Origin: Cycloclasticus sp. symbiont of Poecilosclerida sp. N
Lineage (GTDB): Bacteria; Pseudomonadota; Gammaproteobacteria; Methylococcales; Cycloclasticaceae
Assembly (NCBI GenBank): GCA_002101205.1
Contig: LWTM01000073.1
Location: 1-64,000 of the forward strand
Direction of reading: 5' to 3'
DNA length: 64,000 nt
Shown: positions 1 through 64,000 of the stretch, one piece after another
Layout of the letters: each line of letters starts with the position of its first letter
How positions within the stretch are numbered: position 1 is the stretch's first letter
Notes under the pieces: model-generated
What the model saw: only the letters and a program-made list of their open reading frames with translations
What the model was told of the DNA's origin: nothing
The model's database searches: none
Made by a program: the position numbers and the translations under genes

Positions 1-570
1 CCCTATAAGCGCAAACCTGTAACGAGGCGGCCTAAAGGCTACAAGCCACAGTGAATCGGTGAGTGTGTTGGTATGGATGCAAGTGAGCACCGCACGTACG
101 GCATGAAAATGTACCTGCTCACCTACAGAGACGAAGTGAGCGGCTATGCCATTACCATGGCTGTACCCGCCGTTACAAATAAAGCTGCCAAACAATTCTT
201 TGAAGTGTGCTTCAAACTGAGTCCATTCGAGATAGAAAAGGTCATCACCGACAATAGCAGTGAGTTCAAAGGCGAATTTGTTTCCTTGTTATCCGATGCA
301 CATATAACGCATCTTTGGGCGTACCCAAGCACGCCCAAGATGAACGCCGTCTGTGAGCGTTTCAACCGAACCATACAAGAGCAGTTCGTCGATTATCACG
401 AAGAGTTATTATTCACCGATTTAGCCACATTTAATGAACAATGGGCTGACTGGTTAGTGAAATATAACAGCATAAGGGCGCATAAAGGTTTAGAGCTAAA
501 AACACCGATGCAGTATATTATTGAAAACAAACCGCAGTGCAATATGTGGCGGGTTCACACATCAAATTGA
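1..570 (+). pseudogene. IS481-like integrase/transposase relic (rve core)
   Basis: ORF 73-570 has integrase core features (ITDNSSEFKG, NAVCERFNRTIQEQF). The upstream frame reads PYKRKPVTRRPKGYKPQ*IGECVGMDASE, so an in-frame TGA at 52-54 separates it from its N-terminal part, which runs off the window. Confidence 0.75.
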
Positions 571-595
571 AAATACCCGTGGTGGTTGCTATAAT
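567..595 (+). promoter_or_regulatory. sigma70-like promoter upstream of gltB
   Basis: TTGAAA (567-572), 17-nt spacer, perfect TATAAT (590-595). Confidence 0.6.
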
Positions 596-658
596 CATCG
601 GTCGACTTTCGTATAAGTAAGTCTATTATTCAATAATTAAAAGCATAAGGTTATCTGA

Positions 659-3600
659 GTGAAACAAACATCGATTCCACAAGCAGGTTTATACCGTCCT
701 ACGTTTGAAAAAGATAGTTGCGGATTTGGGCTTATCGCAAGCATTGACGACAAGCCGAGTCACTGGTTAGTTAAAACATCTATTGCTTCTTTGGCGCGTT
801 TGACGCACCGTGGCGCGATAGCGGCAGATGGTAAATCTGGAGATGGCTGTGGCTTGTTGTTAAAAACGCCAGAAACATTTTTTCGTGCGAAGGCACAAGA
901 GCAAGGCGCGACAATGGCCGATGTTTTTGCGGTGGGCATGGTGTTTCTCAGTCAAGAGGTTCTTAAAGCAGAGTCGGCTCGGTCTATTTTGCAAGAAGAA
1001 ATTGAAAAAGAGGGACTAGATGTTATCGCGTGGCGCGTGGTGCCAACAAATATGAAGGCTTGTGGTGAGCAGGCACTCGCAACACTGCCGACTATAGAGC
1101 AGGTATTTGTTAATGCCAAAGAGGGCATGGATAACGCCGCGTTAGATCGCCACCTCTATATTGCAAGGCGGCGTGCGGAAAAGCGGATAGAACAAAGTGA
1201 TGACATGTTTTATGTTGCCAGTTTGGCTTCAAACGTTATTTCGTACAAAGGCTTAGTGATGTCGGAGTTTTTGTCTGTTTTTTATACAGATCTAAATGAT
1301 CCTGAACTGGAAAGCTCACAATGCGTATTCCACCAACGTTTTGCAACCAACACTTTTCCTCAATGGCGTTTAGCGCAACCGTTTAGATATTTAGCGCATA
1401 ACGGTGAAATTAATACGATTAGTGGTAATAGGAATTGGGCGCAAGCTAGAAGTTACACATTTGAAACACCGCTAATTCCTAATATGGACGATATTCGCCC
1501 GTTGGTATCATCAACAGGTTCAGACTCGAACAGCTTAGATAATATGGTGGATGGACTTATAGCGGGTGGAATGGACATTTTCCGTGTGATGCGTTTACTG
1601 GTGCCACCTGCTTGGCAAAATGTGCACACGATGGATACGGATTTACGTGCGTTTTATGAATATTCATCTATGCACATGGAACCTTGGGATGGGCCTGCTG
1701 CGATTGTACTAACAGATGGACGTTACGTTGCGTGCTGTTTAGATAGAAATGGTTTGCGTCCGGCGCGTTATGTTATCACTAAAGATCGTCATATTACGTT
1801 GGCGTCTGAAATCGGTGTATATGACTACAGCCCTGCAGACGTCGTTCAGAAAGGTCGATTAAAGCCGGGTGAAATGTTAGCTGTAGATACTCAAAAGGGC
1901 GAACTGATAGAGCCTCAAGATATTGATAATCGCTTAAAAGCGCGACACCCCTATAAAACGTGGTTGGCGGAGCATACTAAGAAACTGAGTACAACAAGAA
2001 ATGACGACCCATTAAGCTTGTTGCCTTTCGATAAAGACGCGTTGAAAGTACATGAAAAGCAGTATCAATTAACGTTTGAAGAGCGTGAAGAAGTCTTAAA
2101 AGTGCTTGCAGAAGCGGGGCAAGAAGCCATTGGCTCAATGGGCGATGATATTCCAATGCCTGTTTTATCGCAAAAAATTCGCAGCCCGTACGATTATTTT
2201 AGACAACAGTTCGCACAAGTCACAAACCCACCGATTGATCCATTACGCGAGCAAGTGGTGATGTCGTTAATGACGAGTTTTGGCCGCGAAAAAAACTTAT
2301 TTAAAGAGTCGGCGGATCATGCACATCGCTTAGAAGTAGACTCTCCTGTGCTATCGGCTTCAAAGTTTGCTGCTTTGTTATCACACGAAGATAAAGCGTA
2401 TAAAAGCACCGTTATTAGCTTACAGTATGACCCATCAAAAATGGGTTTAGAAAAAGCAATCAATAACATTTGTCAGCAGGTTAAGGAAAAAGTCAATGAG
2501 GGCAGCGTGGTCATTGTTTTAAGTGACCGCGGTTTGCAAAAAGACTCGTTACCTGTGCATGCATTGCTAGCGACGGGCGCGGTTCATCACTATTTAGTAA
2601 AAATAGGCCTGCGTTGCCACGCGAATATTGTTGTAGAGTCCGCAACCGCTAGAGACCCGCACCAGTTTGCAGCACTAATAAGTTATGGCGCGACAGCAGT
2701 TTACCCCTACCTTGCGTATGAAACGCTGAGAGATATGCTAGAAACGGGTGATATCCAAGGCATTGAAGAAGGTGTTTTAGCGAATAACTATCGTAAAGGT
2801 ATTAATAAAGGGCTTTATAAAATATTGTCGAAAATGGGCATTTCAACCATAGCGAGTTACCGTGGGGCGCAGTTGTTTGAAGTGGTTGGTCTGCAATCAA
2901 ATATCGTTGATCTTTGCTTTAAAGGAACGATTAGCCGTATTCAAGGAGCGGGCTTTGAGCAGCTAGAAGAAGAACAAAAACAATTATCGAAGGTCGCGTG
3001 GAATACACGTAAATTGACTGAGCAAGGCGGCTTATTAAAATATGTCCATGGTGGTGAATACCACGCCTATAACCCGGATGTAGTGCAGTCATTGCAAGAG
3101 GCGGTTCGTACTGGCGACATAAACAAATATCGTGTTTATGCAGACGAGGTTAATGATCGCCCCGTGGCGTCTATACGTGATATGTTGCGTCTGAAATTAG
3201 ATGATAGCAAGGCTATCTCTATTGATGATGTAGAGCCAGCCGAAGACTTATTTACACGCTTCGATACGGCGGCGATGTCTCTCGGTGCCTTGTCCCCGGA
3301 AGCGCATGAAACATTAGCCATCGCGATGAATCGTTTAGGCGGTCGTTCAAATTCTGGTGAGGGCGGGGAAGATCCAGCTCGTTTTGGCACCGATAAAATA
3401 TCGAAAATTAAGCAAGTCGCATCAGGTCGTTTCGGCGTAACACCGCATTATTTGGTGAATGCTGATGTTCTACAGATTAAAGTGGCACAGGGTGCTAAAC
3501 CTGGTGAAGGTGGTCAATTGCCAGGTGATAAGGTGAATAAAATGATTGCGACTTTGCGCTTTTCTAAGCCAGGTGTCGCGTTAATTTCGCCGCCACCACA

Positions 3601-5137
3601 TCACGACATTTATTCAATTGAAGATCTGGCGCAGCTAATTTTTGATTTAAAACAAGTAAACCCAGGTGCCCTGGTGTCTGTGAAACTGGTATCTGAAGCA
3701 GGTGTCGGCACAATTGCGGCAGGCGTTGCCAAATGTTATGCCGATTTAATCACCATTGCAGGACATGACGGTGGAACGGGTGCAAGCCCGTTAACATCAG
3801 TGCGCTACGCAGGTGCGCCATGGGAGTTGGGCTTAACGGAAACGCATCAAACATTACTAGCGAATGATTTAAGAAGTAAAGTTCGGTTGCAAACAGATGG
3901 CGGCTTAAAAACAGGGTTGGATGTGATTAAAGCAGCTATTTTAGGGGCAGAAAGCTTTGGTTTTGGTACCGGCCCGATGGTTGCTATGGGGTGTAAATAT
4001 CTGCGTATTTGTCACTTAAATAATTGCGCGACAGGCATTGCCACGCAAGACAACGTCTTACGCATGAAGCATTATCACGGTGAAGTAGAGTACGTTATGA
4101 ACTACTTTCGCTTTTTGGCTCAAGAAGTACGAGAGTGGTTAGCGAAACTTGGTTTTAATAAGCTACAAGATATTATTGGTAGAACAGATTTATTGGAACA
4201 AATAGAGGGTGTGACAGATAAGCAAAAGGGCTTAGATCTTCAGGTTATTTTAGATTGCATACCTGGAAATAAAGATAAGGTACAACACTGTATAACGCCG
4301 AGAAATGTCCCATTCGATGATGCGCAGTTCGCAGAAGATATCGTGGCGGATATTTTGCCTTCGATTGAGGCAAAGTCTGGTGGTTCATTTAAATATCAGA
4401 TCGGTAATATTCATCGCTCTATCGGTGCGCGACTATCAGGCGAAATTGCTAAACGACACGGTAATAAGGGCATGGATAATGCGCCACTTGAGATTGCTTT
4501 TACAGGCTCAGCGGGGCAAAGTTTTGGCGTGTGGAATGCTGGTGGGTTGCATATGACGCTGGAAGGCGATGCGAACGATTATGTTGGCAAAGGTATGGCG
4601 GGTGGTAAATTAGTTCTAAAAACGCCCAAAGAAAGTATCTTTAACAGCCATGAAACAACGATTATGGGCAATACATGTTTGTATGGTGCGACTGGTGGAA
4701 AGTTGTTTGCGTCGGGTTTGGCTGGCGAACGTTTTGCGGTTAGAAACTCTGGCGCAATAGCCGTTGTTGAAGGAATAGGCGATCATGGTTGTGAATACAT
4801 GACCGGTGGTGTTGTGGCTGTGTTGGGCGAAGCGGGCATTAACTTTGGCGCTGGAATGACGGGTGGTTTTGCTTTTGTATTAGATGAATCACGTACGTTT
4901 GTAGACAGATATAATCATGAGTTGATAGAAATTCATCGTGTTTATACGGAGTCTATGGCGGATCAAAGCGCTTACTTACGTAGTTTAATTGAAGAATTTG
5001 TTGTAGAAACGGGCAGCGCAAGAGGGCAAGAAATACTCGATAATTTTGCTGATTACGGGCAACATTTCTGGTTAGTGGTTCCTAAGGCGGCGGACGTTAA
5101 GTCCTTACTAGATTCATTAAGCTCACAAGCAGCTTAA
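659..5137 (+). CDS. gltB: glutamate synthase large subunit
   Basis: 1492 aa, GTG start; N-terminal CGFGLIASI glutaminase region, FMN/Fe-S domain ([28 protein letters not shown]), GXGXG C-terminal domain; followed by gltD. Confidence 0.97.
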
Positions 5138-5150
5138 CCGATAGAGATAG

Positions 5151-6575
<1,425 letters not shown>

Positions 6576-6615
6576 CGGGCGTGAGAATGTTCACAGATAA
6601 AGGCAATAACCAGCA

Positions 6616-7674
6616 ATGATGGAACAAAAAAACGACTTAATACTGAGAACACTTCGTGGCGAAGAAACTGAGCGCACACCGGTATGGGTGATGCGTCAAG
6701 CGGGGCGTTATTTACCAGAGTATCGTGTAACGCGTGCGCAGGCAGGTAGTTTCTTAGACCTTTGTAAAAATGCGCAATTGGCATGTGAAGTGACCTTGCA
6801 ACCGCTAGAGCGCTACCCGTTAGATGCCGCGATCCTATTCTCAGATATTTTGACCATACCCGATGCAATGGGCTTGGGGTTGTACTTCGAAGAAGGCGAA
6901 GGCCCACGATTTGAGCGGACAGTGAGAACAGCAGCGGATGTTGATAAATTGTTTGTGCCTGATCCAAATCAAGAGCTTCAATATGTGATGAACGCCGTTT
7001 CAACTATTAGCAAGGCACTTAATGGCAAAGTACCGTTGATTGGTTTTTCTGGTAGCCCATGGACGCTAGCGTGTTATATGGTTGAGGGAAGTGGTAGTAA
7101 GAACTTTACACATATAAAACGCATGATGTACGACACACCAGAGTTGACGCATCGTTTACTTGATCTTATTAGCCAATCTGTTATCAGCTATTTGCAAGCG
7201 CAAATTGAAGCGGGCGTTGAAATAGTTATGGTGTTTGATACATGGGGTGGGAACTTATCCAGCAAAGACTATGAAACCTTTGCACTGGCTTATACAAGGA
7301 GAATATCGCGAGCATTGCAAGCCTGCAACCCAGAAATACCGCGCATGTTGTTTACTAAAGGTGCAGGTGTTTGGTTGAAACAAATGGCCGATGCTGGTTA
7401 TAACGGCTTAGGGGTGGATTGGACAACAGACTTAAAACTAGCGCGCGAATTGACCCAAGACAAAGTTGCACTTCAGGGCAACCTTGACCCAGCGAGTTTA
7501 TACGCTAATCCAGAAACGATTCGTCGCAAAGTGCGTGATGTATTAGCGGATTATGGTCAAGGACATAAACACATTTTTAACCTGGGACACGGTATATTAC
7601 CGGATGTTAACCCAGAGCACGTCACGGCTATGATTGATGAGGTGCACCGATCAAGCCCAGCTTACCATCAGTAG
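6616..7674 (+). CDS. hemE: uroporphyrinogen decarboxylase
   Basis: 352 aa; [18 protein letters not shown] and [16 protein letters not shown] signatures. Confidence 0.97.
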
Positions 7675-7933
7675 AACGAAATTTTATTTTAGCGCCTGAT
7701 CAGTTTCAAACACATCAAGAACATAAGGAATAAAAAACAGGTAATCTCTGTGATAACACAATACGGCGCAAGGATTTTTGCATTACTTATGCTAGATTTA
7801 CAACTTGATTGTAGTATTTTTGCCGCTAAATCCCCGATATTCTAGCTTAAAACCGCAATTGTCTTGCGTTACCTAGTTATTTATCTCTCCTCGTAACAGT
7901 CACTCGTGCTTTAGCGGGAAAAATGCTGTCTGA

Positions 7934-9127
7934 CTAAGTTAATTGCTCAAAGATTCTAAATCCAGCAATGTAAGTTCCAGCGGCAGATCCAATAGTACTG
8001 AAGAGAAAAACTAGCAAGGTGCGAGAGACGCGGTTTTTCCACCAACCACTGATATTGACGGTATTTTTTTTAAGTGTAGAAAAGTCACCGACCCGTGGTT
8101 TTCTAATCCATGCTTCAACGCTTGCCGTGACCATGCCTGCACCGATGGTTGGATTTAGTGATGTGAGTGGCGCCGCTAAAAATGCGGTGATAATGGTTAT
8201 GGGGTGGCCGTTTGCCAGTAACGCACCCAATGCGGATAAGCCACCATTAATCACAACCCATTCAATGACTAATTGCCATCCAAGTTCTGGTGCACGACTA
8301 AACCCAATGCTGAAACCAACGAAAACAAGGGCAACAATAATCCAAGGAATAAACTTGAGCGAACGGCTAGACGGCGGAATGGAATCAAGTTCTTCCAACG
8401 GTTTTGCAGTTTCAAGTTGAGATTCAAGATAACCTTTAATGCCCTTTAAATGCCCCGCACCAATAACCGCTAGAATATTTTTGTGTTGCCCAGATTGAAT
8501 ATCGTTAAAAATTCTATGCGCCATGTATTGATCTCGCTCATTCACTAGGGGCTGGTAAATTTCGGCCGATGATTCAGAGAATTGCGAAAAAGTGGCGTCC
8601 AGTACGTCGCTTTCTTTTAGTTTTTCTATATCTTCTTCGCTGATCTTCTCAGGAAACATGATGCTAGCGAGCAAGCCTGAAAAAAGCCCTATGCGCTTCC
8701 ACCAAGGGACATTGCGGTATACGCGCTTTAAGGTGATACCCACTTCGCGATCAATTAACAGCACCGGCGTATGAGATTCTTTAGCGAGCTCAGCGGCCAT
8801 TTTCATTTCAGCACCTAGCTCAATGCCCATCTCATCAGCCATCTTTTGTTGGAAGGCCCCGAGCGCTAAACTGGCGGTAACCATAGCGGCTTTGCCACTT
8901 TTTATAACACTGAACAGATCCATTTTTGCAAGGCTATCAGGGTCAATTAAAGCGTTGTAACGACTGGGGCAAAGTTCTATAGCAATGCCATCAAAATTGT
9001 TCGATGTGATTAATGCGTGTACGGCATCCACACTGGTTTTAGATACGTGCGCAGTACCTAAGAGGGTTACCTGGCAATCGTTGATGGTGAGTTTTTCTAT
9101 GAGTTGTTCGTCTAGGGTACTCGACAT
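7934..9127 (-). CDS. TraB/PrgY family membrane protein
   Basis: 397 aa; LLGTAHVSKTSV N-terminus, VIGAGHLKGI, C-terminal TM segments. Confidence 0.85.
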   Translation of the reverse strand: MSSTLDEQLIEKLTINDCQVTLLGTAHVSKTSVDAVHALITSNNFDGIAIELCPSRYNALIDPDSLAKMDLFSVIKSGKAAMVTASLALGAFQQKMADEMGIELGAEMKMAAELAKESHTPVLLIDREVGITLKRVYRNVPWWKRIGLFSGLLASIMFPEKISEEDIEKLKESDVLDATFSQFSESSAEIYQPLVNERDQYMAHRIFNDIQSGQHKNILAVIGAGHLKGIKGYLESQLETAKPLEELDSIPPSSRSLKFIPWIIVALVFVGFSIGFSRAPELGWQLVIEWVVINGGLSALGALLANGHPITIITAFLAAPLTSLNPTIGAGMVTASVEAWIRKPRVGDFSTLKKNTVNISGWWKNRVSRTLLVFLFSTIGSAAGTYIAGFRIFEQLT

Positions 9128-9278
9128 GCGCTTTTAAGATGCTTTGAATTAAGGATGACGTATTATCAACGATATTGAGATGATTCGCCCAGTCTTTTGG
9201 CACTAAAGAACCACGTTGCATTTCATCAAATGAATGCTTTAAATGAAATCAGGCTAAAGTAAGTGTGATCGGTGACAT

Positions 9279-9752
9279 TTAATCTGGAGAATTAAACAAT
9301 AAGTATAAATCTATCACACAATCTGGAATTCTATCGGCCATGTCATCTAACACCTCGTCCGGTTGATTTATCTCGTCGTCGAGTAATTCAGAGCAGGTAA
9401 GTATTGGAAGTGTTAGCTCTGCGACCTCTTCAGGGTGGGATTCAAACCAAAGGTCTTGTTGGCTGAATACACCTTGCATAAAGCCTGCGGCCCAAAGTGT
9501 AAGGGCATCATTGTAAGTGTCGGGGAAATCACCATTTAATAAAGACCTTTCGATACTCTGTCGCAGTTCGTTAATCTCTTGTTTAATAGCCGTATTGGCA
9601 GTGTTATCATCTAAGATGATGTTGAGTATTTGTTCGCTAGACAATGTCCCAGGCAAAATAACAAGACTGGTCAGAAAACCATGTGTTTCACTCAGATACA
9701 TGGCTTCTTCGTTAAGTTGGTCGGAGTTAAAAAAATCGTTAAGTGTTGTCAT
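9279..9752 (-). CDS. UPF0149 (YgfB/YecA-like) family protein
   Basis: 157 aa acidic protein; SETHGFLTSLVILPG and WAAGFMQGV. Confidence 0.7.
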   Translation of the reverse strand: MTTLNDFFNSDQLNEEAMYLSETHGFLTSLVILPGTLSSEQILNIILDDNTANTAIKQEINELRQSIERSLLNGDFPDTYNDALTLWAAGFMQGVFSQQDLWFESHPEEVAELTLPILTCSELLDDEINQPDEVLDDMADRIPDCVIDLYLLFNSPD

Positions 9753-9767
9753 GAGATGAATGGCTTT

Positions 9768-9995
9768 TTATTTATTATGGCTGCCGTCACAAAATGGCAT
9801 ATGGTCTGATTTTCCGCAGCCGCAAATAGCTAATGACAGGTCCTTGTCTGCTTTATAAATAAGCGGTCGAACGCTGGCGACTTGCTTATGGGAGCCGTCA
9901 CACAGGGGTGCTCTTGCCGTTTTCCCGCATTGACAGATATAGGTTTCTTCGCCTTTTTGAAGTGTGATGATGTGTGGGGACTGTTTGCTATACAT
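9768..9995 (-). CDS. CDGSH iron-sulfur domain protein
   Basis: 75 aa with two C-x-C-...-PxCDGSH motifs (CQCGKTARAPLCDGSHK, CGCGKSDHMPFCDGSHN). Confidence 0.9.
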   Translation of the reverse strand: MYSKQSPHIITLQKGEETYICQCGKTARAPLCDGSHKQVASVRPLIYKADKDLSLAICGCGKSDHMPFCDGSHNK

Positions 9996-10067
9996 GGTTT
10001 CCTTAAGTATGGATTGGATAAGAATAAGCTGTAATAATGTGTCAAATTCAGACTATCGAGAATACGG

Positions 10068-11402
10068 ATGGAAACATTAACACAGCTACTTAACTCAATC
10101 AGTAGTTTCGTATGGGGACCCGTTATTTTAGTGCTACTGCTAGGGACGGGTGCCTATTTAATGGCGGGGTTATTGTTTTTGCCCATCAGGCAGTTACCAA
10201 CAGCCTTTTCGTTATTGTGGCGTGGCCGCAAAAGTAGTGACTTAGATAATGGCGAAATAAGTCCATTTAGTGCTTTGATGACGTCCTTGGCCGCTACGAT
10301 TGGCACGGGCAATATTGCGGGTGTTGCAACGGCGATTTTCTTGGGCGGACCTGGGGCTATTTTTTGGATGTGGATGACCGCTTTAGTGGGTATGGCAACA
10401 AAGTATGCAGAAGCCGTATTGGCGGTTAATTACCGGGAAGTTGATGAGAATGGCGCCTATGTTGGCGGCCCTATGTATTACATTAAAAATGGCTTAGGCG
10501 AAAGTTGGCAATGGTTAGCGTTTTTGTTTGCTTGCTTTGGTGCAGTTGCCGCGTTTGGAATTGGTAATACCATTCAGGCAAACTCAGTTGCTGATGTGCT
10601 TAACAGCACGCTAAACATACCTGTTTGGCAGACAGGCATTGTAATGGCCGTTATTGTGTACGCAGTATTGCTCGGCGGTATTAAGCGTATTGGCCAGATG
10701 GCATCTACATTGGTTCCATTTATGGGGGTAGCTTACGTTATAGGTGCAGGCATTATTATTATTCAACGTCTTGATTCTGTTCCAACAGCCATTGGGCTTA
10801 TTTTGAATGATGCTTTTACGGGTACCGCCGCTACGGGTGGCTTTGCTGGTGCAGGCATTATGGCCGCTATCCGCTTTGGTGTGGCGCGAGGTGTCTTTTC
10901 AAATGAAGCGGGGCTTGGCACAGCGCCTATTGCACACGCGGCGGCAAAAACAAACAACCCTGTTAGGCAAGGCAAGATAGCGATGCTCGGCACGTTTATA
11001 GATACCATCATTATTTGCACAATGACGGCGCTAGTGATTATTTTAACGGGCAGTTGGAGAAGTGGTGAAACAGGCGCGTCGTTGTCTGCACATGCTTTCA
11101 AAACGGGTTTGCCGGGCTATGGTGATTATGTCGTGAGTTTTGGTTTGGCTATTTTTGCGCTAACAACATTGCTTGGATGGAGTTATTACGGTGAACGATG
11201 TGCAGAGTATATTTTAGGCGTGAAGGTTATTCCTTGGTATCGAATAGCATGGGTGTTAGCGATTCCGCTTGGGGCAATGATGGACTTGGAGTTTTTATGG
11301 TTATTGGCCGATGTGCTCAATGGTTTGATGGCGATTCCCAACCTAATTGCTTTACTGTTACTTAGTCCAATAGTCTTTAAGCTGAGTAAAACGAAAGCCT
11401 AA
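10068..11402 (+). CDS. sodium:alanine/glycine symporter (AGCS family)
   Basis: 444 aa polytopic protein; ATIGTGNIAGVATAI, GGPMYYI, FSNEAGLGTAPIAHAAAKT. Confidence 0.92.
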   Translation: METLTQLLNSISSFVWGPVILVLLLGTGAYLMAGLLFLPIRQLPTAFSLLWRGRKSSDLDNGEISPFSALMTSLAATIGTGNIAGVATAIFLGGPGAIFWMWMTALVGMATKYAEAVLAVNYREVDENGAYVGGPMYYIKNGLGESWQWLAFLFACFGAVAAFGIGNTIQANSVADVLNSTLNIPVWQTGIVMAVIVYAVLLGGIKRIGQMASTLVPFMGVAYVIGAGIIIIQRLDSVPTAIGLILNDAFTGTAATGGFAGAGIMAAIRFGVARGVFSNEAGLGTAPIAHAAAKTNNPVRQGKIAMLGTFIDTIIICTMTALVIILTGSWRSGETGASLSAHAFKTGLPGYGDYVVSFGLAIFALTTLLGWSYYGERCAEYILGVKVIPWYRIAWVLAIPLGAMMDLEFLWLLADVLNGLMAIPNLIALLLLSPIVFKLSKTKA

Positions 11403-11411
11403 TCTTTGGCT

Positions 11412-11822
11412 TTACGCGTTGGCTGTTCTGGCAGCGGTTTGATGAGTGTTGGTTAGTTGTAGCTGAAAAACCAGCCACTTTTCGAAAAAATAATTCATTT
11501 TCCATTTGTTATTTAAAAGAGCTTTTGGCGATAACGCTTGCTGATGTATTGGCGTGGCACCTTCGACACGAATGACTTCAATGGATTGGACATCTAGGTA
11601 CACGCGACAAGTAAAGCTAGGGTTGGTGACAACCGGTTCAAACTCGCAGTGTTGTAATTGTATGGTATGCGTATAGGGCCCGGAGTTTAAAATTTTTGCT
11701 TTTACTTCGCCGCCATTGTTTTGTGTGAAGTTGGGTATTAACTTGGATAATTTTTTGTAGTTTTCTTCACACAGCACTTGCAGACAAAACGATTTATTAA
11801 TAGGACTGACATGGCTTAACAT
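11412..11822 (-). CDS. DUF1249 family protein
   Basis: 136 aa; CEENYKKLSKLIP and RVYLDVQSIEVI resemble YqiB/DUF1249. Confidence 0.65.
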   Translation of the reverse strand: MLSHVSPINKSFCLQVLCEENYKKLSKLIPNFTQNNGGEVKAKILNSGPYTHTIQLQHCEFEPVVTNPSFTCRVYLDVQSIEVIRVEGATPIHQQALSPKALLNNKWKMNYFFEKWLVFQLQLTNTHQTAARTANA

Positions 11823-12226
11823 TAGGTATTCGAATAGCTTGCGTTGGCGCTATCAGTTTCCCAAACAGATACATTGGTAACAGGGAAGCCAGCGGCGGCG
11901 ACGTGTTCAAAAATCATTTGTGATAAAAACTCAGCGGTTGGATGTTCATCAACAACGAGAACCCGCTCACCCGCTTTTTGAAGCATAGGCAAAATGGGGT
12001 CGTCTTTATGCAATAACATATTGTGATCGAGCGTGTTATCAATCCACTTACCAGCAAAGTCGTTGATTTCTGAAAAATCGCAAACCATGCCTTGGTCGTT
12101 TAGACTCTTTGATTCAAGAGTAATAGCGACTCGCGCAGAGTGGCCGTGGAGATGACGACACTTGCCTTGGTGGTTCATTAGGCGGTGACCGTAACAAAAG
12201 GTTAAGTATTTAGTAATAGCGTACAA
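11822..12226 (-). CDS. queD: 6-carboxytetrahydropterin synthase / 6-pyruvoyl-tetrahydropterin synthase homolog
   Basis: 134 aa; FCYGHRL, HLHGHS, LDHNMLL, ETDSANASY. Confidence 0.88.
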   Translation of the reverse strand: MYAITKYLTFCYGHRLMNHQGKCRHLHGHSARVAITLESKSLNDQGMVCDFSEINDFAGKWIDNTLDHNMLLHKDDPILPMLQKAGERVLVVDEHPTAEFLSQMIFEHVAAAGFPVTNVSVWETDSANASYSNT

Positions 12227-12250
12227 ATTATGTCCAGATAGTATTAAGTA

Positions 12251-12550
12251 TTAAGTACCTTTGATGCCTTCTATAGTGGCGGCCACTTCGTATTCGCCAT
12301 CGTCAACAAGAGTTACTCGAACAATTTCAATCAATGCGTTTAGTGGAGGGGTGGCAGAGTTAATGGGCTTTACAGATATTTCTAAAGAAATGCCTTGGCT
12401 CAGTTTATTCTTTGTTTTAAATAAGACATCGGTAGCACTTAAATTGATACTGTGTGCTGTAGATGTGGCGCCTGTGCTTGGGTGAGTGAGCGCCACCTCG
12501 CACAGGGCATCTATGCGAGAGAATTTTCGATTACTAGATGACTCAATCAT
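12251..12550 (-). CDS. PilZ domain protein
   Basis: 99 aa; RKFSRIDALCEVALTHPSTG ... SINLSATDVLFKT. Confidence 0.65.
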   Translation of the reverse strand: MIESSSNRKFSRIDALCEVALTHPSTGATSTAHSINLSATDVLFKTKNKLSQGISLEISVKPINSATPPLNALIEIVRVTLVDDGEYEVAATIEGIKGT

Positions 12551-12689
12551 AATTTATAACCTCTGTTGAACATGAGATATTAAATTTAGTGTAGCTGAAA
12601 ATCTATAGAAAGTATTAGCGTTTTTGAATAAATGGTCTTTATTTTGTTCTAGACGTTGTGAAGCGAAATGACGCAACGTCAGCTTGTTT

Positions 12690-13166
12690 TTAATTTCTAT
12701 CTAATAGCACGCTCTGTATTGAATACTGACCTAGCCGTAGAGTTCTATGGAAAATAGAAAAGGTTGCATTGTTCACTTGAGATCCACGGTGCTTATCTTT
12801 AGGTCGCTGTAAACTGAGCGAGTTGAACTGCTCACCATTATCCTCTTGCACGACGCGTTCATATTGTTCACAAAGGTAATCATTAAGATTAACACCCGTC
12901 AAAGGAACCAGCACATTGCCCTTTTCACGTGCTAGGTGAGAAAACGCAGCATTAAATACGGGGATATAATGTTGCTTAAGGCATTGATTTGCCTCGTTGA
13001 TCTGTAATCCATTTAACTGTCCGCGCTCGTCGCAGCCTCTGTTGATGGGCGCTGGCAGCGCGTTGAGAACGGCCTCGCGCCTGAGACGAATAAGTCGCAG
13101 CATATCACTATCTAAACGCTTAAGCGCAACACCTAAAAGGCTTGCTGCCTCATCTTGCGTTAACCG
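12690..13166 (-). pseudogene. ISNCY-family transposase relic
   Basis: Frame reads RLTQDEAASLLGVALKRL...NDYLCEQYERVVQEDNGEQFNSLSLQRPKDKHR, which resembles the HTH and C-terminal regions of ISNCY transposases with the DDE core missing. Confidence 0.6.
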
Positions 13167-13372
13167 CTATGCCCATCATCTGCTTATTCGAATCCCATCT
13201 GTTTTAATCTTTCGTAAAATTTGTTCGGTTCAGTCTTTGGCCCTTCCAAATAGGGGCAGAATAAACCTTGACAGGACGCGTTTAATTAATAGGACAGGTA
13301 ATTTACTCCTAACAGAGGCGTTTTCTTTGTTGACAGCTAAAATTAAATGCAAGACAATGGGTGGCTAATTTC

Positions 13373-13457
13373 GGAGGGGTTCCCGAGCGGTCAAAGGGAT
13401 CAGACTGTAAATCTGACGGCTCAGCCTTCGGAGGTTCGAATCCTCCCCTCTCCACCA
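13373..13457 (+). tRNA. tRNA-Tyr(GTA), CCA encoded
   Basis: Cloverleaf with long variable arm; anticodon loop CTGTAAA; GGTTCGAATCC T-arm; 3' CCA. Confidence 0.95.
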
Positions 13458-13482
13458 GTAAGCTTGTAAGGCCGAAATTGCC

Positions 13483-13556
13483 GCGGGTGTAGTTCAATGG
13501 TAGAACGTCAGCCTTCCAAGCTGAACACGTGGGTTCGATTCCCACCACCCGCTCCA
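13483..13556 (+). tRNA. tRNA-Gly(TCC), CCA encoded
   Basis: GCGGGTG acceptor pairs with CACCCGC; anticodon loop CTTCCAA; GGTTCGATTCC; CCA. Confidence 0.95.
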
Positions 13557-13574
13557 AAGTAGCGTGTGGTGTAT

Positions 13575-13649
13575 GCCCATATAGCTCAGGGGTAGAGCAC
13601 TTCCTTGGTAAGGAAGAGGCCATCGGTTCAATTCCGATTATGGGCTCCA
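13575..13649 (+). tRNA. tRNA-Thr(GGT), CCA encoded
   Basis: GCCCATA acceptor pairs with TATGGGC; anticodon loop TTGGTAA; GGTTCAATTCC; CCA. Confidence 0.95.
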
Positions 13650-13714
13650 GCTAGATGTAAAGTGGTTTTGGTAAAAGTAGTCTTAATTTAATTAGTTTTG
13701 AAAAAAGGTGCGTA

Positions 13715-14905
13715 ATGTCTAAAGAGAAATTTGAAAGGAACAAGCCCCATGTAAACGTTGGCACGATAGGTCACGTTGATCACGGTAAAACAACCTTAAC
13801 GGCGGCGTTAACGAAAGTCATGGCAGAAACTCTAGGTGGAGAAGTCAAAGCATTTGACGAGATTGACAATGCACCTGAAGAGCGTGAGCGTGGCATTACC
13901 ATTGCAACCTCACACGTTGAGTACGAGTCAGCGAACCGTCACTACGCACACGTAGATTGCCCAGGTCACGCCGATTATGTAAAAAACATGATTACAGGTG
14001 CAGCCCAAATGGACGGTGCTATTTTAGTTTGTTCAGCGGCGGACGGTCCGATGCCACAAACACGTGAACATATTTTATTGTCCCGTCAGGTTGGCGTTCC
14101 TTATATCGTTGTGTTTATGAACAAAGCCGACATGGTGGATGATGAAGAGTTGCTGGAGTTAGTGGAAATGGAAATACGTGAATTATTAGACATGTATGAA
14201 TTCCCGGGCGACGATACGCCCATTGTGATAGGTTCAGCACTTAAAGCCTTAGAAGGAGACACATCAGATATTGGTGTCCCTGCGGTGCTTAAATTAGTAG
14301 AGGCACTGGACACATACATCCCCTTACCAGAGCGCGCCATTGATGGAGACTTCATCATGCCAGTAGAAGACGTGTTTTCAATTTCGGGTCGCGGCACCGT
14401 TGTAACGGGCCGTATCGAACGCGGCGTGATTAATGTTGGCGAAGAAATTGAAATTGTAGGGATTAAAGAAACAGCAACAACGACGTGTACAGGTGTTGAA
14501 ATGTTCCGCAAGCTGCTTGACCAAGGTGAGGCAGGCGACAACGTAGGTATTTTACTACGAGGCACAAAGCGTGAGGAAGTAGAACGTGGCCAAGTATTAG
14601 CGAAGCCAGGTTCGATCAACCCACACACACACTTTGAGGCTGAAGTATATGTACTGGGCAAAGATGAAGGTGGTCGTCATACGCCATTTTTCAACGGTTA
14701 CCGCCCACAGTTCTACTTCAGAACAACTGACGTAACGGGTGCTTGTGACTTACCGGAGGGGATTGAAATGGTGATGCCAGGTGACAATGTAAAAATGACA
14801 GTAAAACTAATCAACCCGATTGCGATGGAAGACGGCTTACGTTTTGCTATTCGTGAAGGTGGCCGTACAGTAGGCGCCGGTGTTGTTACTAAAATTATTG
14901 AGTAA
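13715..14905 (+). CDS. tuf: elongation factor Tu
   Basis: 396 aa; [34 protein letters not shown]-terminal [14 protein letters not shown]. Confidence 0.98.
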
Positions 14906-14910
14906 TTATT

Positions 14911-15222
14911 ATGTCTAAACAATCCATTAGAATTCGTTTGAAAGGTTTTGATCACCGTTTAATTGATCATGCTGCTCGTGAAATCGTTGAAACAGCAAAA
15001 AGAACAGGTGCCCAGGTGATGGGTCCGATTCCTTTGCCAACAAAAAAAGAACGTTTTACTGTGCTTATCTCTCCGCATGTTAATAAAGATGCTAGAGATC
15101 AATATGAGCTTCGTACGCATAAACGTATGATGGATATTGTTGAGCCAACAGATAAAACAGTTGATGCGTTAATGAAGCTGGATTTATCGGCTGGTGTTGA
15201 CGTTCAAATTAAGCTGAACTAA
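14911..15222 (+). CDS. rpsJ: 30S ribosomal protein S10
   Basis: 103 aa; [14 protein letters not shown]. Confidence 0.98.
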
Positions 15223-15255
15223 GTCGGTTCCAATAGATTAAGTAAAGGATAAATT

Positions 15256-15906
15256 ATGTCTTTAGGATTAGTAGGGCGCAAATGCGGGATGACTAGATTG
15301 TTTACAGAGGAAGGTGTTTCTATTCCTGTGTCTGTTGTTCATGTTGAGGCCAACCGAGTTACGCGTGTTTTGAATCAAGTGTCTGATGGTTATTCTGCGG
15401 TGCAGGTAACAACGGGCGAGGTTAAGAACGCAAGAGTCAATAAAGCAAAAGCAGGTCAGTTTACAAAAGCAGGTGTGGATGCTGGAAGAGGTTTATGGGA
15501 ATTTAGGCTTGATGCGGATTCAGAATTAGAAGTTGGTTCTGATGTGCCATTGGATTTATTTGAAGTAGGCCAAAAGGTAGATGTTCGTGGACAAAGCATA
15601 GGCAAAGGATTTGCTGGTGTTATTAAGCGTCACAACTTTCAAATGCAAGACGCAACGCATGGTAACTCTCTCTCGCATCGTGCGCCGGGTTCAATTGGCC
15701 AATGCCAAACACCTGGTCGCGTTGTTAAAGGTAAGAAAATGGCTGGGCATATGGGTGCAGAAAGAGTAACGACTCAGAACTTAGAAATAGTAAGAGTTGA
15801 CGCTGAGAAATCAGTTTTGTTGATTAAAGGCGCAATTCCAGGATCAAAAAATGGTGACGTTGTTATTACGCCAGCCATTAAAATCAATAAGCAGGCATCA
15901 TTATGA
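15256..15906 (+). CDS. rplC: 50S ribosomal protein L3
   Basis: 216 aa; [27 protein letters not shown]. Confidence 0.97.
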
Positions 15907-16502
15907 ATATTCAATCGCCTGTTGTAGGTAAAGATGTTTCTGAAGCTGTATTCGGCCAAGATTACAACGAAGGGATCATCCATCAGTTAGTGACGACGTA
16001 TATGTCTAATGCGAGAGCGGGAACGCGCGCACAAAAAACGCGCTCAGAAGTAAGAGGCGGTGGTGCAAAACCTTGGAAGCAAAAAGGAACAGGCCGCGCT
16101 CGTGCAGGTACAATTAGAAGCCCTATTTGGCGTAAAGGTGGTGTTACATTTGCTGCAAAGCCTCAGGATCACAGTAAAAAGTTAAATAAAAAAATGTATG
16201 TGGTTGGCATGCGTTCAATATTCTCAGAACTCATTCGCCAAGAAAGGTTAGTTATTGTTGATGGTTTGAGTTTAGAGCAAGCAAAAACAAAAGTGCTTAA
16301 CGACATATTGGCTGAAAAAGGGTTGTCGAATGTATTAATCGTTTTAGCGGCAGAAGATGCTAATTTAGGATTGGCAAGTCGTAATCTTCATACAGTTGAT
16401 GTGTGTACGGCGTATGAAATTGACCCTGTTTCGTTATTGGCATATGAAAAAGTATGCGTAACCGCGGATGCAATTGCGCTAATTGAGGAGCGTTTAAAAT
16501 GA
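15903..16502 (+). CDS. rplD: 50S ribosomal protein L4
   Basis: 199 aa; [29 protein letters not shown]. Confidence 0.97.
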
Positions 16503-16792
16503 ATCAAGAATTCTTATTGCAATTAATCACGGCGCCAGTTGTTACTGAGAAGAGCTCTTTAGCGGCTGACAAGAGGAATCAGTATGTTTTTAAAGTTAAC
16601 AACAGTGCGAATAAAACTGAAATCAAAGCAGCCATTGAAAAGTTATTTGAGGTTGATGTTGAATCAGTAAAAACACTTAATGTGAAGGGTAAGGTGAAGC
16701 GTTTTGGTGGGAGCCTTGGTAAAAGATCGGATATCAAAAAAGCATACGTTCGAATTAAATCTGGGCAAGAAATCGATTTCGTTTCTGCTTAA
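16499..16792 (+). CDS. rplW: 50S ribosomal protein L23
   Basis: 97 aa; PVVTEKSS, operon position. Confidence 0.97.
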
Positions 16793-16811
16793 CTGGAAGA
16801 TATAAAATCTC

Positions 16812-17639
16812 ATGGCTATTGTAAAATCAAAACCAACTTCTCCTGGCTCGCGCTTTGTTGTTAGGGTCAAGAATCCTGAATTAAGCAAAGGTGCGCCATT
16901 TGGCCCGTTATTGGCTAAAAAGTCTAAGACAGGTGGTAGAAATAACAACGGACGCATCACGACGAGACATCGTGGTGGCGGACATAAGCAGCATTATCGG
17001 ATTGTTGACTTCAAAAGAAATAAACTAGATGTTCCTGGGAAAGTAGAAAGTATTCAATATGATCCAAATAGGACTGCGAATATCGCTTTGATACTATATA
17101 ATGACGGCGAAAGACGATACATCATTGCGCCAAAAGATTTAAAAGTTGGCGATGAGATTATTTCTTCAGAAGTAGCCCCCATAGTTACAGGCAATTGTTT
17201 GCCAATGCGTAATATTCCCGTTGGTACTCAAGTGCATTGTGTTGAGTTAAAACCAGGTAAAGGTGCTCAAATTGCGCGCAGTGCTGGTGCGATAGCGCAA
17301 ATAGTTGCTAGAGAAGGGAGGCACGTTACACTGAGGCTTCGTTCAAGTGAAATGCGTAAAGTATTAGCTGAATGTAGAGCTGTTATTGGTGAGGTGGGCA
17401 ACTCTGAACATAATTTGATTTCAATAGGTAAGGCGGGTGCCAAACGCTGGCGAGGTGTTCGCCCAACTGTTCGTGGTGTTGCTATGAACCCTGTTGATCA
17501 CCCGCATGGTGGTGGTGAAGGTAGAACCTCTGGTGGTCGCCACCCGGTTTCTCCGTGGGGTATGCCTACGAAAGGTTATAAAACACGTAAAAACAAACGT
17601 ACTGACAATTTAATTGTTAGAAACAGAACGAAACGTTAA
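16812..17639 (+). CDS. rplB: 50S ribosomal protein L2
   Basis: 275 aa; [34 protein letters not shown]. Confidence 0.98.
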
Positions 17640-17648
17640 GGATATATT

Positions 17649-17921
17649 GTGCCTAGATCCCTAAAGAAAGGGCCGTTTATTGATCTTCACTTGATGAAGA
17701 AAGTTGAAGCGGCAGTAGAAAGTAATAACCGTAGACCTATTAAGACATGGTCAAGACGTTCAATGGTTTCGCCAACAATGGTGGGCTTGACGATTGCTAT
17801 TCATAATGGAAGGCAGCATATGCCGATATTAATTACTGAAAACATGGTGGGTCATAAGTTGGGCGAGTTTGCGTTAACGCGAACATACCGCGGTCATATC
17901 GTTGATAAGAAATCAAGTTAA
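17649..17921 (+). CDS. rpsS: 30S ribosomal protein S19
   Basis: 90 aa; [27 protein letters not shown]. Confidence 0.98.
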
Positions 17922-17935
17922 CAATTGGTGTAGTG

Positions 17936-18271
17936 ATGGAAGTTAGAGCTAAATTAAAGAACGCAAATTTTTCTGCTCAAAAAGGGCGTTTAGTTGCGGA
18001 TCAAGTTCGAGGAAAAGATGTTGAAAGTGCATTAAACCTTCTGAGTTTCAGCACAAAAAAAGCAGCGAATAGTTTTAAAAAGCTTTTGAATTCAGCCATT
18101 GCGAATGCAGAGCACAATGAAGGTGCGGACGTGGATGAGTTGTACGTTTCTACAGTGTTTGTCGATGAGGCGCCTACATATAAGCGTTTCAAAGCAAGGG
18201 CTAAAGGGCGCGGCAATAAAATATTAAAAAGAAACTGCCATCTTACGGTTGCAGTTAGTGATATTAAATAA
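17936..18271 (+). CDS. rplV: 50S ribosomal protein L22
   Basis: [26 protein letters not shown]; the track start at 17933 is two Met codons in tandem. Confidence 0.96.
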
Positions 18272-18284
18272 AGAGTAAATTAAT

Positions 18285-18962
18285 ATGGGTCAAAAAGTAC
18301 ATCCAACTGGTATACGTCTTGGAATAGTTAAAGATTGGAATTCTCGCTGGTATGCGAACTCGCGAGTGTACCCTGAAATGTTAAGACAAGATTTGATTGC
18401 TAGAGCTTTCTTAAAAAAGAAATTGATGTCGGCATCTGTCAGTAAGATTCAAATCAACCGCCCAGCGGGGAATGCGCAAATTACGATTCATACTGCGCGT
18501 CCAGGTATTGTGATTGGGAAGAAAGGCGGCGACGTTGACTCATTAAGAGCAGAAGTTAGTAAAATTATGGGTGTGCCAGTTCAGATTAATGTTGAAGAGA
18601 TTCGTAAACCTGAATTGGATGCGTTACTTGTTGCTGAAAGCGTTGCTCAACAGTTAGAACGCCGCATTATGTTTAGGCGTGCGATGAAACGAGCGGTTAC
18701 AAACACCATGCGTTTAGGCGCTGAGGGCATCAAGATTAAAGTGAGTGGTCGTTTGAATGGTGCCGATATTGCGCGTAACGAATGGTATAGAGAAGGCCGC
18801 GTGCCTTTGCATACGCTACGTGCTGATATTGATTACGGCTTCACAGAAGCGTTAACAACTTACGGCATTTTGGGTATTAAAGTTTGGATATTCAAAGGCG
18901 AAGTTTTCGATGAAAAACCTGTTATTCCTGTTATGGGTGCTAAGGAAGTAGCTGGAGAATAG
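18285..18962 (+). CDS. rpsC: 30S ribosomal protein S3
   Basis: 225 aa; [24 protein letters not shown]. Confidence 0.98.
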
Positions 18963-18971
18963 GTATTTAAG

Positions 18972-19385
18972 ATGTTACAACCAAAAAGAACAAAATATAG
19001 AAAAATGCAAAAAAACCGGAATACCGGTTTGGCTCACCGTAGTAGTTCTGTGAGCTTTGGCGAATTTGGTCTCAAATCGATTGAGCGCGGAAGAATGACG
19101 GCGCGTCAGATTGAAGCTGGTCGCCGTACTATTACTCGCCATATCAAGCGTGGTGGCAAGGTTTGGATTAGAGTTTTCCCTGATAAGCCGATTACTAAAA
19201 AGCCATTAGAGGTACGCATGGGTAAAGGCAAAGGCAGTGTCGAGTTTTGGGTTGCTCAAATTAAACCAGGAACGATGTTATTTGAATTGCAAGGTGTGAC
19301 GAAAGAGTTAGCGGTTGAGGCGTTTAAATTAGCGGCTGCAAAACTTCCTTTCAAAACAAAATTTGCTCAACGGACAATAATGTAA
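18972..19385 (+). CDS. rplP: 50S ribosomal protein L16
   Basis: 137 aa; [37 protein letters not shown]. Confidence 0.98.
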
Positions 19386-19582
19386 TGAAAGCTTCTGAAT
19401 TAAGAGAAAAAACAACGCAAGAGTTAAGTGATCTTTTGCTTGAGTTAAGAAGAGAGCAGTTTAATTTGCGCATGCAAAGTTCAACTGGCCAGTTAAATAA
19501 AGTGCATCAATTTGGTGTAGTCCGTGGAGATATTGCTCGTGTTAAAACCATTTTGAATGAACAAGCAGGTGCGTCTAAATGA
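19385..19582 (+). CDS. rpmC: 50S ribosomal protein L29
   Basis: 65 aa; [18 protein letters not shown]. Confidence 0.96.
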
Positions 19583-19839
19583 GTACAGAAGAGCAAGCTC
19601 TAAGAACAATATCTGGTGTTGTGACAAGCAATAAAGCTGATAAGTCAATTACTGTGAAAGTTACACGCCAAGTTAAACATCCTTTGTACGGAAAGGTGAT
19701 TAAACGTACAACTAAATTCAATGCACATGATGAAGAAAATATGTGTTCTGAAGGCGATATCGTTTCGCTAGTTTCTTGCCGACCTATTTCAAAGTCGAAA
19801 ACATGGAAGCTACATGAAATCATTGAAAAAGCAAAATAA
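19579..19839 (+). CDS. rpsQ: 30S ribosomal protein S17
   Basis: 86 aa; [33 protein letters not shown]. Confidence 0.96.
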
Positions 19840-19858
19840 GAGTTAGCCGGAGTAAATA

Positions 19859-20227
19859 ATGATTCAGATGCAGACAAGACTTGATGTGGCCGATAATAGC
19901 GGTGCGCGTAATGTTATGTGTATTAAAGTGCTGGGTGGTTCGCATAAGCGCTACGCAAGAATTGGCGACATTATCAAGGTCAGCATAAAAGATGCAATTC
20001 CACGTGGTAAAGTCAAAAAAGGTGATGTGGTCAATGCAGTTGTTGTTAGAACAAAGAAAGCGATTCGTCGCCCTGACGGTTCGGCTATTCGTTTTGACGG
20101 TAATGCCGCTGTACTTTTAAATGCAAACTTACAACCCATTGGCACACGTATCTTTGGCCCTGTTACCCGTGAGTTACGTAACGAGAAATTTATGAAGATC
20201 ATTTCTCTTGCTCCCGAAGTAATTTAA
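19859..20227 (+). CDS. rplN: 50S ribosomal protein L14
   Basis: 122 aa; [27 protein letters not shown]. Confidence 0.98.
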
Positions 20228-20244
20228 AGAGTTAGATATTTATT

Positions 20245-20562
20245 ATGAATAAGATTAAAAAAGGTGATGAGGTTATCGTTTTAACCGGTAAAGACAAGGG
20301 TAAAAGAGGTTTGGTTTTATCTGTTGTTTCCGCTGACAAAGTGCTTATTGAAGGCATTAATACGGTTAAAAAACATCAAAAACCAAACCCAAACAAAGGT
20401 GTTGAAGGCGGCATCATAGAAAAGCAAATGCCTATTAACGTCTCCAATGTTGCGATTTATAACGAACAGACTAAAAAAGCTGACCGAGTTGGCTTCAGAA
20501 CGCTTGAAGATGGTAAGAAAGTTCGCTTCTTCAAGTCTAATAACGAAGTCTTAGGCGCTTAA
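20245..20562 (+). CDS. rplX: 50S ribosomal protein L24
   Basis: 105 aa; [20 protein letters not shown]. Confidence 0.97.
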
Positions 20563-20579
20563 GAATACTGAGAACATTT

Positions 20580-21125
20580 ATGTCAACTTTACAAGAAAAG
20601 TATAAGAAAGAAATGGTTCCTGCTTTAATGAAGGAGCTTAATTTCAAATCTATAATGGAAGTCCCTAGAATTACTAAAATTACACTTAATATGGGTGTTG
20701 GTGAAGCGGTTGCGGATAAAAAAGTAATTCAAAATGCGGTTGCGGACCTAGAAAAAATATCAAGCCAAAAGCCAATTATTACGATTTCAAAGAAATCTAT
20801 AGCGGGTTTTAAAATACGTGACGATATGCCAATTGGTTGTAAAGTCACATTGAGAAACGAGCGTATGTATGACTTCTTACAACGTCTGATTTCTATCGCT
20901 ATTCCACGCATTAGAGATTTTCGTGGTTTAAGTGGAAAATCTTTTGATGGACGTGGTAATTACTCAATGGGCGTTACTGAACAAATTATTTTCCCAGAAA
21001 TTGATTACGATAAAATTGATATGCTGCGTGGTTTAGATATTGCTATCACTACGACTGCAAAAACTGATGATGAAGGCCGTGCGTTATTAAAGGCTTTCAA
21101 CTTCCCGATTAAACAACAAGGTTAA
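20580..21125 (+). CDS. rplE: 50S ribosomal protein L5
   Basis: 181 aa; [33 protein letters not shown]. Confidence 0.98.
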
Positions 21126-21128
21126 AAC

Positions 21129-21434
21129 ATGGCTAAGAAATCAATGATAGCTAGAGAAAACAAGCGTACTCGCTTGGTAGCTAAATATGCAGTTAAGCGT
21201 GCTGAATTGAAAGAGATTATAAGAAACCCTAAATCTTCTTTTGAACAAGTAAACGAAGCGCAGACTAAGCTTGTTAAATTACCGAGAGACTCTAGTGCTT
21301 CACGTGGTCGTAATCGTTGTAATATCACGGGCCGTCCACATGGTTTCTACAGAAAATTTGGCCTTGGGCGCAACAAGCTTCGCGAAGCAACTATGCGTGG
21401 TGATGTGCCTGGTCTATCAAAGGCTAGCTGGTAA
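21129..21434 (+). CDS. rpsN: 30S ribosomal protein S14
   Basis: 101 aa; [13 protein letters not shown]; lacks the CxxC zinc motif. Confidence 0.97.
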
Positions 21435-21449
21435 AAGAGGAGTATATAC

Positions 21450-21848
21450 ATGAGTATGAGCGATCCAATTGCAGATATGTTAACTCGCATTCGTAATGCG
21501 CAGTCTGCTGAGAAAACAACCGTTAGCATGCCGTTTTCAACAAAGAAATTAGCTTTAGCTAATGTTCTTGAAGAAGAGGGTTATGTGACTGGATCAAATA
21601 AAATTGAAGAAGTAGCGGCTAAACCAGTACTGGAAATTGCATTGAAATATTTTCAAGGCAAACCGGTTATAGAAAGCATTGATCGTGTGAGCAAACCGGG
21701 ATTGCGCGTTTACAAATCTAAAGATCAGCTGCCACAAGTTAAAGGTGGCTTAGGTGTCGCTATTATTTCAACTTCACAAGGTTTAATGACAGACCGCGTA
21801 GCACGCTCTCAGGGGCATGGCGGCGAAGTCCTTTGTTACGTGAGTTAA
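21450..21848 (+). CDS. rpsH: 30S ribosomal protein S8
   Basis: 132 aa; [16 protein letters not shown]. Confidence 0.97.
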
Positions 21849-21860
21849 TTAGGTTTTATT

Positions 21861-22394
21861 ATGTCGAGAATTGCAAATAGTCCTGTTGAGTTGCCTGAAG
21901 GCGTTGAATTTAAAAATGACGCAGGAACGTTAACAGTAAAAGGTAAAGGTGGCTCGCTTACATGTGGTTTGTTTAGCTGTGTCGATATTAATGTTGATGG
22001 CAACACGCTTTGTTTTAAATCAAAAACAGCCGATAAGCCATCCGTAGCATTAACAGGAACTCAACGTTCGCTAGTTAATAATATGGTGGTTGGCGTTACT
22101 ACGGGGTTTGAGAAAAAACTTGAATTACGCGGTGTTGGTTATAGAACACAAGTTAAAGGCAAAGTGCTTAATTTAACATTAGGTTTCTCCCACCCTGTTG
22201 AGTTTCAAATACCAGAAACGATTACGATTGAAACACCCAGCAATACTGAAATAACGGTCAAAGGCTGTGACAAGCAGCTTGTTGGTCAAGTCGCTGCAAA
22301 TATACGAGCTTTCCGTTCACCTGAGCCTTATAAAGGTAAAGGCATACGTTATGTTGGTGAGCGTGTTGCTATGAAAGAAGCTAAGAAGAAATAG
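21861..22394 (+). CDS. rplF: 50S ribosomal protein L6
   Basis: 177 aa; [28 protein letters not shown]. Confidence 0.97.
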
Positions 22395-22402
22395 GTGATA
22401 TA

Positions 22403-22756
22403 ATGGACAAGAAAGGTTCACGTTTGCGTAGAGCAACAAAAACAAGATCACGCATTAAAGAAAGTGGTAAAAATCGCTTAAGCGTTTATAGATCGCCACG
22501 CCATATTTACGCACAAGTTACATCAGGAGACGGCTCTGCAGTGATTGCTTCAGCATCTACTCTAGTGAGTGAGATTAAGGCATCAGTTAAAAACGCAGGT
22601 AATATCGAAGCGGCCAGTGTTGTTGGCAAGGCAATTGCTGAACGCGCTGTAAAAGCGGGTGTAACAGCAGTAGCGTTTGATCGTTCAGGGTATAAATATC
22701 ACGGTCGTGTTAAAGCCTTAGCTGACGCCGCTCGTGAAAATGGTTTGGAATTTTAG
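22403..22756 (+). CDS. rplR: 50S ribosomal protein L18
   Basis: 117 aa; [41 protein letters not shown]. Confidence 0.97.
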
Positions 22757-22764
22757 AGGCAATT

Positions 22765-23274
22765 ATGGCAGCACAACCTATTCAAAATAATCAACAAGAC
22801 GATTTACAAGAAAAATTAATTACTGTTAGAAGGATTTCTAAAGTAGTAAAAGGTGGTCGTCAATTTAGATTCTCAGCACTGTCTGTCGTTGGAGATGGCA
22901 AAGGTAGAGTTGGCTTTGGTATTAGTAAAGCTCGTGAGGTTCCAGTCGCTATTCAAAAAGCAATGGAGCAGGCTCGCAAAAACATAGTCACAATTAAGTT
23001 GCGGGGTAATACACTGCAATATCCAATCGTTGCTAACTATGGTGCCGCTGAAGTGTTCATGAAACCGGCATCTGAAGGTACGGGTATTATCGCCGGTGGT
23101 GCTATGCGTGCAGTTTTCGAAGTGGTTGGCGTGCATGACGTTTTGGCTAAGTGTGTGGGCAGTAATAATCCAGCAAATGTTGTTAGAGCGACCATCAAAG
23201 GTTTGTCTGATATGACAAATGCTGAACAGGTCGCGATGAAGCGTGGTAAAAAAGTAGCAGACATTGTCGGATAA
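22765..23274 (+). CDS. rpsE: 30S ribosomal protein S5
   Basis: 169 aa; [39 protein letters not shown]. Confidence 0.97.
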
Positions 23275-23279
23275 CTATT

Positions 23280-23465
23280 ATGAGCGATAAGAAAATAAAG
23301 ATAACGATGATTCGTAGTAAAAACGGTCGTTTAGCATCCCACAAAGCATGTATTGCGGGACTTGGGTTGCGGAAAATGCATCACACTGTTGAAGTGATTG
23401 ATACGCCAGAAAATAGAGGTATGATTAATAAAGTTCACTATATGCTTCAGGTAGAAGAGGTTTAA
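23280..23465 (+). CDS. rpmD: 50S ribosomal protein L30
   Basis: 61 aa; [24 protein letters not shown]. Confidence 0.96.
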
Positions 23466-23467
23466 CT

Positions 23468-23902
23468 ATGTTACTAAATACAATCAAACCTGCTGCAGGC
23501 AGTACTAAAGATGCAAAAAGGGTGGGTCGTGGTATTGGCTCGGGTTTTGGAAAGACGTGTGGTCGTGGTCATAAAGGTCAGAAGTCACGCTCAGGCGGAA
23601 TGCCTAAAATTGGTTTCGAAGGTGGGCAAATGCCTCTGCAACGTCGTTTGCCCAAAGTGGGCTTTACTTCAGCTAAAAAGAAATTAACTGCTGAAGTCAG
23701 ATTAGGTGAATTAGCTAATCTATCGGTTGACGTTATTACAGTGGATGTTTTGATTGCAGCGAATATCGTTCCCGCCTTCACGAAAAGGGTAAAAGTTATT
23801 CTTTCAGGTGAGATTTCGAAGGCAGTTAGTTTGCAAGGCTTGTTTACAACACCGGGTGCTTTGAAAGCAATTGAAACGGCCGGCGGCGGGTCTGTCGCTT
23901 AA
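23468..23902 (+). CDS. rplO: 50S ribosomal protein L15
   Basis: 144 aa; [27 protein letters not shown]. Confidence 0.97.
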
Positions 23903-23905
23903 TTT

Positions 23906-25240
23906 ATGTCTATATTAGGCTCATCAGTTACCAGCGGTAGTGGCGGATCAAGCAGTATGCCTGAGCTTCGTAGTAGGCTCTTTTTCGTATTAGGCGCGTT
24001 GTTTGTGTTTCGTGTAGGTGCTCATATTCCGGTACCTGGAATTGACCCTAAAGCGCTAGCGCTTATGTTTGAACAGCAAGCTGGAACCATATTAGACATG
24101 TTTAATATGTTTTCTGGTGGGGCACTTAAACGGCTGAGTATTTTTGCTTTAGGCATCATGCCGTACATTTCAGCATCGATTATTATTCAATTGATGACTT
24201 CTGTTGTACCTAAGTTTGAGCAGCTTAAAAAAGAAGGTGAATCAGGCAAAAGAAAGATTACGCAATACACAAGATACTTCACCGTGATATTAGCGACTTT
24301 CCAAGCTATTGGCATGGCTACAGCTATTCAAAGCCAATCTGCTGGTGGTTTCCCTGTTGTATTTAATCCAGGTGCGGCGTTTATGTTCACAGCGGTTGTT
24401 ACCTTGGTCAGTGGAACATTGTTTTTAATGTGGCTTGGTGAACAAGTGACAGAGCGTGGGATTGGTAATGGCATATCGATTATTATCTTCGGTGGCATTG
24501 TAGCTGGACTACCATCAGCCATTGGCGGCACATTAGAGTTAGTAAGAACGGGTGAAATGAACGCCGTTATGGTCATTATGTTATTTTTGCTGGCGATTGC
24601 GGTAACAGCATTTGTGATTTTTGTTGAGCGTGCTCAACGACGCATCACAATTAATTACGCTAAACGCCAAGTTGGAAATAAAATGACAGCTGGCCAGTCT
24701 AGTTTCCTACCCTTGAAACTGAATATGGCTGGCGTGATTCCACCAATTTTTGCTTCAAGTATTATTTTGTTCCCCTCAACAATTGCGGGCTGGTTTGGTA
24801 ATAATGAAGGTATGGAGTGGCTGCAAGACTTATCAAGCCTGTTGTCACCTGGTCAGCCGATTTACGTCATGTTGTACGCTTCTGCGATTATCTTCTTTTG
24901 TTTCTTTTATACGGCATTAGTTTTTAATTCGAGAGACACATCTGACAACTTAAAAAAATCGGGTGCTTTTATACCAGGCATTAGGCCAGGAGAACAAACG
25001 ACGAAGTACATTGATGCTGTTATTACTAAGCTTACGTTATTAGGTGCCATCTATATCACAGCGGTTTGTCTATTACCTGAGTTTTTAATCGTTTATTGGA
25101 ATGTACCATTTTATTTTGGTGGAACATCTTTGCTGATTATTGTTATTGTTGTCATGGATTTTATTGCTCAAATGCAATCGCATTTGATGTCGCAACAGTA
25201 CGAAGGCTTGATGAAAAAAGCGAACCTGAAAAGCACATAA
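23906..25240 (+). CDS. secY: preprotein translocase subunit SecY
   Basis: 444 aa; [28 protein letters not shown], multiple TM helices. Confidence 0.98.
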
Positions 25241-25264
25241 GCAAGGTTTTACTAGGAGTTTATT

Positions 25265-25378
25265 ATGAAAGTTAGAACATCAGTAAAGAAAATTTGTCGT
25301 AACTGTAAAGTAGTTAGGCGTAATCGTGTGGTGCGTATAATTTGTAAAGATGGACGCCATAAACAACGTCAAGGCTAA
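25265..25378 (+). CDS. rpmJ: 50S ribosomal protein L36 (absent from the supplied ORF track)
   Basis: Own translation: [37 protein letters not shown] (37 aa), between secY and rpsM. Confidence 0.95.
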
Positions 25379-25455
25379 GCGTATTAGCTTGTAGTCACAT
25401 TCAATAAAGATTATAATTAACGGTTTTCGACTGGTCAAAATAACGGAGAGAATTA

Positions 25456-25812
25456 ATGGCACGTATTGCCGGTATTAACATACCTGATAATAAGCACATT
25501 GTGATTTCATTGACATCAATTTATGGTGTCGGTCCCACAAGATCAAAAGCTATCTGTAAAGCGGCTGCAATTGATACAGCGACTAAAATATGCGATTTAT
25601 CTGAAGATCAGTTAGAACTCGTACGTACGGAAGTTGGGAAGTACATTATTGAAGGTGATTTACGCCGCGAAGTATCAATGAATATTAAGCGTTTGCTTGA
25701 CTTAGGTTGCTTTCGTGGGATTCGTCACCGTAGAAGCTTGCCCGTTCGCGGACAGCGTACTAAAACAAATGCAAGGACCCGTAAAGGCCCGCGTAAACCA
25801 ATCAGAAAGTAA
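25456..25812 (+). CDS. rpsM: 30S ribosomal protein S13
   Basis: 118 aa; [40 protein letters not shown]. Confidence 0.98.
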
Positions 25813-25836
25813 GATTAATTAAAGGAAATTTGCGGT

Positions 25837-26223
25837 ATGGTTAAACCAAGTCGTAGTAAAAAGAAAGTTAAAAAAAGCGTAGCTGATGGCATTGCTCATG
25901 TGCATGCTACATTTAATAATACGATTATTACAATTACTGATCGCAAAGGTAATGCTCTTTCATGGGCAACTGCTGGCGGTTCAGGATTTAGAGGCTCTCG
26001 TAAAAGCACACCGTTTGCAGCACAGGTAGCTGCAGAGAGGGCAGGCGAAGCAGCTAAAGGCTTTGGTGTGAAAAACATTGAAGTGAAAATCAAAGGGCCA
26101 GGCCCTGGGCGTGAATCAGCCGTCAGAGCATTGAATAATATTGGATTTAATATTACGTACATCGAAGACGTAACACCAATTCCACACAATGGTTGTCGAC
26201 CACCTAAAAAACGACGCGTTTAA
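25837..26223 (+). CDS. rpsK: 30S ribosomal protein S11
   Basis: 128 aa; [29 protein letters not shown]. Confidence 0.98.
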
Positions 26224-26236
26224 CGAGGGAATTACA

Positions 26237-26863
26237 ATGGCAAAATATACAGATTCAAAATGTCGTTTATGTCGTCGTGAAGGCGAAAAACTATTTTTAA
26301 AAGGCGGAAAATGCTACACAGCTAAGTGCGCAATGGAAAAAAGGGCGTATCCACCTGGGCAACATGGACAACGTCGCACACGTCTTTCAGACTATGCTTT
26401 ACAGTTACGTGAAAAGCAAAAACTTCGCCGGACTTATGGGGTTCTTGAAAAACAGTTCCGTGGATACTATTCAGAAGCTGCTCGTATTAAGGGTTCTACA
26501 GGTGAAACTTTGTTACAACTTTTAGAATGTCGTTTAGACAATGTTGTATACCGTATGGGCTTCTCTTCATCACGCTCAGAAGCAAGGCAACTGGTTAGAC
26601 ATAAAGGGATCCTCATAAATGGTGTTCGAGTGAATATTCCTTCTTATCAGGTTAAAGCCGAAGATGTGATTGAAGTGAATAAGTCGGCAAAAAACCAAAA
26701 CCGTATCAAATTTGCTCTTGATTTTGTTGAACAGCGTGGTGTTCCAGAGTGGATTGAACTTGATATCAAAAAAATGCAAGGTACGTTTAAAGCGAAGCCC
26801 CAAAGATCTGATCTACCGGCTGAAATTAACGAGCATCTCGTTGTCGAGCTTTACTCTAAGTAA
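26237..26863 (+). CDS. rpsD: 30S ribosomal protein S4
   Basis: Start placed at ATG 26237 ([23 protein letters not shown]); the track start at 26189 overlaps rpsK. Confidence 0.97.
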
Positions 26864-26883
26864 TCTTATAAAGAGGGAATATA

Positions 26884-27891
26884 ATGCAAAATCTACTTTC
26901 AGGTTTTTTACAGCCTAGAGTTACTGGCGTCCAGTCAATTACGCCTACCAGTTCAAAAATCACTATTGAACCTATGGAACGTGGTTATGGGCACACACTA
27001 GGGAATGCGTTAAGACGCGTCTTATTGTCATCGATTTCTGGTTGTGCTGTTACCGAAATTAAAATCGAAGGCGTTCTTCATGAATACACAACGATTGACG
27101 GTGTGCAAGAAGACGTTATTGATATTATGCTGAACCTTAAATCTTTAGCGGTTATCCTAAACGCTAAAGATGAAGCTACTTTAACGATTGAGAAATCAGG
27201 TCAAGGGCAGGTGACTGCCGCGGATATTCAAATTGATCACGATGTTGAAATTATCAATCCGGAGCTTGTTATTGCAAACTTCACAGCTAACGGCAAACTG
27301 TCGATGTCTATCAAAGTTGAGCGTAGTTTTGGCTATCAAACGGCGGCTTCTCGCAAGCAAGAACTGGGTGAAGATTTACCGATAGGTACATTATTGTTAG
27401 ACGCCTCTTTTAGTCCAATTAAAAGAATTTCTTATAATGTGGATACCGCACGCGTTGAGCAGCGCACTAACCTAGATAAGTTAGTAATCGAGCTTGAAAC
27501 AAATGGCACGATTGAACCTGAGCAAACAATAAGGAATGCAGCGACTATTTTGCACCATCACATTGCTGTGTTTGTTGATCTTAAAGATATTGTAGAGGAA
27601 CCTGAGCCTCCAAAAGAGCCAGAGTTTGACCCTATTCTTTTACGTCCAGTTGATGATTTAGAGTTAACAGTTCGTTCTGCTAACTGCTTAAAAGCAGAGC
27701 AAATATTCTACATTGGTGATTTAATTCAACGTACAGAAGTTGAGTTGCTTAAAGCACCTAACTTGGGAAAAAAATCACTGACAGAAATAAAAGGTGTATT
27801 AGCCTCTAAAGGAATGTCTTTGGGTATACGTCTTGAAAATTGGCCACCTTCTAGTTTAATTACTAGTGATAAAGTGGTCGCTTCAATTTAA
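26884..27891 (+). CDS. rpoA: RNA polymerase alpha subunit
   Basis: 335 aa; [23 protein letters not shown]-terminal [16 protein letters not shown]. Confidence 0.98.
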
Positions 27892-27909
27892 TTTAAGGGT
27901 TTATTAACT

Positions 27910-28305
27910 ATGCGTCACCGCAAATCAGGCAGGCAGCTTAACCGTAATAGCAGTCACCGCAAAGCAATGTTTCAAAACATGGCTAACTCACTTATTGATC
28001 ACGAAGTTATTCGTACAACATTGCCAAAAGCGAAAGAACTTCGCCGCTTTGTTGAACCTCTTATTACAGCGTCTAAAACCGACTCGGTTTCAAAAAGAAG
28101 GCTCGTGTTTGCACGTCTAAGAGACCGTGGTAGCGTTACTAAATTATTTAATAGCTTAGCGCCGCGTTATAAAGAGCGCCCTGGTGGTTATTTACGTATT
28201 TTAAAATGTGGCTTTAGAACAGGCGACACTGCTCCTATGGCGTTTGTTGAGCTCGTCGATCGAGAGATTGAAGAGCCATCCGAGGCTACTTCTTCGGAAG
28301 ATTGA
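27910..28305 (+). CDS. rplQ: 50S ribosomal protein L17
   Basis: 131 aa; [25 protein letters not shown]. Confidence 0.98.
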
Positions 28306-28306
28306 C

Positions 28307-28333
28307 AAAAAGCCGGTTTAAGCCGGCTTTTTT
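28307..28333 (+). terminator. Rho-independent terminator of the alpha operon
   Basis: AAAAAGCCGG-TTTAAG-CCGGCTTTTTT immediately after the rplQ stop. Confidence 0.9.
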
Positions 28334-28402
28334 GTGGATATTATTTATCCACCTGCACTACGTATTGAAGTGAAGATAAAACGCGTTCACTTTAATTTAG
28401 CT

Positions 28403-28726
28403 TTACCGTTCAAGAAACTCCAGTTTGTTTTCTTTTTTTGCCCATTCGTCGGCATCATCTGGTGCAGGCTTTAAATCAGTAATGACGGGCCATAAAGGGG
28501 ATAGTTCAGCGTTTAGCTGTATGAACTTCTCTTGCCCTTCTGGTAGTTCATCTTCTGAGTAAATCGCCTCTACAGGGCACTCCGGTTCGCACAGTGTGCA
28601 ATCAATACATTCATCAGGGTCAATGACTAGAAAATTGGGCCCCTCATGGAAGCAGTCTACGGGACAAACGTCCACACAATCAGTGTACTTACATTTGATG
28701 CATGACTCTGTTACTACGAATGTCAT
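28403..28726 (-). CDS. fdxA: 7Fe-4S ferredoxin
   Basis: 107 aa; [18 protein letters not shown] and [16 protein letters not shown]. Confidence 0.93.
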
Positions 28727-28811
28727 TTGCTGTTCCTTGGATTATTTAATTTGATAAGAGACATTATAAACGCGTTGGGTGTTTTTTCGCTGTTATTTAA
28801 ACTTACTTGTA

Positions 28812-28866
28812 GAGACCTCAGCACGCGTGCCGGCGGTATAACCCAACAAATTCGCATTAATTTTGC
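28812..28866 (-). repeat. MITE-like / IS5-family end repeat, copy 1
   Basis: GAGACCTCAGCACGCGTGCCGGCGGTATAACCCAACAAATTCGCATTAATTTTG; matches the reverse complement of 51753-51887 with a shorter GC-rich middle. Confidence 0.6.
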
Positions 28867-28911
28867 TATAATGCATCATGCAAAAATCATTCTCAACACA
28901 GTCCAACCGCT

Positions 28912-29070
28912 GACTTAGACCACCCTATTCTTCATAGTCTTGATGACACAGAAGCCTTGTTGGAATGGTCTGAAATAGAAACATTGCTCACCTCAATCTA
29001 TGACTATTCCTTTTTTCTTTGTCATAAAGAACTCCTCAAATTAAGGGTTGTTATTAGTTATTTTTGTTAA
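28912..29070 (+). pseudogene. IS5-family transposase N-terminal fragment
   Basis: Frame DLDHPILHSLDDTEALLEWSEIETLLTSIYD... resembles IS5-family N-termini; sits just past an end-like repeat. Confidence 0.45.
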
Positions 29071-29388
29071 CTAAGCAACTGCAATTAATGGAGCTGCATG
29101 ATCTAACTTATCTTTAAATGCTTCATTGTGCTCTGCCTGCCAAATATCACTAATAAGCTGTAAGTTAAGCCAAAATCCAGATGTTGTACCCAATACTTTA
29201 GAGAGTAATAAAGCTGTTTCAACGGTAATGCCACGACGATTGCAGCAAAGTTCATTTACCGTTTTACGACTCACGCCCATAGCCGTTGCTAGCGCGCCTT
29301 GGCTAATCTTTAAAGGGGCTAGAAATTCCTCTGTTAACATTTCACCTACGGGGGTAGGTTGTGCTGGTATTTTAAGTTCTTTCATCAT
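29071..29388 (-). CDS. higA: HigA/VapI-type XRE antitoxin
   Basis: 105 aa; PTPVGEMLTEEFLAPLKISQGALATAMGVSRKTVNEL. Confidence 0.88.
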   Translation of the reverse strand: MMKELKIPAQPTPVGEMLTEEFLAPLKISQGALATAMGVSRKTVNELCCNRRGITVETALLLSKVLGTTSGFWLNLQLISDIWQAEHNEAFKDKLDHAAPLIAVA

Positions 29389-29397
29389 AATGTTGCC

Positions 29398-29688
29398 TCA
29401 CTTATAGTCATGAGGGTCTAAGTAAAGTTGAATTGCTTCACCCTCGTTCCATTTGAATATTAATCGGTATTGCTTGTTGACGCGGATTGAGCACCAATCG
29501 CTTAGTTTGCCAGATAAATGTTCAAAACGATTCCCTAGCGGCACTCTTAAATCACTTTCATTTTCAGCAACATGAATGATGTCTAATTTACGCCTTAAAG
29601 CACTTTCTATCGTGTTTGGTATTTCACGAGTCTTTACACCGTGAAAGTAGTCATCATTGAGCGACTGTTTTTTAAATGTTTCAATCAT
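29398..29688 (-). CDS. higB: HigB/RelE-type toxin
   Basis: MIETFKKQSLNDDYFHG...RFEHLSGKLSDWCSIRVNKQYRLIFKW; directly upstream of higA. Start trimmed from 29703. Confidence 0.87.
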   Translation of the reverse strand: MIETFKKQSLNDDYFHGVKTREIPNTIESALRRKLDIIHVAENESDLRVPLGNRFEHLSGKLSDWCSIRVNKQYRLIFKWNEGEAIQLYLDPHDYK

Positions 29689-29930
29689 CACTAAGTGTAA
29701 CATATATCGCTACACGTTACAGTCTAGAGTTTTTGTATTAGCTTTTCAGATTAAAAATTCGTGTTTTTATATTTTGCGGAACTGCAAAATATAAATTTAA
29801 TGGCATATCTAATGCCATTTTTAACGAATTTTACTATTGTGTTTAGTGTGGGCTTGAATATGCCATCAGATATGCGATATAAGTTTATATAAAAGATGCA
29901 TCATTGCTTAGTGATTAAGTGAGACCTCAG

Positions 29931-30002
29931 CACGCGTGCTGCCTGCGCCTGCGGTGTAAGTACAAGCGTAGCGGGTGCTGTAAGTACACGTACTGAGGTC
30001 TC
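29931..30002. repeat. MITE-like repeat, copy 2 (72 bp, inverted ends)
   Basis: GAGACCTCAGCACGCGTGC ... GTACACGTACTGAGGTCTC, about 19-bp imperfect terminal inverted repeats around a GC-rich core. Confidence 0.65.
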
Positions 30003-30025
30003 TTGTAAAGTTCCTTTGATGTTTT

Positions 30026-30787
30026 TTAAGTTGAGAACTTCAGTCCGACAGCTAATAAAATGCTAGCTACAATATATTTTAGTACTTTTTCTGGCAATCG
30101 TTCCCCAATCAATGTGCCAAGATAAATAGCAGGGATAGATCCGATAAGAAGACTGAATAATAAAGAAAAGTCTACATGCCCTAAGCCATAGTGGCCTAAG
30201 CCTGCAATTGCGGTTAGTGGGACGGCGTGAGCGATGTCTGTGCCCACAACCATTCTAGTTTTAAGGTTTGGATAAAGGATGAGTAATAATGCGCTTCCAA
30301 TAGCGCCAGCACCTACAGAGGATAAGGTGACAAGGACTCCTAGAATGCCTCCTATGCAAATAATTAGTATATCGCTTGGTTTGTAATTAGTTTGTGATTT
30401 AAACCTCGATTTAAAGGTGTCTTTGAATATGATGACGAAAGATGTGAGTATCAACATAAAGCCGAGAGTTACCGAGATGATGCGTCCAAAGAATTCATCA
30501 CTTATTTCAAAATATTGAATGACTAGTACGCAGCTGATAGACCCTGGAATACTACCTAAGGCGAGATTTCTAACGATGACCCAATCAATGGTTTTGCGCT
30601 TTTGGTGTGACCAAACGCCGCTCGCTTTAGTAATGGCGGCGTACATTAAATCGGTGCCAACAGCGATTGCAGGCTGAATGTTAAAACCAAGAACAAGCAG
30701 AGGTGTCATTAATGACCCTCCACCAACCCCTGTTAGGCCTACAGTGAAGCCAACAACCGCACCTGCTAATATGTAAAAATATTCCAA
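30026..30787 (-). CDS. TauE/SafE family sulfite exporter-type permease
   Basis: 253 aa polytopic protein; GLTGVGGGSLMTPLLVL and a second repeat near LSSVGAGAIGSALLL. Confidence 0.85.
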   Translation of the reverse strand: MEYFYILAGAVVGFTVGLTGVGGGSLMTPLLVLGFNIQPAIAVGTDLMYAAITKASGVWSHQKRKTIDWVIVRNLALGSIPGSISCVLVIQYFEISDEFFGRIISVTLGFMLILTSFVIIFKDTFKSRFKSQTNYKPSDILIICIGGILGVLVTLSSVGAGAIGSALLLILYPNLKTRMVVGTDIAHAVPLTAIAGLGHYGLGHVDFSLLFSLLIGSIPAIYLGTLIGERLPEKVLKYIVASILLAVGLKFST

Positions 30788-30889
30788 AATTCAGCCAGCT
30801 TAAAAATAGGCTTGAAATATAATGCATATTTCTTATAATAAAAAAGAATATATAACACTATATTTATAACTTACAAGAATAAGAGAGTT

Positions 30890-31867
30890 ATGAAATTACA
30901 GCAACTGCGCTATATTTGGGAAGTGTCAAAAAATAATTTAAATGTTTCGGCAACCGCTGAGACTATTTATACCTCTCAACCTGGCATAAGTAAACAAATT
31001 CGCATACTGGAAGAAGAATTAGGGATACCTATTTTTGCACGAAACGGTAAGCATTTAACGAACATGACACCGGCAGGGGAAAAAATCATCGCCATTTCTG
31101 GTGAAATATTGATGCAGGCTAAGAATATTAAAAACATTGCCAGAGAGTATCGTGATGAAGGTAAGGGATCGCTATCAATTGCGACCACTCATACGCAAGC
31201 CCGCTATGCGCTTCCACCAGTTATAAAATCATTTATGGAAGATTTGCCCGATGTAAGCCTGGATTTACAGCAAGGCACACCTGTTCAAATTTCTGAAATG
31301 GTGTCACAAGGAAAAGTTGATTTAGCCATCGCGACAGAAGCGATTGAGCTCTTTGATAACTTAGTAATGTTGCCTTGTTATTCATGGGACCGCTGTCTCT
31401 TAGTCCCTAAAGGACACCCATTAGTAGCCGTTAAAGATTTAACATTGAGTGATGTGGCTGATCATCCACTGATTACGTATGTTTTTGGCTTTACGGGTCG
31501 GTCCAAACTCGATGAGGCCTTCGAAAATGAGGGTCTTAAGCCTGAAGTTGCTTTAACTGCAGTGGATGCAGATGTTATTAAAACGTATGTTCGTCTTGGT
31601 TTAGGTGTCGGCATTGTTGCAAGAATGGCCTATGACGAACAAACGGATCAAGGTCTTGTGGCGCTAGATGCCAGTCACTTATTTGGCCGCAGTGTTACTA
31701 AGATTGGAATACGGAAAGACACTTTTTTACGTGGCTATATGTACGAGTTTATTTGTTTATTTGCGCCACATTTGTCAAAAGAGCTTATCGATGAAGCGAT
31801 GAAGTTGAAACAACGAAGCGCGATTAATGAGCTATTCAAGGATATTAAGTTACCACATATTAATTAG
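30890..31867 (+). CDS. cysB: LysR-type regulator CysB
   Basis: 325 aa; MKLQQLRYIWEVSKNNLNVSATAETIYTSQPGISKQIR. Confidence 0.9.
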   Translation: MKLQQLRYIWEVSKNNLNVSATAETIYTSQPGISKQIRILEEELGIPIFARNGKHLTNMTPAGEKIIAISGEILMQAKNIKNIAREYRDEGKGSLSIATTHTQARYALPPVIKSFMEDLPDVSLDLQQGTPVQISEMVSQGKVDLAIATEAIELFDNLVMLPCYSWDRCLLVPKGHPLVAVKDLTLSDVADHPLITYVFGFTGRSKLDEAFENEGLKPEVALTAVDADVIKTYVRLGLGVGIVARMAYDEQTDQGLVALDASHLFGRSVTKIGIRKDTFLRGYMYEFICLFAPHLSKELIDEAMKLKQRSAINELFKDIKLPHIN

Positions 31868-31869
31868 GC

Positions 31870-32583
31870 TTACTGCTTTTCTAGACCAGTATGTAGCCCG
31901 CATTCTTTGCTGTCATTCTCTTCCCACCACCAACGACCTTCTCTAGGTTCTTGGTGGGGTAGTGTTGGGCGTGTGCACGGTTCACAGCCAATGCTAATAA
32001 AACCTTTTTCGTGCAATGGATTGAAAGGTACATCAAGGGCTTTTATATATGACCACACTTCTTCTGAACTCCAGTAACACAAGGGGTTGAACTTGAACAG
32101 TTCGGTATCTTTACCGCTAAAGGCTGTATCCACTTCAGCAATTTGAAGGCTATCTCTGGTTGCTCTGCTTTGGTCGCGTCGTTGGCCAGTTACCCAGGCA
32201 GACAAACCTGCTAAATACTGCCTTAGTGGCTCAACTTTTCTAATGCCGCAGCACTCTTTATGCCCATCGGTATAAAAACTAAATAAACCTTTTTCATGTG
32301 TCAGTGACTCTAAAGTATCTTTATTAGGAGTTAGAACTTTAATATTAACTTGATAATGATCCATCACGGTTTGAATAAACTGATATGTTTCAGGGTGTAA
32401 CCGTCCAGTATCTAAGGTGAAGATAGAAGGATTTAGCTTGAGCTTGCAAGCCATGTCTATTAAGACGACGTCCTCTGCACCGCTGAATGAAATAGCGAGA
32501 TTATCAAACTGGGCATAAATTTTTTTTAAAATCTCTCGAGGTTGCTTTTTATCAAGAGCTGTTTGTAATGTTTGAATGTTCAT
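31870..32583 (-). CDS. cysH: assimilatory adenylylsulfate (APS) reductase, Fe-S type
   Basis: 237 aa; [11 protein letters not shown] plus C-terminal GCEPCTRP, the paired Cys motifs of 4Fe-4S APS reductases. Confidence 0.85.
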
Positions 32584-32681
32584 TTGGCGAATTAAATATA
32601 GGTTTTATTGAGTGTATCAAGAAAGGCGGGCATCAAGAATTATAAAATGAGATATGAATAGAATAAAAGGCCTGAGGCGTT

Positions 32682-34259
32682 TTAGTGTTGAGAGAAATAT
32701 TGCTGCAAAAACGCATCAAATGTTAAGTCGTCACTTTTCTCTAATTGAATTTGATCTTTAAATGATTGTTCAGTGGCAACGTTAAAGCGCTGTTGTTGAT
32801 GACTACAAAGCTCATATGCTTTGAAAAAAGCATGGTGTTTTTCGGTTTGTTTCATGGCGAATCTGAAAAATGGTAATCCGTGTTGTTTCATTGCGTCTAA
32901 TACTAATGCGGAGGGTGTCAGTTCAACATTATTAAGCTTCTCTATCTGATCAATAAGAGCGTTTGCATAGGGTTGGGTTTCATCATCGGAATCAAGTTGA
33001 TGACATAAAGACTGCATTTCTTGGCATACCTCCAGCCCCCATTTTTTCAACGATACTTCGTTTCCATGGTGCTGCAATGCTAAATTAGGTTTTCTTCCTT
33101 CAGACGCGACAAGGGTTAAGTTCTTATCGACGCACGCTTTATCATCAGCAGATATTGCGGGGCTATCAGCTAACAAGCAAAAGATCATAAAAGCTTCAAG
33201 GAAGTGTAGCTGAGATGCGCTGATGCCAGTTGGATCGAATGGGTTTATATCGATGGATCTTAACTCAACATACTGCACGCCACGTTTCTTTAAGGCTTCG
33301 CTTGGACGCTCGCCTGATTTAGCAACCTGCTTAGGGCGAACATTGCTGTAATACTCATTCTCGATTTGCAGAATGTTGTTGTTAAGTTGTTGGTATTGAC
33401 CATTATCATCTTTCAAGCCGATATGCTTGAAGCCGTCAAATGGCGTTTGTGTTGCAGCAACAAGACGGCTTACGTACTTATCGAGGCTGTTGTAAGAAAT
33501 ATTAATATCAGATTGGCTATCGTTCTTATAGCCTATATCGCTCATTCTTAATGATGTAGCAAAAGGTTTATACAAGGTACCGTTATCTAACGTCTCGAAC
33601 GAATGCTTACTATCTTTAATGAAAGATTTGCAAATAGCGGGAGAAGCGCCAAATAAATACAGCACGAGCCAACCGTAGCGGTGCAGGTTGCGAGTCATAT
33701 CCATATAGGATTGTGAGATAAAATCTTTTGCCGATTGTGTGTCGCCTTCTAATGTTTGATAAACAGCCCAAAAGTCTTCTGGCAACGAGTAGTTGAAATG
33801 TATGCCAGCGATAGCTTGCATGCTTCGTCCGTATCGGTGCCATAATCCAACACGATAAATATGTTTCATTTTGCCGATATTGGAATGCCCATAATCAGCG
33901 ATAGGGATGCTCATGTCGCCATCGACAATACACGGCATGCTCGCGCCCCATAGCATTTCATTGCTCAAATGTTGACTGGCGTAAGCGTGTGCGGATTCCA
34001 TAAAGCTAAGCGCATCGGTTGTTTTGCTAAACGGTGGGGTGATAAATTCAAGTAAAGCTTCAGAGTAATCGGTTGTGATATAAGGGTTTGTTAATGCGGA
34101 ACCTAACGCTTTTGGGTGCGGTGTTTGCGCAATTTTGCCTTGCTGGCTAACGCGTAAGCTTTCTTTTTCAATACCTTTTAGTCCACCAGATAAGCTGCTT
34201 CCTTGCCGGTTATTGATGAGTTTGCTTAGTCTGTTTTGTATGCGAGCGTACAAGTTCAA
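32682..34259 (-). CDS. gshA: glutamate-cysteine ligase (proteobacterial type)
   Basis: 525 aa; GIEKESLRV, TDYSEALLEFITPP, YVELRSIDINPF. Confidence 0.94.
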   Translation of the reverse strand: MNLYARIQNRLSKLINNRQGSSLSGGLKGIEKESLRVSQQGKIAQTPHPKALGSALTNPYITTDYSEALLEFITPPFSKTTDALSFMESAHAYASQHLSNEMLWGASMPCIVDGDMSIPIADYGHSNIGKMKHIYRVGLWHRYGRSMQAIAGIHFNYSLPEDFWAVYQTLEGDTQSAKDFISQSYMDMTRNLHRYGWLVLYLFGASPAICKSFIKDSKHSFETLDNGTLYKPFATSLRMSDIGYKNDSQSDINISYNSLDKYVSRLVAATQTPFDGFKHIGLKDDNGQYQQLNNNILQIENEYYSNVRPKQVAKSGERPSEALKKRGVQYVELRSIDINPFDPTGISASQLHFLEAFMIFCLLADSPAISADDKACVDKNLTLVASEGRKPNLALQHHGNEVSLKKWGLEVCQEMQSLCHQLDSDDETQPYANALIDQIEKLNNVELTPSALVLDAMKQHGLPFFRFAMKQTEKHHAFFKAYELCSHQQQRFNVATEQSFKDQIQLEKSDDLTFDAFLQQYFSQH

Positions 34260-34399
34260 GCACCTGTTATGATAAACCTTGAAAAAAGAATGATTAATTA
34301 TAGGCTAATGGCAGGCAAAAGGATGCTAATTGATGGTATTAAAAACAATTTGAATCGCCGACTGCTTTTATGTGGGGAGCTGGTATTAATAAATTATTT

Positions 34400-34620
34400 A
34401 GCAAGTTGTGCAAGCGAGAATGCTCGAGTTGTTAGGGGTCTTGCTGGAGACACAACCGTGCTATCTAACTAAAAAGACAGTACGGTTATTGGGCGTCAAT
34501 ACGCCTGAAACAGGCGATCGCGGAAAGCCGAACGGGGCAGGTGCGTTGCAAGCTAGGGAAAGCTTAAAAAAGCAGGTGCTTAAGTCAGAGTGTGATTTTA
34601 GAGTACGATAATGAAAAGAC
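34400..34620 (+). pseudogene. thermonuclease (SNase-like) relic
   Basis: ENARVVRGLAGDTTVLSN in one frame continues as KKTVRLLGVNTPETG...ALQARESLKKQV in another; followed by YDNEKTDKYGRTLV with stops. Confidence 0.65.
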
Positions 34621-34823
34621 TGATAAGTATGGTCGCACACTAGTCCAATAAGGGTGTAACGCGTTTTTCGCTCAACAGCTGTCATCAATACGCGCACGGC
34701 TTTTAATCTAGCCGCGATTATCAGGCCGGGCGTAACGTTTGATGGTGATTCTGTAACCTTTCTTATGCGTGAAGTTACGATGACTGCCTTTGCCTCTATC
34801 CTATCCGTGTGACGGGCAAAAGA

Positions 34824-36155
34824 CTAAAATAAACCACTAAAGGGTTGCACGTTGACCCATTCGCCTTTTTTAATGCTGGTGCGTTCGTGTTCTAAGATAA
34901 TAAAGGCGTTGGCCTCACTCATAGAGCGTAAAATGCCAGAGCCTTGCTTTCCTGTTGTGCAAACCTGCCATTCGCCACTACTAGTTTGAGATAAGATGCC
35001 ACGTTGAAATTCTGAGCGCCCTGGTATTTTGCGGATAGTATTGCTGCACTGCGCTTTAATAATAGGGCTGATGAGCGGCTTGCTGAGCCCCATCATTTTT
35101 TGCAAACAAGGCAGTGCAAATTGGTAAAAGGTGACCATAACCGCCACAGGGTTGCCAGGCAAGCCAAAGAATATGGTGTCATTAATATTGCCAAACGCAA
35201 CAGGGCGACCGGGCTTCATTGCGACTTTCCAAAAATTAATGGAGCCAGCTTCCATGAGTACTTGTTTGGTGTAATCGGCCTCGCCAACAGAGACGCCACC
35301 GGAAGTAAGAATAACGTCTGCGCTGTTAGCGGCTTGCTCAAAGGCCAGGCGAAGTTTTTCGGGGTCGTCGGGAATGATACCCATATCCAGTACGTTACAG
35401 CCTAACTTTTTAAGCGCGGATATCATGCTGTAGCGATTGCTGTCGTATATGCAACCCTCTTTTGCTGCTTCGCCAAGGCTAAGAACCTCATCACCTGTTG
35501 AAAAAACAGCGGCGGTTAAAGGTGTTTTAACGCGTATTTCGGCGATGCCCAATGAGGCAATTAAACCGATTTGAGGAGGTGTTAATTTAATCCCGGTTTG
35601 CAGTACAACTTGGCCAACTTGAATGTCTTCACCAGCTTGGCGGACGTTCTGTCCGCCAGTATGACGTCCGTCTAAACGAATACTATCACCGGTCACTTCA
35701 ACGTGTTCTTGCATGATGACGGTATCAGCTAAATCAGGCATCTGAGCGCCCGTCATTATTTGAATACAGTCGCCCTGTTGTAACTCGCCCTTAGACCTAC
35801 AGAGCGTGAGTTTCCTTGAGGCGGAAGGTAAAGCTTTCCCACTTAATTCATCTTTATAAGGATGTCCTGCGACTACGCGACCAATGATATTAAGTGTTTT
35901 CGTGTCTTCGCCGGAAGGTAAGTCAGCTTGCAAAACGGCGTAGCCATCGACCGCCGAATTACGGTGAGAGGGGACATTTAAAGGTGAGCTGATGGCTTGA
36001 GCTAATATACGGTCAACCGCTTCGCTTATATGTATTTGTTCTGTGTTCCTTCGCTCTGTAATGGCGCCAAGCATATTTTGTAATGCTTGGCTGACAGTTA
36101 ACGTACCCTGCTCATTTTCATCACCGCAGCCACTTTGAACGTTAAAGTTGCTCAT
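34824..36155 (-). CDS. moeA: molybdopterin molybdenumtransferase
   Basis: 443 aa; HRNSAVDGYAV, TSGGVSVGEADYTK, GLPGNPVAVMVTF. Confidence 0.94.
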   Translation of the reverse strand: MSNFNVQSGCGDENEQGTLTVSQALQNMLGAITERRNTEQIHISEAVDRILAQAISSPLNVPSHRNSAVDGYAVLQADLPSGEDTKTLNIIGRVVAGHPYKDELSGKALPSASRKLTLCRSKGELQQGDCIQIMTGAQMPDLADTVIMQEHVEVTGDSIRLDGRHTGGQNVRQAGEDIQVGQVVLQTGIKLTPPQIGLIASLGIAEIRVKTPLTAAVFSTGDEVLSLGEAAKEGCIYDSNRYSMISALKKLGCNVLDMGIIPDDPEKLRLAFEQAANSADVILTSGGVSVGEADYTKQVLMEAGSINFWKVAMKPGRPVAFGNINDTIFFGLPGNPVAVMVTFYQFALPCLQKMMGLSKPLISPIIKAQCSNTIRKIPGRSEFQRGILSQTSSGEWQVCTTGKQGSGILRSMSEANAFIILEHERTSIKKGEWVNVQPFSGLF

Positions 36156-36868
36156 GTTACGGATTGTTTTTTTGATGGCTTTAAAACGCTTACTTTGTCC
36201 GAGTCAGTTGAAGGCTCGATCGTTTCAAGCTGTCCATCTTTAATGTGTAAATGGTGGTCAGCAATGTGCTTAACAGTATGCGTTTCATGGCTGCTGATGA
36301 TGATGGAAACACCTTCAGACTTAAGTCGTTGTAACAGCAAGCCGGTTTGTTGTTTAGCATCTGTATCCATGCTTGCAGTAGGCTCATCAAGCAACAATAA
36401 TTGTGGGGATAAAATCCTAGCGCGAGTGAGCGCAACGCGTTGTTTTTCGCCGCCAGATAATTCTTTTGCCGAACGGTGTGCAAGGTGTGATAAATCTGCC
36501 CACTGTAAAGCGTGCATCACCTTTTGACGTGCAACGGCTTTGCTTTCTCCTAAGCGATGTAAGCCGTAAGCGATATTATCGCTGACGCTTGCGTCGAATA
36601 AATAAGGTTGTTGGTGTAAATAAATAATGTCTTTTTGAATATAAGGCTTTGCTTGTTTCCAGCTCATGTCTAAGCCTTGGTAGTGAATATTTGCTGTGTT
36701 TGGTTTTAACAAACCACTGATTATTTTTAATAGAGTGGTTTTACCAGAGCCATTTCGCCCAGTTAATAACGTACATTGATGCGCTGCTACATCGAGCTGG
36801 TCGATGTTTAAAATCGATTTTCCAGACAAGGAAATTGTAATATTTTTGTACGTGATTAAATGACTCAT
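36152..36868 (-). CDS. tupC: tungstate-type ABC transporter, ATP-binding protein
   Basis: 238 aa; GRNGSGKTTLLK, LSGGEKQRVALTRA, LLLDEPTASMD; adjacent to tupB/tupA-like genes. Confidence 0.8.
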   Translation of the reverse strand: MSHLITYKNITISLSGKSILNIDQLDVAAHQCTLLTGRNGSGKTTLLKIISGLLKPNTANIHYQGLDMSWKQAKPYIQKDIIYLHQQPYLFDASVSDNIAYGLHRLGESKAVARQKVMHALQWADLSHLAHRSAKELSGGEKQRVALTRARILSPQLLLLDEPTASMDTDAKQQTGLLLQRLKSEGVSIIISSHETHTVKHIADHHLHIKDGQLETIEPSTDSDKVSVLKPSKKQSVT

Positions 36869-37566
36869 GTGCGTAACTCACCTTTGCCTTGAAAAACAGA
36901 AACACCTGCATTCAAACTTAAAGATAGCACGAGTAAGACCATACCAAGCGCAATGCCTTGAGCAAATTCACCTTTGCTGGTTTCTAATGCAATGGCCGTT
37001 GGGATGTTACGTGTGGAATGAAGGATATTGCCGCCGACCATCATGGAGCAACCGATTTCAGCAATCACGCGCCCAAATCCAGCAACAATGGCAGCGATTA
37101 ATCCAAACCTCACCTCATACATAAGGGTGGGGAAAGCGCGCCAAGGCGTTGCGCCGAGTGTAATGGCGGTTTCCCATGCGCGGCGGTCAGCCGCTTGAAA
37201 TGTTGCGTGTGCCATAGCCACCAGTAAGGGGAAACTAAGCATGATTTGCCCAATCACCATCGCCTTGCTGGTAAATAGAAGCCTTAAATCGCCAAGCGGC
37301 CCACTTCTTGATAACAATAAGTACAACGTTAAGCCGATGATGACAGCCGGTACGGACATGAATGTATTGAATAGGGAAATAAGTGTGCGGCGTAATGGAA
37401 ACTGAAAAAAGGCGAGAAAAAAAGCGATGATTAAAGCGACGGGCGTCGCGATGAGTATGGCGGAAAAAGAGACGCCAAAAGACAGTGAGATAATTTCCCA
37501 AATATCATTATTGCCGCTCAGCAATAATTCAAAAGCATTGGCGCTGGCTTGACCTAAATCATTCAT
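36865..37566 (-). CDS. tupB: tungstate-type ABC transporter, permease
   Basis: Start trimmed to MNDLGQASANAFELLL; ATPVALIIAFFLAFFQFPLRRTLISLFNTFMSVPAVIIGLTLYLLLSRSGPLG. Confidence 0.82.
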   Translation of the reverse strand: MNDLGQASANAFELLLSGNNDIWEIISLSFGVSFSAILIATPVALIIAFFLAFFQFPLRRTLISLFNTFMSVPAVIIGLTLYLLLSRSGPLGDLRLLFTSKAMVIGQIMLSFPLLVAMAHATFQAADRRAWETAITLGATPWRAFPTLMYEVRFGLIAAIVAGFGRVIAEIGCSMMVGGNILHSTRNIPTAIALETSKGEFAQGIALGMVLLVLSLSLNAGVSVFQGKGELRT

Positions 37567-38437
37567 CGGCAATAACGTCTTTAATCGCTGTTGGGTAAAA
37601 GAGGCGCTGGCCGTTTTTTTGGAAACCGTCAATCATGCGCTGCCCATTTAGCGAAGTAATCCATGCAATTAAGGACATTGCTTTTAAGTATTGGATATCC
37701 TTATGTAAAGCAGGGTTTACCGCAATAATGCCGTAAGGGTTTTTCAACAAAATGCCGCCATCATTTAAAACTTGTAGGGATAGTTTGTCTTGATAAGCAA
37801 TCCATGTGCCTCTGTCGGTTAGCGTGTATGCACCCAATTCACTCGCCATGAGCAACACTTTTCCCATACCTTGCCCCGCCTCTTTATGCCAATTAGCTTT
37901 TTCGTTGATGCCAGCGTGCTTCCATAAAGAGAGTTCTTTTTTATGGGTGCCTGAGTTATCGCCACGAGAAATAAAGGGGATTTGCTTAGTTGCAATTTTC
38001 TTTAATGCGCTAAGCGTGCTATTTTCGTTTTTGATAGCGGCTGGGTTATTTTGTGGGCCTACAATAACAAAATCATTTTCCATGACATCGCGACGGTTAA
38101 CGCCAAAGCCTTCAGCAATAAAAACATCTTCTGCTTGCCTCGCGTGAACCATCACCACGTCAGCGTCACCATTGCGTGCGATTTGAAGCGCTTTACCCGT
38201 GCCGACAGCAATAACATCAACGCGAATTCCAGTTTGTTTTGTAAAAGCGGGTAATAACTCGGCTAAAAGTCCGGAGTTTTCGGTGCTTGTCGTTGTCGCT
38301 AAGCGTAAGGGTTCGCTTGCCTGCGCACAAAGGCTGAAGAATAGAATACTAAGTGCGCTGATATAAGTTGTTGGGTTCAATGAGAGGGCCGTTTTGCCTA
38401 AAAAAATCATGTTAACGTTGAGTTGGGTTGCGAGCAA
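37559..38437 (-). CDS. tupA: tungstate-type ABC transporter, substrate-binding protein
   Basis: 292 aa; signal peptide then LRLATTTSTENSGLLAELLPAFTKQTGIRVDVIAVGTGKAL; MENDFVIVGPQNNPA. Confidence 0.82.
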   Translation of the reverse strand: MLATQLNVNMIFLGKTALSLNPTTYISALSILFFSLCAQASEPLRLATTTSTENSGLLAELLPAFTKQTGIRVDVIAVGTGKALQIARNGDADVVMVHARQAEDVFIAEGFGVNRRDVMENDFVIVGPQNNPAAIKNENSTLSALKKIATKQIPFISRGDNSGTHKKELSLWKHAGINEKANWHKEAGQGMGKVLLMASELGAYTLTDRGTWIAYQDKLSLQVLNDGGILLKNPYGIIAVNPALHKDIQYLKAMSLIAWITSLNGQRMIDGFQKNGQRLFYPTAIKDVIADE

Positions 38438-38507
38438 GTAAATGCGTTGGTTTTATTGGCTGAAACTGGTACTCTTTTAGTAGATTAAAATTCAATAGGA
38501 GTGGGCA

Positions 38508-39500
38508 GTGTCTGATACATTCAATGCAATCGTCGCGACAGAAGTGGACGGCAAGACCAAAGGTCAATTACAACAACTAACACTGTCTGATTTGCCAGAC
38601 GAAGACGTTTTAATAGACGTGTCATACTCTTCTTTGAATTTTAAAGATGGCTTGGCTGTTTCAGGCAAAGGGAAAATTTGCAAACGCCTACCGATGGTTT
38701 GCGGTATTGATTTGGCTGGAACAGTGATTGAATCATCGTCTGATAAATTTGCCGCGGGTGATTTGGTGCTTGTTAATGGCTATGGCTTGAGTGAAAAACA
38801 TTGGGGCGGCTACAGTCAAAAGCAACGAATTAACTCGAACTTCCTCGTTAAAGTGCCTGATGCGTTTAGCTTGAAAGACACTATGGCGATTGGCACGGCG
38901 GGTTATACTGCGATGCTGTCGGTACTTATGTTGGAGCGCCAAGGCGTAAAGCCGTCTGATGGTGAAGTACTAGTAACGGGTGCGGCTGGCGGGGTTGGCT
39001 CCGTCGCGGTTACGTTACTTGCTCAGTTGGGTCATAACGTTATCGCCTCTACAGGGCGACCTGAAGCGCATGCGTTTTTATCTGAATTAGGCGCAAGTGG
39101 TTTTATTGACCGTGCAGACTCGTCTAAAAAAGGTGCGCCGCTTGCTGCTGAAAGATGGGCTGGTGTTGTTGATACCGTGGGTTCGCAGACACTGGCCAAT
39201 GCAATTGCACAAACAAAAAGAGACGGTTGCGTTGCCGCTTGTGGCTTAGCGGGTGGTATCGATTTACCCTCTACAGTCTTCCCGTTTATTTTGCGCGGTG
39301 TTATTTTAGCGGGGATTGACTCGGTTATGGCAAGTATGGAGCTTCGGCTTGAAGCTTGGAGCAGGCTTGCGTCAGATTTATCAAAAGACAACATCAACGA
39401 GATTAGCCGACTAGAACCGATGTCGAATTTACCTGAGTTAGCTGAGCAAATTGTGGCGGGTAGGGTCCGCGGCCGTGTGGTTATTGATGTCAATGCGTGA
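38508..39500 (+). CDS. YhdH/AcuI-type NADPH quinone oxidoreductase / acryloyl-CoA reductase
   Basis: 330 aa MDR protein; SSLNFKDGLAVSGKGKI, VTGAAGGVGSVAVTLLAQLGHNVIASTGR. Confidence 0.88.
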   Translation: MSDTFNAIVATEVDGKTKGQLQQLTLSDLPDEDVLIDVSYSSLNFKDGLAVSGKGKICKRLPMVCGIDLAGTVIESSSDKFAAGDLVLVNGYGLSEKHWGGYSQKQRINSNFLVKVPDAFSLKDTMAIGTAGYTAMLSVLMLERQGVKPSDGEVLVTGAAGGVGSVAVTLLAQLGHNVIASTGRPEAHAFLSELGASGFIDRADSSKKGAPLAAERWAGVVDTVGSQTLANAIAQTKRDGCVAACGLAGGIDLPSTVFPFILRGVILAGIDSVMASMELRLEAWSRLASDLSKDNINEISRLEPMSNLPELAEQIVAGRVRGRVVIDVNA

Positions 39501-39835
39501 GTATTAACGAGCGACATAAAAGAATTTGGGCGGTTGTTAAAAGCATACCCACAGGTTTTGTTTTAACGTATGGGGAGGTGGCTCGATTTGCGGGCTATCC
39601 GCGCGGTGCTAGAATGATTGGGTCGGCATTAGGCACCGCACCAGACGAATGTAATCTACCCTGGCATCGGATTATAAATTCGCAAGGAAAGATATCTTTT
39701 CCTGCAGGTAGTGATAAGGCACTACTGCAAAAAAAACGTTTGGAAGAGGAAGGAATTGTTTTCTTAGCAGGCGCTGTTAATTTACAACAATATGCGTGGC
39801 AGGGAAATCTAGACAGTGAGTTGTGGCAGATGTAA
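39497..39835 (+). CDS. alkyltransferase-like (ATL) protein, MGMT family
   Basis: 112 aa; GFVLTYGEVARFAGYPRGARMIGSAL; active-site motif is PWHR instead of PCHR. Confidence 0.88.
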   Translation: MSINERHKRIWAVVKSIPTGFVLTYGEVARFAGYPRGARMIGSALGTAPDECNLPWHRIINSQGKISFPAGSDKALLQKKRLEEEGIVFLAGAVNLQQYAWQGNLDSELWQM

Positions 39836-40049
39836 GTTTTGTCATGCTGTGTTTTAGTTTTTTGAAGCGGTTTTTCTGTGGAAATAGCAAAATAACAAAT
39901 ATCTCCTATACTTTCTTGATGTCCCACTATCTAGTGGTAGCTACGTATAAAGGAACAGCAATATTTTCTGATATTGCGAATGGTATTATGACCGAGCACG
40001 CTTTTTAGCTAGGCGATGCATTTGCCTAGCAGGTTAATCGTTATTTTAG

Positions 40050-40235
40050 ACAGTTGAGTGTTTGATACGCAAACTAGCGCCTTTTAATGTGGTAGGTATC
40101 GGTGACCTAGGAAGCGATTTATTTGGCAACGGCATATTGTTGTCGCAGAAGATTCGTTTGCTCGGTGCGTTTAACCATACGCGTATTTTTCTTGACCTAG
40201 AGCCTGATCCGGTGAAAAGCTTTAAAGAACAGTAA
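40050..40235 (+). pseudogene. NAD-specific glutamate dehydrogenase (GDH2-type) fragment
   Basis: Frame TVECLIRKLAPFNVVGIGDLGSDLFGNGILLSQKIRLLGAFNHTRIFLDLEPDPVKSFKEQ* resembles GIGDMSGDVFGNGMLLS..I.LVAAFNH.HIFLDP.PD..KSF.ER of large NAD-GDHs; no start, stops on both sides. Confidence 0.7.
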
Positions 40236-40245
40236 ACAACCAGTA

Positions 40246-41058
40246 TTAAATAGACTGCTTGATTAACCAAGCATTTATTGCGTCTGCACTCTCTTGCCAA
40301 TGGGAATCGAGCATTATCGCATGGCCGGTGTTTTCCATATTAATGTAATCGGCATGATAGGCTCTTGCTGTTTTCTCAATTTGCTCAGGTCTAAAAAATG
40401 TATCTTCATTGGCACCTAAATATAATAGAGGGAGCTTGTGAGGGTTTTTCTTAGTGGGTAGGCCAAGCCAGAGTGTATCTAGCAACACTTTAGGTGAGCT
40501 CGGTTGCATTTCAGTGCAATAGCGAATCACAACATCATCGTCGACAGGGCCGGAGAAAACGGATTTTCGAGTGACGTCCACAGGCGAAAACCATGTACCA
40601 AACAACTGACTAAGATTTTTTTGTATGAAAAAGGTTGGGTTGATGAATAAGTCCATAATAGAGGGTATTAAGCCGTCAACAGGTACAGAGGCCATCAAAA
40701 TACAAGCGGGCGCCTTATTGGTCTCGATGTATTTTTGAATGACTAAGCCACCAAGGGAGTGACCGACAAGGATGGGCGTTTCTCCAATTTCATGAATAAT
40801 CCGTTCAATATCATTGATGTAGTCGGCAATACTGTTAGTAGACAGATGTTCTTGTCCGCCGCTTCGACCATGCCCACGCAAATCAACGGCATAACTCGGG
40901 TGGCCTAATTCGACAAAGTAGGGCATAAACTTTTCATCCCAGCACCAGCCTGACATGTTCGCGCCATGGATAAATAAGATAGGTGGACGAGTTGCTTTGA
41001 GCGGTAAGCGCTCAATCACATTTAAGCTCGGGTTCTCGGCTGTTCGTTTAATTTTCAT
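40246..41058 (-). CDS. alpha/beta hydrolase
   Basis: 270 aa; LFIHGANMSGWCWDE, VGHSLGG nucleophile elbow, NTGHAIM. Confidence 0.85.
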   Translation of the reverse strand: MKIKRTAENPSLNVIERLPLKATRPPILFIHGANMSGWCWDEKFMPYFVELGHPSYAVDLRGHGRSGGQEHLSTNSIADYINDIERIIHEIGETPILVGHSLGGLVIQKYIETNKAPACILMASVPVDGLIPSIMDLFINPTFFIQKNLSQLFGTWFSPVDVTRKSVFSGPVDDDVVIRYCTEMQPSSPKVLLDTLWLGLPTKKNPHKLPLLYLGANEDTFFRPEQIEKTARAYHADYINMENTGHAIMLDSHWQESADAINAWLIKQSI

Positions 41059-41233
41059 TTTTGGTTATGACAAGTTAAGCATAGATATTATCATTCTAAG
41101 GTATTGTTAAGATTATAAAAACAAGTATACGAACCGTTTCCGCATTTCAGAGAACTTATTCGGTGCTTTTCTATCGACTTAAACGCCAGTTAAATAGCTA
41201 AATTAGCGGCGATTAGATCTCGAATAGTCATTT

Positions 41234-41472
41234 TTTGTGAGCAAGAATTTTCGTCTCTAGCAGGACAAATTGAAGTTGATGAAAGCTCCTTTCGGGCAAG
41301 ACGTGTAAAAGGTAGGCGAGGCCGTGGAGCAAGAGGGGAAACGATGGTTTTTGAGCTACGTAAAAGAGAAGGTAAGGTTTATACTGAGATAGCCCCAAAC
41401 TGCTCAGAATCAACGTTACAGCGGGCCATGCGGAGAAAGTCCGGTATCAATAGCGTTACTGATTGGCGTTAA
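41234..41472 (+). pseudogene. IS1595-family (IS1016-like) transposase fragment
   Basis: Frame CEQEFSSLAGQIEVDESSFRARRVKGRRGRGARGETMVFELRKREGKVYTEIAPNCSESTLQ resembles the DDE-region N-half of IS1016/IS1595 transposases. Confidence 0.7.
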
Positions 41473-41684
41473 ATATTCGTAAAGGTGCAAAATTTATAAC
41501 GCGGTATGGTTTGTCTGAAACAAACTATATAGGATAGGCTCGCCGTGTTGCATAGAAAACTCAAGAAACGATCAAAACCAACTTAAATTAAGGACATAAT
41601 CACATGTTTATGCAGAAAATATAGAACATAAAACAAAAACACATGTTTAACGATAAAATTGAGATGTTATGCTGAGGGCTCGAG

Positions 41685-42857
41685 ATGATAAAAAGTTTAA
41701 AAATATACGCTTCAGTTTGTCTGTTGAGTGTCGCTTTTTCGGCTTGTGTGCAGGCACAAAATGTGAATGTAAAAATTGCGCTGCTCACAGAAAAACTACC
41801 GGTATCACCTGCGCTGTCGAACCTTGATCCAATACTGACGGATCAAGGTATCCAAGGCGCGACGCTTGGCATTAAAGATAATAATACAACGGGGCAATTT
41901 ACGGGGCATCACTATGCTTTAAAGCACCTTGAGGTTCCAGTGGGTGGTGATGTGGCGAAAGCCTTCAATAGTTTGGTGGTGAAAGACCATAAATTCATTC
42001 TTGTTGATGTCTCTGCCGCCACGTTAGGGCGCTTATCCGAGCTTGAAACGGCTAAGGGTGTGCTTTTATTTAATGTGTCGGCTACCGGTGAGGCGCTAAG
42101 AAACGAAGATTGTGCTGCGAATACTTTCCATATGATACCCAGTGACGTGATGCAAGCGGATGCGCTTGCGCAGTTTATGCTTAAAAAACGTTGGAAGAAA
42201 TGGTTATTAGTTGAAGGCACGGATGCAAAAGACACTAATTTCGCTACAGCAATCAAACGATCAGCTAAACGCTTTGGCCTTAAAATCATCGAAGAAAAAA
42301 AATGGGCGTTTGAGCATGATGCACGAAGAACGGCGCAAGCTGAGATTCCTGTTTTTACTCAAGGCGCGGATTACGATGTGGTAGTGGTTGCCGACGTGAA
42401 AGGTTTGTTTGGCGAATATTTATCGATGAACACATGGTTGCCTCGTCCGATTATTGGCACGCAAGGTTTAGTGCCAAGAGCGTGGCACAGAACGCATGAG
42501 CGCTGGGGTGCAGTGCAAATGCAAAACCGTTTCTATGCGCAAGCTGGTCGTTGGATGAATGATGTTGATTATGCGTCTTGGTTAGCCGTCCGTGCAGTGG
42601 GTGAGGCGGTAACGCGGTCTAAAAGTTTGGGCCCCGCCAAGATTAAAGAATTTATGCTCAGTGATGACTTCAGTTTGGCGGGATTTAAAGGTGTTAAATT
42701 AACCTTCAGAAATTGGAATCAGCAGTTAAGGCAGCCGGTTTTACTCGCTACAGCGCGTTCGATTGTATCGGTCATGCCGCATAAAGAGTTTTTACATCCG
42801 CGTACTTATTTAGACACACTAGGTTATGATAAGCCAGAATCCAATTGCCACTTTTAA
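41685..42857 (+). CDS. ABC transporter substrate-binding protein, PQQ-dependent-catabolism-associated type
   Basis: 390 aa; signal peptide, periplasmic-binding fold (VKIALLTEKLP..., KKWLLVEGTDAKD); first gene of a four-gene cluster. Confidence 0.75.
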   Translation: MIKSLKIYASVCLLSVAFSACVQAQNVNVKIALLTEKLPVSPALSNLDPILTDQGIQGATLGIKDNNTTGQFTGHHYALKHLEVPVGGDVAKAFNSLVVKDHKFILVDVSAATLGRLSELETAKGVLLFNVSATGEALRNEDCAANTFHMIPSDVMQADALAQFMLKKRWKKWLLVEGTDAKDTNFATAIKRSAKRFGLKIIEEKKWAFEHDARRTAQAEIPVFTQGADYDVVVVADVKGLFGEYLSMNTWLPRPIIGTQGLVPRAWHRTHERWGAVQMQNRFYAQAGRWMNDVDYASWLAVRAVGEAVTRSKSLGPAKIKEFMLSDDFSLAGFKGVKLTFRNWNQQLRQPVLLATARSIVSVMPHKEFLHPRTYLDTLGYDKPESNCHF

Positions 42858-42872
42858 ACCGAGTGAAATCGT

Positions 42873-43832
42873 ATGATAAATAAAATATGCCTTGCTTTTT
42901 CTTTGCTTTTTTTCTCAGCAATCAGTGTGGCTGACACGCTGTACATTACGCTTGAAAAAGATAATGCACTAGCGGTTGTTGATGGTGAAACAGGCAAACT
43001 ATTAAAAACAAAGAAGCTTGGGCAACGCCCGCGTGGTTTGGCGTTCAGTAAAGACCAAAGCCTGTTGTACGTTGCGGCCAGTGATGATGACACGATTCAA
43101 ATTTTAGATGCCGTTAGCTTGAATATTATTGGTGAACTGCCATCAGGTGAAGACCCTGAGATGTTTAAAATTCACCCGAACGGGCGGTTGTTGTACGTTT
43201 CAAATGAAGACGATAATATTGTGACGGTGATTGATTTGGAGAAAAAATCTGTTGTAGCAGAGATTTCCGTAGGCGTAGAGCCCGAAGGTATCGCGATTAG
43301 CCAAGATGGAAAATGGGTGGTTAACACCTCTGAAACAACCAATATGGTTCACTGGATTGACCCGCTAGAGCAAAGCATAAAAGAAAATACCTTGGTAGAC
43401 TCAAGACCTAGAGCGGCTGAATTCTCAGTAGATAATAGCGTCTTATTTGTAACATCTGAGATTGCAGGTTCATTGTCTCGTATTGATGTGGCGACTAAGC
43501 AAATCACAGGCAAGTTGCATTTTAAAGTGCCGGGTGTAGATAAGGAATTAATTCAGCCCGTCGGCGTGCTTGCTCATCCCAACAATAAAGTCCTATTTGT
43601 TGCTCTAGGGCCGGCTAATCGCGTAGCGGTAGTGGATATTCAATCAATGGAAGTAACGAAGTACTTATTGGTTGGGCAACGTGTTTGGAACTTGGCTTTT
43701 TCACCAGACTTGACGCGTCTTTACACAACCAATGGCGTGAGCAACGATATTTCTATTATCGATGTGGATGCCTTAAAAGTAACGAGGTCAGTTCGCGTTG
43801 GGCATTATCCGTGGGGCATCGCAGTTAAGTAA
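42873..43832 (+). CDS. YVTN-type beta-propeller protein (PQQ/ABC-associated)
   Basis: 319 aa; signal peptide; repeats such as LYVSNEDDNIVTVIDLEKKSVVAEISVGVEPEGIAIS. Confidence 0.85.
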   Translation: MINKICLAFSLLFFSAISVADTLYITLEKDNALAVVDGETGKLLKTKKLGQRPRGLAFSKDQSLLYVAASDDDTIQILDAVSLNIIGELPSGEDPEMFKIHPNGRLLYVSNEDDNIVTVIDLEKKSVVAEISVGVEPEGIAISQDGKWVVNTSETTNMVHWIDPLEQSIKENTLVDSRPRAAEFSVDNSVLFVTSEIAGSLSRIDVATKQITGKLHFKVPGVDKELIQPVGVLAHPNNKVLFVALGPANRVAVVDIQSMEVTKYLLVGQRVWNLAFSPDLTRLYTTNGVSNDISIIDVDALKVTRSVRVGHYPWGIAVK

Positions 43833-44566
43833 TGAGAGATTCTCTAGCGGTCAAAACACTCAGTTATGCATACGGAAAAAAGGCTACCTTAAGCAATATT
43901 AGTTTTTCAATTGCAATGGGCCAGTGCGCGATTTTATTGGGGCCTAATGGGGCTGGTAAATCGACCTTATTTTCATTGATTACCCATTTGTATAACAGTC
44001 GTGACGGGCAAATTTTAATTAACGGTTTTGATGTAAAAAGACAATCGTATGCCGCGTTAGCCAATTTAGGTGTTGTGTTTCAACAAACAACGTTAGATAT
44101 GGATTTAAACGTACTACAAAACTTACGTTATCACGCTGCTTTGCACGGCATGATTCGAAAGCAAGCGGATGCTTGTATACAAGAAGAATTAGAGCGCCAA
44201 GGTATGTGGGCGCGTCGAGGGGAAAAGGTAAGGCAACTAAACGGTGGGCATCGCCGGCGAGTAGAAATCGCCAGAGCTTTATTGCACAATCCCTCGTTAT
44301 TATTATTAGATGAGCCGACAGTAGGTTTAGACGTTCCAAGCCGCAAAAGTATTGTTGAATACGTGCATTCATTGTGCGAAAGCGATGGGTTGTCAGTCCT
44401 TTGGGCAACACATTTAATCGATGAAATATACCCATCAGATCAGCTTATTGTTTTGCATCAAGGAGAGATAAAAGCAAACGGCTCAGTGACTAGTGTTTGT
44501 AATGGCGATTCCGTTGATGCTATTTCGCAAACTTTTCAGCAGTTAACGCAGGCTAATGAGTCATGA
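43832..44566 (+). CDS. ABC transporter ATP-binding protein
   Basis: 244 aa; GPNGAGKSTLFSLI, LNGGHRRRVEIARALLHNPSLLLLDEPTVGLD. Confidence 0.9.
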   Translation: MRDSLAVKTLSYAYGKKATLSNISFSIAMGQCAILLGPNGAGKSTLFSLITHLYNSRDGQILINGFDVKRQSYAALANLGVVFQQTTLDMDLNVLQNLRYHAALHGMIRKQADACIQEELERQGMWARRGEKVRQLNGGHRRRVEIARALLHNPSLLLLDEPTVGLDVPSRKSIVEYVHSLCESDGLSVLWATHLIDEIYPSDQLIVLHQGEIKANGSVTSVCNGDSVDAISQTFQQLTQANES

Positions 44567-45372
44567 AACCGGGTCATGCTATTATTGCTTTAAACGGCAT
44601 TATAAAACGTGAATTGTGGCGTTTTATAAAACAACGAGAACGCTTTGCCGCGGCGCTAGTTCGTCCATTAGTTTGGCTATTTGTGTTCGCCGCAGGTTTT
44701 CGTTCCACGCTGGGCATTGCGATTATTCCGCCATATGAAACTTATATTCTCTATGAGGTTTATATTGCTGCCGGATTAATCGGCATGATTCAACTGTTCA
44801 ACGGTATGCAAAGCTCCTTATCGATGGTGTATGACCGTGAAATGGGTAGTATGAAAACGCTCTTAGTTAGCCCGTTACCGCGCTGGTTTTTACTGACAGG
44901 GAAACTATTAGCAGGGACATCGGTGTCTATTCTTCAGGCGTACGTGTTTTTAGCGGTCGCTTGGTTTTATGATATCCAAGCGCCATGGCTAGGTTATGTC
45001 ATGCTATTTCCAGCATTGGTGTTAGCGGGGCTTATGCTGGGTGCGTTAGGCATGTTGTTATCCTCCTTTATTAAACAGCTAGAGAATTTTGCAGGGGTGA
45101 TGAATTTCGTGATTTTCCCGATGTTTTTTATGTCGACAGCCTTGTATCCCCTATGGAAAATTCAAGAATCCAGCGAGTTGTTATATACCTTGGCAAGCTA
45201 CAATCCTTTTTCACAAGCAGTTGAACTGATCCGTTTTGCTTTGTATGGGCAGTTTAATCTGTATGCCTGTGGTTACACATTAACCGCTTTTATTATCTTT
45301 ATGACAGTGGCGGTATGGGGTTACAACCCATCGAAAGGAATGATGGTTAAAAAGGGCAGTGGGGCGCACTGA
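44563..45372 (+). CDS. ABC-2 type transporter permease
   Basis: 269 aa polytopic protein; overlaps the ATPase gene by 4 nt. Confidence 0.87.
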
Positions 45373-45391
45373 TGGTAAAATCCTCTTTAAT

Positions 45392-46765
45392 ATGAGCAAA
45401 AAACTTTTTATACGGACGCACGGTTGCCAGATGAATGAATATGACTCTGGAAAAATGGCAGACCTGCTGGCAGACTCCCATGGAATGACGCTGACTGAGA
45501 ACGAGAAAGAAGCGGATGTGCTATTGCTTAATACGTGCTCAATTCGCGAAAAAGCACAGGAACGAGTATTCCATCAATTAGGCCGTTGGCGCCCGCTTAA
45601 AGAACGTAATCCAGATGTGTTGATTGGCGTGGGTGGCTGCGTTGCTAGCCAAGAAGGCAAAGTTATACGCAAACGTGCACCATATGTTGATGTGGTGTTT
45701 GGCCCACAAACGCTGCATCGTTTACCGACGATGCTGAAAGATGCAAAAACCCGAAAGAAATTAGTGATGGATATTTCTTTCCCCGAAATTGAAAAGTTTG
45801 ATAATTTACCCGAACCACGCGCCGAAGGCCCCAAAGCGTTCGTGTCGATAATGGAAGGCTGCAGCAAATATTGCACCTTTTGTGTTGTCCCCTATACGCG
45901 CGGCGAAGAGGTGAGCCGCCCATTGGATGACGTGATTGCGGAAGTATCCAGTTTGGCATCGCAAGGTGTGCGGGAAGTTAATTTACTGGGTCAAAATGTC
46001 AATGCTTATCGCGGCGTGATGGAAGATGGCGAAGTTGCTGATTTTGCGCTGCTGCTACACTATGTCTCAGCCATTGAAGGTATTGGTCGTATTCGTTATA
46101 CAACCTCGCACCCTAAAGAATTTTCAGAAAGTCTGATTCAAGCGTATGCAGATATTCCAGAACTAGCCAGCCATTTACATTTGCCTGTACAAAGCGGCAA
46201 TAACAGCGTGTTAGCGCGCATGAAGCGAGGGCATGAAATTGATATGTACATCGATAAGCTGGCTAGGCTTAAAAAGATTCGTCCGCAAATGAGTTTTTCA
46301 TCTGATTTTATTATTGGTTTCCCGCAAGAAACAGACGAAGAATTTGAAGATACTATTAAGCTAATTGAACAAATTGGTTTCGACTTTTCATTTAGTTTTA
46401 TTTTTAGTGCAAGGCCTGGCACACCCGCCGCAGATATGCGAGATGATATTGATATGGCGGTTAAGAAGCAACGGTTAGCAAGATTACAGGCTATTATCAC
46501 GCAGCAGACAGCAGAAATATCAAAAGGCATGATTGGCACCACGCAGCGTATTTTGGTTGAAGGCGAATCGAAGAAAAACTCTCTGCAGATGACAGGGCGT
46601 ACTGAGAATAATCGCGTGGTTAATTTCGCAGGCCCCACAAAGTTAGTAGGTCAGTTCGCCGACGTCACTATCACAGAAGCTTTACCGTTTTCGCTAAGGG
46701 CGCGCTTGATGAAAGCAGAATTGAAACCTGCCAATGACGCATATCAGAGACAGTCAGTTCCTTAA
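45392..46765 (+). CDS. miaB: tRNA-2-methylthio-N6-dimethylallyladenosine synthase
   Basis: [22 protein letters not shown]; radical [22 protein letters not shown]. Start trimmed from 45359. Confidence 0.96.
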
Positions 46766-46960
46766 TTGAGTAAGCAAGCAACAAAAGAGGTCAGCTTGAA
46801 ACTGTTGAATAATAAACGTTTAGCGAGTTTATGCGGTCAATTTAACGAGCACCTCACGCAGTTAGAAGGGCGTTTGAATGTTGAGATTAAAAATCGCGTG
46901 AACCCGATGGTAAAAAAATCGTACCAGCGTATGAAAAGCATAGTTCGTCATGACGGTTGA
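46766..46960 (+). pseudogene. internally deleted phoH/ybeZ remnant
   Basis: 64-aa frame EVSLKLLNNKRLASLCGQFNEHLTQLEGRLNVEIKNR resembles the PhoH/YbeZ N-terminus, followed by only a short NPMVKKSYQRMKSIVRHDG tail; lies exactly where phoH sits between miaB and ybeY. Confidence 0.6.
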
Positions 46961-47408
46961 TGTACAAATTGCGAGTGATTGTTCAAGCTTACCAAATAGT
47001 AAACAATTGAATGCATGGGTCGAACTGGCAACGAAGCAACGCAATGCGGTAGAAGTGGTTATTCGACTTGTTGATGAAGCTGAGTCAGCTGAATTGAATG
47101 TCGCTTACCGGCAAAAACAAGGTGCAAGCAATGTGTTGAGTTTTCCCTATGAAGCACCGCCAGGCTTGCCTAAAGAAGTATTAACGGAGGATACTCTTGG
47201 TGATCTTGTTATTTGTGCGCCCGTTGTGCTACGCCAAGCGATGGAGCAAAACAAAAACCTGTTCGCGCATTGGGCGCATATGGTGATTCATGGTTGCCTG
47301 CATTTACAAGGATACGACCATATCAATGCGGATGATGCAGGTGTGATGGAGGCATTAGAAGTGAAACTTTTAGATAGTATCGGGATTGACAACCCATATG
47401 AAAACTAA
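46950..47408 (+). CDS. ybeY: endoribonuclease YbeY
   Basis: 152 aa; SNVLSFPYEAP, GDLVICAPVV, HWAHMVIHGCLHLQGYDH. Confidence 0.95.
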   Translation: MTVDVQIASDCSSLPNSKQLNAWVELATKQRNAVEVVIRLVDEAESAELNVAYRQKQGASNVLSFPYEAPPGLPKEVLTEDTLGDLVICAPVVLRQAMEQNKNLFAHWAHMVIHGCLHLQGYDHINADDAGVMEALEVKLLDSIGIDNPYEN

Positions 47409-47422
47409 CGAAGACGAATCAA

Positions 47423-48268
47423 GTGGAAACAAATAAAAAAGAAAATGGCTCGTGGGTTGAGCGTTTAAGACAAGCGCTAATGGGCAAGCCAAAAGGTCGA
47501 GAAGATTTAGTTCAACTCATGCGCGATGCAGAAAAGCGAGACCTATTGGGTGAAGATGCATTAGCGATGATTGAAGGTGTTCTGCAAGTATCCGAATTGC
47601 AAGTTCGAGATATTATGATTCCGCGTTCAAATATTGTTTTTATTCCCAGAGAGGCGAATTTATCTGAAATTTACCCCTTGGTGATTGATTCGTCGCACTC
47701 TAGGTTTCCCGTACAAGATGAAGAAACATCGCAAGTGGTAGGTATATTGTTAGCAAAAGACTTGTTGAGTTACGTGGTGGTTGCTGAGGATAAGAAGTTT
47801 GATGTGAGGGACGTTATGTGCCAAACGATTTTCGTACCTGAAAGCAAACGCTTAAATGTAATGTTGCGCGAGTTTAGAGCCAACCGAAACCATATGGCGA
47901 TTGTTATCGACGAATACGGCTCGGTAGCGGGTTTAATCACCATCGAAGACGTGCTCGAACAGATTGTCGGTGAAATTGAAGACGAGCATGATTTTAAAGA
48001 AGAAGCGTTTATTCTTCAGCGCAATGCAGTCGAGTTTAATATCAAAGCATTAACGGAAATAGATGATTTTAACGAACGTTTTGGCACCCAATATTTGGGC
48101 GATGATGTTGATACGGTTGGCGGCATGGTGGTTAATAGCTTTGGGCACGTGCCAGAGCACGGCGAAACGACGCGAATAGATGACTTTCTTTTTGAAGTAT
48201 TAAGAGCGGATAAACGACGCGTGCATTTGCTACGTATGACGGTGCTCGATTCCACCAAGGAAGAGTAG
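47423..48268 (+). CDS. corC: CorC/YbeX family CBS-domain protein
   Basis: 281 aa; VRDIMIPRSNIVFI, HMAIVIDEYGSVAGLITIEDVLEQIVGEIEDEHD. Confidence 0.93.
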   Translation: METNKKENGSWVERLRQALMGKPKGREDLVQLMRDAEKRDLLGEDALAMIEGVLQVSELQVRDIMIPRSNIVFIPREANLSEIYPLVIDSSHSRFPVQDEETSQVVGILLAKDLLSYVVVAEDKKFDVRDVMCQTIFVPESKRLNVMLREFRANRNHMAIVIDEYGSVAGLITIEDVLEQIVGEIEDEHDFKEEAFILQRNAVEFNIKALTEIDDFNERFGTQYLGDDVDTVGGMVVNSFGHVPEHGETTRIDDFLFEVLRADKRRVHLLRMTVLDSTKEE

Positions 48269-48278
48269 CTAATAAAGT

Positions 48279-49778
48279 ATGTTAAGCGATCGGCTTAAGC
48301 AAAAAGCAAAAGTCGGCTTTGCGCTGATATCTGGGGCACTGCTTCCCTTGGCGTTTGCGCCTTATGATATGCCCGCAATGGCCATCGTTGGGCTGCTGTT
48401 TTTCTTAATAGCACTAAACAAACAGGATGCTAGAAAGTCAGCGTGGCTGGGCTATGCGTTTGGCTGGGGTTATTTTGGGCACGGTGTGTACTGGGTCTAT
48501 TTCAGCATTCATCACTTTGCCCATGCACCGTTATGGCTGGCGATTATTATTACGCTGGGCATGGTGGCTATTTTGGCGTTGTACATGGCGCTTTTTGCGT
48601 ACTTGTTAAACCGGTTTTTTCAGAGTAATTTGCTACTACGTTACTTATTGGCTTTTCCTGGTTTATGGGTGGGTCTAGAAGCGTGTCGCGCAGTATTTTT
48701 TACTGGCTTCCCGTGGTTGTCTTTGGGCTATAGTCAAATTGATACTTGGTTAGCTGGTTGGGCACCAATATTCGGTGTATTAGGTGTTTCTTGGTTTCTC
48801 GCGTTAACGTCAGGCGCTATTTTTTGTGTGGTGTATTGTCAAAAGATTCATAAAATAATGACGATTATACTCGTTTTTTCCTCATGGTCATCGGGTTGGG
48901 CGCTGCAAAAAATCAACTGGGTTGAACCGGCGGGTGAGCCGCTTAAGACTGTATTGTTGCAAGGTAATATTCCGCAAGAAATAAAATGGGATAGAGACTT
49001 TCGTCAGACCAGCCTCGATATTTATATGCAAATGACAAAGCGTCAGCGCGACGCGGATATAATCGTTTGGCCAGAAACTGCCATTCCAGCGTTTTATCAC
49101 ACCGTTCAACACGGCTATATGCAGATTTTAAAAGCAGAAGCGCAGGCATACCAATCAGACATCATTTTGGGCCTTCCGTTAATGCTTGAGGGCACAAAGG
49201 ATTATTACAATAGCTTGCACAGCGTTCGCGAGCCAAAAGACTTTTACCTTAAACGGCACTTAGTACCACTAGGCGAATACATTCCGCTCAAGCCATTATC
49301 GTCAATTATTTTAGGTTTTATGAATATCCCCTTGTCTGATTTTTCAGCAGGCGAAGAGCAACAGCCCTTATTGCAAGCTGGTGGCTATGCGTTTGCCTCA
49401 TCCATTTGTTATGAAGACATCTTTCAACAAACATCGATAGATGGCCTGCCGGAGGCAGCTTATTTAGTCAACGTCAGTAACGACACATGGTTTGGCGACA
49501 CCATCGCGCCGTATCAACACTTTCAAATGGCAAGAATGCGCGCCTTAGAAAGCGGCCGTTATCTACTCAGATCAACTAATACCGGCCTAACCGCCATCGT
49601 AAATCAGCGCGGTGAAGTAACCCATCAAGCCCCCATGTTTAAAAGGGTTGCCTTAAAAGGTGAAATGCAACCACTAAAAGGCGCACCCCCTTTCGTTCAA
49701 GGAGGCTGGTGGCTTATCTATGTGCTGATAGTGAGTGTATTGCTAGTTGGCTTTTTAAAGCGAGATAGAAAGGAATAA
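48279..49778 (+). CDS. lnt: apolipoprotein N-acyltransferase
   Basis: 499 aa; VLLQGNIPQEIKWD, WPETAIPAF, SICYEDIF. Confidence 0.94.
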   Translation: MLSDRLKQKAKVGFALISGALLPLAFAPYDMPAMAIVGLLFFLIALNKQDARKSAWLGYAFGWGYFGHGVYWVYFSIHHFAHAPLWLAIIITLGMVAILALYMALFAYLLNRFFQSNLLLRYLLAFPGLWVGLEACRAVFFTGFPWLSLGYSQIDTWLAGWAPIFGVLGVSWFLALTSGAIFCVVYCQKIHKIMTIILVFSSWSSGWALQKINWVEPAGEPLKTVLLQGNIPQEIKWDRDFRQTSLDIYMQMTKRQRDADIIVWPETAIPAFYHTVQHGYMQILKAEAQAYQSDIILGLPLMLEGTKDYYNSLHSVREPKDFYLKRHLVPLGEYIPLKPLSSIILGFMNIPLSDFSAGEEQQPLLQAGGYAFASSICYEDIFQQTSIDGLPEAAYLVNVSNDTWFGDTIAPYQHFQMARMRALESGRYLLRSTNTGLTAIVNQRGEVTHQAPMFKRVALKGEMQPLKGAPPFVQGGWWLIYVLIVSVLLVGFLKRDRKE

Positions 49779-50296
49779 GACTCGCTTTAAAGTGCCCGTG
49801 TTACTGCTGTAATGCCTGCTTGTATATCAGAGAAGGCGAGAATAAAACTTGGCTTTAACGCTAAAATTCTGCCCATTTTTGCCGTACGAATCGCCTTTTG
49901 TATACGCGACTCATTTACATGGTGGCGACGGGTAGCACCCCCTTATTATGGCGAAAATTTGGTTATACAATGTGTGTATTGCTTTGTCAGTTTGAAGAGG
50001 GTCTGACAAAAAATATCAATCATTGTTTCCTAGTTGAGCATTATTTAAATTTAAAAATTAAGGATGGAAGCAAAAAGAAGCGAGTTGTTTTTGAGTTTTT
50101 CTACAGCCTCGTTATGTTGTGTAAGAACAGGCATTAAAATATACCATCTTAACCTGACAGCTTATCAGATTATTAGATCCTCAAAAGACACTGTTTATCA
50201 GTATTCCCTAATAAACTATTACAATGAAAACATAAAGTGTTACAATTAATCGCATAAACTAATACAAATAGTGCGGCTAACCGCTACAATCACTCA

Positions 50297-51352
50297 ATGG
50301 CTAGATCAACAAATAAAAAAGTTATTATCATACGTAACTTTATTCTTCATCGACTGCTAAATAATTCAAGGACAGTAATACATGACACCGTAGAGGAGTT
50401 TAGTCTTACACGCCAAACTGTGAGTCGTCATCTAAAAGCTTTGGTTGATAGTGCTGATGTACTTGCACAAGGTGAAACAAAATCACGTAAGTATAGACTT
50501 GCAACGAAATTCAGGATTAGTGAAGATATTGAAATTTTACCAGAAACCGAAGAAGACAGTATATGGACTAAGTTAGTTAGACCACATATTACGGATGTAG
50601 AAAAAAATGTAATGGAAATATGTCACTACGGTTTCACCGAAATGATGAATAATGTTATTGACCATTCTGATTCTAAAGTGGCTAGGATTCATATTCGACG
50701 TACTGCTGTTTCTATAGTTATGAGGATCACGGATAAGGGTATTGGTATTTTTAAAAAAATCCAAGGGGATTTTGACTTAGATGACCCGCGCCAGGCGCTA
50801 CTCGAATTGTCAAAAGGTAAGTTAACTAGTGATCCCGATAATCACTCTGGTGAGGGGATATTTTTCACCTCAAGAATGTTTGATAAATTTATGATTCGTT
50901 CGGGAGAAATGGTGTACATGTGCATGCCTAGTAATGAAGATTATTTATTTGAATCTCGTGAGAAGATATTCGCTACAGGCACAGCAATTCATATGAGTAT
51001 CGAATTTGATTCCACACGAGATAGCACTGAGGTATTTAATAGATTCACTGCTGATGACGATGACCATGCTTTTTCCAAAACACACGTGCCTGTTTTTCTA
51101 GCTAGTTACGATAACGATCAGTTAGTTTCAAGATCAGCCGCAAAACGTGTACTTACAAGGTTTACAAAATTCAAAGAGGTTTGGCTAGATTTCCAAGGAG
51201 TAGAAAAAGTAGGGCAAGCATTCGCAGATGAAATATTCCGCGTATATGCCAAAGCTAACCCAAGTGTTAGCTTATTTTACTCAAATGCAAACAATGAAGT
51301 TACAGGAATGGTTGAGCGAGCTGTTAATAAACTAAAAGAGACCTCAGCATAA
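50297..51352 (+). CDS. HTH - HATPase_c - DUF4325 (STAS-like) protein
   Basis: 351 aa; N-terminal winged HTH (FSLTRQTVSRHLKALV); GHKL ATPase N-box EMMNNVIDHS, G-box DKGIGIF and SGEGIFFTSRMFD; C-terminal WLDFQGVEKVGQAFADEIFRVY. Confidence 0.8.
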   Translation: MARSTNKKVIIIRNFILHRLLNNSRTVIHDTVEEFSLTRQTVSRHLKALVDSADVLAQGETKSRKYRLATKFRISEDIEILPETEEDSIWTKLVRPHITDVEKNVMEICHYGFTEMMNNVIDHSDSKVARIHIRRTAVSIVMRITDKGIGIFKKIQGDFDLDDPRQALLELSKGKLTSDPDNHSGEGIFFTSRMFDKFMIRSGEMVYMCMPSNEDYLFESREKIFATGTAIHMSIEFDSTRDSTEVFNRFTADDDDHAFSKTHVPVFLASYDNDQLVSRSAAKRVLTRFTKFKEVWLDFQGVEKVGQAFADEIFRVYAKANPSVSLFYSNANNEVTGMVERAVNKLKETSA

Positions 51353-51752
51353 CTTGGTTCTGGTATACCGTAGAGCGTTAAAAACTTAGCCCCTTTGCGA
51401 CTGTTCGCAGCCATGGCAGCTAAACCATAAACGGTTGCATTTTTGCCCAGCCCCATAAATCGAGTTCTGGCAAGCCGATAATGTCTCTTATACGTGGCAA
51501 AGGGTCGCTCACCACCTGCTCAAGTGACCGCAATGGCTTCGTTGCAGGCTTGCTCTTGTTTTGATAAAGGTTTACCTCGATACCCCTTGCGTTGCACTTG
51601 ATCGGCCATGCCGAACTTAGCTAACTTAATCTCGGGTCTGTTGTGAGCTATAAGCAGCATCCGCATACAGTGCACTCTCATCACCTAACAATAAGGTGTC
51701 ACGCTCTTGAGAATCGTGAACATTACCGGGCGTCACGCTTTGGCGAGGTCTC
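51338..51752 (-). pseudogene. IS5-family transposase relic (C-terminal part)
   Basis: Reverse strand reads MADQVQRKGYRGKPLSKQEQACNEAIAV and ERPFATYKRHYRLARTRFMGLGKNATVYGLAAMAANSRKGAKFL; ends marked by GAGACCTC / GAGGTCTC. Confidence 0.75.
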
Positions 51753-51887
51753 AACAAAATTCATGCGGATTTGTTGGGTTGTACTGTCAGCACTTGTACT
51801 GTCAGCACTTGCACTGTCAGCGCTGGCACCGCCAGTGCACGTGCCGCCGGTCAGTGCCGGCGGTGTAAGTACACGTGCTGAGGTCTC
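51745..51887 (-). repeat. MITE-like / IS5-family end repeat, copy 3, with 15-bp tandem repeats
   Basis: Ends with GTGTAAGTACACGTGCTGAGGTCTC; contains CAAAATTCATGCGGATTTGTTGGGTT as in copy 1; internal TGTACTGTCAGCACT tandem units. Confidence 0.65.
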
Positions 51888-52037
51888 ATTGAAAACAAGC
51901 CACAGTGCAATATATGGTGGACTCATACAAATAATAGACTTGGTAAATGTTTAGGGTATCAAACCCCATTTGAGGTCTTTGCTGAGATGACTGGTGAATA
52001 CTATTTTTTAAATGAAAGTGTTGCACTTATGGGTTGA
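51888..52037 (+). pseudogene. fused transposase tails: IS481-like integrase end joined to IS30-like C-terminus
   Basis: Frame IENKPQCNIWWTHT (compare IENKPQCNMWRVHT at 511-567) runs into NNRLGKCLGYQTPFEVFAEMTGEYYFLNESVALMG*. Confidence 0.6.
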
Positions 52038-52224
52038 GTTCGCCTTATTTGAAAAAGGCTATATTTTCGTTAAAGGTGGTAAGATTCAACAAAACCATAA
52101 ACGAGTGTCCACAAAGTATTTAGAAAAAATAATAAATAAATTACAGGGTAATTCTGTTTCAAATTGGTCAGGTAGTGCTAAGTATTATTCATGGCATGAA
52201 ACAAAATATAACAAGGCCAATTAA
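52038..52224 (+). CDS. hypothetical, possible integron cassette ORF (5' end uncertain or truncated)
   Basis: Frame FEKGYIFVKGGKIQQNHKRVSTKYLEKIINKLQGNSVSNWSGSAKYYSWHETKYNKAN* ends inside the attC-like site. Confidence 0.35.
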
Positions 52225-52281
52225 CATGGGTATTTTGTTACGCTGCGCTTCACAAAATTCCAGTTACTGGCGACGTTAGGC
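52206..52281 (+). other. integron attC-like recombination site
   Basis: TATAAC-AAG-GCCAATTAAC-ATGGGTATTTTGT-TACGCTGCGCTTC-ACAAAATTCCA-GTTACTGGC-GAC-GTTAGGC: nested imperfect palindrome bounded by AAC and GTTRRRY core. Confidence 0.55.
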
Positions 52282-52390
52282 AGAATCACTCTCGCTTCTA
52301 GTTATTTTCTATAAAAAAACTAGAGGGCTAATCAAGAAAATTAGTAACCAAAACTAATCATTTAAAAGGCTTTAAATAGCGATTTCTATA

Positions 52391-53419
52391 ATGAATAAAT
52401 TAACCGTGCAAAATGAATTAACCGAATTTTTGCTTTATAGCAATGGCAATAATGACATCAGAGTAGAAACCTATTTATATGATGAAACATTATGGCTGCC
52501 ACAAGTACAAATAGCCCAATTATTTGGCGTGCAAGTGCCTGCAATTAGCAAGCATTTAAAAAATATATTTGAGACAGAAGAATTAGATGAAAAAGTGGTT
52601 GTTTCCATTTTGGAAAATACCACTCAACATGGTGCTATTGCTGGGAAAACTCAGAAGACAAGCATCAAATATTACAATCTTGATGCTATTTTGTCTGTTG
52701 GTTACCGCGTTAATTCTAACAAGGCAACCCAGTTTAGAATTTGGGCAACTGGCACTTTAAAAGAATACATCATCAAAGGCTTTGTTATGGATGATGATCG
52801 CCTTAAAAATGGTAAACATTTTGGTAAGGATTATTTCAAAGAGTTATTAGAACGCGTTCGCTCAATTAGAGCCAGTGAACGCAGAATTTATCAACAGATA
52901 ACCGATATTTACGCTGAATGCAGTATTGATTATGATAAAAATTCCAAGACAACTAAAACCTTTTTTGCTAACGTTCAAAATAAATTTCACTACGCCATTA
53001 CAGGGCAAACGGCCGCTGAAATTGTCAACACTCATGCCGATAAGTCTTTGCCTTATATGGGATTAAAAACTTGGAAAAATGCACCTAATGGCAGAGTTTT
53101 GAAATCTGACATTTACATTGCTAAAAATTACTTACAAGAAAATGAAATTAAAGGTTTAGAAAAAGTTATTAGTTCATATTTTGACCATATTGAAATAGTT
53201 ATTAACAATCGCACTAAAATGACTATGGAGGATTTGGCTAATTCTGTGAATAAATTTTTAGAATTTAACGAATACAAAATACTAGAGAATTTAGGAAATA
53301 CAAGCAAACAACAAGCCGCAAACAAGGCGGAATTAATCTATGATGAATTTAATAAAACCCAAAAAATAAATTCTGATTTTGATAAAGCCATCAAACGAAT
53401 AAAGGCTAAAGGCGGGTGA
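52391..53419 (+). CDS. RhuM family protein
   Basis: 342 aa; TLWLPQVQIAQLFGVQVPAISKHLKNIFE, QFRIWATGTLKEYIIKGFVMDDDRLKNG. Confidence 0.88.
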   Translation: MNKLTVQNELTEFLLYSNGNNDIRVETYLYDETLWLPQVQIAQLFGVQVPAISKHLKNIFETEELDEKVVVSILENTTQHGAIAGKTQKTSIKYYNLDAILSVGYRVNSNKATQFRIWATGTLKEYIIKGFVMDDDRLKNGKHFGKDYFKELLERVRSIRASERRIYQQITDIYAECSIDYDKNSKTTKTFFANVQNKFHYAITGQTAAEIVNTHADKSLPYMGLKTWKNAPNGRVLKSDIYIAKNYLQENEIKGLEKVISSYFDHIEIVINNRTKMTMEDLANSVNKFLEFNEYKILENLGNTSKQQAANKAELIYDEFNKTQKINSDFDKAIKRIKAKGG

Positions 53420-53629
53420 TAAATTTTTATTCGAAAGTTAAATACGCTTGCAGAATATAGCGCAATAACGGACAAAAATTATCCGTTTGCTAATGACAAT
53501 ATTAATCAAAAATTAGAATTAAAAAAGCACCAAAAACAAGCATCTAATCGTTTTTGGTTTTACTATGAGTGCAATTGTTGGATTAATCCCAAGCAATACT
53601 TCATTGGTTGTTTGGAGATTCAATAGCGT

Positions 53630-53981
53630 AATTTAAAAATAGCGTTGCGTTTATTGAGTGCTGATTTTGATAAATCACTTTCCATATTTTGCGGCATTTT
53701 GCGGCTCGTCCAGTACCAAAACTGGCTGAGTTTGGGCAATAAACTCAATCATTTTGCCTTGTGTATCATCACGCCTATCTTCGTTAATAATATTATTATC
53801 CGAATTAAACGCCTGAACACTCATCACCAAAATACTCAATTCATTACTGCTGTAAAAATCTCTCAATAAACTAATTTTTCGCCGACTTTCACCCTCATAA
53901 GCAAACACACTGAGATTAGTATTAAAACTTTTATAAAAATGCGAATGCGTGCTGCGTAAGGTTTTCGTATTGGATTTTCAT
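53630..53981 (-). pseudogene. res: type III restriction enzyme (Res) relic
   Basis: HFYKSFNTNLSVFAYEGESRRKISLLRDF...KMIEFIAQTQPVLVLDEPQN; removing one copy of a 10-bp duplication restores DEPQNMESDLSKSALNKRNAIFKLRY. Confidence 0.7.
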
Positions 53982-53993
53982 TAAAACCAGAAC

Positions 53994-54266
53994 TTAAATA
54001 TGCAATTGAATTTTATCCGTAGCATATTGATGGATCAGCGAAGATATCAAGGTTTGATAAGGAATATTGGACTCAGTGCTTTTACGCTTCAACATCAATA
54101 TATCTGCTTCTGACAAACGAATATTGATATTTTTAGTTTTATTTAGATAATTTTTTGCCATGATTTTAGCCTCAAGCATAGCCTGTTCATAATCATTGAC
54201 CCGTTCAAATTCATCAGTTTTATCCACTAAATCTAATAATTCTAATTCTTCTTTATCTAATTTCAT
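53994..54266 (-). CDS. CopG/BrnA-like antitoxin
   Basis: 90 aa; C-terminal INIRLSEADILMLKRKSTESNIPYQTLISSLIHQY ribbon-helix-helix-like. Confidence 0.75.
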   Translation of the reverse strand: MKLDKEELELLDLVDKTDEFERVNDYEQAMLEAKIMAKNYLNKTKNINIRLSEADILMLKRKSTESNIPYQTLISSLIHQYATDKIQLHI

Positions 54267-54355
54267 TTTGCCTCCCTTTCTAGCATTAATTCTACCAATG
54301 CCACTCGCTCATTCAGTGGCATTTTTATCGCTTCCTGGATTAAATTTTCGTTCAT
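54263..54355 (-). CDS. 30-aa small ORF (addiction-module-like)
   Basis: MNENLIQEAIKMPLNERVALVELMLEREAK; ATGA overlaps with both neighbouring genes. Confidence 0.45.
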   Translation of the reverse strand: MNENLIQEAIKMPLNERVALVELMLEREAK

Positions 54356-54936
54356 TTCTTAACTGGCTGTGGTGGGTTTTTATTTGGTTCAGCAGGTCTA
54401 CTATTAGCTGGCTGTGACGGGTTTTTATTTACTTTAGAAACTTCGCTAACACCTCTGTCAGAACTGTTATTTTTATTTACTTTGGCAACATTACTAATAC
54501 CATCTCGAAAAGTATTTCTTTTATCTGTCATATCTGTATTCCTGTTTACTTGATTAAAAAATAAAGCCACTGCAAATATTGCACTAGTTATTACCGCTAT
54601 TGAAAAAGGTATATATTTCACTTTATCCAATACTGTGAGTTCTGGCGTCTCATCCGCATTACCTGTGTTTTCCATAATTTTCAGTAATTGTTTTCTATTA
54701 TAATAAAAAACAAGCATTATCAATATACCCGTTATAAAAAACATAACTAATGCCATAATAGAAGAAATAAACATTATTTCGCTAATCTCATCTAAATCTT
54801 TAATTAAAGAAATAAAAAAACCTATTCCAGCAACTGATAATCCTAATATAAGTTTATCATTATCAGACTCATTTTTAAAAAATGCTAGTAAAGATGCCTT
54901 ATATAGTTCGTGTTCTTTATTTAGTTCGTCACTCAT
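54352..54936 (-). CDS. hypothetical membrane protein with Asn/Pro/Lys-rich tail
   Basis: 194 aa; about three hydrophobic segments (LILGLSVAGIGFFISLI, IMALVMFFITGILIMLVFYY, FSIAVITSAIFAVALFF); tail repeats KVNKN.S.; starts 3 nt after the mod relic stop. Confidence 0.65.
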   Translation of the reverse strand: MSDELNKEHELYKASLLAFFKNESDNDKLILGLSVAGIGFFISLIKDLDEISEIMFISSIMALVMFFITGILIMLVFYYNRKQLLKIMENTGNADETPELTVLDKVKYIPFSIAVITSAIFAVALFFNQVNRNTDMTDKRNTFRDGISNVAKVNKNNSSDRGVSEVSKVNKNPSQPANSRPAEPNKNPPQPVKK

Positions 54937-54939
54937 TTC

Positions 54940-55068
54940 CTAAATAACCTTCAAATTAAAATTACGGGAAAAATTGACTTTTTGAGTGTCAGTTAAGGCA
55001 CTGTCGAGGCATACCAAAATATCGTCTGTGGCTAATTTTAAGGTTTCCATGCTGTTTGTGTTGATTTT
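54940..55068 (-). pseudogene. mod: type III methyltransferase (Mod) C-terminal remnant
   Basis: Frame METLKLATDDILVCLDSALTDTQKVNFSRNFNLKVI* resembles Mod C-termini. Confidence 0.6.
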
Positions 55069-55077
55069 TTTGGCTAA

Positions 55078-55200
55078 AGTGATTACCAGAGTGTGCCTGA
55101 GCTGCGATCAGAGATAAAGCGTTATTTCGAGTTTTATAACCGGGAACGGCTACACCAAAGCTTGGATTATCAAACACCAAGTGAAATACATTTTTTATGA
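55078..55200 (+). pseudogene. IS3-family transposase C-terminal remnant
   Basis: SDYQSVPELRSEIKRYFEFYNRERLHQSLDYQTPSEIHFL*. Confidence 0.75.
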
Positions 55201-55287
55201 GAGTGTTAGATATTTCTCCTTACTATTTGGAGAAAATGGTCTTGACATTGGGGTCCACTTTAGTATTGGGGTCGCCATTTTTGGGCG

Positions 55288-55440
55288 ATTGGTTATGGGG
55301 CATGGTCGACAGGTAATATTACGGATGAGATGGTGCAAGAATATTTGGAGCATCATCGTGATCCATCAAATGGCGATACCGGAAATATTATCCTAGAGTA
55401 ATTTTTGGAGGACTTTCAGTCCATAGTCGTTGAGTTACCA
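55288..55440 (+). pseudogene. IS200/IS605-family TnpA C-terminal remnant and end hairpin
   Basis: GAWSTGNITDEMVQEYLEHHRDPSNGDTGNIILE* followed by a GGACTTTCAGTCC hairpin. Confidence 0.5.
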
Positions 55441-55519
55441 TTATTCTTTAAATGGACATACGTATAGACCGATCCCTTTGACACCTTATTCACTTAATCT
55501 AAACTGTTAAAGTGGCTTT

Positions 55520-56524
55520 ATGAATGAATTAAAAAATCTTATTAGCCAAGCGTGGCAAAATCGCACTGATTTAAAAGCCCAGTGGCAAACCGAACAAACC
55601 GATTGCTATCGTATTTTTCACGGTACCAATGAAGGCTCTCCGGGCACCACCTTAGACCGCTATGCCCCGTTGTTAATTTTGCAAACGTTTCATCAGTGCC
55701 TTGCAGATAATGAGCTAACGCAGGTACGTGAATTTGTTAGCGAGCAATTCCCAGACTTACATTTGGTTTATAACGATCGCAGCCGTGATAATTCACGCAT
55801 TCAAAACAGGCCTAACGAAATACAAGAGCTGGACAATACCCCCATGGTGGCCAATGAACTAGGGGTTAAATACCGTGTGCAAGGTCGCCATCAGGGTCAG
55901 GACCCATGGTTATTTTTAGATTTACGGGCAGGCCGCCGTTATATTAAAGCCATTAGCCAAGGCAAGACGGTATTAAACTTATTCTCTTATACCTGCGGCA
56001 TTGGTATTGCCGCTGCCGCTGGGGGTGCTAAGCGCGTAGTGAATGTTGATTTCGCCGAGTCTTCTCTTGCGGTGGGTTTGGAGAACGCCAAGCTTAATAA
56101 GCTCGATCAGGTTGCGTTTATTCAATCGGATGTTTTTCCGGCCATTAAGCAATTTGCCAATATGCCCATCACCGTGCGCCGCGGAAAAAAACTACCTAAG
56201 TACCCAAAGCATAAACCCGAGCAATTTGATTTGGTGTTTTTAGACCCACCAAGATGGGCAAAAAGTGCGTTTGGTAATGTGGATTTAATTCGTGATTATC
56301 AGTCGCTGTTCAAGCCCAGCTTATTAGCCACAAAAGACGGTGGGCAATTAATTTGCTGCAATAATGTGGCACAAGTTGATCGTGATGGGTGGTTAGAATC
56401 TTTAAAGCGTTGCGCCATTAAAGCGGGCCGCCCTTTAAAAAGCATTAAGGTTTTATTACCCGATACCGACTTTCCTAGCCCAGATGGCAACCCGCCTTTG
56501 AAAATTGCCATTTGCCAGCTGTAA
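55520..56524 (+). CDS. class I SAM-dependent rRNA methyltransferase (RlmI-like)
   Basis: 334 aa; QDPWLFLDLRAGRRYI, VLNLFSYTCGIGIAAAAGGAKRVVNVD, FDLVFLDPPRWAKS. Confidence 0.88.
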   Translation: MNELKNLISQAWQNRTDLKAQWQTEQTDCYRIFHGTNEGSPGTTLDRYAPLLILQTFHQCLADNELTQVREFVSEQFPDLHLVYNDRSRDNSRIQNRPNEIQELDNTPMVANELGVKYRVQGRHQGQDPWLFLDLRAGRRYIKAISQGKTVLNLFSYTCGIGIAAAAGGAKRVVNVDFAESSLAVGLENAKLNKLDQVAFIQSDVFPAIKQFANMPITVRRGKKLPKYPKHKPEQFDLVFLDPPRWAKSAFGNVDLIRDYQSLFKPSLLATKDGGQLICCNNVAQVDRDGWLESLKRCAIKAGRPLKSIKVLLPDTDFPSPDGNPPLKIAICQL

Positions 56525-56543
56525 ATTCGTATGACCACGTAAA

Positions 56544-56654
56544 ACGCAAAAAGGTGCCACATACAAAGCCATCGCTGAACATTTCAACCTAACTCATGTT
56601 GGTAGTGTATGTTATCCATTAACGAAAATTAAAAAGGAAATAGTCGATGGATGA
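56544..56654 (+). pseudogene. REP-associated transposase (RAYT) C-terminal HTH remnant
   Basis: TQKGATYKAIAEHFNLTHVGSVCYPLTKIKKEIVDG*. Confidence 0.45.
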
Positions 56655-56712
56655 AAGAGATTAAAAAAAGAATATTGCATTGTAAAATATACGTGACCAC
56701 TTTTGCTCTCTT

Positions 56713-56746
56713 AGTAATTAGCAAAAGGCAAGACCTGACACCCTTA
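56713..56746 (+). repeat. 34-bp dispersed repeat, copy A
   Basis: AGTAATTAGCAAAAGGCAAGACCTGACACCCTTA, 30/34 identical to 57571-57604. Confidence 0.7.
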
Positions 56747-56850
56747 CGTTGTACGTTGAGCGTCTATTTTAAACCGCCATTCACATTCTTTTAAGAATCA
56801 CAAGTTCTTTTGAAAACCCTCAAAATCAATCGAATCTGACCCATCGATGC

Positions 56851-57152
56851 TTAGAATTCGTCGAGGTGTGTTCCAATACCTGAGCTTTCATGAAGGATAC
56901 GAACTATCTCTATGCCCACTTCAAGTGAAACATAAACAATTAGGTGTCTTTTAAAATGATATATACGAACAGGCGGTTGAAATTCAAGGCGCATTGAACA
57001 GATAAGAGGGTTTTCTGCCAATAACTTAAAAGCAGTGCATCTAGCTCGTCAATATATTTAATAGCTTGTTCAACACTCCAAGCACTCACCGTGTAATGCC
57101 ATATCCCTTCAAGGTCTAATTCTGCTTCGGGATATAAGCTGAAATTTTCCAT
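56851..57152 (-). pseudogene. parE: ParE/RelE-type toxin, frameshifted
   Basis: MENFSLYPEAELDLEGIWHYTVSAWSVEQAIKYIDELD, then in another frame AFKLLAENPLICSMRLEFQPPVRIYHFKRHLIVYVSLEVGIEIVRILHESSGIGTHLDEF*. Confidence 0.8.
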
Positions 57153-57153
57153 A

Positions 57154-57390
57154 TTAGGAACGTTTTTGCATTCGGCTAGTAAATGTTTTTTTATCAAACT
57201 GTTTAGGCTTACCACTATTAAGCCCTTTTGTGATTGCAGATTGTAATGCGTCAAGCTTTTCTGTTCGTAGTTTATCTCGCCTGATCAAATCACGGACATA
57301 ATCACTATTATTGGCGTATTGACCATCTTCAGAACGTGTTTCCACCCAATCACGCATCTGATTTGGTAAGGATATATTCATTGTAGCCAT
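57154..57390 (-). CDS. parD: ParD-type antitoxin
   Basis: 78 aa; MATMNISLPNQMRDWVETRSEDGQYANNSDYVRDLIRRD. Confidence 0.85.
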   Translation of the reverse strand: MATMNISLPNQMRDWVETRSEDGQYANNSDYVRDLIRRDKLRTEKLDALQSAITKGLNSGKPKQFDKKTFTSRMQKRS

Positions 57391-57570
57391 GGAAATTACC
57401 TTTTAATTTAGTATCAGTTAATTAATATAATATGGCACAAATTGGCAATTTTTGTCAATCTGGAGTATTTTGACATCAGATGAATTCAAGCTTCAACTGA
57501 GAGAATCAATGATAAAGTACTCTTTTCAGTTTGTAGCTGACAACAGCAATGGCAGGCTCCCTTCATTTCT

Positions 57571-57604
57571 AGTAACTAGCATATGACAAGACCTGACACC
57601 CTTA
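57571..57604 (+). repeat. 34-bp dispersed repeat, copy B
   Basis: AGTAACTAGCATATGACAAGACCTGACACCCTTA. Confidence 0.7.
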
Positions 57605-57608
57605 TCCC

Positions 57609-57690
57609 AAGAATCTCTCTGTTTTCGGGTGCGCGCGAACTCGCTACGCTCAAACAACGCACACACTTTTCCGAAAAAAGAGAGATTCTT
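57609..57690. repeat. long stem-loop, REP-like
   Basis: AAGAATCTCTCTGTTTTCGG and CCGAAAAAAGAGAGATTCTT form a 20-bp stem with one mismatch; GC-rich loop. Confidence 0.7.
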
Positions 57691-57952
57691 AAACGCGGTA
57701 AAGGGAGTTTGCCTAGCTAATAGGCTAATCAAAGGGTAACGTCCCATTTAGTCGGCTGTCTTATCTAGCAGTCAGTCCGACTTAGCCGCCTACATGATTC
57801 CTGCCTACTCACCTAACACATAAAATAATACAAAAATTGGTGGTCAATACGCCAACAAGTAAAGTAAATTAATTGAAATAAAATGAACCATTCCCTTCAA
57901 TTTAGTAAATTTAATGATAAAATTACGCGAAAATACTTAGAAAGAGTAAATT

Positions 57953-59062
57953 ATGAAGTATTATGCTGAAATATCAAAAATCGTAAATGGAGCTCTATCT
58001 GGTGACCGAAAACGAGTTACGTCTTACACTGAAATGCTTTGCGAAAAACTGGAAAAAGATGGCGAAGTTATAGCCATTAAGGGATTTAGAGAAAAGCTAT
58101 CAAGTATTAACAGTAGAACTATCGGCGCTCATTCCACATTCTCTCGTCCAGTTCCAGTGGAAAAAGATAATCGTTTTTCATTGGCAGATAAGACGTTTCC
58201 ATCAGTACAGGAGCAAATAGTTTTTTTACCAGCGGATGAGCAAAAGATGATAGGTTCTTTTATTTCCTATATTCATAAAAAAGATCAATTAGATTCAATG
58301 GGCATACCCATTAACTCAACGTTATTACTACACGGTATACCGGGTACTGGTAAAAGTAAGTTAGCAGGAAATCTAGCTGCGAGCTTAGGCTTACCATTAA
58401 TAACAGCAAGAGCCGATGCATTAATATCTTCGTATCTAGGGTCAACATCAAAAAACATACGATCACTATTAGAATACGCCCGCTCTGAGCCATGCGTATT
58501 ATTTTTGGATGAATTTGACGCTATAGCAAAAGCTAGAGACGATAAAAATGAGATTGGTGAATTAAAACGTGTAGTAGTAAGTTTGTTGCAAAACATTGAC
58601 AACCTAGGAGATACAATTCTAGTAGCTGCAACGAATCACGTACACTTATTAGATCCTGCGATAGGAAGGCGATTCCACTATAAAATGGAATTAAAAGCCC
58701 CCACAGAAGAAGTACGCTTCCAGATATTTTCTTCCCTTCTTGATAGATTTTCTTTTAGCAGGGTAGATATTGAGAATTTTGTCACATTGAGTAACGGATT
58801 AACTGGGGCTGAAATCGAAATAGTAACTTTCGATTATTTAAGACAGATGGTTATCAATGAAGATAAAATTGAAGCTATAGAGTTAATACGTAAAACATTA
58901 TTAAGTCGATTTAGTTGGTTAAGTTTTACGATAGAAAATCGCTTTAATAACATGTCAAAATTACACTCAATAGATAAAAAAATATTTAGCAAGAAGTTTA
59001 TAAGTCAACTTTGGAACATGTCACAAAGCAATGTATCTAAGATATTTAAGGAAAATAATTGA
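57953..59062 (+). CDS. ietA: AAA-family ATPase, IetA-like
   Basis: 369 aa; Walker A GIPGTGKSK, Walker B VLFLDEFDAI, ATNHVHLLDPAIGRRF; followed by a subtilase gene. Confidence 0.85.
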   Translation: MKYYAEISKIVNGALSGDRKRVTSYTEMLCEKLEKDGEVIAIKGFREKLSSINSRTIGAHSTFSRPVPVEKDNRFSLADKTFPSVQEQIVFLPADEQKMIGSFISYIHKKDQLDSMGIPINSTLLLHGIPGTGKSKLAGNLAASLGLPLITARADALISSYLGSTSKNIRSLLEYARSEPCVLFLDEFDAIAKARDDKNEIGELKRVVVSLLQNIDNLGDTILVAATNHVHLLDPAIGRRFHYKMELKAPTEEVRFQIFSSLLDRFSFSRVDIENFVTLSNGLTGAEIEIVTFDYLRQMVINEDKIEAIELIRKTLLSRFSWLSFTIENRFNNMSKLHSIDKKIFSKKFISQLWNMSQSNVSKIFKENN

Positions 59063-61233
59063 TGACGGATAATCGCAACCCTATCAAGCATGTAAAATTT
59101 TCAGACGTTGATTATTTTGAGCCAACGGTTCATCCAGGTGGAAATAGCAAGCTCCATAAGCAAGTTACTGATGAGTTTAAAACCGAATTACTGGACTCTA
59201 TCAAAAGCCTTGCTCAGGCCAAAGGCTTTAAGGACAAGGTAACCGTTGCTGTTGTAGAGTTAGAAAGTAAGGCCACGGCTAAAAGTAGTCGTCCTACCGA
59301 AATTTTTAACGATAAGACCTGCCCATTTTTTGGTGATGCTGGATATGCGAAGCACTTAATTCAAATAACGCCAGGCGGCTTATCAAAATTAACTCAAAGA
59401 ATTTCTGAAGCAAGTTCAAAAAAAGCTATAAAGGCTATCTCTGCAATTAAATCCATCAGCCATTATGAAGTCAGTGTAAGTGAAGATACAGATGCGAATT
59501 CATTAAGTGTTAGATTATTTCGCTTTAACTCAGCAGAAAAAAATAGAAAACTAGATAGTGATTTCGAACAGTTCCTGAATAAATTTGACTGCGAATGGAT
59601 AAGGCATTCATCAGATAATGTTCGGCTATACCGAGTCTCAGGTTCGACAAAAAACATGCTAGACTTACTCCCCAAACTTGCTGGCATACAAAGTATTATG
59701 TCAAGCAAATGTATTCAACTAAAGCCCATGAGCCAAGCTCAAACGGGTGTTAACCCCACAATAATGTTACCACCGATTGAGGGCAAAGATTACCCTGTTG
59801 TAGCGGTAGTTGACAGCGGCATTAGCCAGTCCTGCCCTCCTCTTCAATCATGGGTTGTTGCTCGAACTACCTGCATTGCCCCTGCTTATAAAAATGATGC
59901 CCACGGTACTTTTGTTAGTGGGTTAATAACAAATAGCTTTAATTTAAATGGTGCAGATCCTCGTTTTCCACTTTGCCAGTCAAAAATATATAGTGTTGAA
60001 GTATTAGGCGATGACGGTGGTGACCTTTTTGGTATTATTGAAGCAATGTATGAAGTTGCTGAAACGAACCCAAATATTAAAGTATGGAATCTATCACTAG
60101 GTGGCAATGAGCCTGTTTCTAAATCTGAGATTTCAACAATGGCGCTCATGCTTGATGAGTTTCAAGATAAATTCAACTGCTTATGTGTTGTTGCTGCCGG
60201 AAATTATGAAGGAGTTGTTCGTCGAGTGTGGCCGCCAGTGGCTATATTAGAGGATGGAATATCAACACCGGGAGACTCAGTTCGTTGTTTAACTGTTGGC
60301 TCCGTCGCACACATTGATGGATTTGTGAAGAACAAAGAACCATCTCATTTCAGTAGAAAAGGACCAGTATCAAATTATGTTCAAAAACCAGAAGTAGTTC
60401 ATTTTGGTGGCAACATTATGGTAAATGGAGGACAACCAGTTGTACTTGGCGTTAACTCAATTGATGCTAAAGGTAATTCACATCATGATATTGGAACTAG
60501 TTTCTCGACGCCAATAGTATCCTCTATAGCAGCAAACTTATTCGAACAAATAGGGAAAATAGCGACCCCTAGCCTTGTTAAAGCATTAATCATTCACAGT
60601 GCTAACTTGAATGATAATATTCGTGATGAGCATAAACCGTATTATGGGTGGGGTAAGCCACAGGGTAGTGAAGATATATTGGCAGTAAAGGATTATGAAA
60701 GTACTATGGTTTTTGAAGGACAAGCTCAAAAAAGCTTTGAAATTCAAAAACTGCCTTTCCCTATACCAGATTGTTTGAGAACTAATGAAGGAAAAGTTCG
60801 TGCAGAATTTTTTATTACGTTGGTTTATCACCCTGAACTTGATCCACAAAAAGCTTTTGAGTATTGCCAAATGGACGTAAAAGTTGGATTTGGTAAAATT
60901 GATGACGGTAAATTCAATTCACAAGTTCCGCTACAAAATGAGCAGTATTTATTTGAAAGTGATTTAGTGAAAAATGGGGATAAATGGTCTCCAGCAAAGG
61001 TATATAAGAAGCAATTCCCCAATGGAGTCGACATTAAAGACTGGAAGTTAAGAGTCTCAGTAATGGAGAGGGAAGGCTATGAATCTGAAGGGGTATTGAT
61101 TCCATTTACTATTGTATTAACAATGCGAGACCTTGATAAAGAGCAACCAGTTTACAATGAAATGTCACAATTGATGGACCAATATAACTGGGAAGTTTCA
61201 GATCTAGTTATTGATAATGAAATTAAAGTGTAA
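59062..61233 (+). CDS. ietS: S8 subtilisin-like serine protease, IetS-like
   Basis: Triad motifs VVAVVDSGIS, AHGTFVSGLI, GTSFSTPIVSS; start ATG at 59062 overlaps the ietA stop by 1 nt (TGATG). Confidence 0.88.
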   Translation: MTDNRNPIKHVKFSDVDYFEPTVHPGGNSKLHKQVTDEFKTELLDSIKSLAQAKGFKDKVTVAVVELESKATAKSSRPTEIFNDKTCPFFGDAGYAKHLIQITPGGLSKLTQRISEASSKKAIKAISAIKSISHYEVSVSEDTDANSLSVRLFRFNSAEKNRKLDSDFEQFLNKFDCEWIRHSSDNVRLYRVSGSTKNMLDLLPKLAGIQSIMSSKCIQLKPMSQAQTGVNPTIMLPPIEGKDYPVVAVVDSGISQSCPPLQSWVVARTTCIAPAYKNDAHGTFVSGLITNSFNLNGADPRFPLCQSKIYSVEVLGDDGGDLFGIIEAMYEVAETNPNIKVWNLSLGGNEPVSKSEISTMALMLDEFQDKFNCLCVVAAGNYEGVVRRVWPPVAILEDGISTPGDSVRCLTVGSVAHIDGFVKNKEPSHFSRKGPVSNYVQKPEVVHFGGNIMVNGGQPVVLGVNSIDAKGNSHHDIGTSFSTPIVSSIAANLFEQIGKIATPSLVKALIIHSANLNDNIRDEHKPYYGWGKPQGSEDILAVKDYESTMVFEGQAQKSFEIQKLPFPIPDCLRTNEGKVRAEFFITLVYHPELDPQKAFEYCQMDVKVGFGKIDDGKFNSQVPLQNEQYLFESDLVKNGDKWSPAKVYKKQFPNGVDIKDWKLRVSVMEREGYESEGVLIPFTIVLTMRDLDKEQPVYNEMSQLMDQYNWEVSDLVIDNEIKV

Positions 61234-61311
61234 ATTATTTTAGGTAATTATATACTTATGTGACCCAGCATCATGTGGTACAATATCTCCTAGAGTCTTA
61301 GGAGATATACC

Positions 61312-62229
61312 ATGATACAGAATTTTGATAGCTTGTACGACATGATGGAAGCGTTCCCAGATGAGCAATCCTGCATTGACCAACTCCGGTCAATTCGATG
61401 GAAAGAAAGCGCATATTGTCCACATTGCGGCAGTACGAAGGTGTACCATTTCTCTGATAACAAAACACATAAATGCGGCGACTGTCGTAAGCGATTTAGC
61501 ATTAAGGTTGGAACTATCTTTGAAGATAGTAAAATTGCGTTGCGAAAATGGTTTGTTGCTATATACCTTATAACTTCACACAAAAAAGGCATCGCCTCAA
61601 CTCAACTCGCCAAAGATATTAAGGTAACGCAGAAAACAGCATGGTTTATGTTGCAGAGATTGCGCCATGCCAGTCAGACTAGATCGTTTAACCAGCCGCT
61701 TTCTGGGTGCGTTGAAATTGATGAAACATACGTCGGCGGCAAAGAATCAAATAAGCATAAAAACAAAAAGAAAAAGGGAACTCAAGGCAGGAGTACAAAG
61801 ACTAAAACAGCCGTAATAGGAATGGTAGAGCGCGGTGGAAAATTACAGACAAAAAGCGTAACCAACGTTGATTCAAGTTCCATTATCCCAATAATTACAG
61901 ATAATGTAGAGTTTGGAACAAGCATTATGACTGATGAATTTAGGTGTTACCGACAGCTTTCAGACAGATATAATCATCGTTACATTACTCATAGTGTAGG
62001 CGAGTATGTGAACGGTGATATTCACACAAATACAATCGAAGGCGCATGGTCTTTGTTTAAAAGAGGCGTTGTAGGTATTCATCATCATATAAGCCGTAAG
62101 CATTTAGATAAATACTTAGGTGATTTTACATATCGATACAACACGCGTCACCTTGGTGAAGGCGAAAGAGTCAATGACTTTCTGTCCGGTTGTGGTGGAC
62201 GCTTAACATATAGGAAATTAGTATCATGA
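61312..62229 (+). CDS. IS1595-family (ISXO2-like) transposase
   Basis: 305 aa; zinc ribbon CPHCGSTKVYHFSDNKTHKCGDC, VEIDETYVGGKE, IMTDEFRCY, HTNTIEGAWSLFKRG. Confidence 0.93.
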   Translation: MIQNFDSLYDMMEAFPDEQSCIDQLRSIRWKESAYCPHCGSTKVYHFSDNKTHKCGDCRKRFSIKVGTIFEDSKIALRKWFVAIYLITSHKKGIASTQLAKDIKVTQKTAWFMLQRLRHASQTRSFNQPLSGCVEIDETYVGGKESNKHKNKKKKGTQGRSTKTKTAVIGMVERGGKLQTKSVTNVDSSSIIPIITDNVEFGTSIMTDEFRCYRQLSDRYNHRYITHSVGEYVNGDIHTNTIEGAWSLFKRGVVGIHHHISRKHLDKYLGDFTYRYNTRHLGEGERVNDFLSGCGGRLTYRKLVS

Positions 62230-63188
62230 GTGATGAAAAATATGACAAACCTGTGATTCTTGATATGGATTTGGATGAAGCATTAACCAAATTTGCGTCT
62301 GTAACAAAAGAAGAAATACAAGAAAAAGATAATCCACAAGGTGAATTGTTAAATGAAGGTGAAACACAACTTGTTAAATTCAGGGGTAAAGAAGTACGGC
62401 AAGTATTCCATGAAAACGAGTGGTTTTTCTCTGTTGTGGACATTATGGAAGCCGTGGTCGGTACTGATAGACCAAGAAAGTATTGGTCTGACCTAAAGAA
62501 GCAACTTATTGATAAAGAAGGATATTCCGAGTTGTCCGATAAAATCGGACAACTGCCAATGAGGGCTTCTGATGGAAAAAACTATAAAACAGATGTGGTA
62601 AATACTGAAACACTGTTTCGTATCGTACAGTCTATCCCGTCCAAAAAAGTTGAAGCTATAAAGCGCTGGCTTGCGAAAGTTGGCTATGAACGAATCAAGG
62701 AAGAGCAAGACCCTGAAATTGCTATTAAACGGGCAATGCTTACATATAAAGCTCATGGTCACACTGACGAATGGATTAATGCCAGAGTACAATCAATAGT
62801 TAGCAGAAAAATACTCACTCATGAGTGGCAGAAAAGAGGCGTAGAAGGAAAGCAGTACGCATTTTTAACAGACACCATATCTAAAGAAACATTTGGCGTT
62901 AAAACTAAACAGCACAAGCAAATTAAGGGCTTAACAAGCCAAAATCTGCGTGACCACATGTCACCGCTAGAGTTAGCACTAACTATGCTTGGTGAAACGA
63001 CTACAGCGGAAATAGCGAAGAACACAGATGCGCAAGGCTATACGGAAAATGAAAGCGCAGCGCATTCTGGTGGCAAAATTGCAGGTGATGCTAGAAAAAA
63101 TATCGAGCGGAAATTGAACAAAAAAATATTAACAGATGATAATTTTCTGCCTGATAACCCTAAGAAACGCCAACGCAACCTAACTTAA
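62226..63188 (+). CDS. Bro-N domain (antirepressor/DinD-like) passenger protein
   Basis: 320 aa; VKFRGKEVRQVFHENEWFFSVVDIMEAVVGTDRPRKYWSDLKKQL; ATGA overlap with the transposase. Confidence 0.82.
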   Translation: MSDEKYDKPVILDMDLDEALTKFASVTKEEIQEKDNPQGELLNEGETQLVKFRGKEVRQVFHENEWFFSVVDIMEAVVGTDRPRKYWSDLKKQLIDKEGYSELSDKIGQLPMRASDGKNYKTDVVNTETLFRIVQSIPSKKVEAIKRWLAKVGYERIKEEQDPEIAIKRAMLTYKAHGHTDEWINARVQSIVSRKILTHEWQKRGVEGKQYAFLTDTISKETFGVKTKQHKQIKGLTSQNLRDHMSPLELALTMLGETTTAEIAKNTDAQGYTENESAAHSGGKIAGDARKNIERKLNKKILTDDNFLPDNPKKRQRNLT

Positions 63189-63399
63189 AAATAAATCATT
63201 ATTGAACGATGAGTACGTTTTGCCTGGCTGGGTCACATAAGTATATAATTACCTTATTTTAATATGAGACCTTTGCATGACGACACTATTTCGCCTTGCA
63301 TTTAATTGAGGCTCTTTTTTTAACAAAAAAAGGGCTAAAAAGCCCTATTTTCTGCAAATTCATAGTCGTTGGCCTATTTTGTTCCTCTATTTCCATTTT

Positions 63400-64000
63400 T
63401 TAGGCAAAACTTGCCTGCTGAATCGATAACGCTCGTTTAAGGTTATGAGCCACACACATCAGTTCAAAACGGGTGCGATTCCTATTCAGGCCTAAATAGC
63501 GAGCTTTGGCCATTCCGTAATGCTGCTTCAATACACCAAAAACTCGCGCAACTGTGCACCGTACGCCTGAATGGTTTCGCTTCTTTATTGAGTGGCTTGT
63601 TGCGGTAAGCACGCTTGATGATTCTGTTCTCAATATGTCGTTCTGCCAGCCACGCACCATGAGCTTGGCTTTGGTAGGCGCTATCTGCATAGACGGATGT
63701 TTCATCACCACTGAGTAAGCCGATGAAGCAGTTGGAGTCATGGAGGTTTCCAGCCGTGTAATCGGTTGATTTAATGAAGCCATCTTCGTCAACACTCACA
63801 TGGGCTTTATACCCGTAGGTGCTTTTACGCTTCCCATCGGAGCCTGCTTTTACATTCCAGTTTGCTTCGCGGTCTTGAGTCGATTCACCCTGCTTATTTT
63901 TGTTGGGACGACAGTTTTTGCTTCAATCACGCTGGCATCAACGATGCTTACCTCTCCAGACTTAATGTATAGACCTTGATCGCTTAATTGGTGATTTATC
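63400..64000 (-). pseudogene. IS5-family transposase, frameshifted and cut by the window end
   Basis: Reverse frames give SIVDASVIEAK, NCRPNKNKQGESTQDREANWNVKAGSDGKRKSTYGYKAHVSVDEDGF, SVYADSAYQSQAHGAWL and HYGMAKARYLGLNRNRTRFELMCVAHNLKRA; at least two frame changes. Confidence 0.8.

Follow-up and report, generated by a model that had tools for sequence, protein, structure and literature searches.

The window, by which we mean the whole 64,000-nucleotide stretch of DNA analysed here, carries a gene pair that probably forms a functional IetAS system of toxin-antitoxin type serving abortive defence, in which the ATPase IetA would restrain the protease IetS and autoregulate the operon through a helix-turn-helix (HTH) acting on phased promoter repeats. 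Judged by its sequence, the pair is real, intact and under selection, and is an ordinary addition to the known IetAS family. The family-level regulatory feature, comprising the predicted HTH tail and the repeats, is apparently undescribed as far as we found: we met no description of either in the IetAS literature, within which the founding paper on pTiC58 and the 2020 defence survey may mention them. This predicted tail, the phased repeats and the defence-island setting go beyond the earlier sequence-only reading of this DNA. Together with the tailless members of the family, which form a natural control, the tail and its lineage-specific repeats may open a direct experimental route to the way in which the ATPase senses conditions and controls the protease.

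Identity and conservation of the gene pair

Both genes lie on the + strand, with ietA directly upstream of ietS, and both were called by PADLOC profile matches. The ietA gene (57953-59062; ATG 57953, TGA 59062) encodes an AAA+ ATPase of 369 aa, and ietS (59062-61233; ATG 59062, TAA 61233) encodes an S8 subtilase of 723 aa, the two sharing a 1-nt overlap in TGATG. The ORF listing also offers an alternative TTG at 59059, one codon upstream of the ATG. The ATG in TGATG is taken as the homologous ietS start because the related loci L006, L058, L059 and L063 share the 1-nt overlap. An ATPase with Walker A and Walker B motifs, overlapping through TGATG an S8 protease with a D/H/S triad, is what the sequence-only reading had described, and its coordinates and motifs are as claimed.

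The ietAS-like identity proposed at the same time is clear from the profiles: IetA matches PADLOC IetA (PDLC02196) at 4.7e-128, with residues 1-368 on profile positions 1-371 of 374, and IetS matches PADLOC IetS (PDLC02197) at 9.6e-247, with residues 1-723 on profile positions 1-749 of 749. A Pfam scan of the pair gave AAA and Peptidase_S8 as the sole noteworthy matches, and a PDB sequence search with IetA and IetS returned general AAA and subtilisin homologues only. Matches to NCBIfam IteA (NF042959, 395.8 bits) and IteS (NF042956, 620.5 bits) are also full-length and fall short of the curated equivalog thresholds (510 and 900 bits, respectively). We therefore classify the pair as IetAS in the broad sense, outside the narrower NCBI IteA/IteS subfamily. 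The order of ietA then ietS is found in nearly all of ~160 viral loci.

The catalytic residues of both proteins are present. IetA has a Walker A motif at residues 128-134 (GIPGTGKS; 58334-58354, + strand) and a Walker B motif, CVLFLDE, at residues 181-187 (58493-58513, + strand), both placed from the alignment of relatives, along with a sensor asparagine (N228) and arginine fingers (R239/R240). IetS has the triad D251, H281 and S480 and the oxyanion residue N381. All of these, the Walker motifs included, are invariant in alignments of 44 sequences in which identity to the window protein runs from 21 to 77% for IetS and from 22 to 77% for IetA. The closest proteins, 70-77% identical, come from a Colwellia MAG and two viral contigs. 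Comparing the pair with these three relatives gave dN of 0.14-0.20 and pS of 0.72-0.76, so that synonymous sites are saturated, a pattern that points to strong purifying selection on the pair. The low dN against saturated synonymous sites, along with the full-length profile matches, is taken to rule out a chance origin.

Architecture of IetS

A sequence scan of IetS found no signal peptide and no membrane segment, and the protein should therefore act in the cytosol. We modelled IetS with AlphaFold2 (AF2) from the 44 sequences (pLDDT 88.0, pTM 0.91). The S8 catalytic domain covers residues 244-531 (59791-60654, + strand), with D251 at 59812, H281 at 59902 and S480 at 60499. It is followed by a predicted beta-rich C-terminal domain at residues 546-714 (60697-61203, + strand; AF2 and Foldseek), which contains the family motif K641-W-S-P-x-K.

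The long N-terminal region of the protease had been called unknown in the sequence-only reading, and is now partly explained by a propeptide-like fold in the model. This alpha/beta region covers residues 61-218 (59242-59715, + strand; AF2 model and Foldseek). Residues 147-214 are modelled in the order beta-alpha-beta-beta-alpha-beta, with a further alpha/beta segment before it at 61-134. That order is the one found in subtilase propeptides (the I9 fold). The best Foldseek matches of IetS include pro-forms, namely ProN-Tk-SP (3afg) and unautoprocessed pro-subtilisin E (3whi). No member of the 44 has a named Pfam domain at the N-terminus, and the propeptide assignment accordingly rests on the predicted model. 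Most likely, the N-terminal region is an internal propeptide-like inhibitor or chaperone, and such a module suggests how the toxin may stay latent within the cell.

Genomic setting

The pair comes from a 1.9-Mb draft genome that is ~98% complete, and sits in a low-GC chromosomal defence island. The GC fraction of the island stretch is 0.377 (ietA 0.347, ietS 0.384), compared with 0.429 for the first 49.8 kb. The low-GC stretch follows lnt, after which two congeners have other genes. Within the window the island contains a HATPase-STAS (DUF4325) protein, RhuM (PADLOC candidate PDC-S05) and BRO (PADLOC candidate PDC-S13). A low-GC segment at 50297-54936, holding genes for a HATPase with a DUF4325 STAS-like protein that has an N-terminal HTH, RhuM, a CopG-like protein and a small membrane protein, probably represents more island genes. 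Past the window (L062:655-3553, contig 64655-67553) lie an SpbK-like TIR gene with a GIY-YIG-like N-terminus and then genes for an Eco47II-type endonuclease and a C5 methyltransferase; these TIR and restriction-modification genes indicate that the defence island continues.

Downstream of the pair, a complete IS1595-family element (61243-63253) starts nine bases past the ietS stop. Its ends are perfect 28-bp inverted repeats (61242-61269 and 63227-63254), flanked by an 8-bp target duplication, TTATTTTA, at 61235-61242 and 63254-63261. The BRO/DinD-like gene (62226-63188; PDC-S13) lies inside the element and overlaps the transposase stop, so the insertion sequence appears to carry this candidate defence gene along as a passenger. 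Two overlapping IS5-type transposase-like frames at 63400-63799 are probably a frameshifted remnant.

Among relatives, two of the closest (73% and 70%) are in prophages on viral contigs, near S24-type repressors, one of them also near a tyrosine integrase. In one genome of the same order, both locus genes score exactly like those of the Methylotuvimicrobium alcaliphilum plasmid MEALZ_p (L013, L054), which makes Methylococcales the probable order.

This setting bears on whether the pair could be purely an addiction module, one that acts only to penalise loss of the island, or of a plasmid or prophage that carried the pair earlier, and does not usefully protect against phage. We consider this unlikely. 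The first accounts of both sgiAT (Salmonella Genomic Island 1) and the pTiC58 pair presented them as stability systems (PMC5006074), plasmids carry many relatives (117 records), and of 18 genomes in the genus this one alone has IetS of the window type; another S8 gene, in G005, matches weakly (3e-7). Against such a role stands the repeated company of defence genes, which includes restriction-modification, TIR and candidate genes here, Shedu at L053, TIR genes at L243 and an abortive-infection gene at L248, as does the frequent carriage of relatives by prophages.

The IetA tail and the promoter repeats

The AF2 model of IetA has three helices within residues 4-54, before the AAA module, and three more after the lid, at 330-340, 347-353 and 358-367. 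The latter three form a predicted C-terminal HTH (residues 330-367; 58940-59053, + strand; pLDDT ~83-94) with weak Pfam HTH matches. When C-terminal pieces of IetA proteins were searched separately, HTH families were matched in eight of ten, the window's included, with best E values from 0.00018 to 0.015, all scoring under the Pfam cut-offs; N-terminal control pieces of the same proteins matched no HTH family. Textbook HTH sequences can also be seen by eye in many relatives, for example SQAKIAEIMGISPSTVNHHLKS, and the length of IetA past the RRF motif falls into two classes, 87-96 aa (without the HTH) and at least 124 aa (with it). Most IetA proteins, that of the window among them, are predicted to end in an HTH. 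The same genome has a second IetA-like ATPase without the tail (L061:9083-10060; G000:C66:11083-12060; PADLOC IetA 3e-80), an orphan with no IetS or IetS remnant nearby.

Ahead of ietA, three direct repeats of AGTAAATT on the + strand are spaced at exactly 41 and 41 bp. The first (57863-57870), a candidate IetA operator, is conserved in L006 and L058; the second (57904-57911) abuts the promoter and is conserved in L006, L058 and L059; and the third (57945-57952) runs up to the base immediately preceding the ietA start codon. Related copies number three at 41/41 bp in L006, are spaced at 41/42 in L058 and number two at 41 in L059, and the second copy is kept in relatives although synonymous sites in the genes are saturated. 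The promoter is a putative extended -10 element, TGATAAAAT (57915-57923, + strand), whose TGnTAnnAT pattern is kept in four relatives. A consensus scan for a + strand sigma-70 promoter ahead of ietA found none; there is no -35 hexamer, which is why the scan missed this element, and it emerged from comparing relatives. A palindromic operator was also considered and rejected, as inverted repeats upstream of ietA are not common to relatives, and direct repeats were favoured.

None of 100,000 Markov shuffles contained a 41-bp triple of the AGTAAATT motif, a motif picked after it was seen, while an equally spaced exact 7-mer triple of any kind arose in 0.0004 of shuffles. Since the motif was chosen post hoc, it is the general test over the family that carries weight. 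In 65 non-redundant ietA upstream regions, 45 of the 78 offsets between exact 8-mer repeats, spread over 30 loci, are phased, where phased means 20-21, 40-42 or 61-63 bp (~20.5 bp or multiples), compared with 9.9 expected (binomial 6e-21, with bins chosen after inspection). The controls stay at background, with 2/33 and 3/21 offsets phased in the ietA body and 5/44 further upstream, and repeats ahead of the other genes at these loci occur at shuffle level. Class-wide and phylum-wide searches for close chromosomal IetS yielded almost none more, and an independent test was for this reason made on plasmid loci; eleven fetched later gave 9/13 phased offsets in 7/11 loci. The repeat words themselves differ by lineage, with four to five copies of TTTTGATTC in L185, four of ATCGTCCAC in L158 and three of AAAATATCG in L070. 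At L185 (4998-6095 and upstream), an intact IetA with five phased TTTTGATTC-like repeats is accompanied by an IetS remnant of ~95 aa.

Phased repeats occur at 36 of 73 loci whose IetA has the HTH tail and at 1 of 11 whose IetA does not (p=0.019). Given this association across the family, the simplest reading is that the IetA tail reads the repeats, and we infer that IetA may be a DNA-binding autoregulator besides restraining IetS. The repeats could instead be read by another regulator, of the carrier or the host, leaving the tail a different role, and the lack of a phased exact 8-mer at about half of the tailed loci would fit this. Such a reader is nonetheless doubtful, as the repeat words are specific to lineages while the spacing recurs in phages, in plasmids and in chromosomes across different phyla, and the repeats are scarce where IetA has no HTH.

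The role of the ATPase

The AAA domain of IetA is nearest to FtsH, proteasomal ATPases, p97 and Vps4, and L162-G163 at its pore-loop position is invariant in the 44 sequences. These features would suit a loader rather than an antitoxin, that is, an unfoldase that would pick out phage proteins and pass them on to IetS in the manner of ClpX-ClpP or FtsH. We regard this as improbable. At pore-loop residue 161, no more than 25 of the 44 sequences have an aromatic side chain, and the model of IetS shows an ordinary subtilase that brings its own propeptide-like module rather than a chambered protease. In addition, the proteases of relatives are toxic alone and their ATPases suppress the toxicity: both sgiAT of Salmonella Genomic Island 1 (PMC5006074) and A132/T133 of Mycoplasma (PMC8562856) are functional toxin-antitoxin pairs in which the ATPase neutralises a toxic protease, with toxicity seen in E. 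coli or mycoplasma (PMC5006074; PMC8562856).

Gene decay among viral loci, with IetA grouped at 95% identity, runs in one direction: IetS is disrupted or absent next to an intact IetA in eight clusters, and in no cluster is IetA broken. A toxin would be expected to decay ahead of its antitoxin in this way, although the statistics are weak (one-sided p ~0.04, two-sided 0.059). An exception is L116:4443-6632 on a viral contig, a divergent IetS-like subtilase with an intact triad and no IetA-like ATPase beside it. The gene upstream of this lone subtilase looks by eye like a C39-type cysteine peptidase.

That the pair in the window is itself a decayed or silent remnant is scarcely credible, for although the island is rich in insertion sequences and one of them begins just after ietS, the frames are intact, the catalytic residues complete, the purifying selection strong and the promoter element conserved.

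Proposed mechanism

In the toxin-antitoxin reading that we favour, IetS would be a toxin, a subtilase that works in the cytosol and whose N-terminal part supplies a propeptide-like module, and IetA, presumably as an AAA+ ring, would keep it harmless. Through its C-terminal HTH, IetA would occupy the repeats, which lie in helical phase along its promoter, and in this way control how strongly the operon is expressed. If IetA were then lowered or disengaged by an infection, by shut-off of the host or because the element is lost, IetS could be freed, and its proteolysis may halt cell growth before the invader spreads. Autoregulation fits the practice of type II toxin-antitoxin systems, and its sign may be either. 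When SGI1 was present, the sgiAT promoter seemed more active, and the authors of that study took this to agree with self-regulation (PMC9927553); this rise fits poorly with simple self-repression.

A bolder proposal, which we hold only tentatively and think more likely wrong than right, is that IetA represents a broadly distributed group of AAA+ antitoxins whose rings bind DNA sequence-specifically, with six C-terminal HTHs on iteron arrays in two-helical-turn phase. When bound to DNA, the ring would tie the release of IetS to how many copies of the resident element are present or whether that element is intact, or else to invading DNA that draws IetA away by titration. If true, a single mechanism would underlie what is seen in the IetAS family as incompatibility, stability and anti-phage phenotypes.

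Comparison with known systems

The toxin-antitoxin and anti-phage background of ietAS given in the sequence-only reading is borne out for relatives (PMC5006074; PMC8562856; PMC11878078), and a 2025 paper states the mechanism of IetAS to be unknown (PMC11878078). The pair in the window shares with PADLOC IetAS the order of AAA+ then S8, full-length matches, the catalytic residues and the setting in an island or mobile element. With sgiAT it shares an ATPase-protease operon and the same predicted roles, but the sgiAT genes are 20 bp apart whereas those here overlap, and it is for sgiAT that toxicity and neutralisation have been measured. Expressed from its own promoter, sgiAT gave no post-segregational killing (PMC5006074). 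Mycoplasma TA132/3 likewise consists of an AAA-ATPase and then a subtilisin-like protease (353 and 757 aa), but is from a distant host and has a demonstrated function.

Secreted pro-subtilisins (Tk-SP, 3afg; pro-subtilisin E, 3whi; KP-43, 1wmd) resemble IetS in the catalytic domain and, on the predicted model, in the propeptide-like module, and Tk-SP and KP-43 also have a beta-rich C-terminal domain. In contrast to these enzymes, IetS lacks a signal peptide and comes with an ATPase partner. The IetAS of Pf phage PfAC08 likewise combines an S8 peptidase with an ATPase, on a temperate phage; it differs in that a Pf phage bearing IetAS is statistically associated with phage resistance (PMC11878078).

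What the first reader, a model, noticed from the sequence alone, without database searches (positions are those of the whole stretch)
61235..63261. IS1595-family element carrying a translationally coupled Bro-N gene
A 2,011-bp unit with perfect 27-bp TIRs and 8-bp TSD TTATTTTA contains a transposase and a Bro-N/antirepressor-like gene joined by an ATGA overlap. Some IS1595 members carry passengers, but a phage-type Bro-N (DinD/antirepressor-like) protein made with the transposase could be a regulator of transposition, a SOS-linked factor or an anti-defence cargo. The intact ends indicate recent insertion.
Basis: partly seen in the sequence, partly recalled or inferred. Interest (0 to 1): 0.78.

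Follow-up and report, generated by a model that had tools for sequence, protein, structure and literature searches.

The report
Jumping element carrying candidate phage-defence gene
A small, apparently intact jumping element carries, overlapped with its transposase gene, a DNA-binding protein of a predicted anti-phage family; relatives carry other single-gene defences in the same slot, often behind the same short leader peptide, so this family looks like a compact vehicle for phage-defence genes.

Summary
The interpretation needed rework. ORF2 has two parts. Residues 1-45 are a leader shared with small, cargo-less ORF2 proteins of related IS1595 elements: a profile built only from those finds the window protein at E=5e-7. 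In about 640 genomes searched, all 13 strong leader matches lie directly downstream of an IS1595 transposase. Residues 47-315 are a Bro-N/DinD/DdrC-type protein matching the predicted anti-phage family PDC-S13 (E=1.9e-106). Bro-N cargo recurs in other IS1595 elements, including one independent capture. The same leader is fused elsewhere to BstA (a family shown to block phages), RhuM (PDC-S05), KilA-N and Dam. This genome holds three more IS1595 elements carrying PDC-S22, a type IIG restriction enzyme and a fused type II restriction-modification protein. Of 33 cargo proteins at least 15 match known or candidate single-gene defences; seven more match methyltransferases only. Best reading: IS1595 elements acting as carriers of single-gene defence. 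The defence function of this protein, and the leader's job, are untested. IS elements with passengers are known; the shared leader and defence theme appear new.

The parts
61235..61242 (.). left copy of the 8-bp target site duplication TTATTTTA
61243..61269 (+). left terminal inverted repeat GGTAATTATATACTTATGTGACCCAGC
   Evidence: relatives share TATATAC....TGACCCA
61276..61284 (+). extended -10-like TGGTACAAT, putative internal transposase promoter (start of RNA near 61291)
   Evidence: sequence; inference, no good -35
61283..61308 (+). hairpin ATATCTCCTAGAGTCTTAGGAGATAT that pairs the transposase Shine-Dalgarno AGGAG (61300-61304) in read-through RNA
   Evidence: 53-nt RNA -13.7 kcal/mol, z -2.8; RNA starting at 61291 only -1.0; 18 leader-class elements mean z -2.0
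61312..62229 (+). IS1595 transposase, 305 aa, zinc ribbon plus DDE domain (D137, D208, E243 by motif)
62226..62229 (+). ATGA overlap: transposase stop TGA and ORF2 start ATG
   Evidence: same overlap in 36 of 95 related elements
62226..62360 (+). ORF2 leader, aa 1-45 (VILDMDLDEALTKFASVTKEE), shared with cargo-less ORF2s of related IS1595 elements; predicted helix aa 16-33
62361..63188 (+). ORF2 cargo, aa 46-320: Bro-N domain plus DinD/DdrC-type helical C-terminus; PADLOC PDC-S13
   Evidence: Bro-N; DinD and DdrC at E 1e-4; DdrC fold E=1e-7; PDC-S13 E=1.9e-106, aa 47-315
63227..63253 (-). right terminal inverted repeat
63254..63261 (.). right copy of the target site duplication

Best explanation
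This is an IS1595-family insertion sequence with one passenger gene. The passenger slot, the ORF overlapping the transposase stop, is used across the family to carry single-gene anti-phage defences or DNA methyltransferases. In this sub-lineage the slot is often filled only by a small basic accessory protein; here the N-terminal leader of such a protein (aa 1-45) has been fused to a captured Bro-N/DinD/DdrC-type DNA-binding protein of candidate defence family PDC-S13. Likely working: the transposase RNA starts inside the left end, ORF2 is translated by coupling at ATGA, and the cargo binds DNA and interferes with incoming phage DNA, as BstA is thought to do, which sits in the same slot of a sister element. 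The benefit to the host would help the element persist. Shown by sequence: element boundaries, gene overlap, leader homology, cargo families, recurrence. Inferred: coupling, promoter, DNA binding, anti-phage action, selective benefit, direction of the fusion.
For: Element intact. Cargo matches PDC-S13 over exactly the part outside the leader (aa 47-315, E=1.9e-106); the only significant PDB fold is DdrC (E=1e-7). Stand-alone homologues start at residue ~46. A profile from eight cargo-less ORF2s finds, among 24,969 six-frame segments, only IS1595 ORF2s and leader-Bro-N phage genes below E~0.1, the window at 5e-7. Leader profile in 399 + 249 genomes: 13 strong hits, all just downstream of an IS1595 transposase 44-62% identical. 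Same leader on BstA (E=9e-118), RhuM/PDC-S05 (two), KilA-N/PDC-S13, Dam, Bro-N. Own genome: PDC-S22 (2e-112), type IIG RM (6e-167), fused MTase-REase (6e-68) behind three other IS1595 transposases. BstA proteins 62% identical on two distant IS1595 lineages (transposase identity to the window 55% and 41%). Cargo inside TIRs with 8-bp duplications: L025, L026, L347, L348; four identical 1,904-bp IS1595-KilA-N copies in one genome, three with perfect duplications.
Against: PDC families are predictions, mostly untested (PMC12988326); Bro-N and KilA-N proteins also act as phage antirepressors. Eleven of 33 cargo proteins, including six P63C-type, had no PADLOC hit in the rows shown (eight families not shown). 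Seven are lone methyltransferases, not defence by themselves. Many relatives came from viral contigs, which may enrich phage-type genes, and no PADLOC hit rate for random genes was measured as a control. Leader-Bro-N genes without a detected transposase occur in phage contigs (L251, L252, L274). No expression, transposition or phage data.
Confidence: 0.6

Rival explanations
1. Transposition factor: ORF2 serves the element itself. The leader docks on the transposase and the Bro-N/DdrC-like part binds, protects or circularises donor DNA ends or the terminal repeats.
For: Leader tracks the transposase almost perfectly and the two genes overlap; leader elements apart from L026 form one transposase clade (100/99). 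DdrC binds DNA, protects it from nucleases and promotes circularisation of linear DNA (PMC5436757), and is the only significant PDB fold.
Against: Cargo is swapped freely between unrelated domains, and many elements have only a small ORF2, so the Bro-N part cannot be required. The own-genome KilA-N element has no leader.
Confidence: 0.2
2. Neutral or selfish hitchhiker: a phage-type antirepressor or regulatory gene captured by chance, kept only by recent transposition.
For: Bro-N, KilA-N, RhuM and P63C proteins are common in phages; an anti-repressor PHROG matches the RhuM cargo weakly (E=5e-6).
Against: Recurrent cargo of similar kind in many genera, leader-Bro-N conserved at 55-60% over ~300 aa with open frames, and complete restriction-modification cargo.
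Confidence: 0.12
3. Anti-defence or antirepressor gene used by phages and plasmids that carry the element.
For: Related elements sit on viral contigs; Bro-N proteins are often called antirepressors.
Against: The functionally tested cargo in the same slot, BstA, blocks phage replication (PMC8585504); restriction enzymes are defence, not anti-defence; the window element lies beside an IetAS defence pair.
Confidence: 0.06

Closest known systems
IS1595-family elements with passenger genes ('tIS'; e.g. ISNha5 with a transcription regulator, tISCpe8, MTnSag1)
   Same: IS1595 transposase, TIRs, gene not needed for transposition carried inside the ends (PMC11891212; PMC5704250).
   Different: Passenger here is Bro-N/DinD-type, fused to a leader shared with accessory ORF2s of relatives, within a family-wide run of defence cargo; none of the papers found describes this. 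Siguier et al. 2009 could not be read.
PADLOC candidate PDC-S13 and E. coli DinD
   Same: Same Bro-N plus helical C-terminus; full-length match to PDC-S13.
   Different: Homologues seen here are mostly stand-alone genes; this one is carried by an IS and extended by 45 residues. The DinD match is weak (E=2e-4, far below cutoff).
Deinococcus DdrC
   Same: Only significant PDB fold match (E=1e-7); DNA-binding (PMC5436757).
   Different: 12-17% identity, TM 0.4-0.5 with large rmsd; DdrC is a damage-induced chromosomal gene.
BstA abortive-infection protein
   Same: Single-gene DNA-associated phage defence found in the same IS1595 ORF2 slot in L339 and L299.
   Different: Described as prophage-encoded; not detectably homologous to the window cargo beyond the leader.

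Membership tests
IS1595 family insertion sequence | IS1595 zinc ribbon and DDE domain in the transposase | tested here: met
   PF12760, PF12762, NF033547
IS1595 family insertion sequence | terminal inverted repeats with GG..TATATAC-like ends and 8-bp target duplication | tested here: met
IS1595 family insertion sequence | transposes | not testable with these tools
   one copy only; four identical copies of a sister KilA-N element
tIS (IS with passenger gene) | gene unrelated to transposase inside the TIRs | tested here: met
   ORF2 at 62226-63188, inside TIRs
PDC-S13 candidate defence family | full-length profile match | tested here: met
   E=1.9e-106, aa 47-315 to profile 5-274/286
PDC-S13 candidate defence family | protects against phage | not testable with these tools
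   needs plaque assay; family itself is an untested prediction
DinD (DNA damage-inducible protein D) | NCBIfam equivalog cutoff | tested here: not met
   20.7 bits against cutoff 242
DinD (DNA damage-inducible protein D) | LexA-controlled expression | tested here: not met
   no CTGT-N8-ACAG in the window; other LexA types not excluded
leader-bearing IS1595 ORF2 group (defined here) | N-terminal leader matching the cargo-less ORF2 profile, overlapping an IS1595 transposase stop | tested here: met
   E=5e-7 in 24,969 segments; ATGA overlap

The most novel reading that the evidence does not exclude
The leader is an adaptor that binds the IS1595 transposase or the element's ends, physically linking a DNA-binding defence protein to transposition, so that infection or foreign DNA could trigger or target movement of the element, with cargo swapped behind a constant adaptor.
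Probability: 0.13. Interest if true: 0.88.

Novelty: new variant of a known kind. Interest (0 to 1): 0.64.

Why it matters
Defence genes move between genomes, but the vehicles usually discussed are large (phages, plasmids, islands, Tn7-like elements). A 2-kb insertion sequence whose second reading frame is a swappable slot for single-gene defences would be a very small vehicle, would help explain lone defence genes outside islands, and gives a search rule (IS1595 transposase plus overlapping ORF2) for finding untested defence proteins. The conserved leader is a new, testable accessory peptide of an IS family.

Tried and rejected
Viral scan with the single Bro-N protein found nothing; the alignment-based scan worked. 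PDB sequence search gave no hit; fold search did. SOS control: no LexA box. Empty-site test in the genus failed because the flanking IetAS locus is absent from the other species. Bro-N homologues on plasmids were checked: annotated neighbours show no IS1595 transposase; one sits among cas genes. The idea that the leader is strictly tied to IS1595 was softened: leader-Bro-N genes without a detected transposase occur in phage contigs L251, L252, L274, the first two with weaker leaders. The idea that all small ORF2s of IS1595 share one motif was not pursued to significance. Siguier 2009 and the 2014 IS review are not held, so prior description of this subgroup cannot be excluded.

Full report
Observation. 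The element is as described. TIRs of 27 nt at 61243-61269 and 63227-63253 are perfectly complementary and are flanked by TTATTTTA on both sides. ORF1 (61312-62229, 305 aa) is an IS1595 transposase by Pfam and NCBIfam. ORF2 (62226-63188, 320 aa) starts inside the transposase stop (ATGA) and holds a Bro-N domain. Only one copy exists in the 1.9-Mb genome. An intact transposase, perfect ends and a duplication fit a recent insertion, but no empty site was available in the genus.

ORF2 is a fusion. Stand-alone Bro-N/DinD-like proteins from many phyla align from residue ~46 onward; the first 45 residues are extra. That leader (VILDMDLDEALTKFASVTKEE) resembles the N-terminus of the ORF that overlaps the transposase stop in other IS1595 elements. 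To test this without circularity I built a profile from eight small ORF2s that carry no cargo (53-72 aa, polar or basic tail) and searched 24,969 six-frame segments from the window and the fetched loci. Above noise it found only ORF2s of IS1595 elements and leader-Bro-N genes in phage contigs; the window ORF2 scored E=5e-7. A leader profile run over 399 Pseudomonadota genomes and 249 genomes of a second order gave 13 strong hits (E<1e-6, window included, repeats counted once), and each lies directly after an IS1595 transposase 44-62% identical to ours. Of the four weak hits (E 1e-4 to 7e-4) three had none and one had a transposase remnant.

The cargo is swapped. The leader precedes Bro-N/DinD proteins (window, L170, L250), another Bro-N protein (L099), KilA-N (L064), RhuM (L336, L340), Dam (L026), BstA (L339) and unknown cargo (L025). 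On a transposase tree the leader elements apart from L026 form one clade (100/99) and cargo types are scattered in it; for example the small-ORF2 element L337 is sister to the RhuM element L340. Leader-Bro-N proteins group together among 37 homologues (94/87, not decisive), while L273, an IS1595 element with perfect 27-bp TIRs and a leaderless Bro-N passenger, lies elsewhere, so Bro-N was probably captured at least twice.

What the cargo is. Against PADLOC the window ORF2 matches PDC-S13 at E=1.9e-106 over aa 47-315. Three other IS1595 elements of this genome carry PDC-S22 (KilA-N, E=2e-112), a type IIG restriction enzyme-methyltransferase (E=6e-167) and a single polypeptide with type II methyltransferase and restriction domains. 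Elsewhere: BstA twice (L339, L299; 62% identical proteins on distant transposases), PDC-S05 twice, type IIG enzymes, a one-chain HSDR_N-methylase-specificity protein, and lone DNA methyltransferases. Of 33 cargo proteins scanned, at least 15 match known or candidate single-gene defences, seven match methyltransferase models only, and eleven (six P63C-type) show no listed hit. BstA is an experimentally shown phage-defence protein that inhibits phage DNA replication (PMC8585504); PDC families are predictions (PMC12988326).

Mobility with cargo. Several relatives have TIRs and exact 8-bp duplications enclosing leader plus cargo (L025, L026, L347, L348), and one genome has four identical 1,904-bp IS1595-KilA-N copies at different sites, three with perfect duplications.

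Structure and mechanism. An AlphaFold model (mean pLDDT 82) shows a single leader helix (16-33, low confidence), a Bro-N domain (47-136) and a helical C-terminus. The only significant PDB match is Deinococcus DdrC, which binds DNA, protects it from nucleases and promotes circularisation (PMC5436757). A DNA-binding defence effector is the most economical reading; a transposition factor is the main rival. The transposase start lies behind a hairpin that hides its ribosome-binding site in read-through RNA but not in RNA begun at a putative internal start; a similar fold with different sequence is kept in most of 18 relatives (mean z -2.0; related sequences, so not independent). This would damp transposase synthesis when the upstream IetAS operon is read through (inference).

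Limits. Defence activity, coupling, and the leader's role are inferred. Relatives partly come from viral contigs. No background PADLOC rate was measured. The founding IS1595 paper could not be read.

Noticed in passing
57953-61233: IetA/IetS anti-phage pair (AAA ATPase and subtilase; PADLOC E=5e-128 and 8e-247, below the NCBIfam IteA/IteS cutoffs) directly upstream; the element sits just after the IetS stop codon.
   Followed up: partly
61283-61308: Hairpin sequestering the transposase ribosome-binding site, with differing sequence but similar fold in most leader-class relatives.
   Followed up: partly
63220-63249: Outward-facing promoter-like TTGCCT-18-TATAAT at the right end, possibly driving downstream DNA.
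   Followed up: no
63400-64000 (minus strand): Broken IS5-type transposase frames next to the element (from the translated ORFs).
   Followed up: no
L029-L031, L035, L036, L039, L055-L063, L066-L068, L080: Other IS1595 subgroups have different small ORF2s at the same place: an HTH-like protein, an LDAVTxRVLAYRPK protein and an FDxLAxxLVQVPKxE protein with basic tails.
   Followed up: partly
L140, L141, L142, L135:9722-10231 (own genome): Four further Bro-N/DinD-like genes or fragments in the same genome without an IS1595 transposase beside them.
   Followed up: partly
L016 (Arcobacter plasmid pACLO): A Bro-N/DinD relative lies between cas4 and cas1 in a type I-B CRISPR operon.
   Followed up: no
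L329 (element 680-2891): Leader-class IS1595 element that carries, beyond its small ORF2, a separate trypsin-like peptidase gene inside the TIRs (naming by eye).
   Followed up: no
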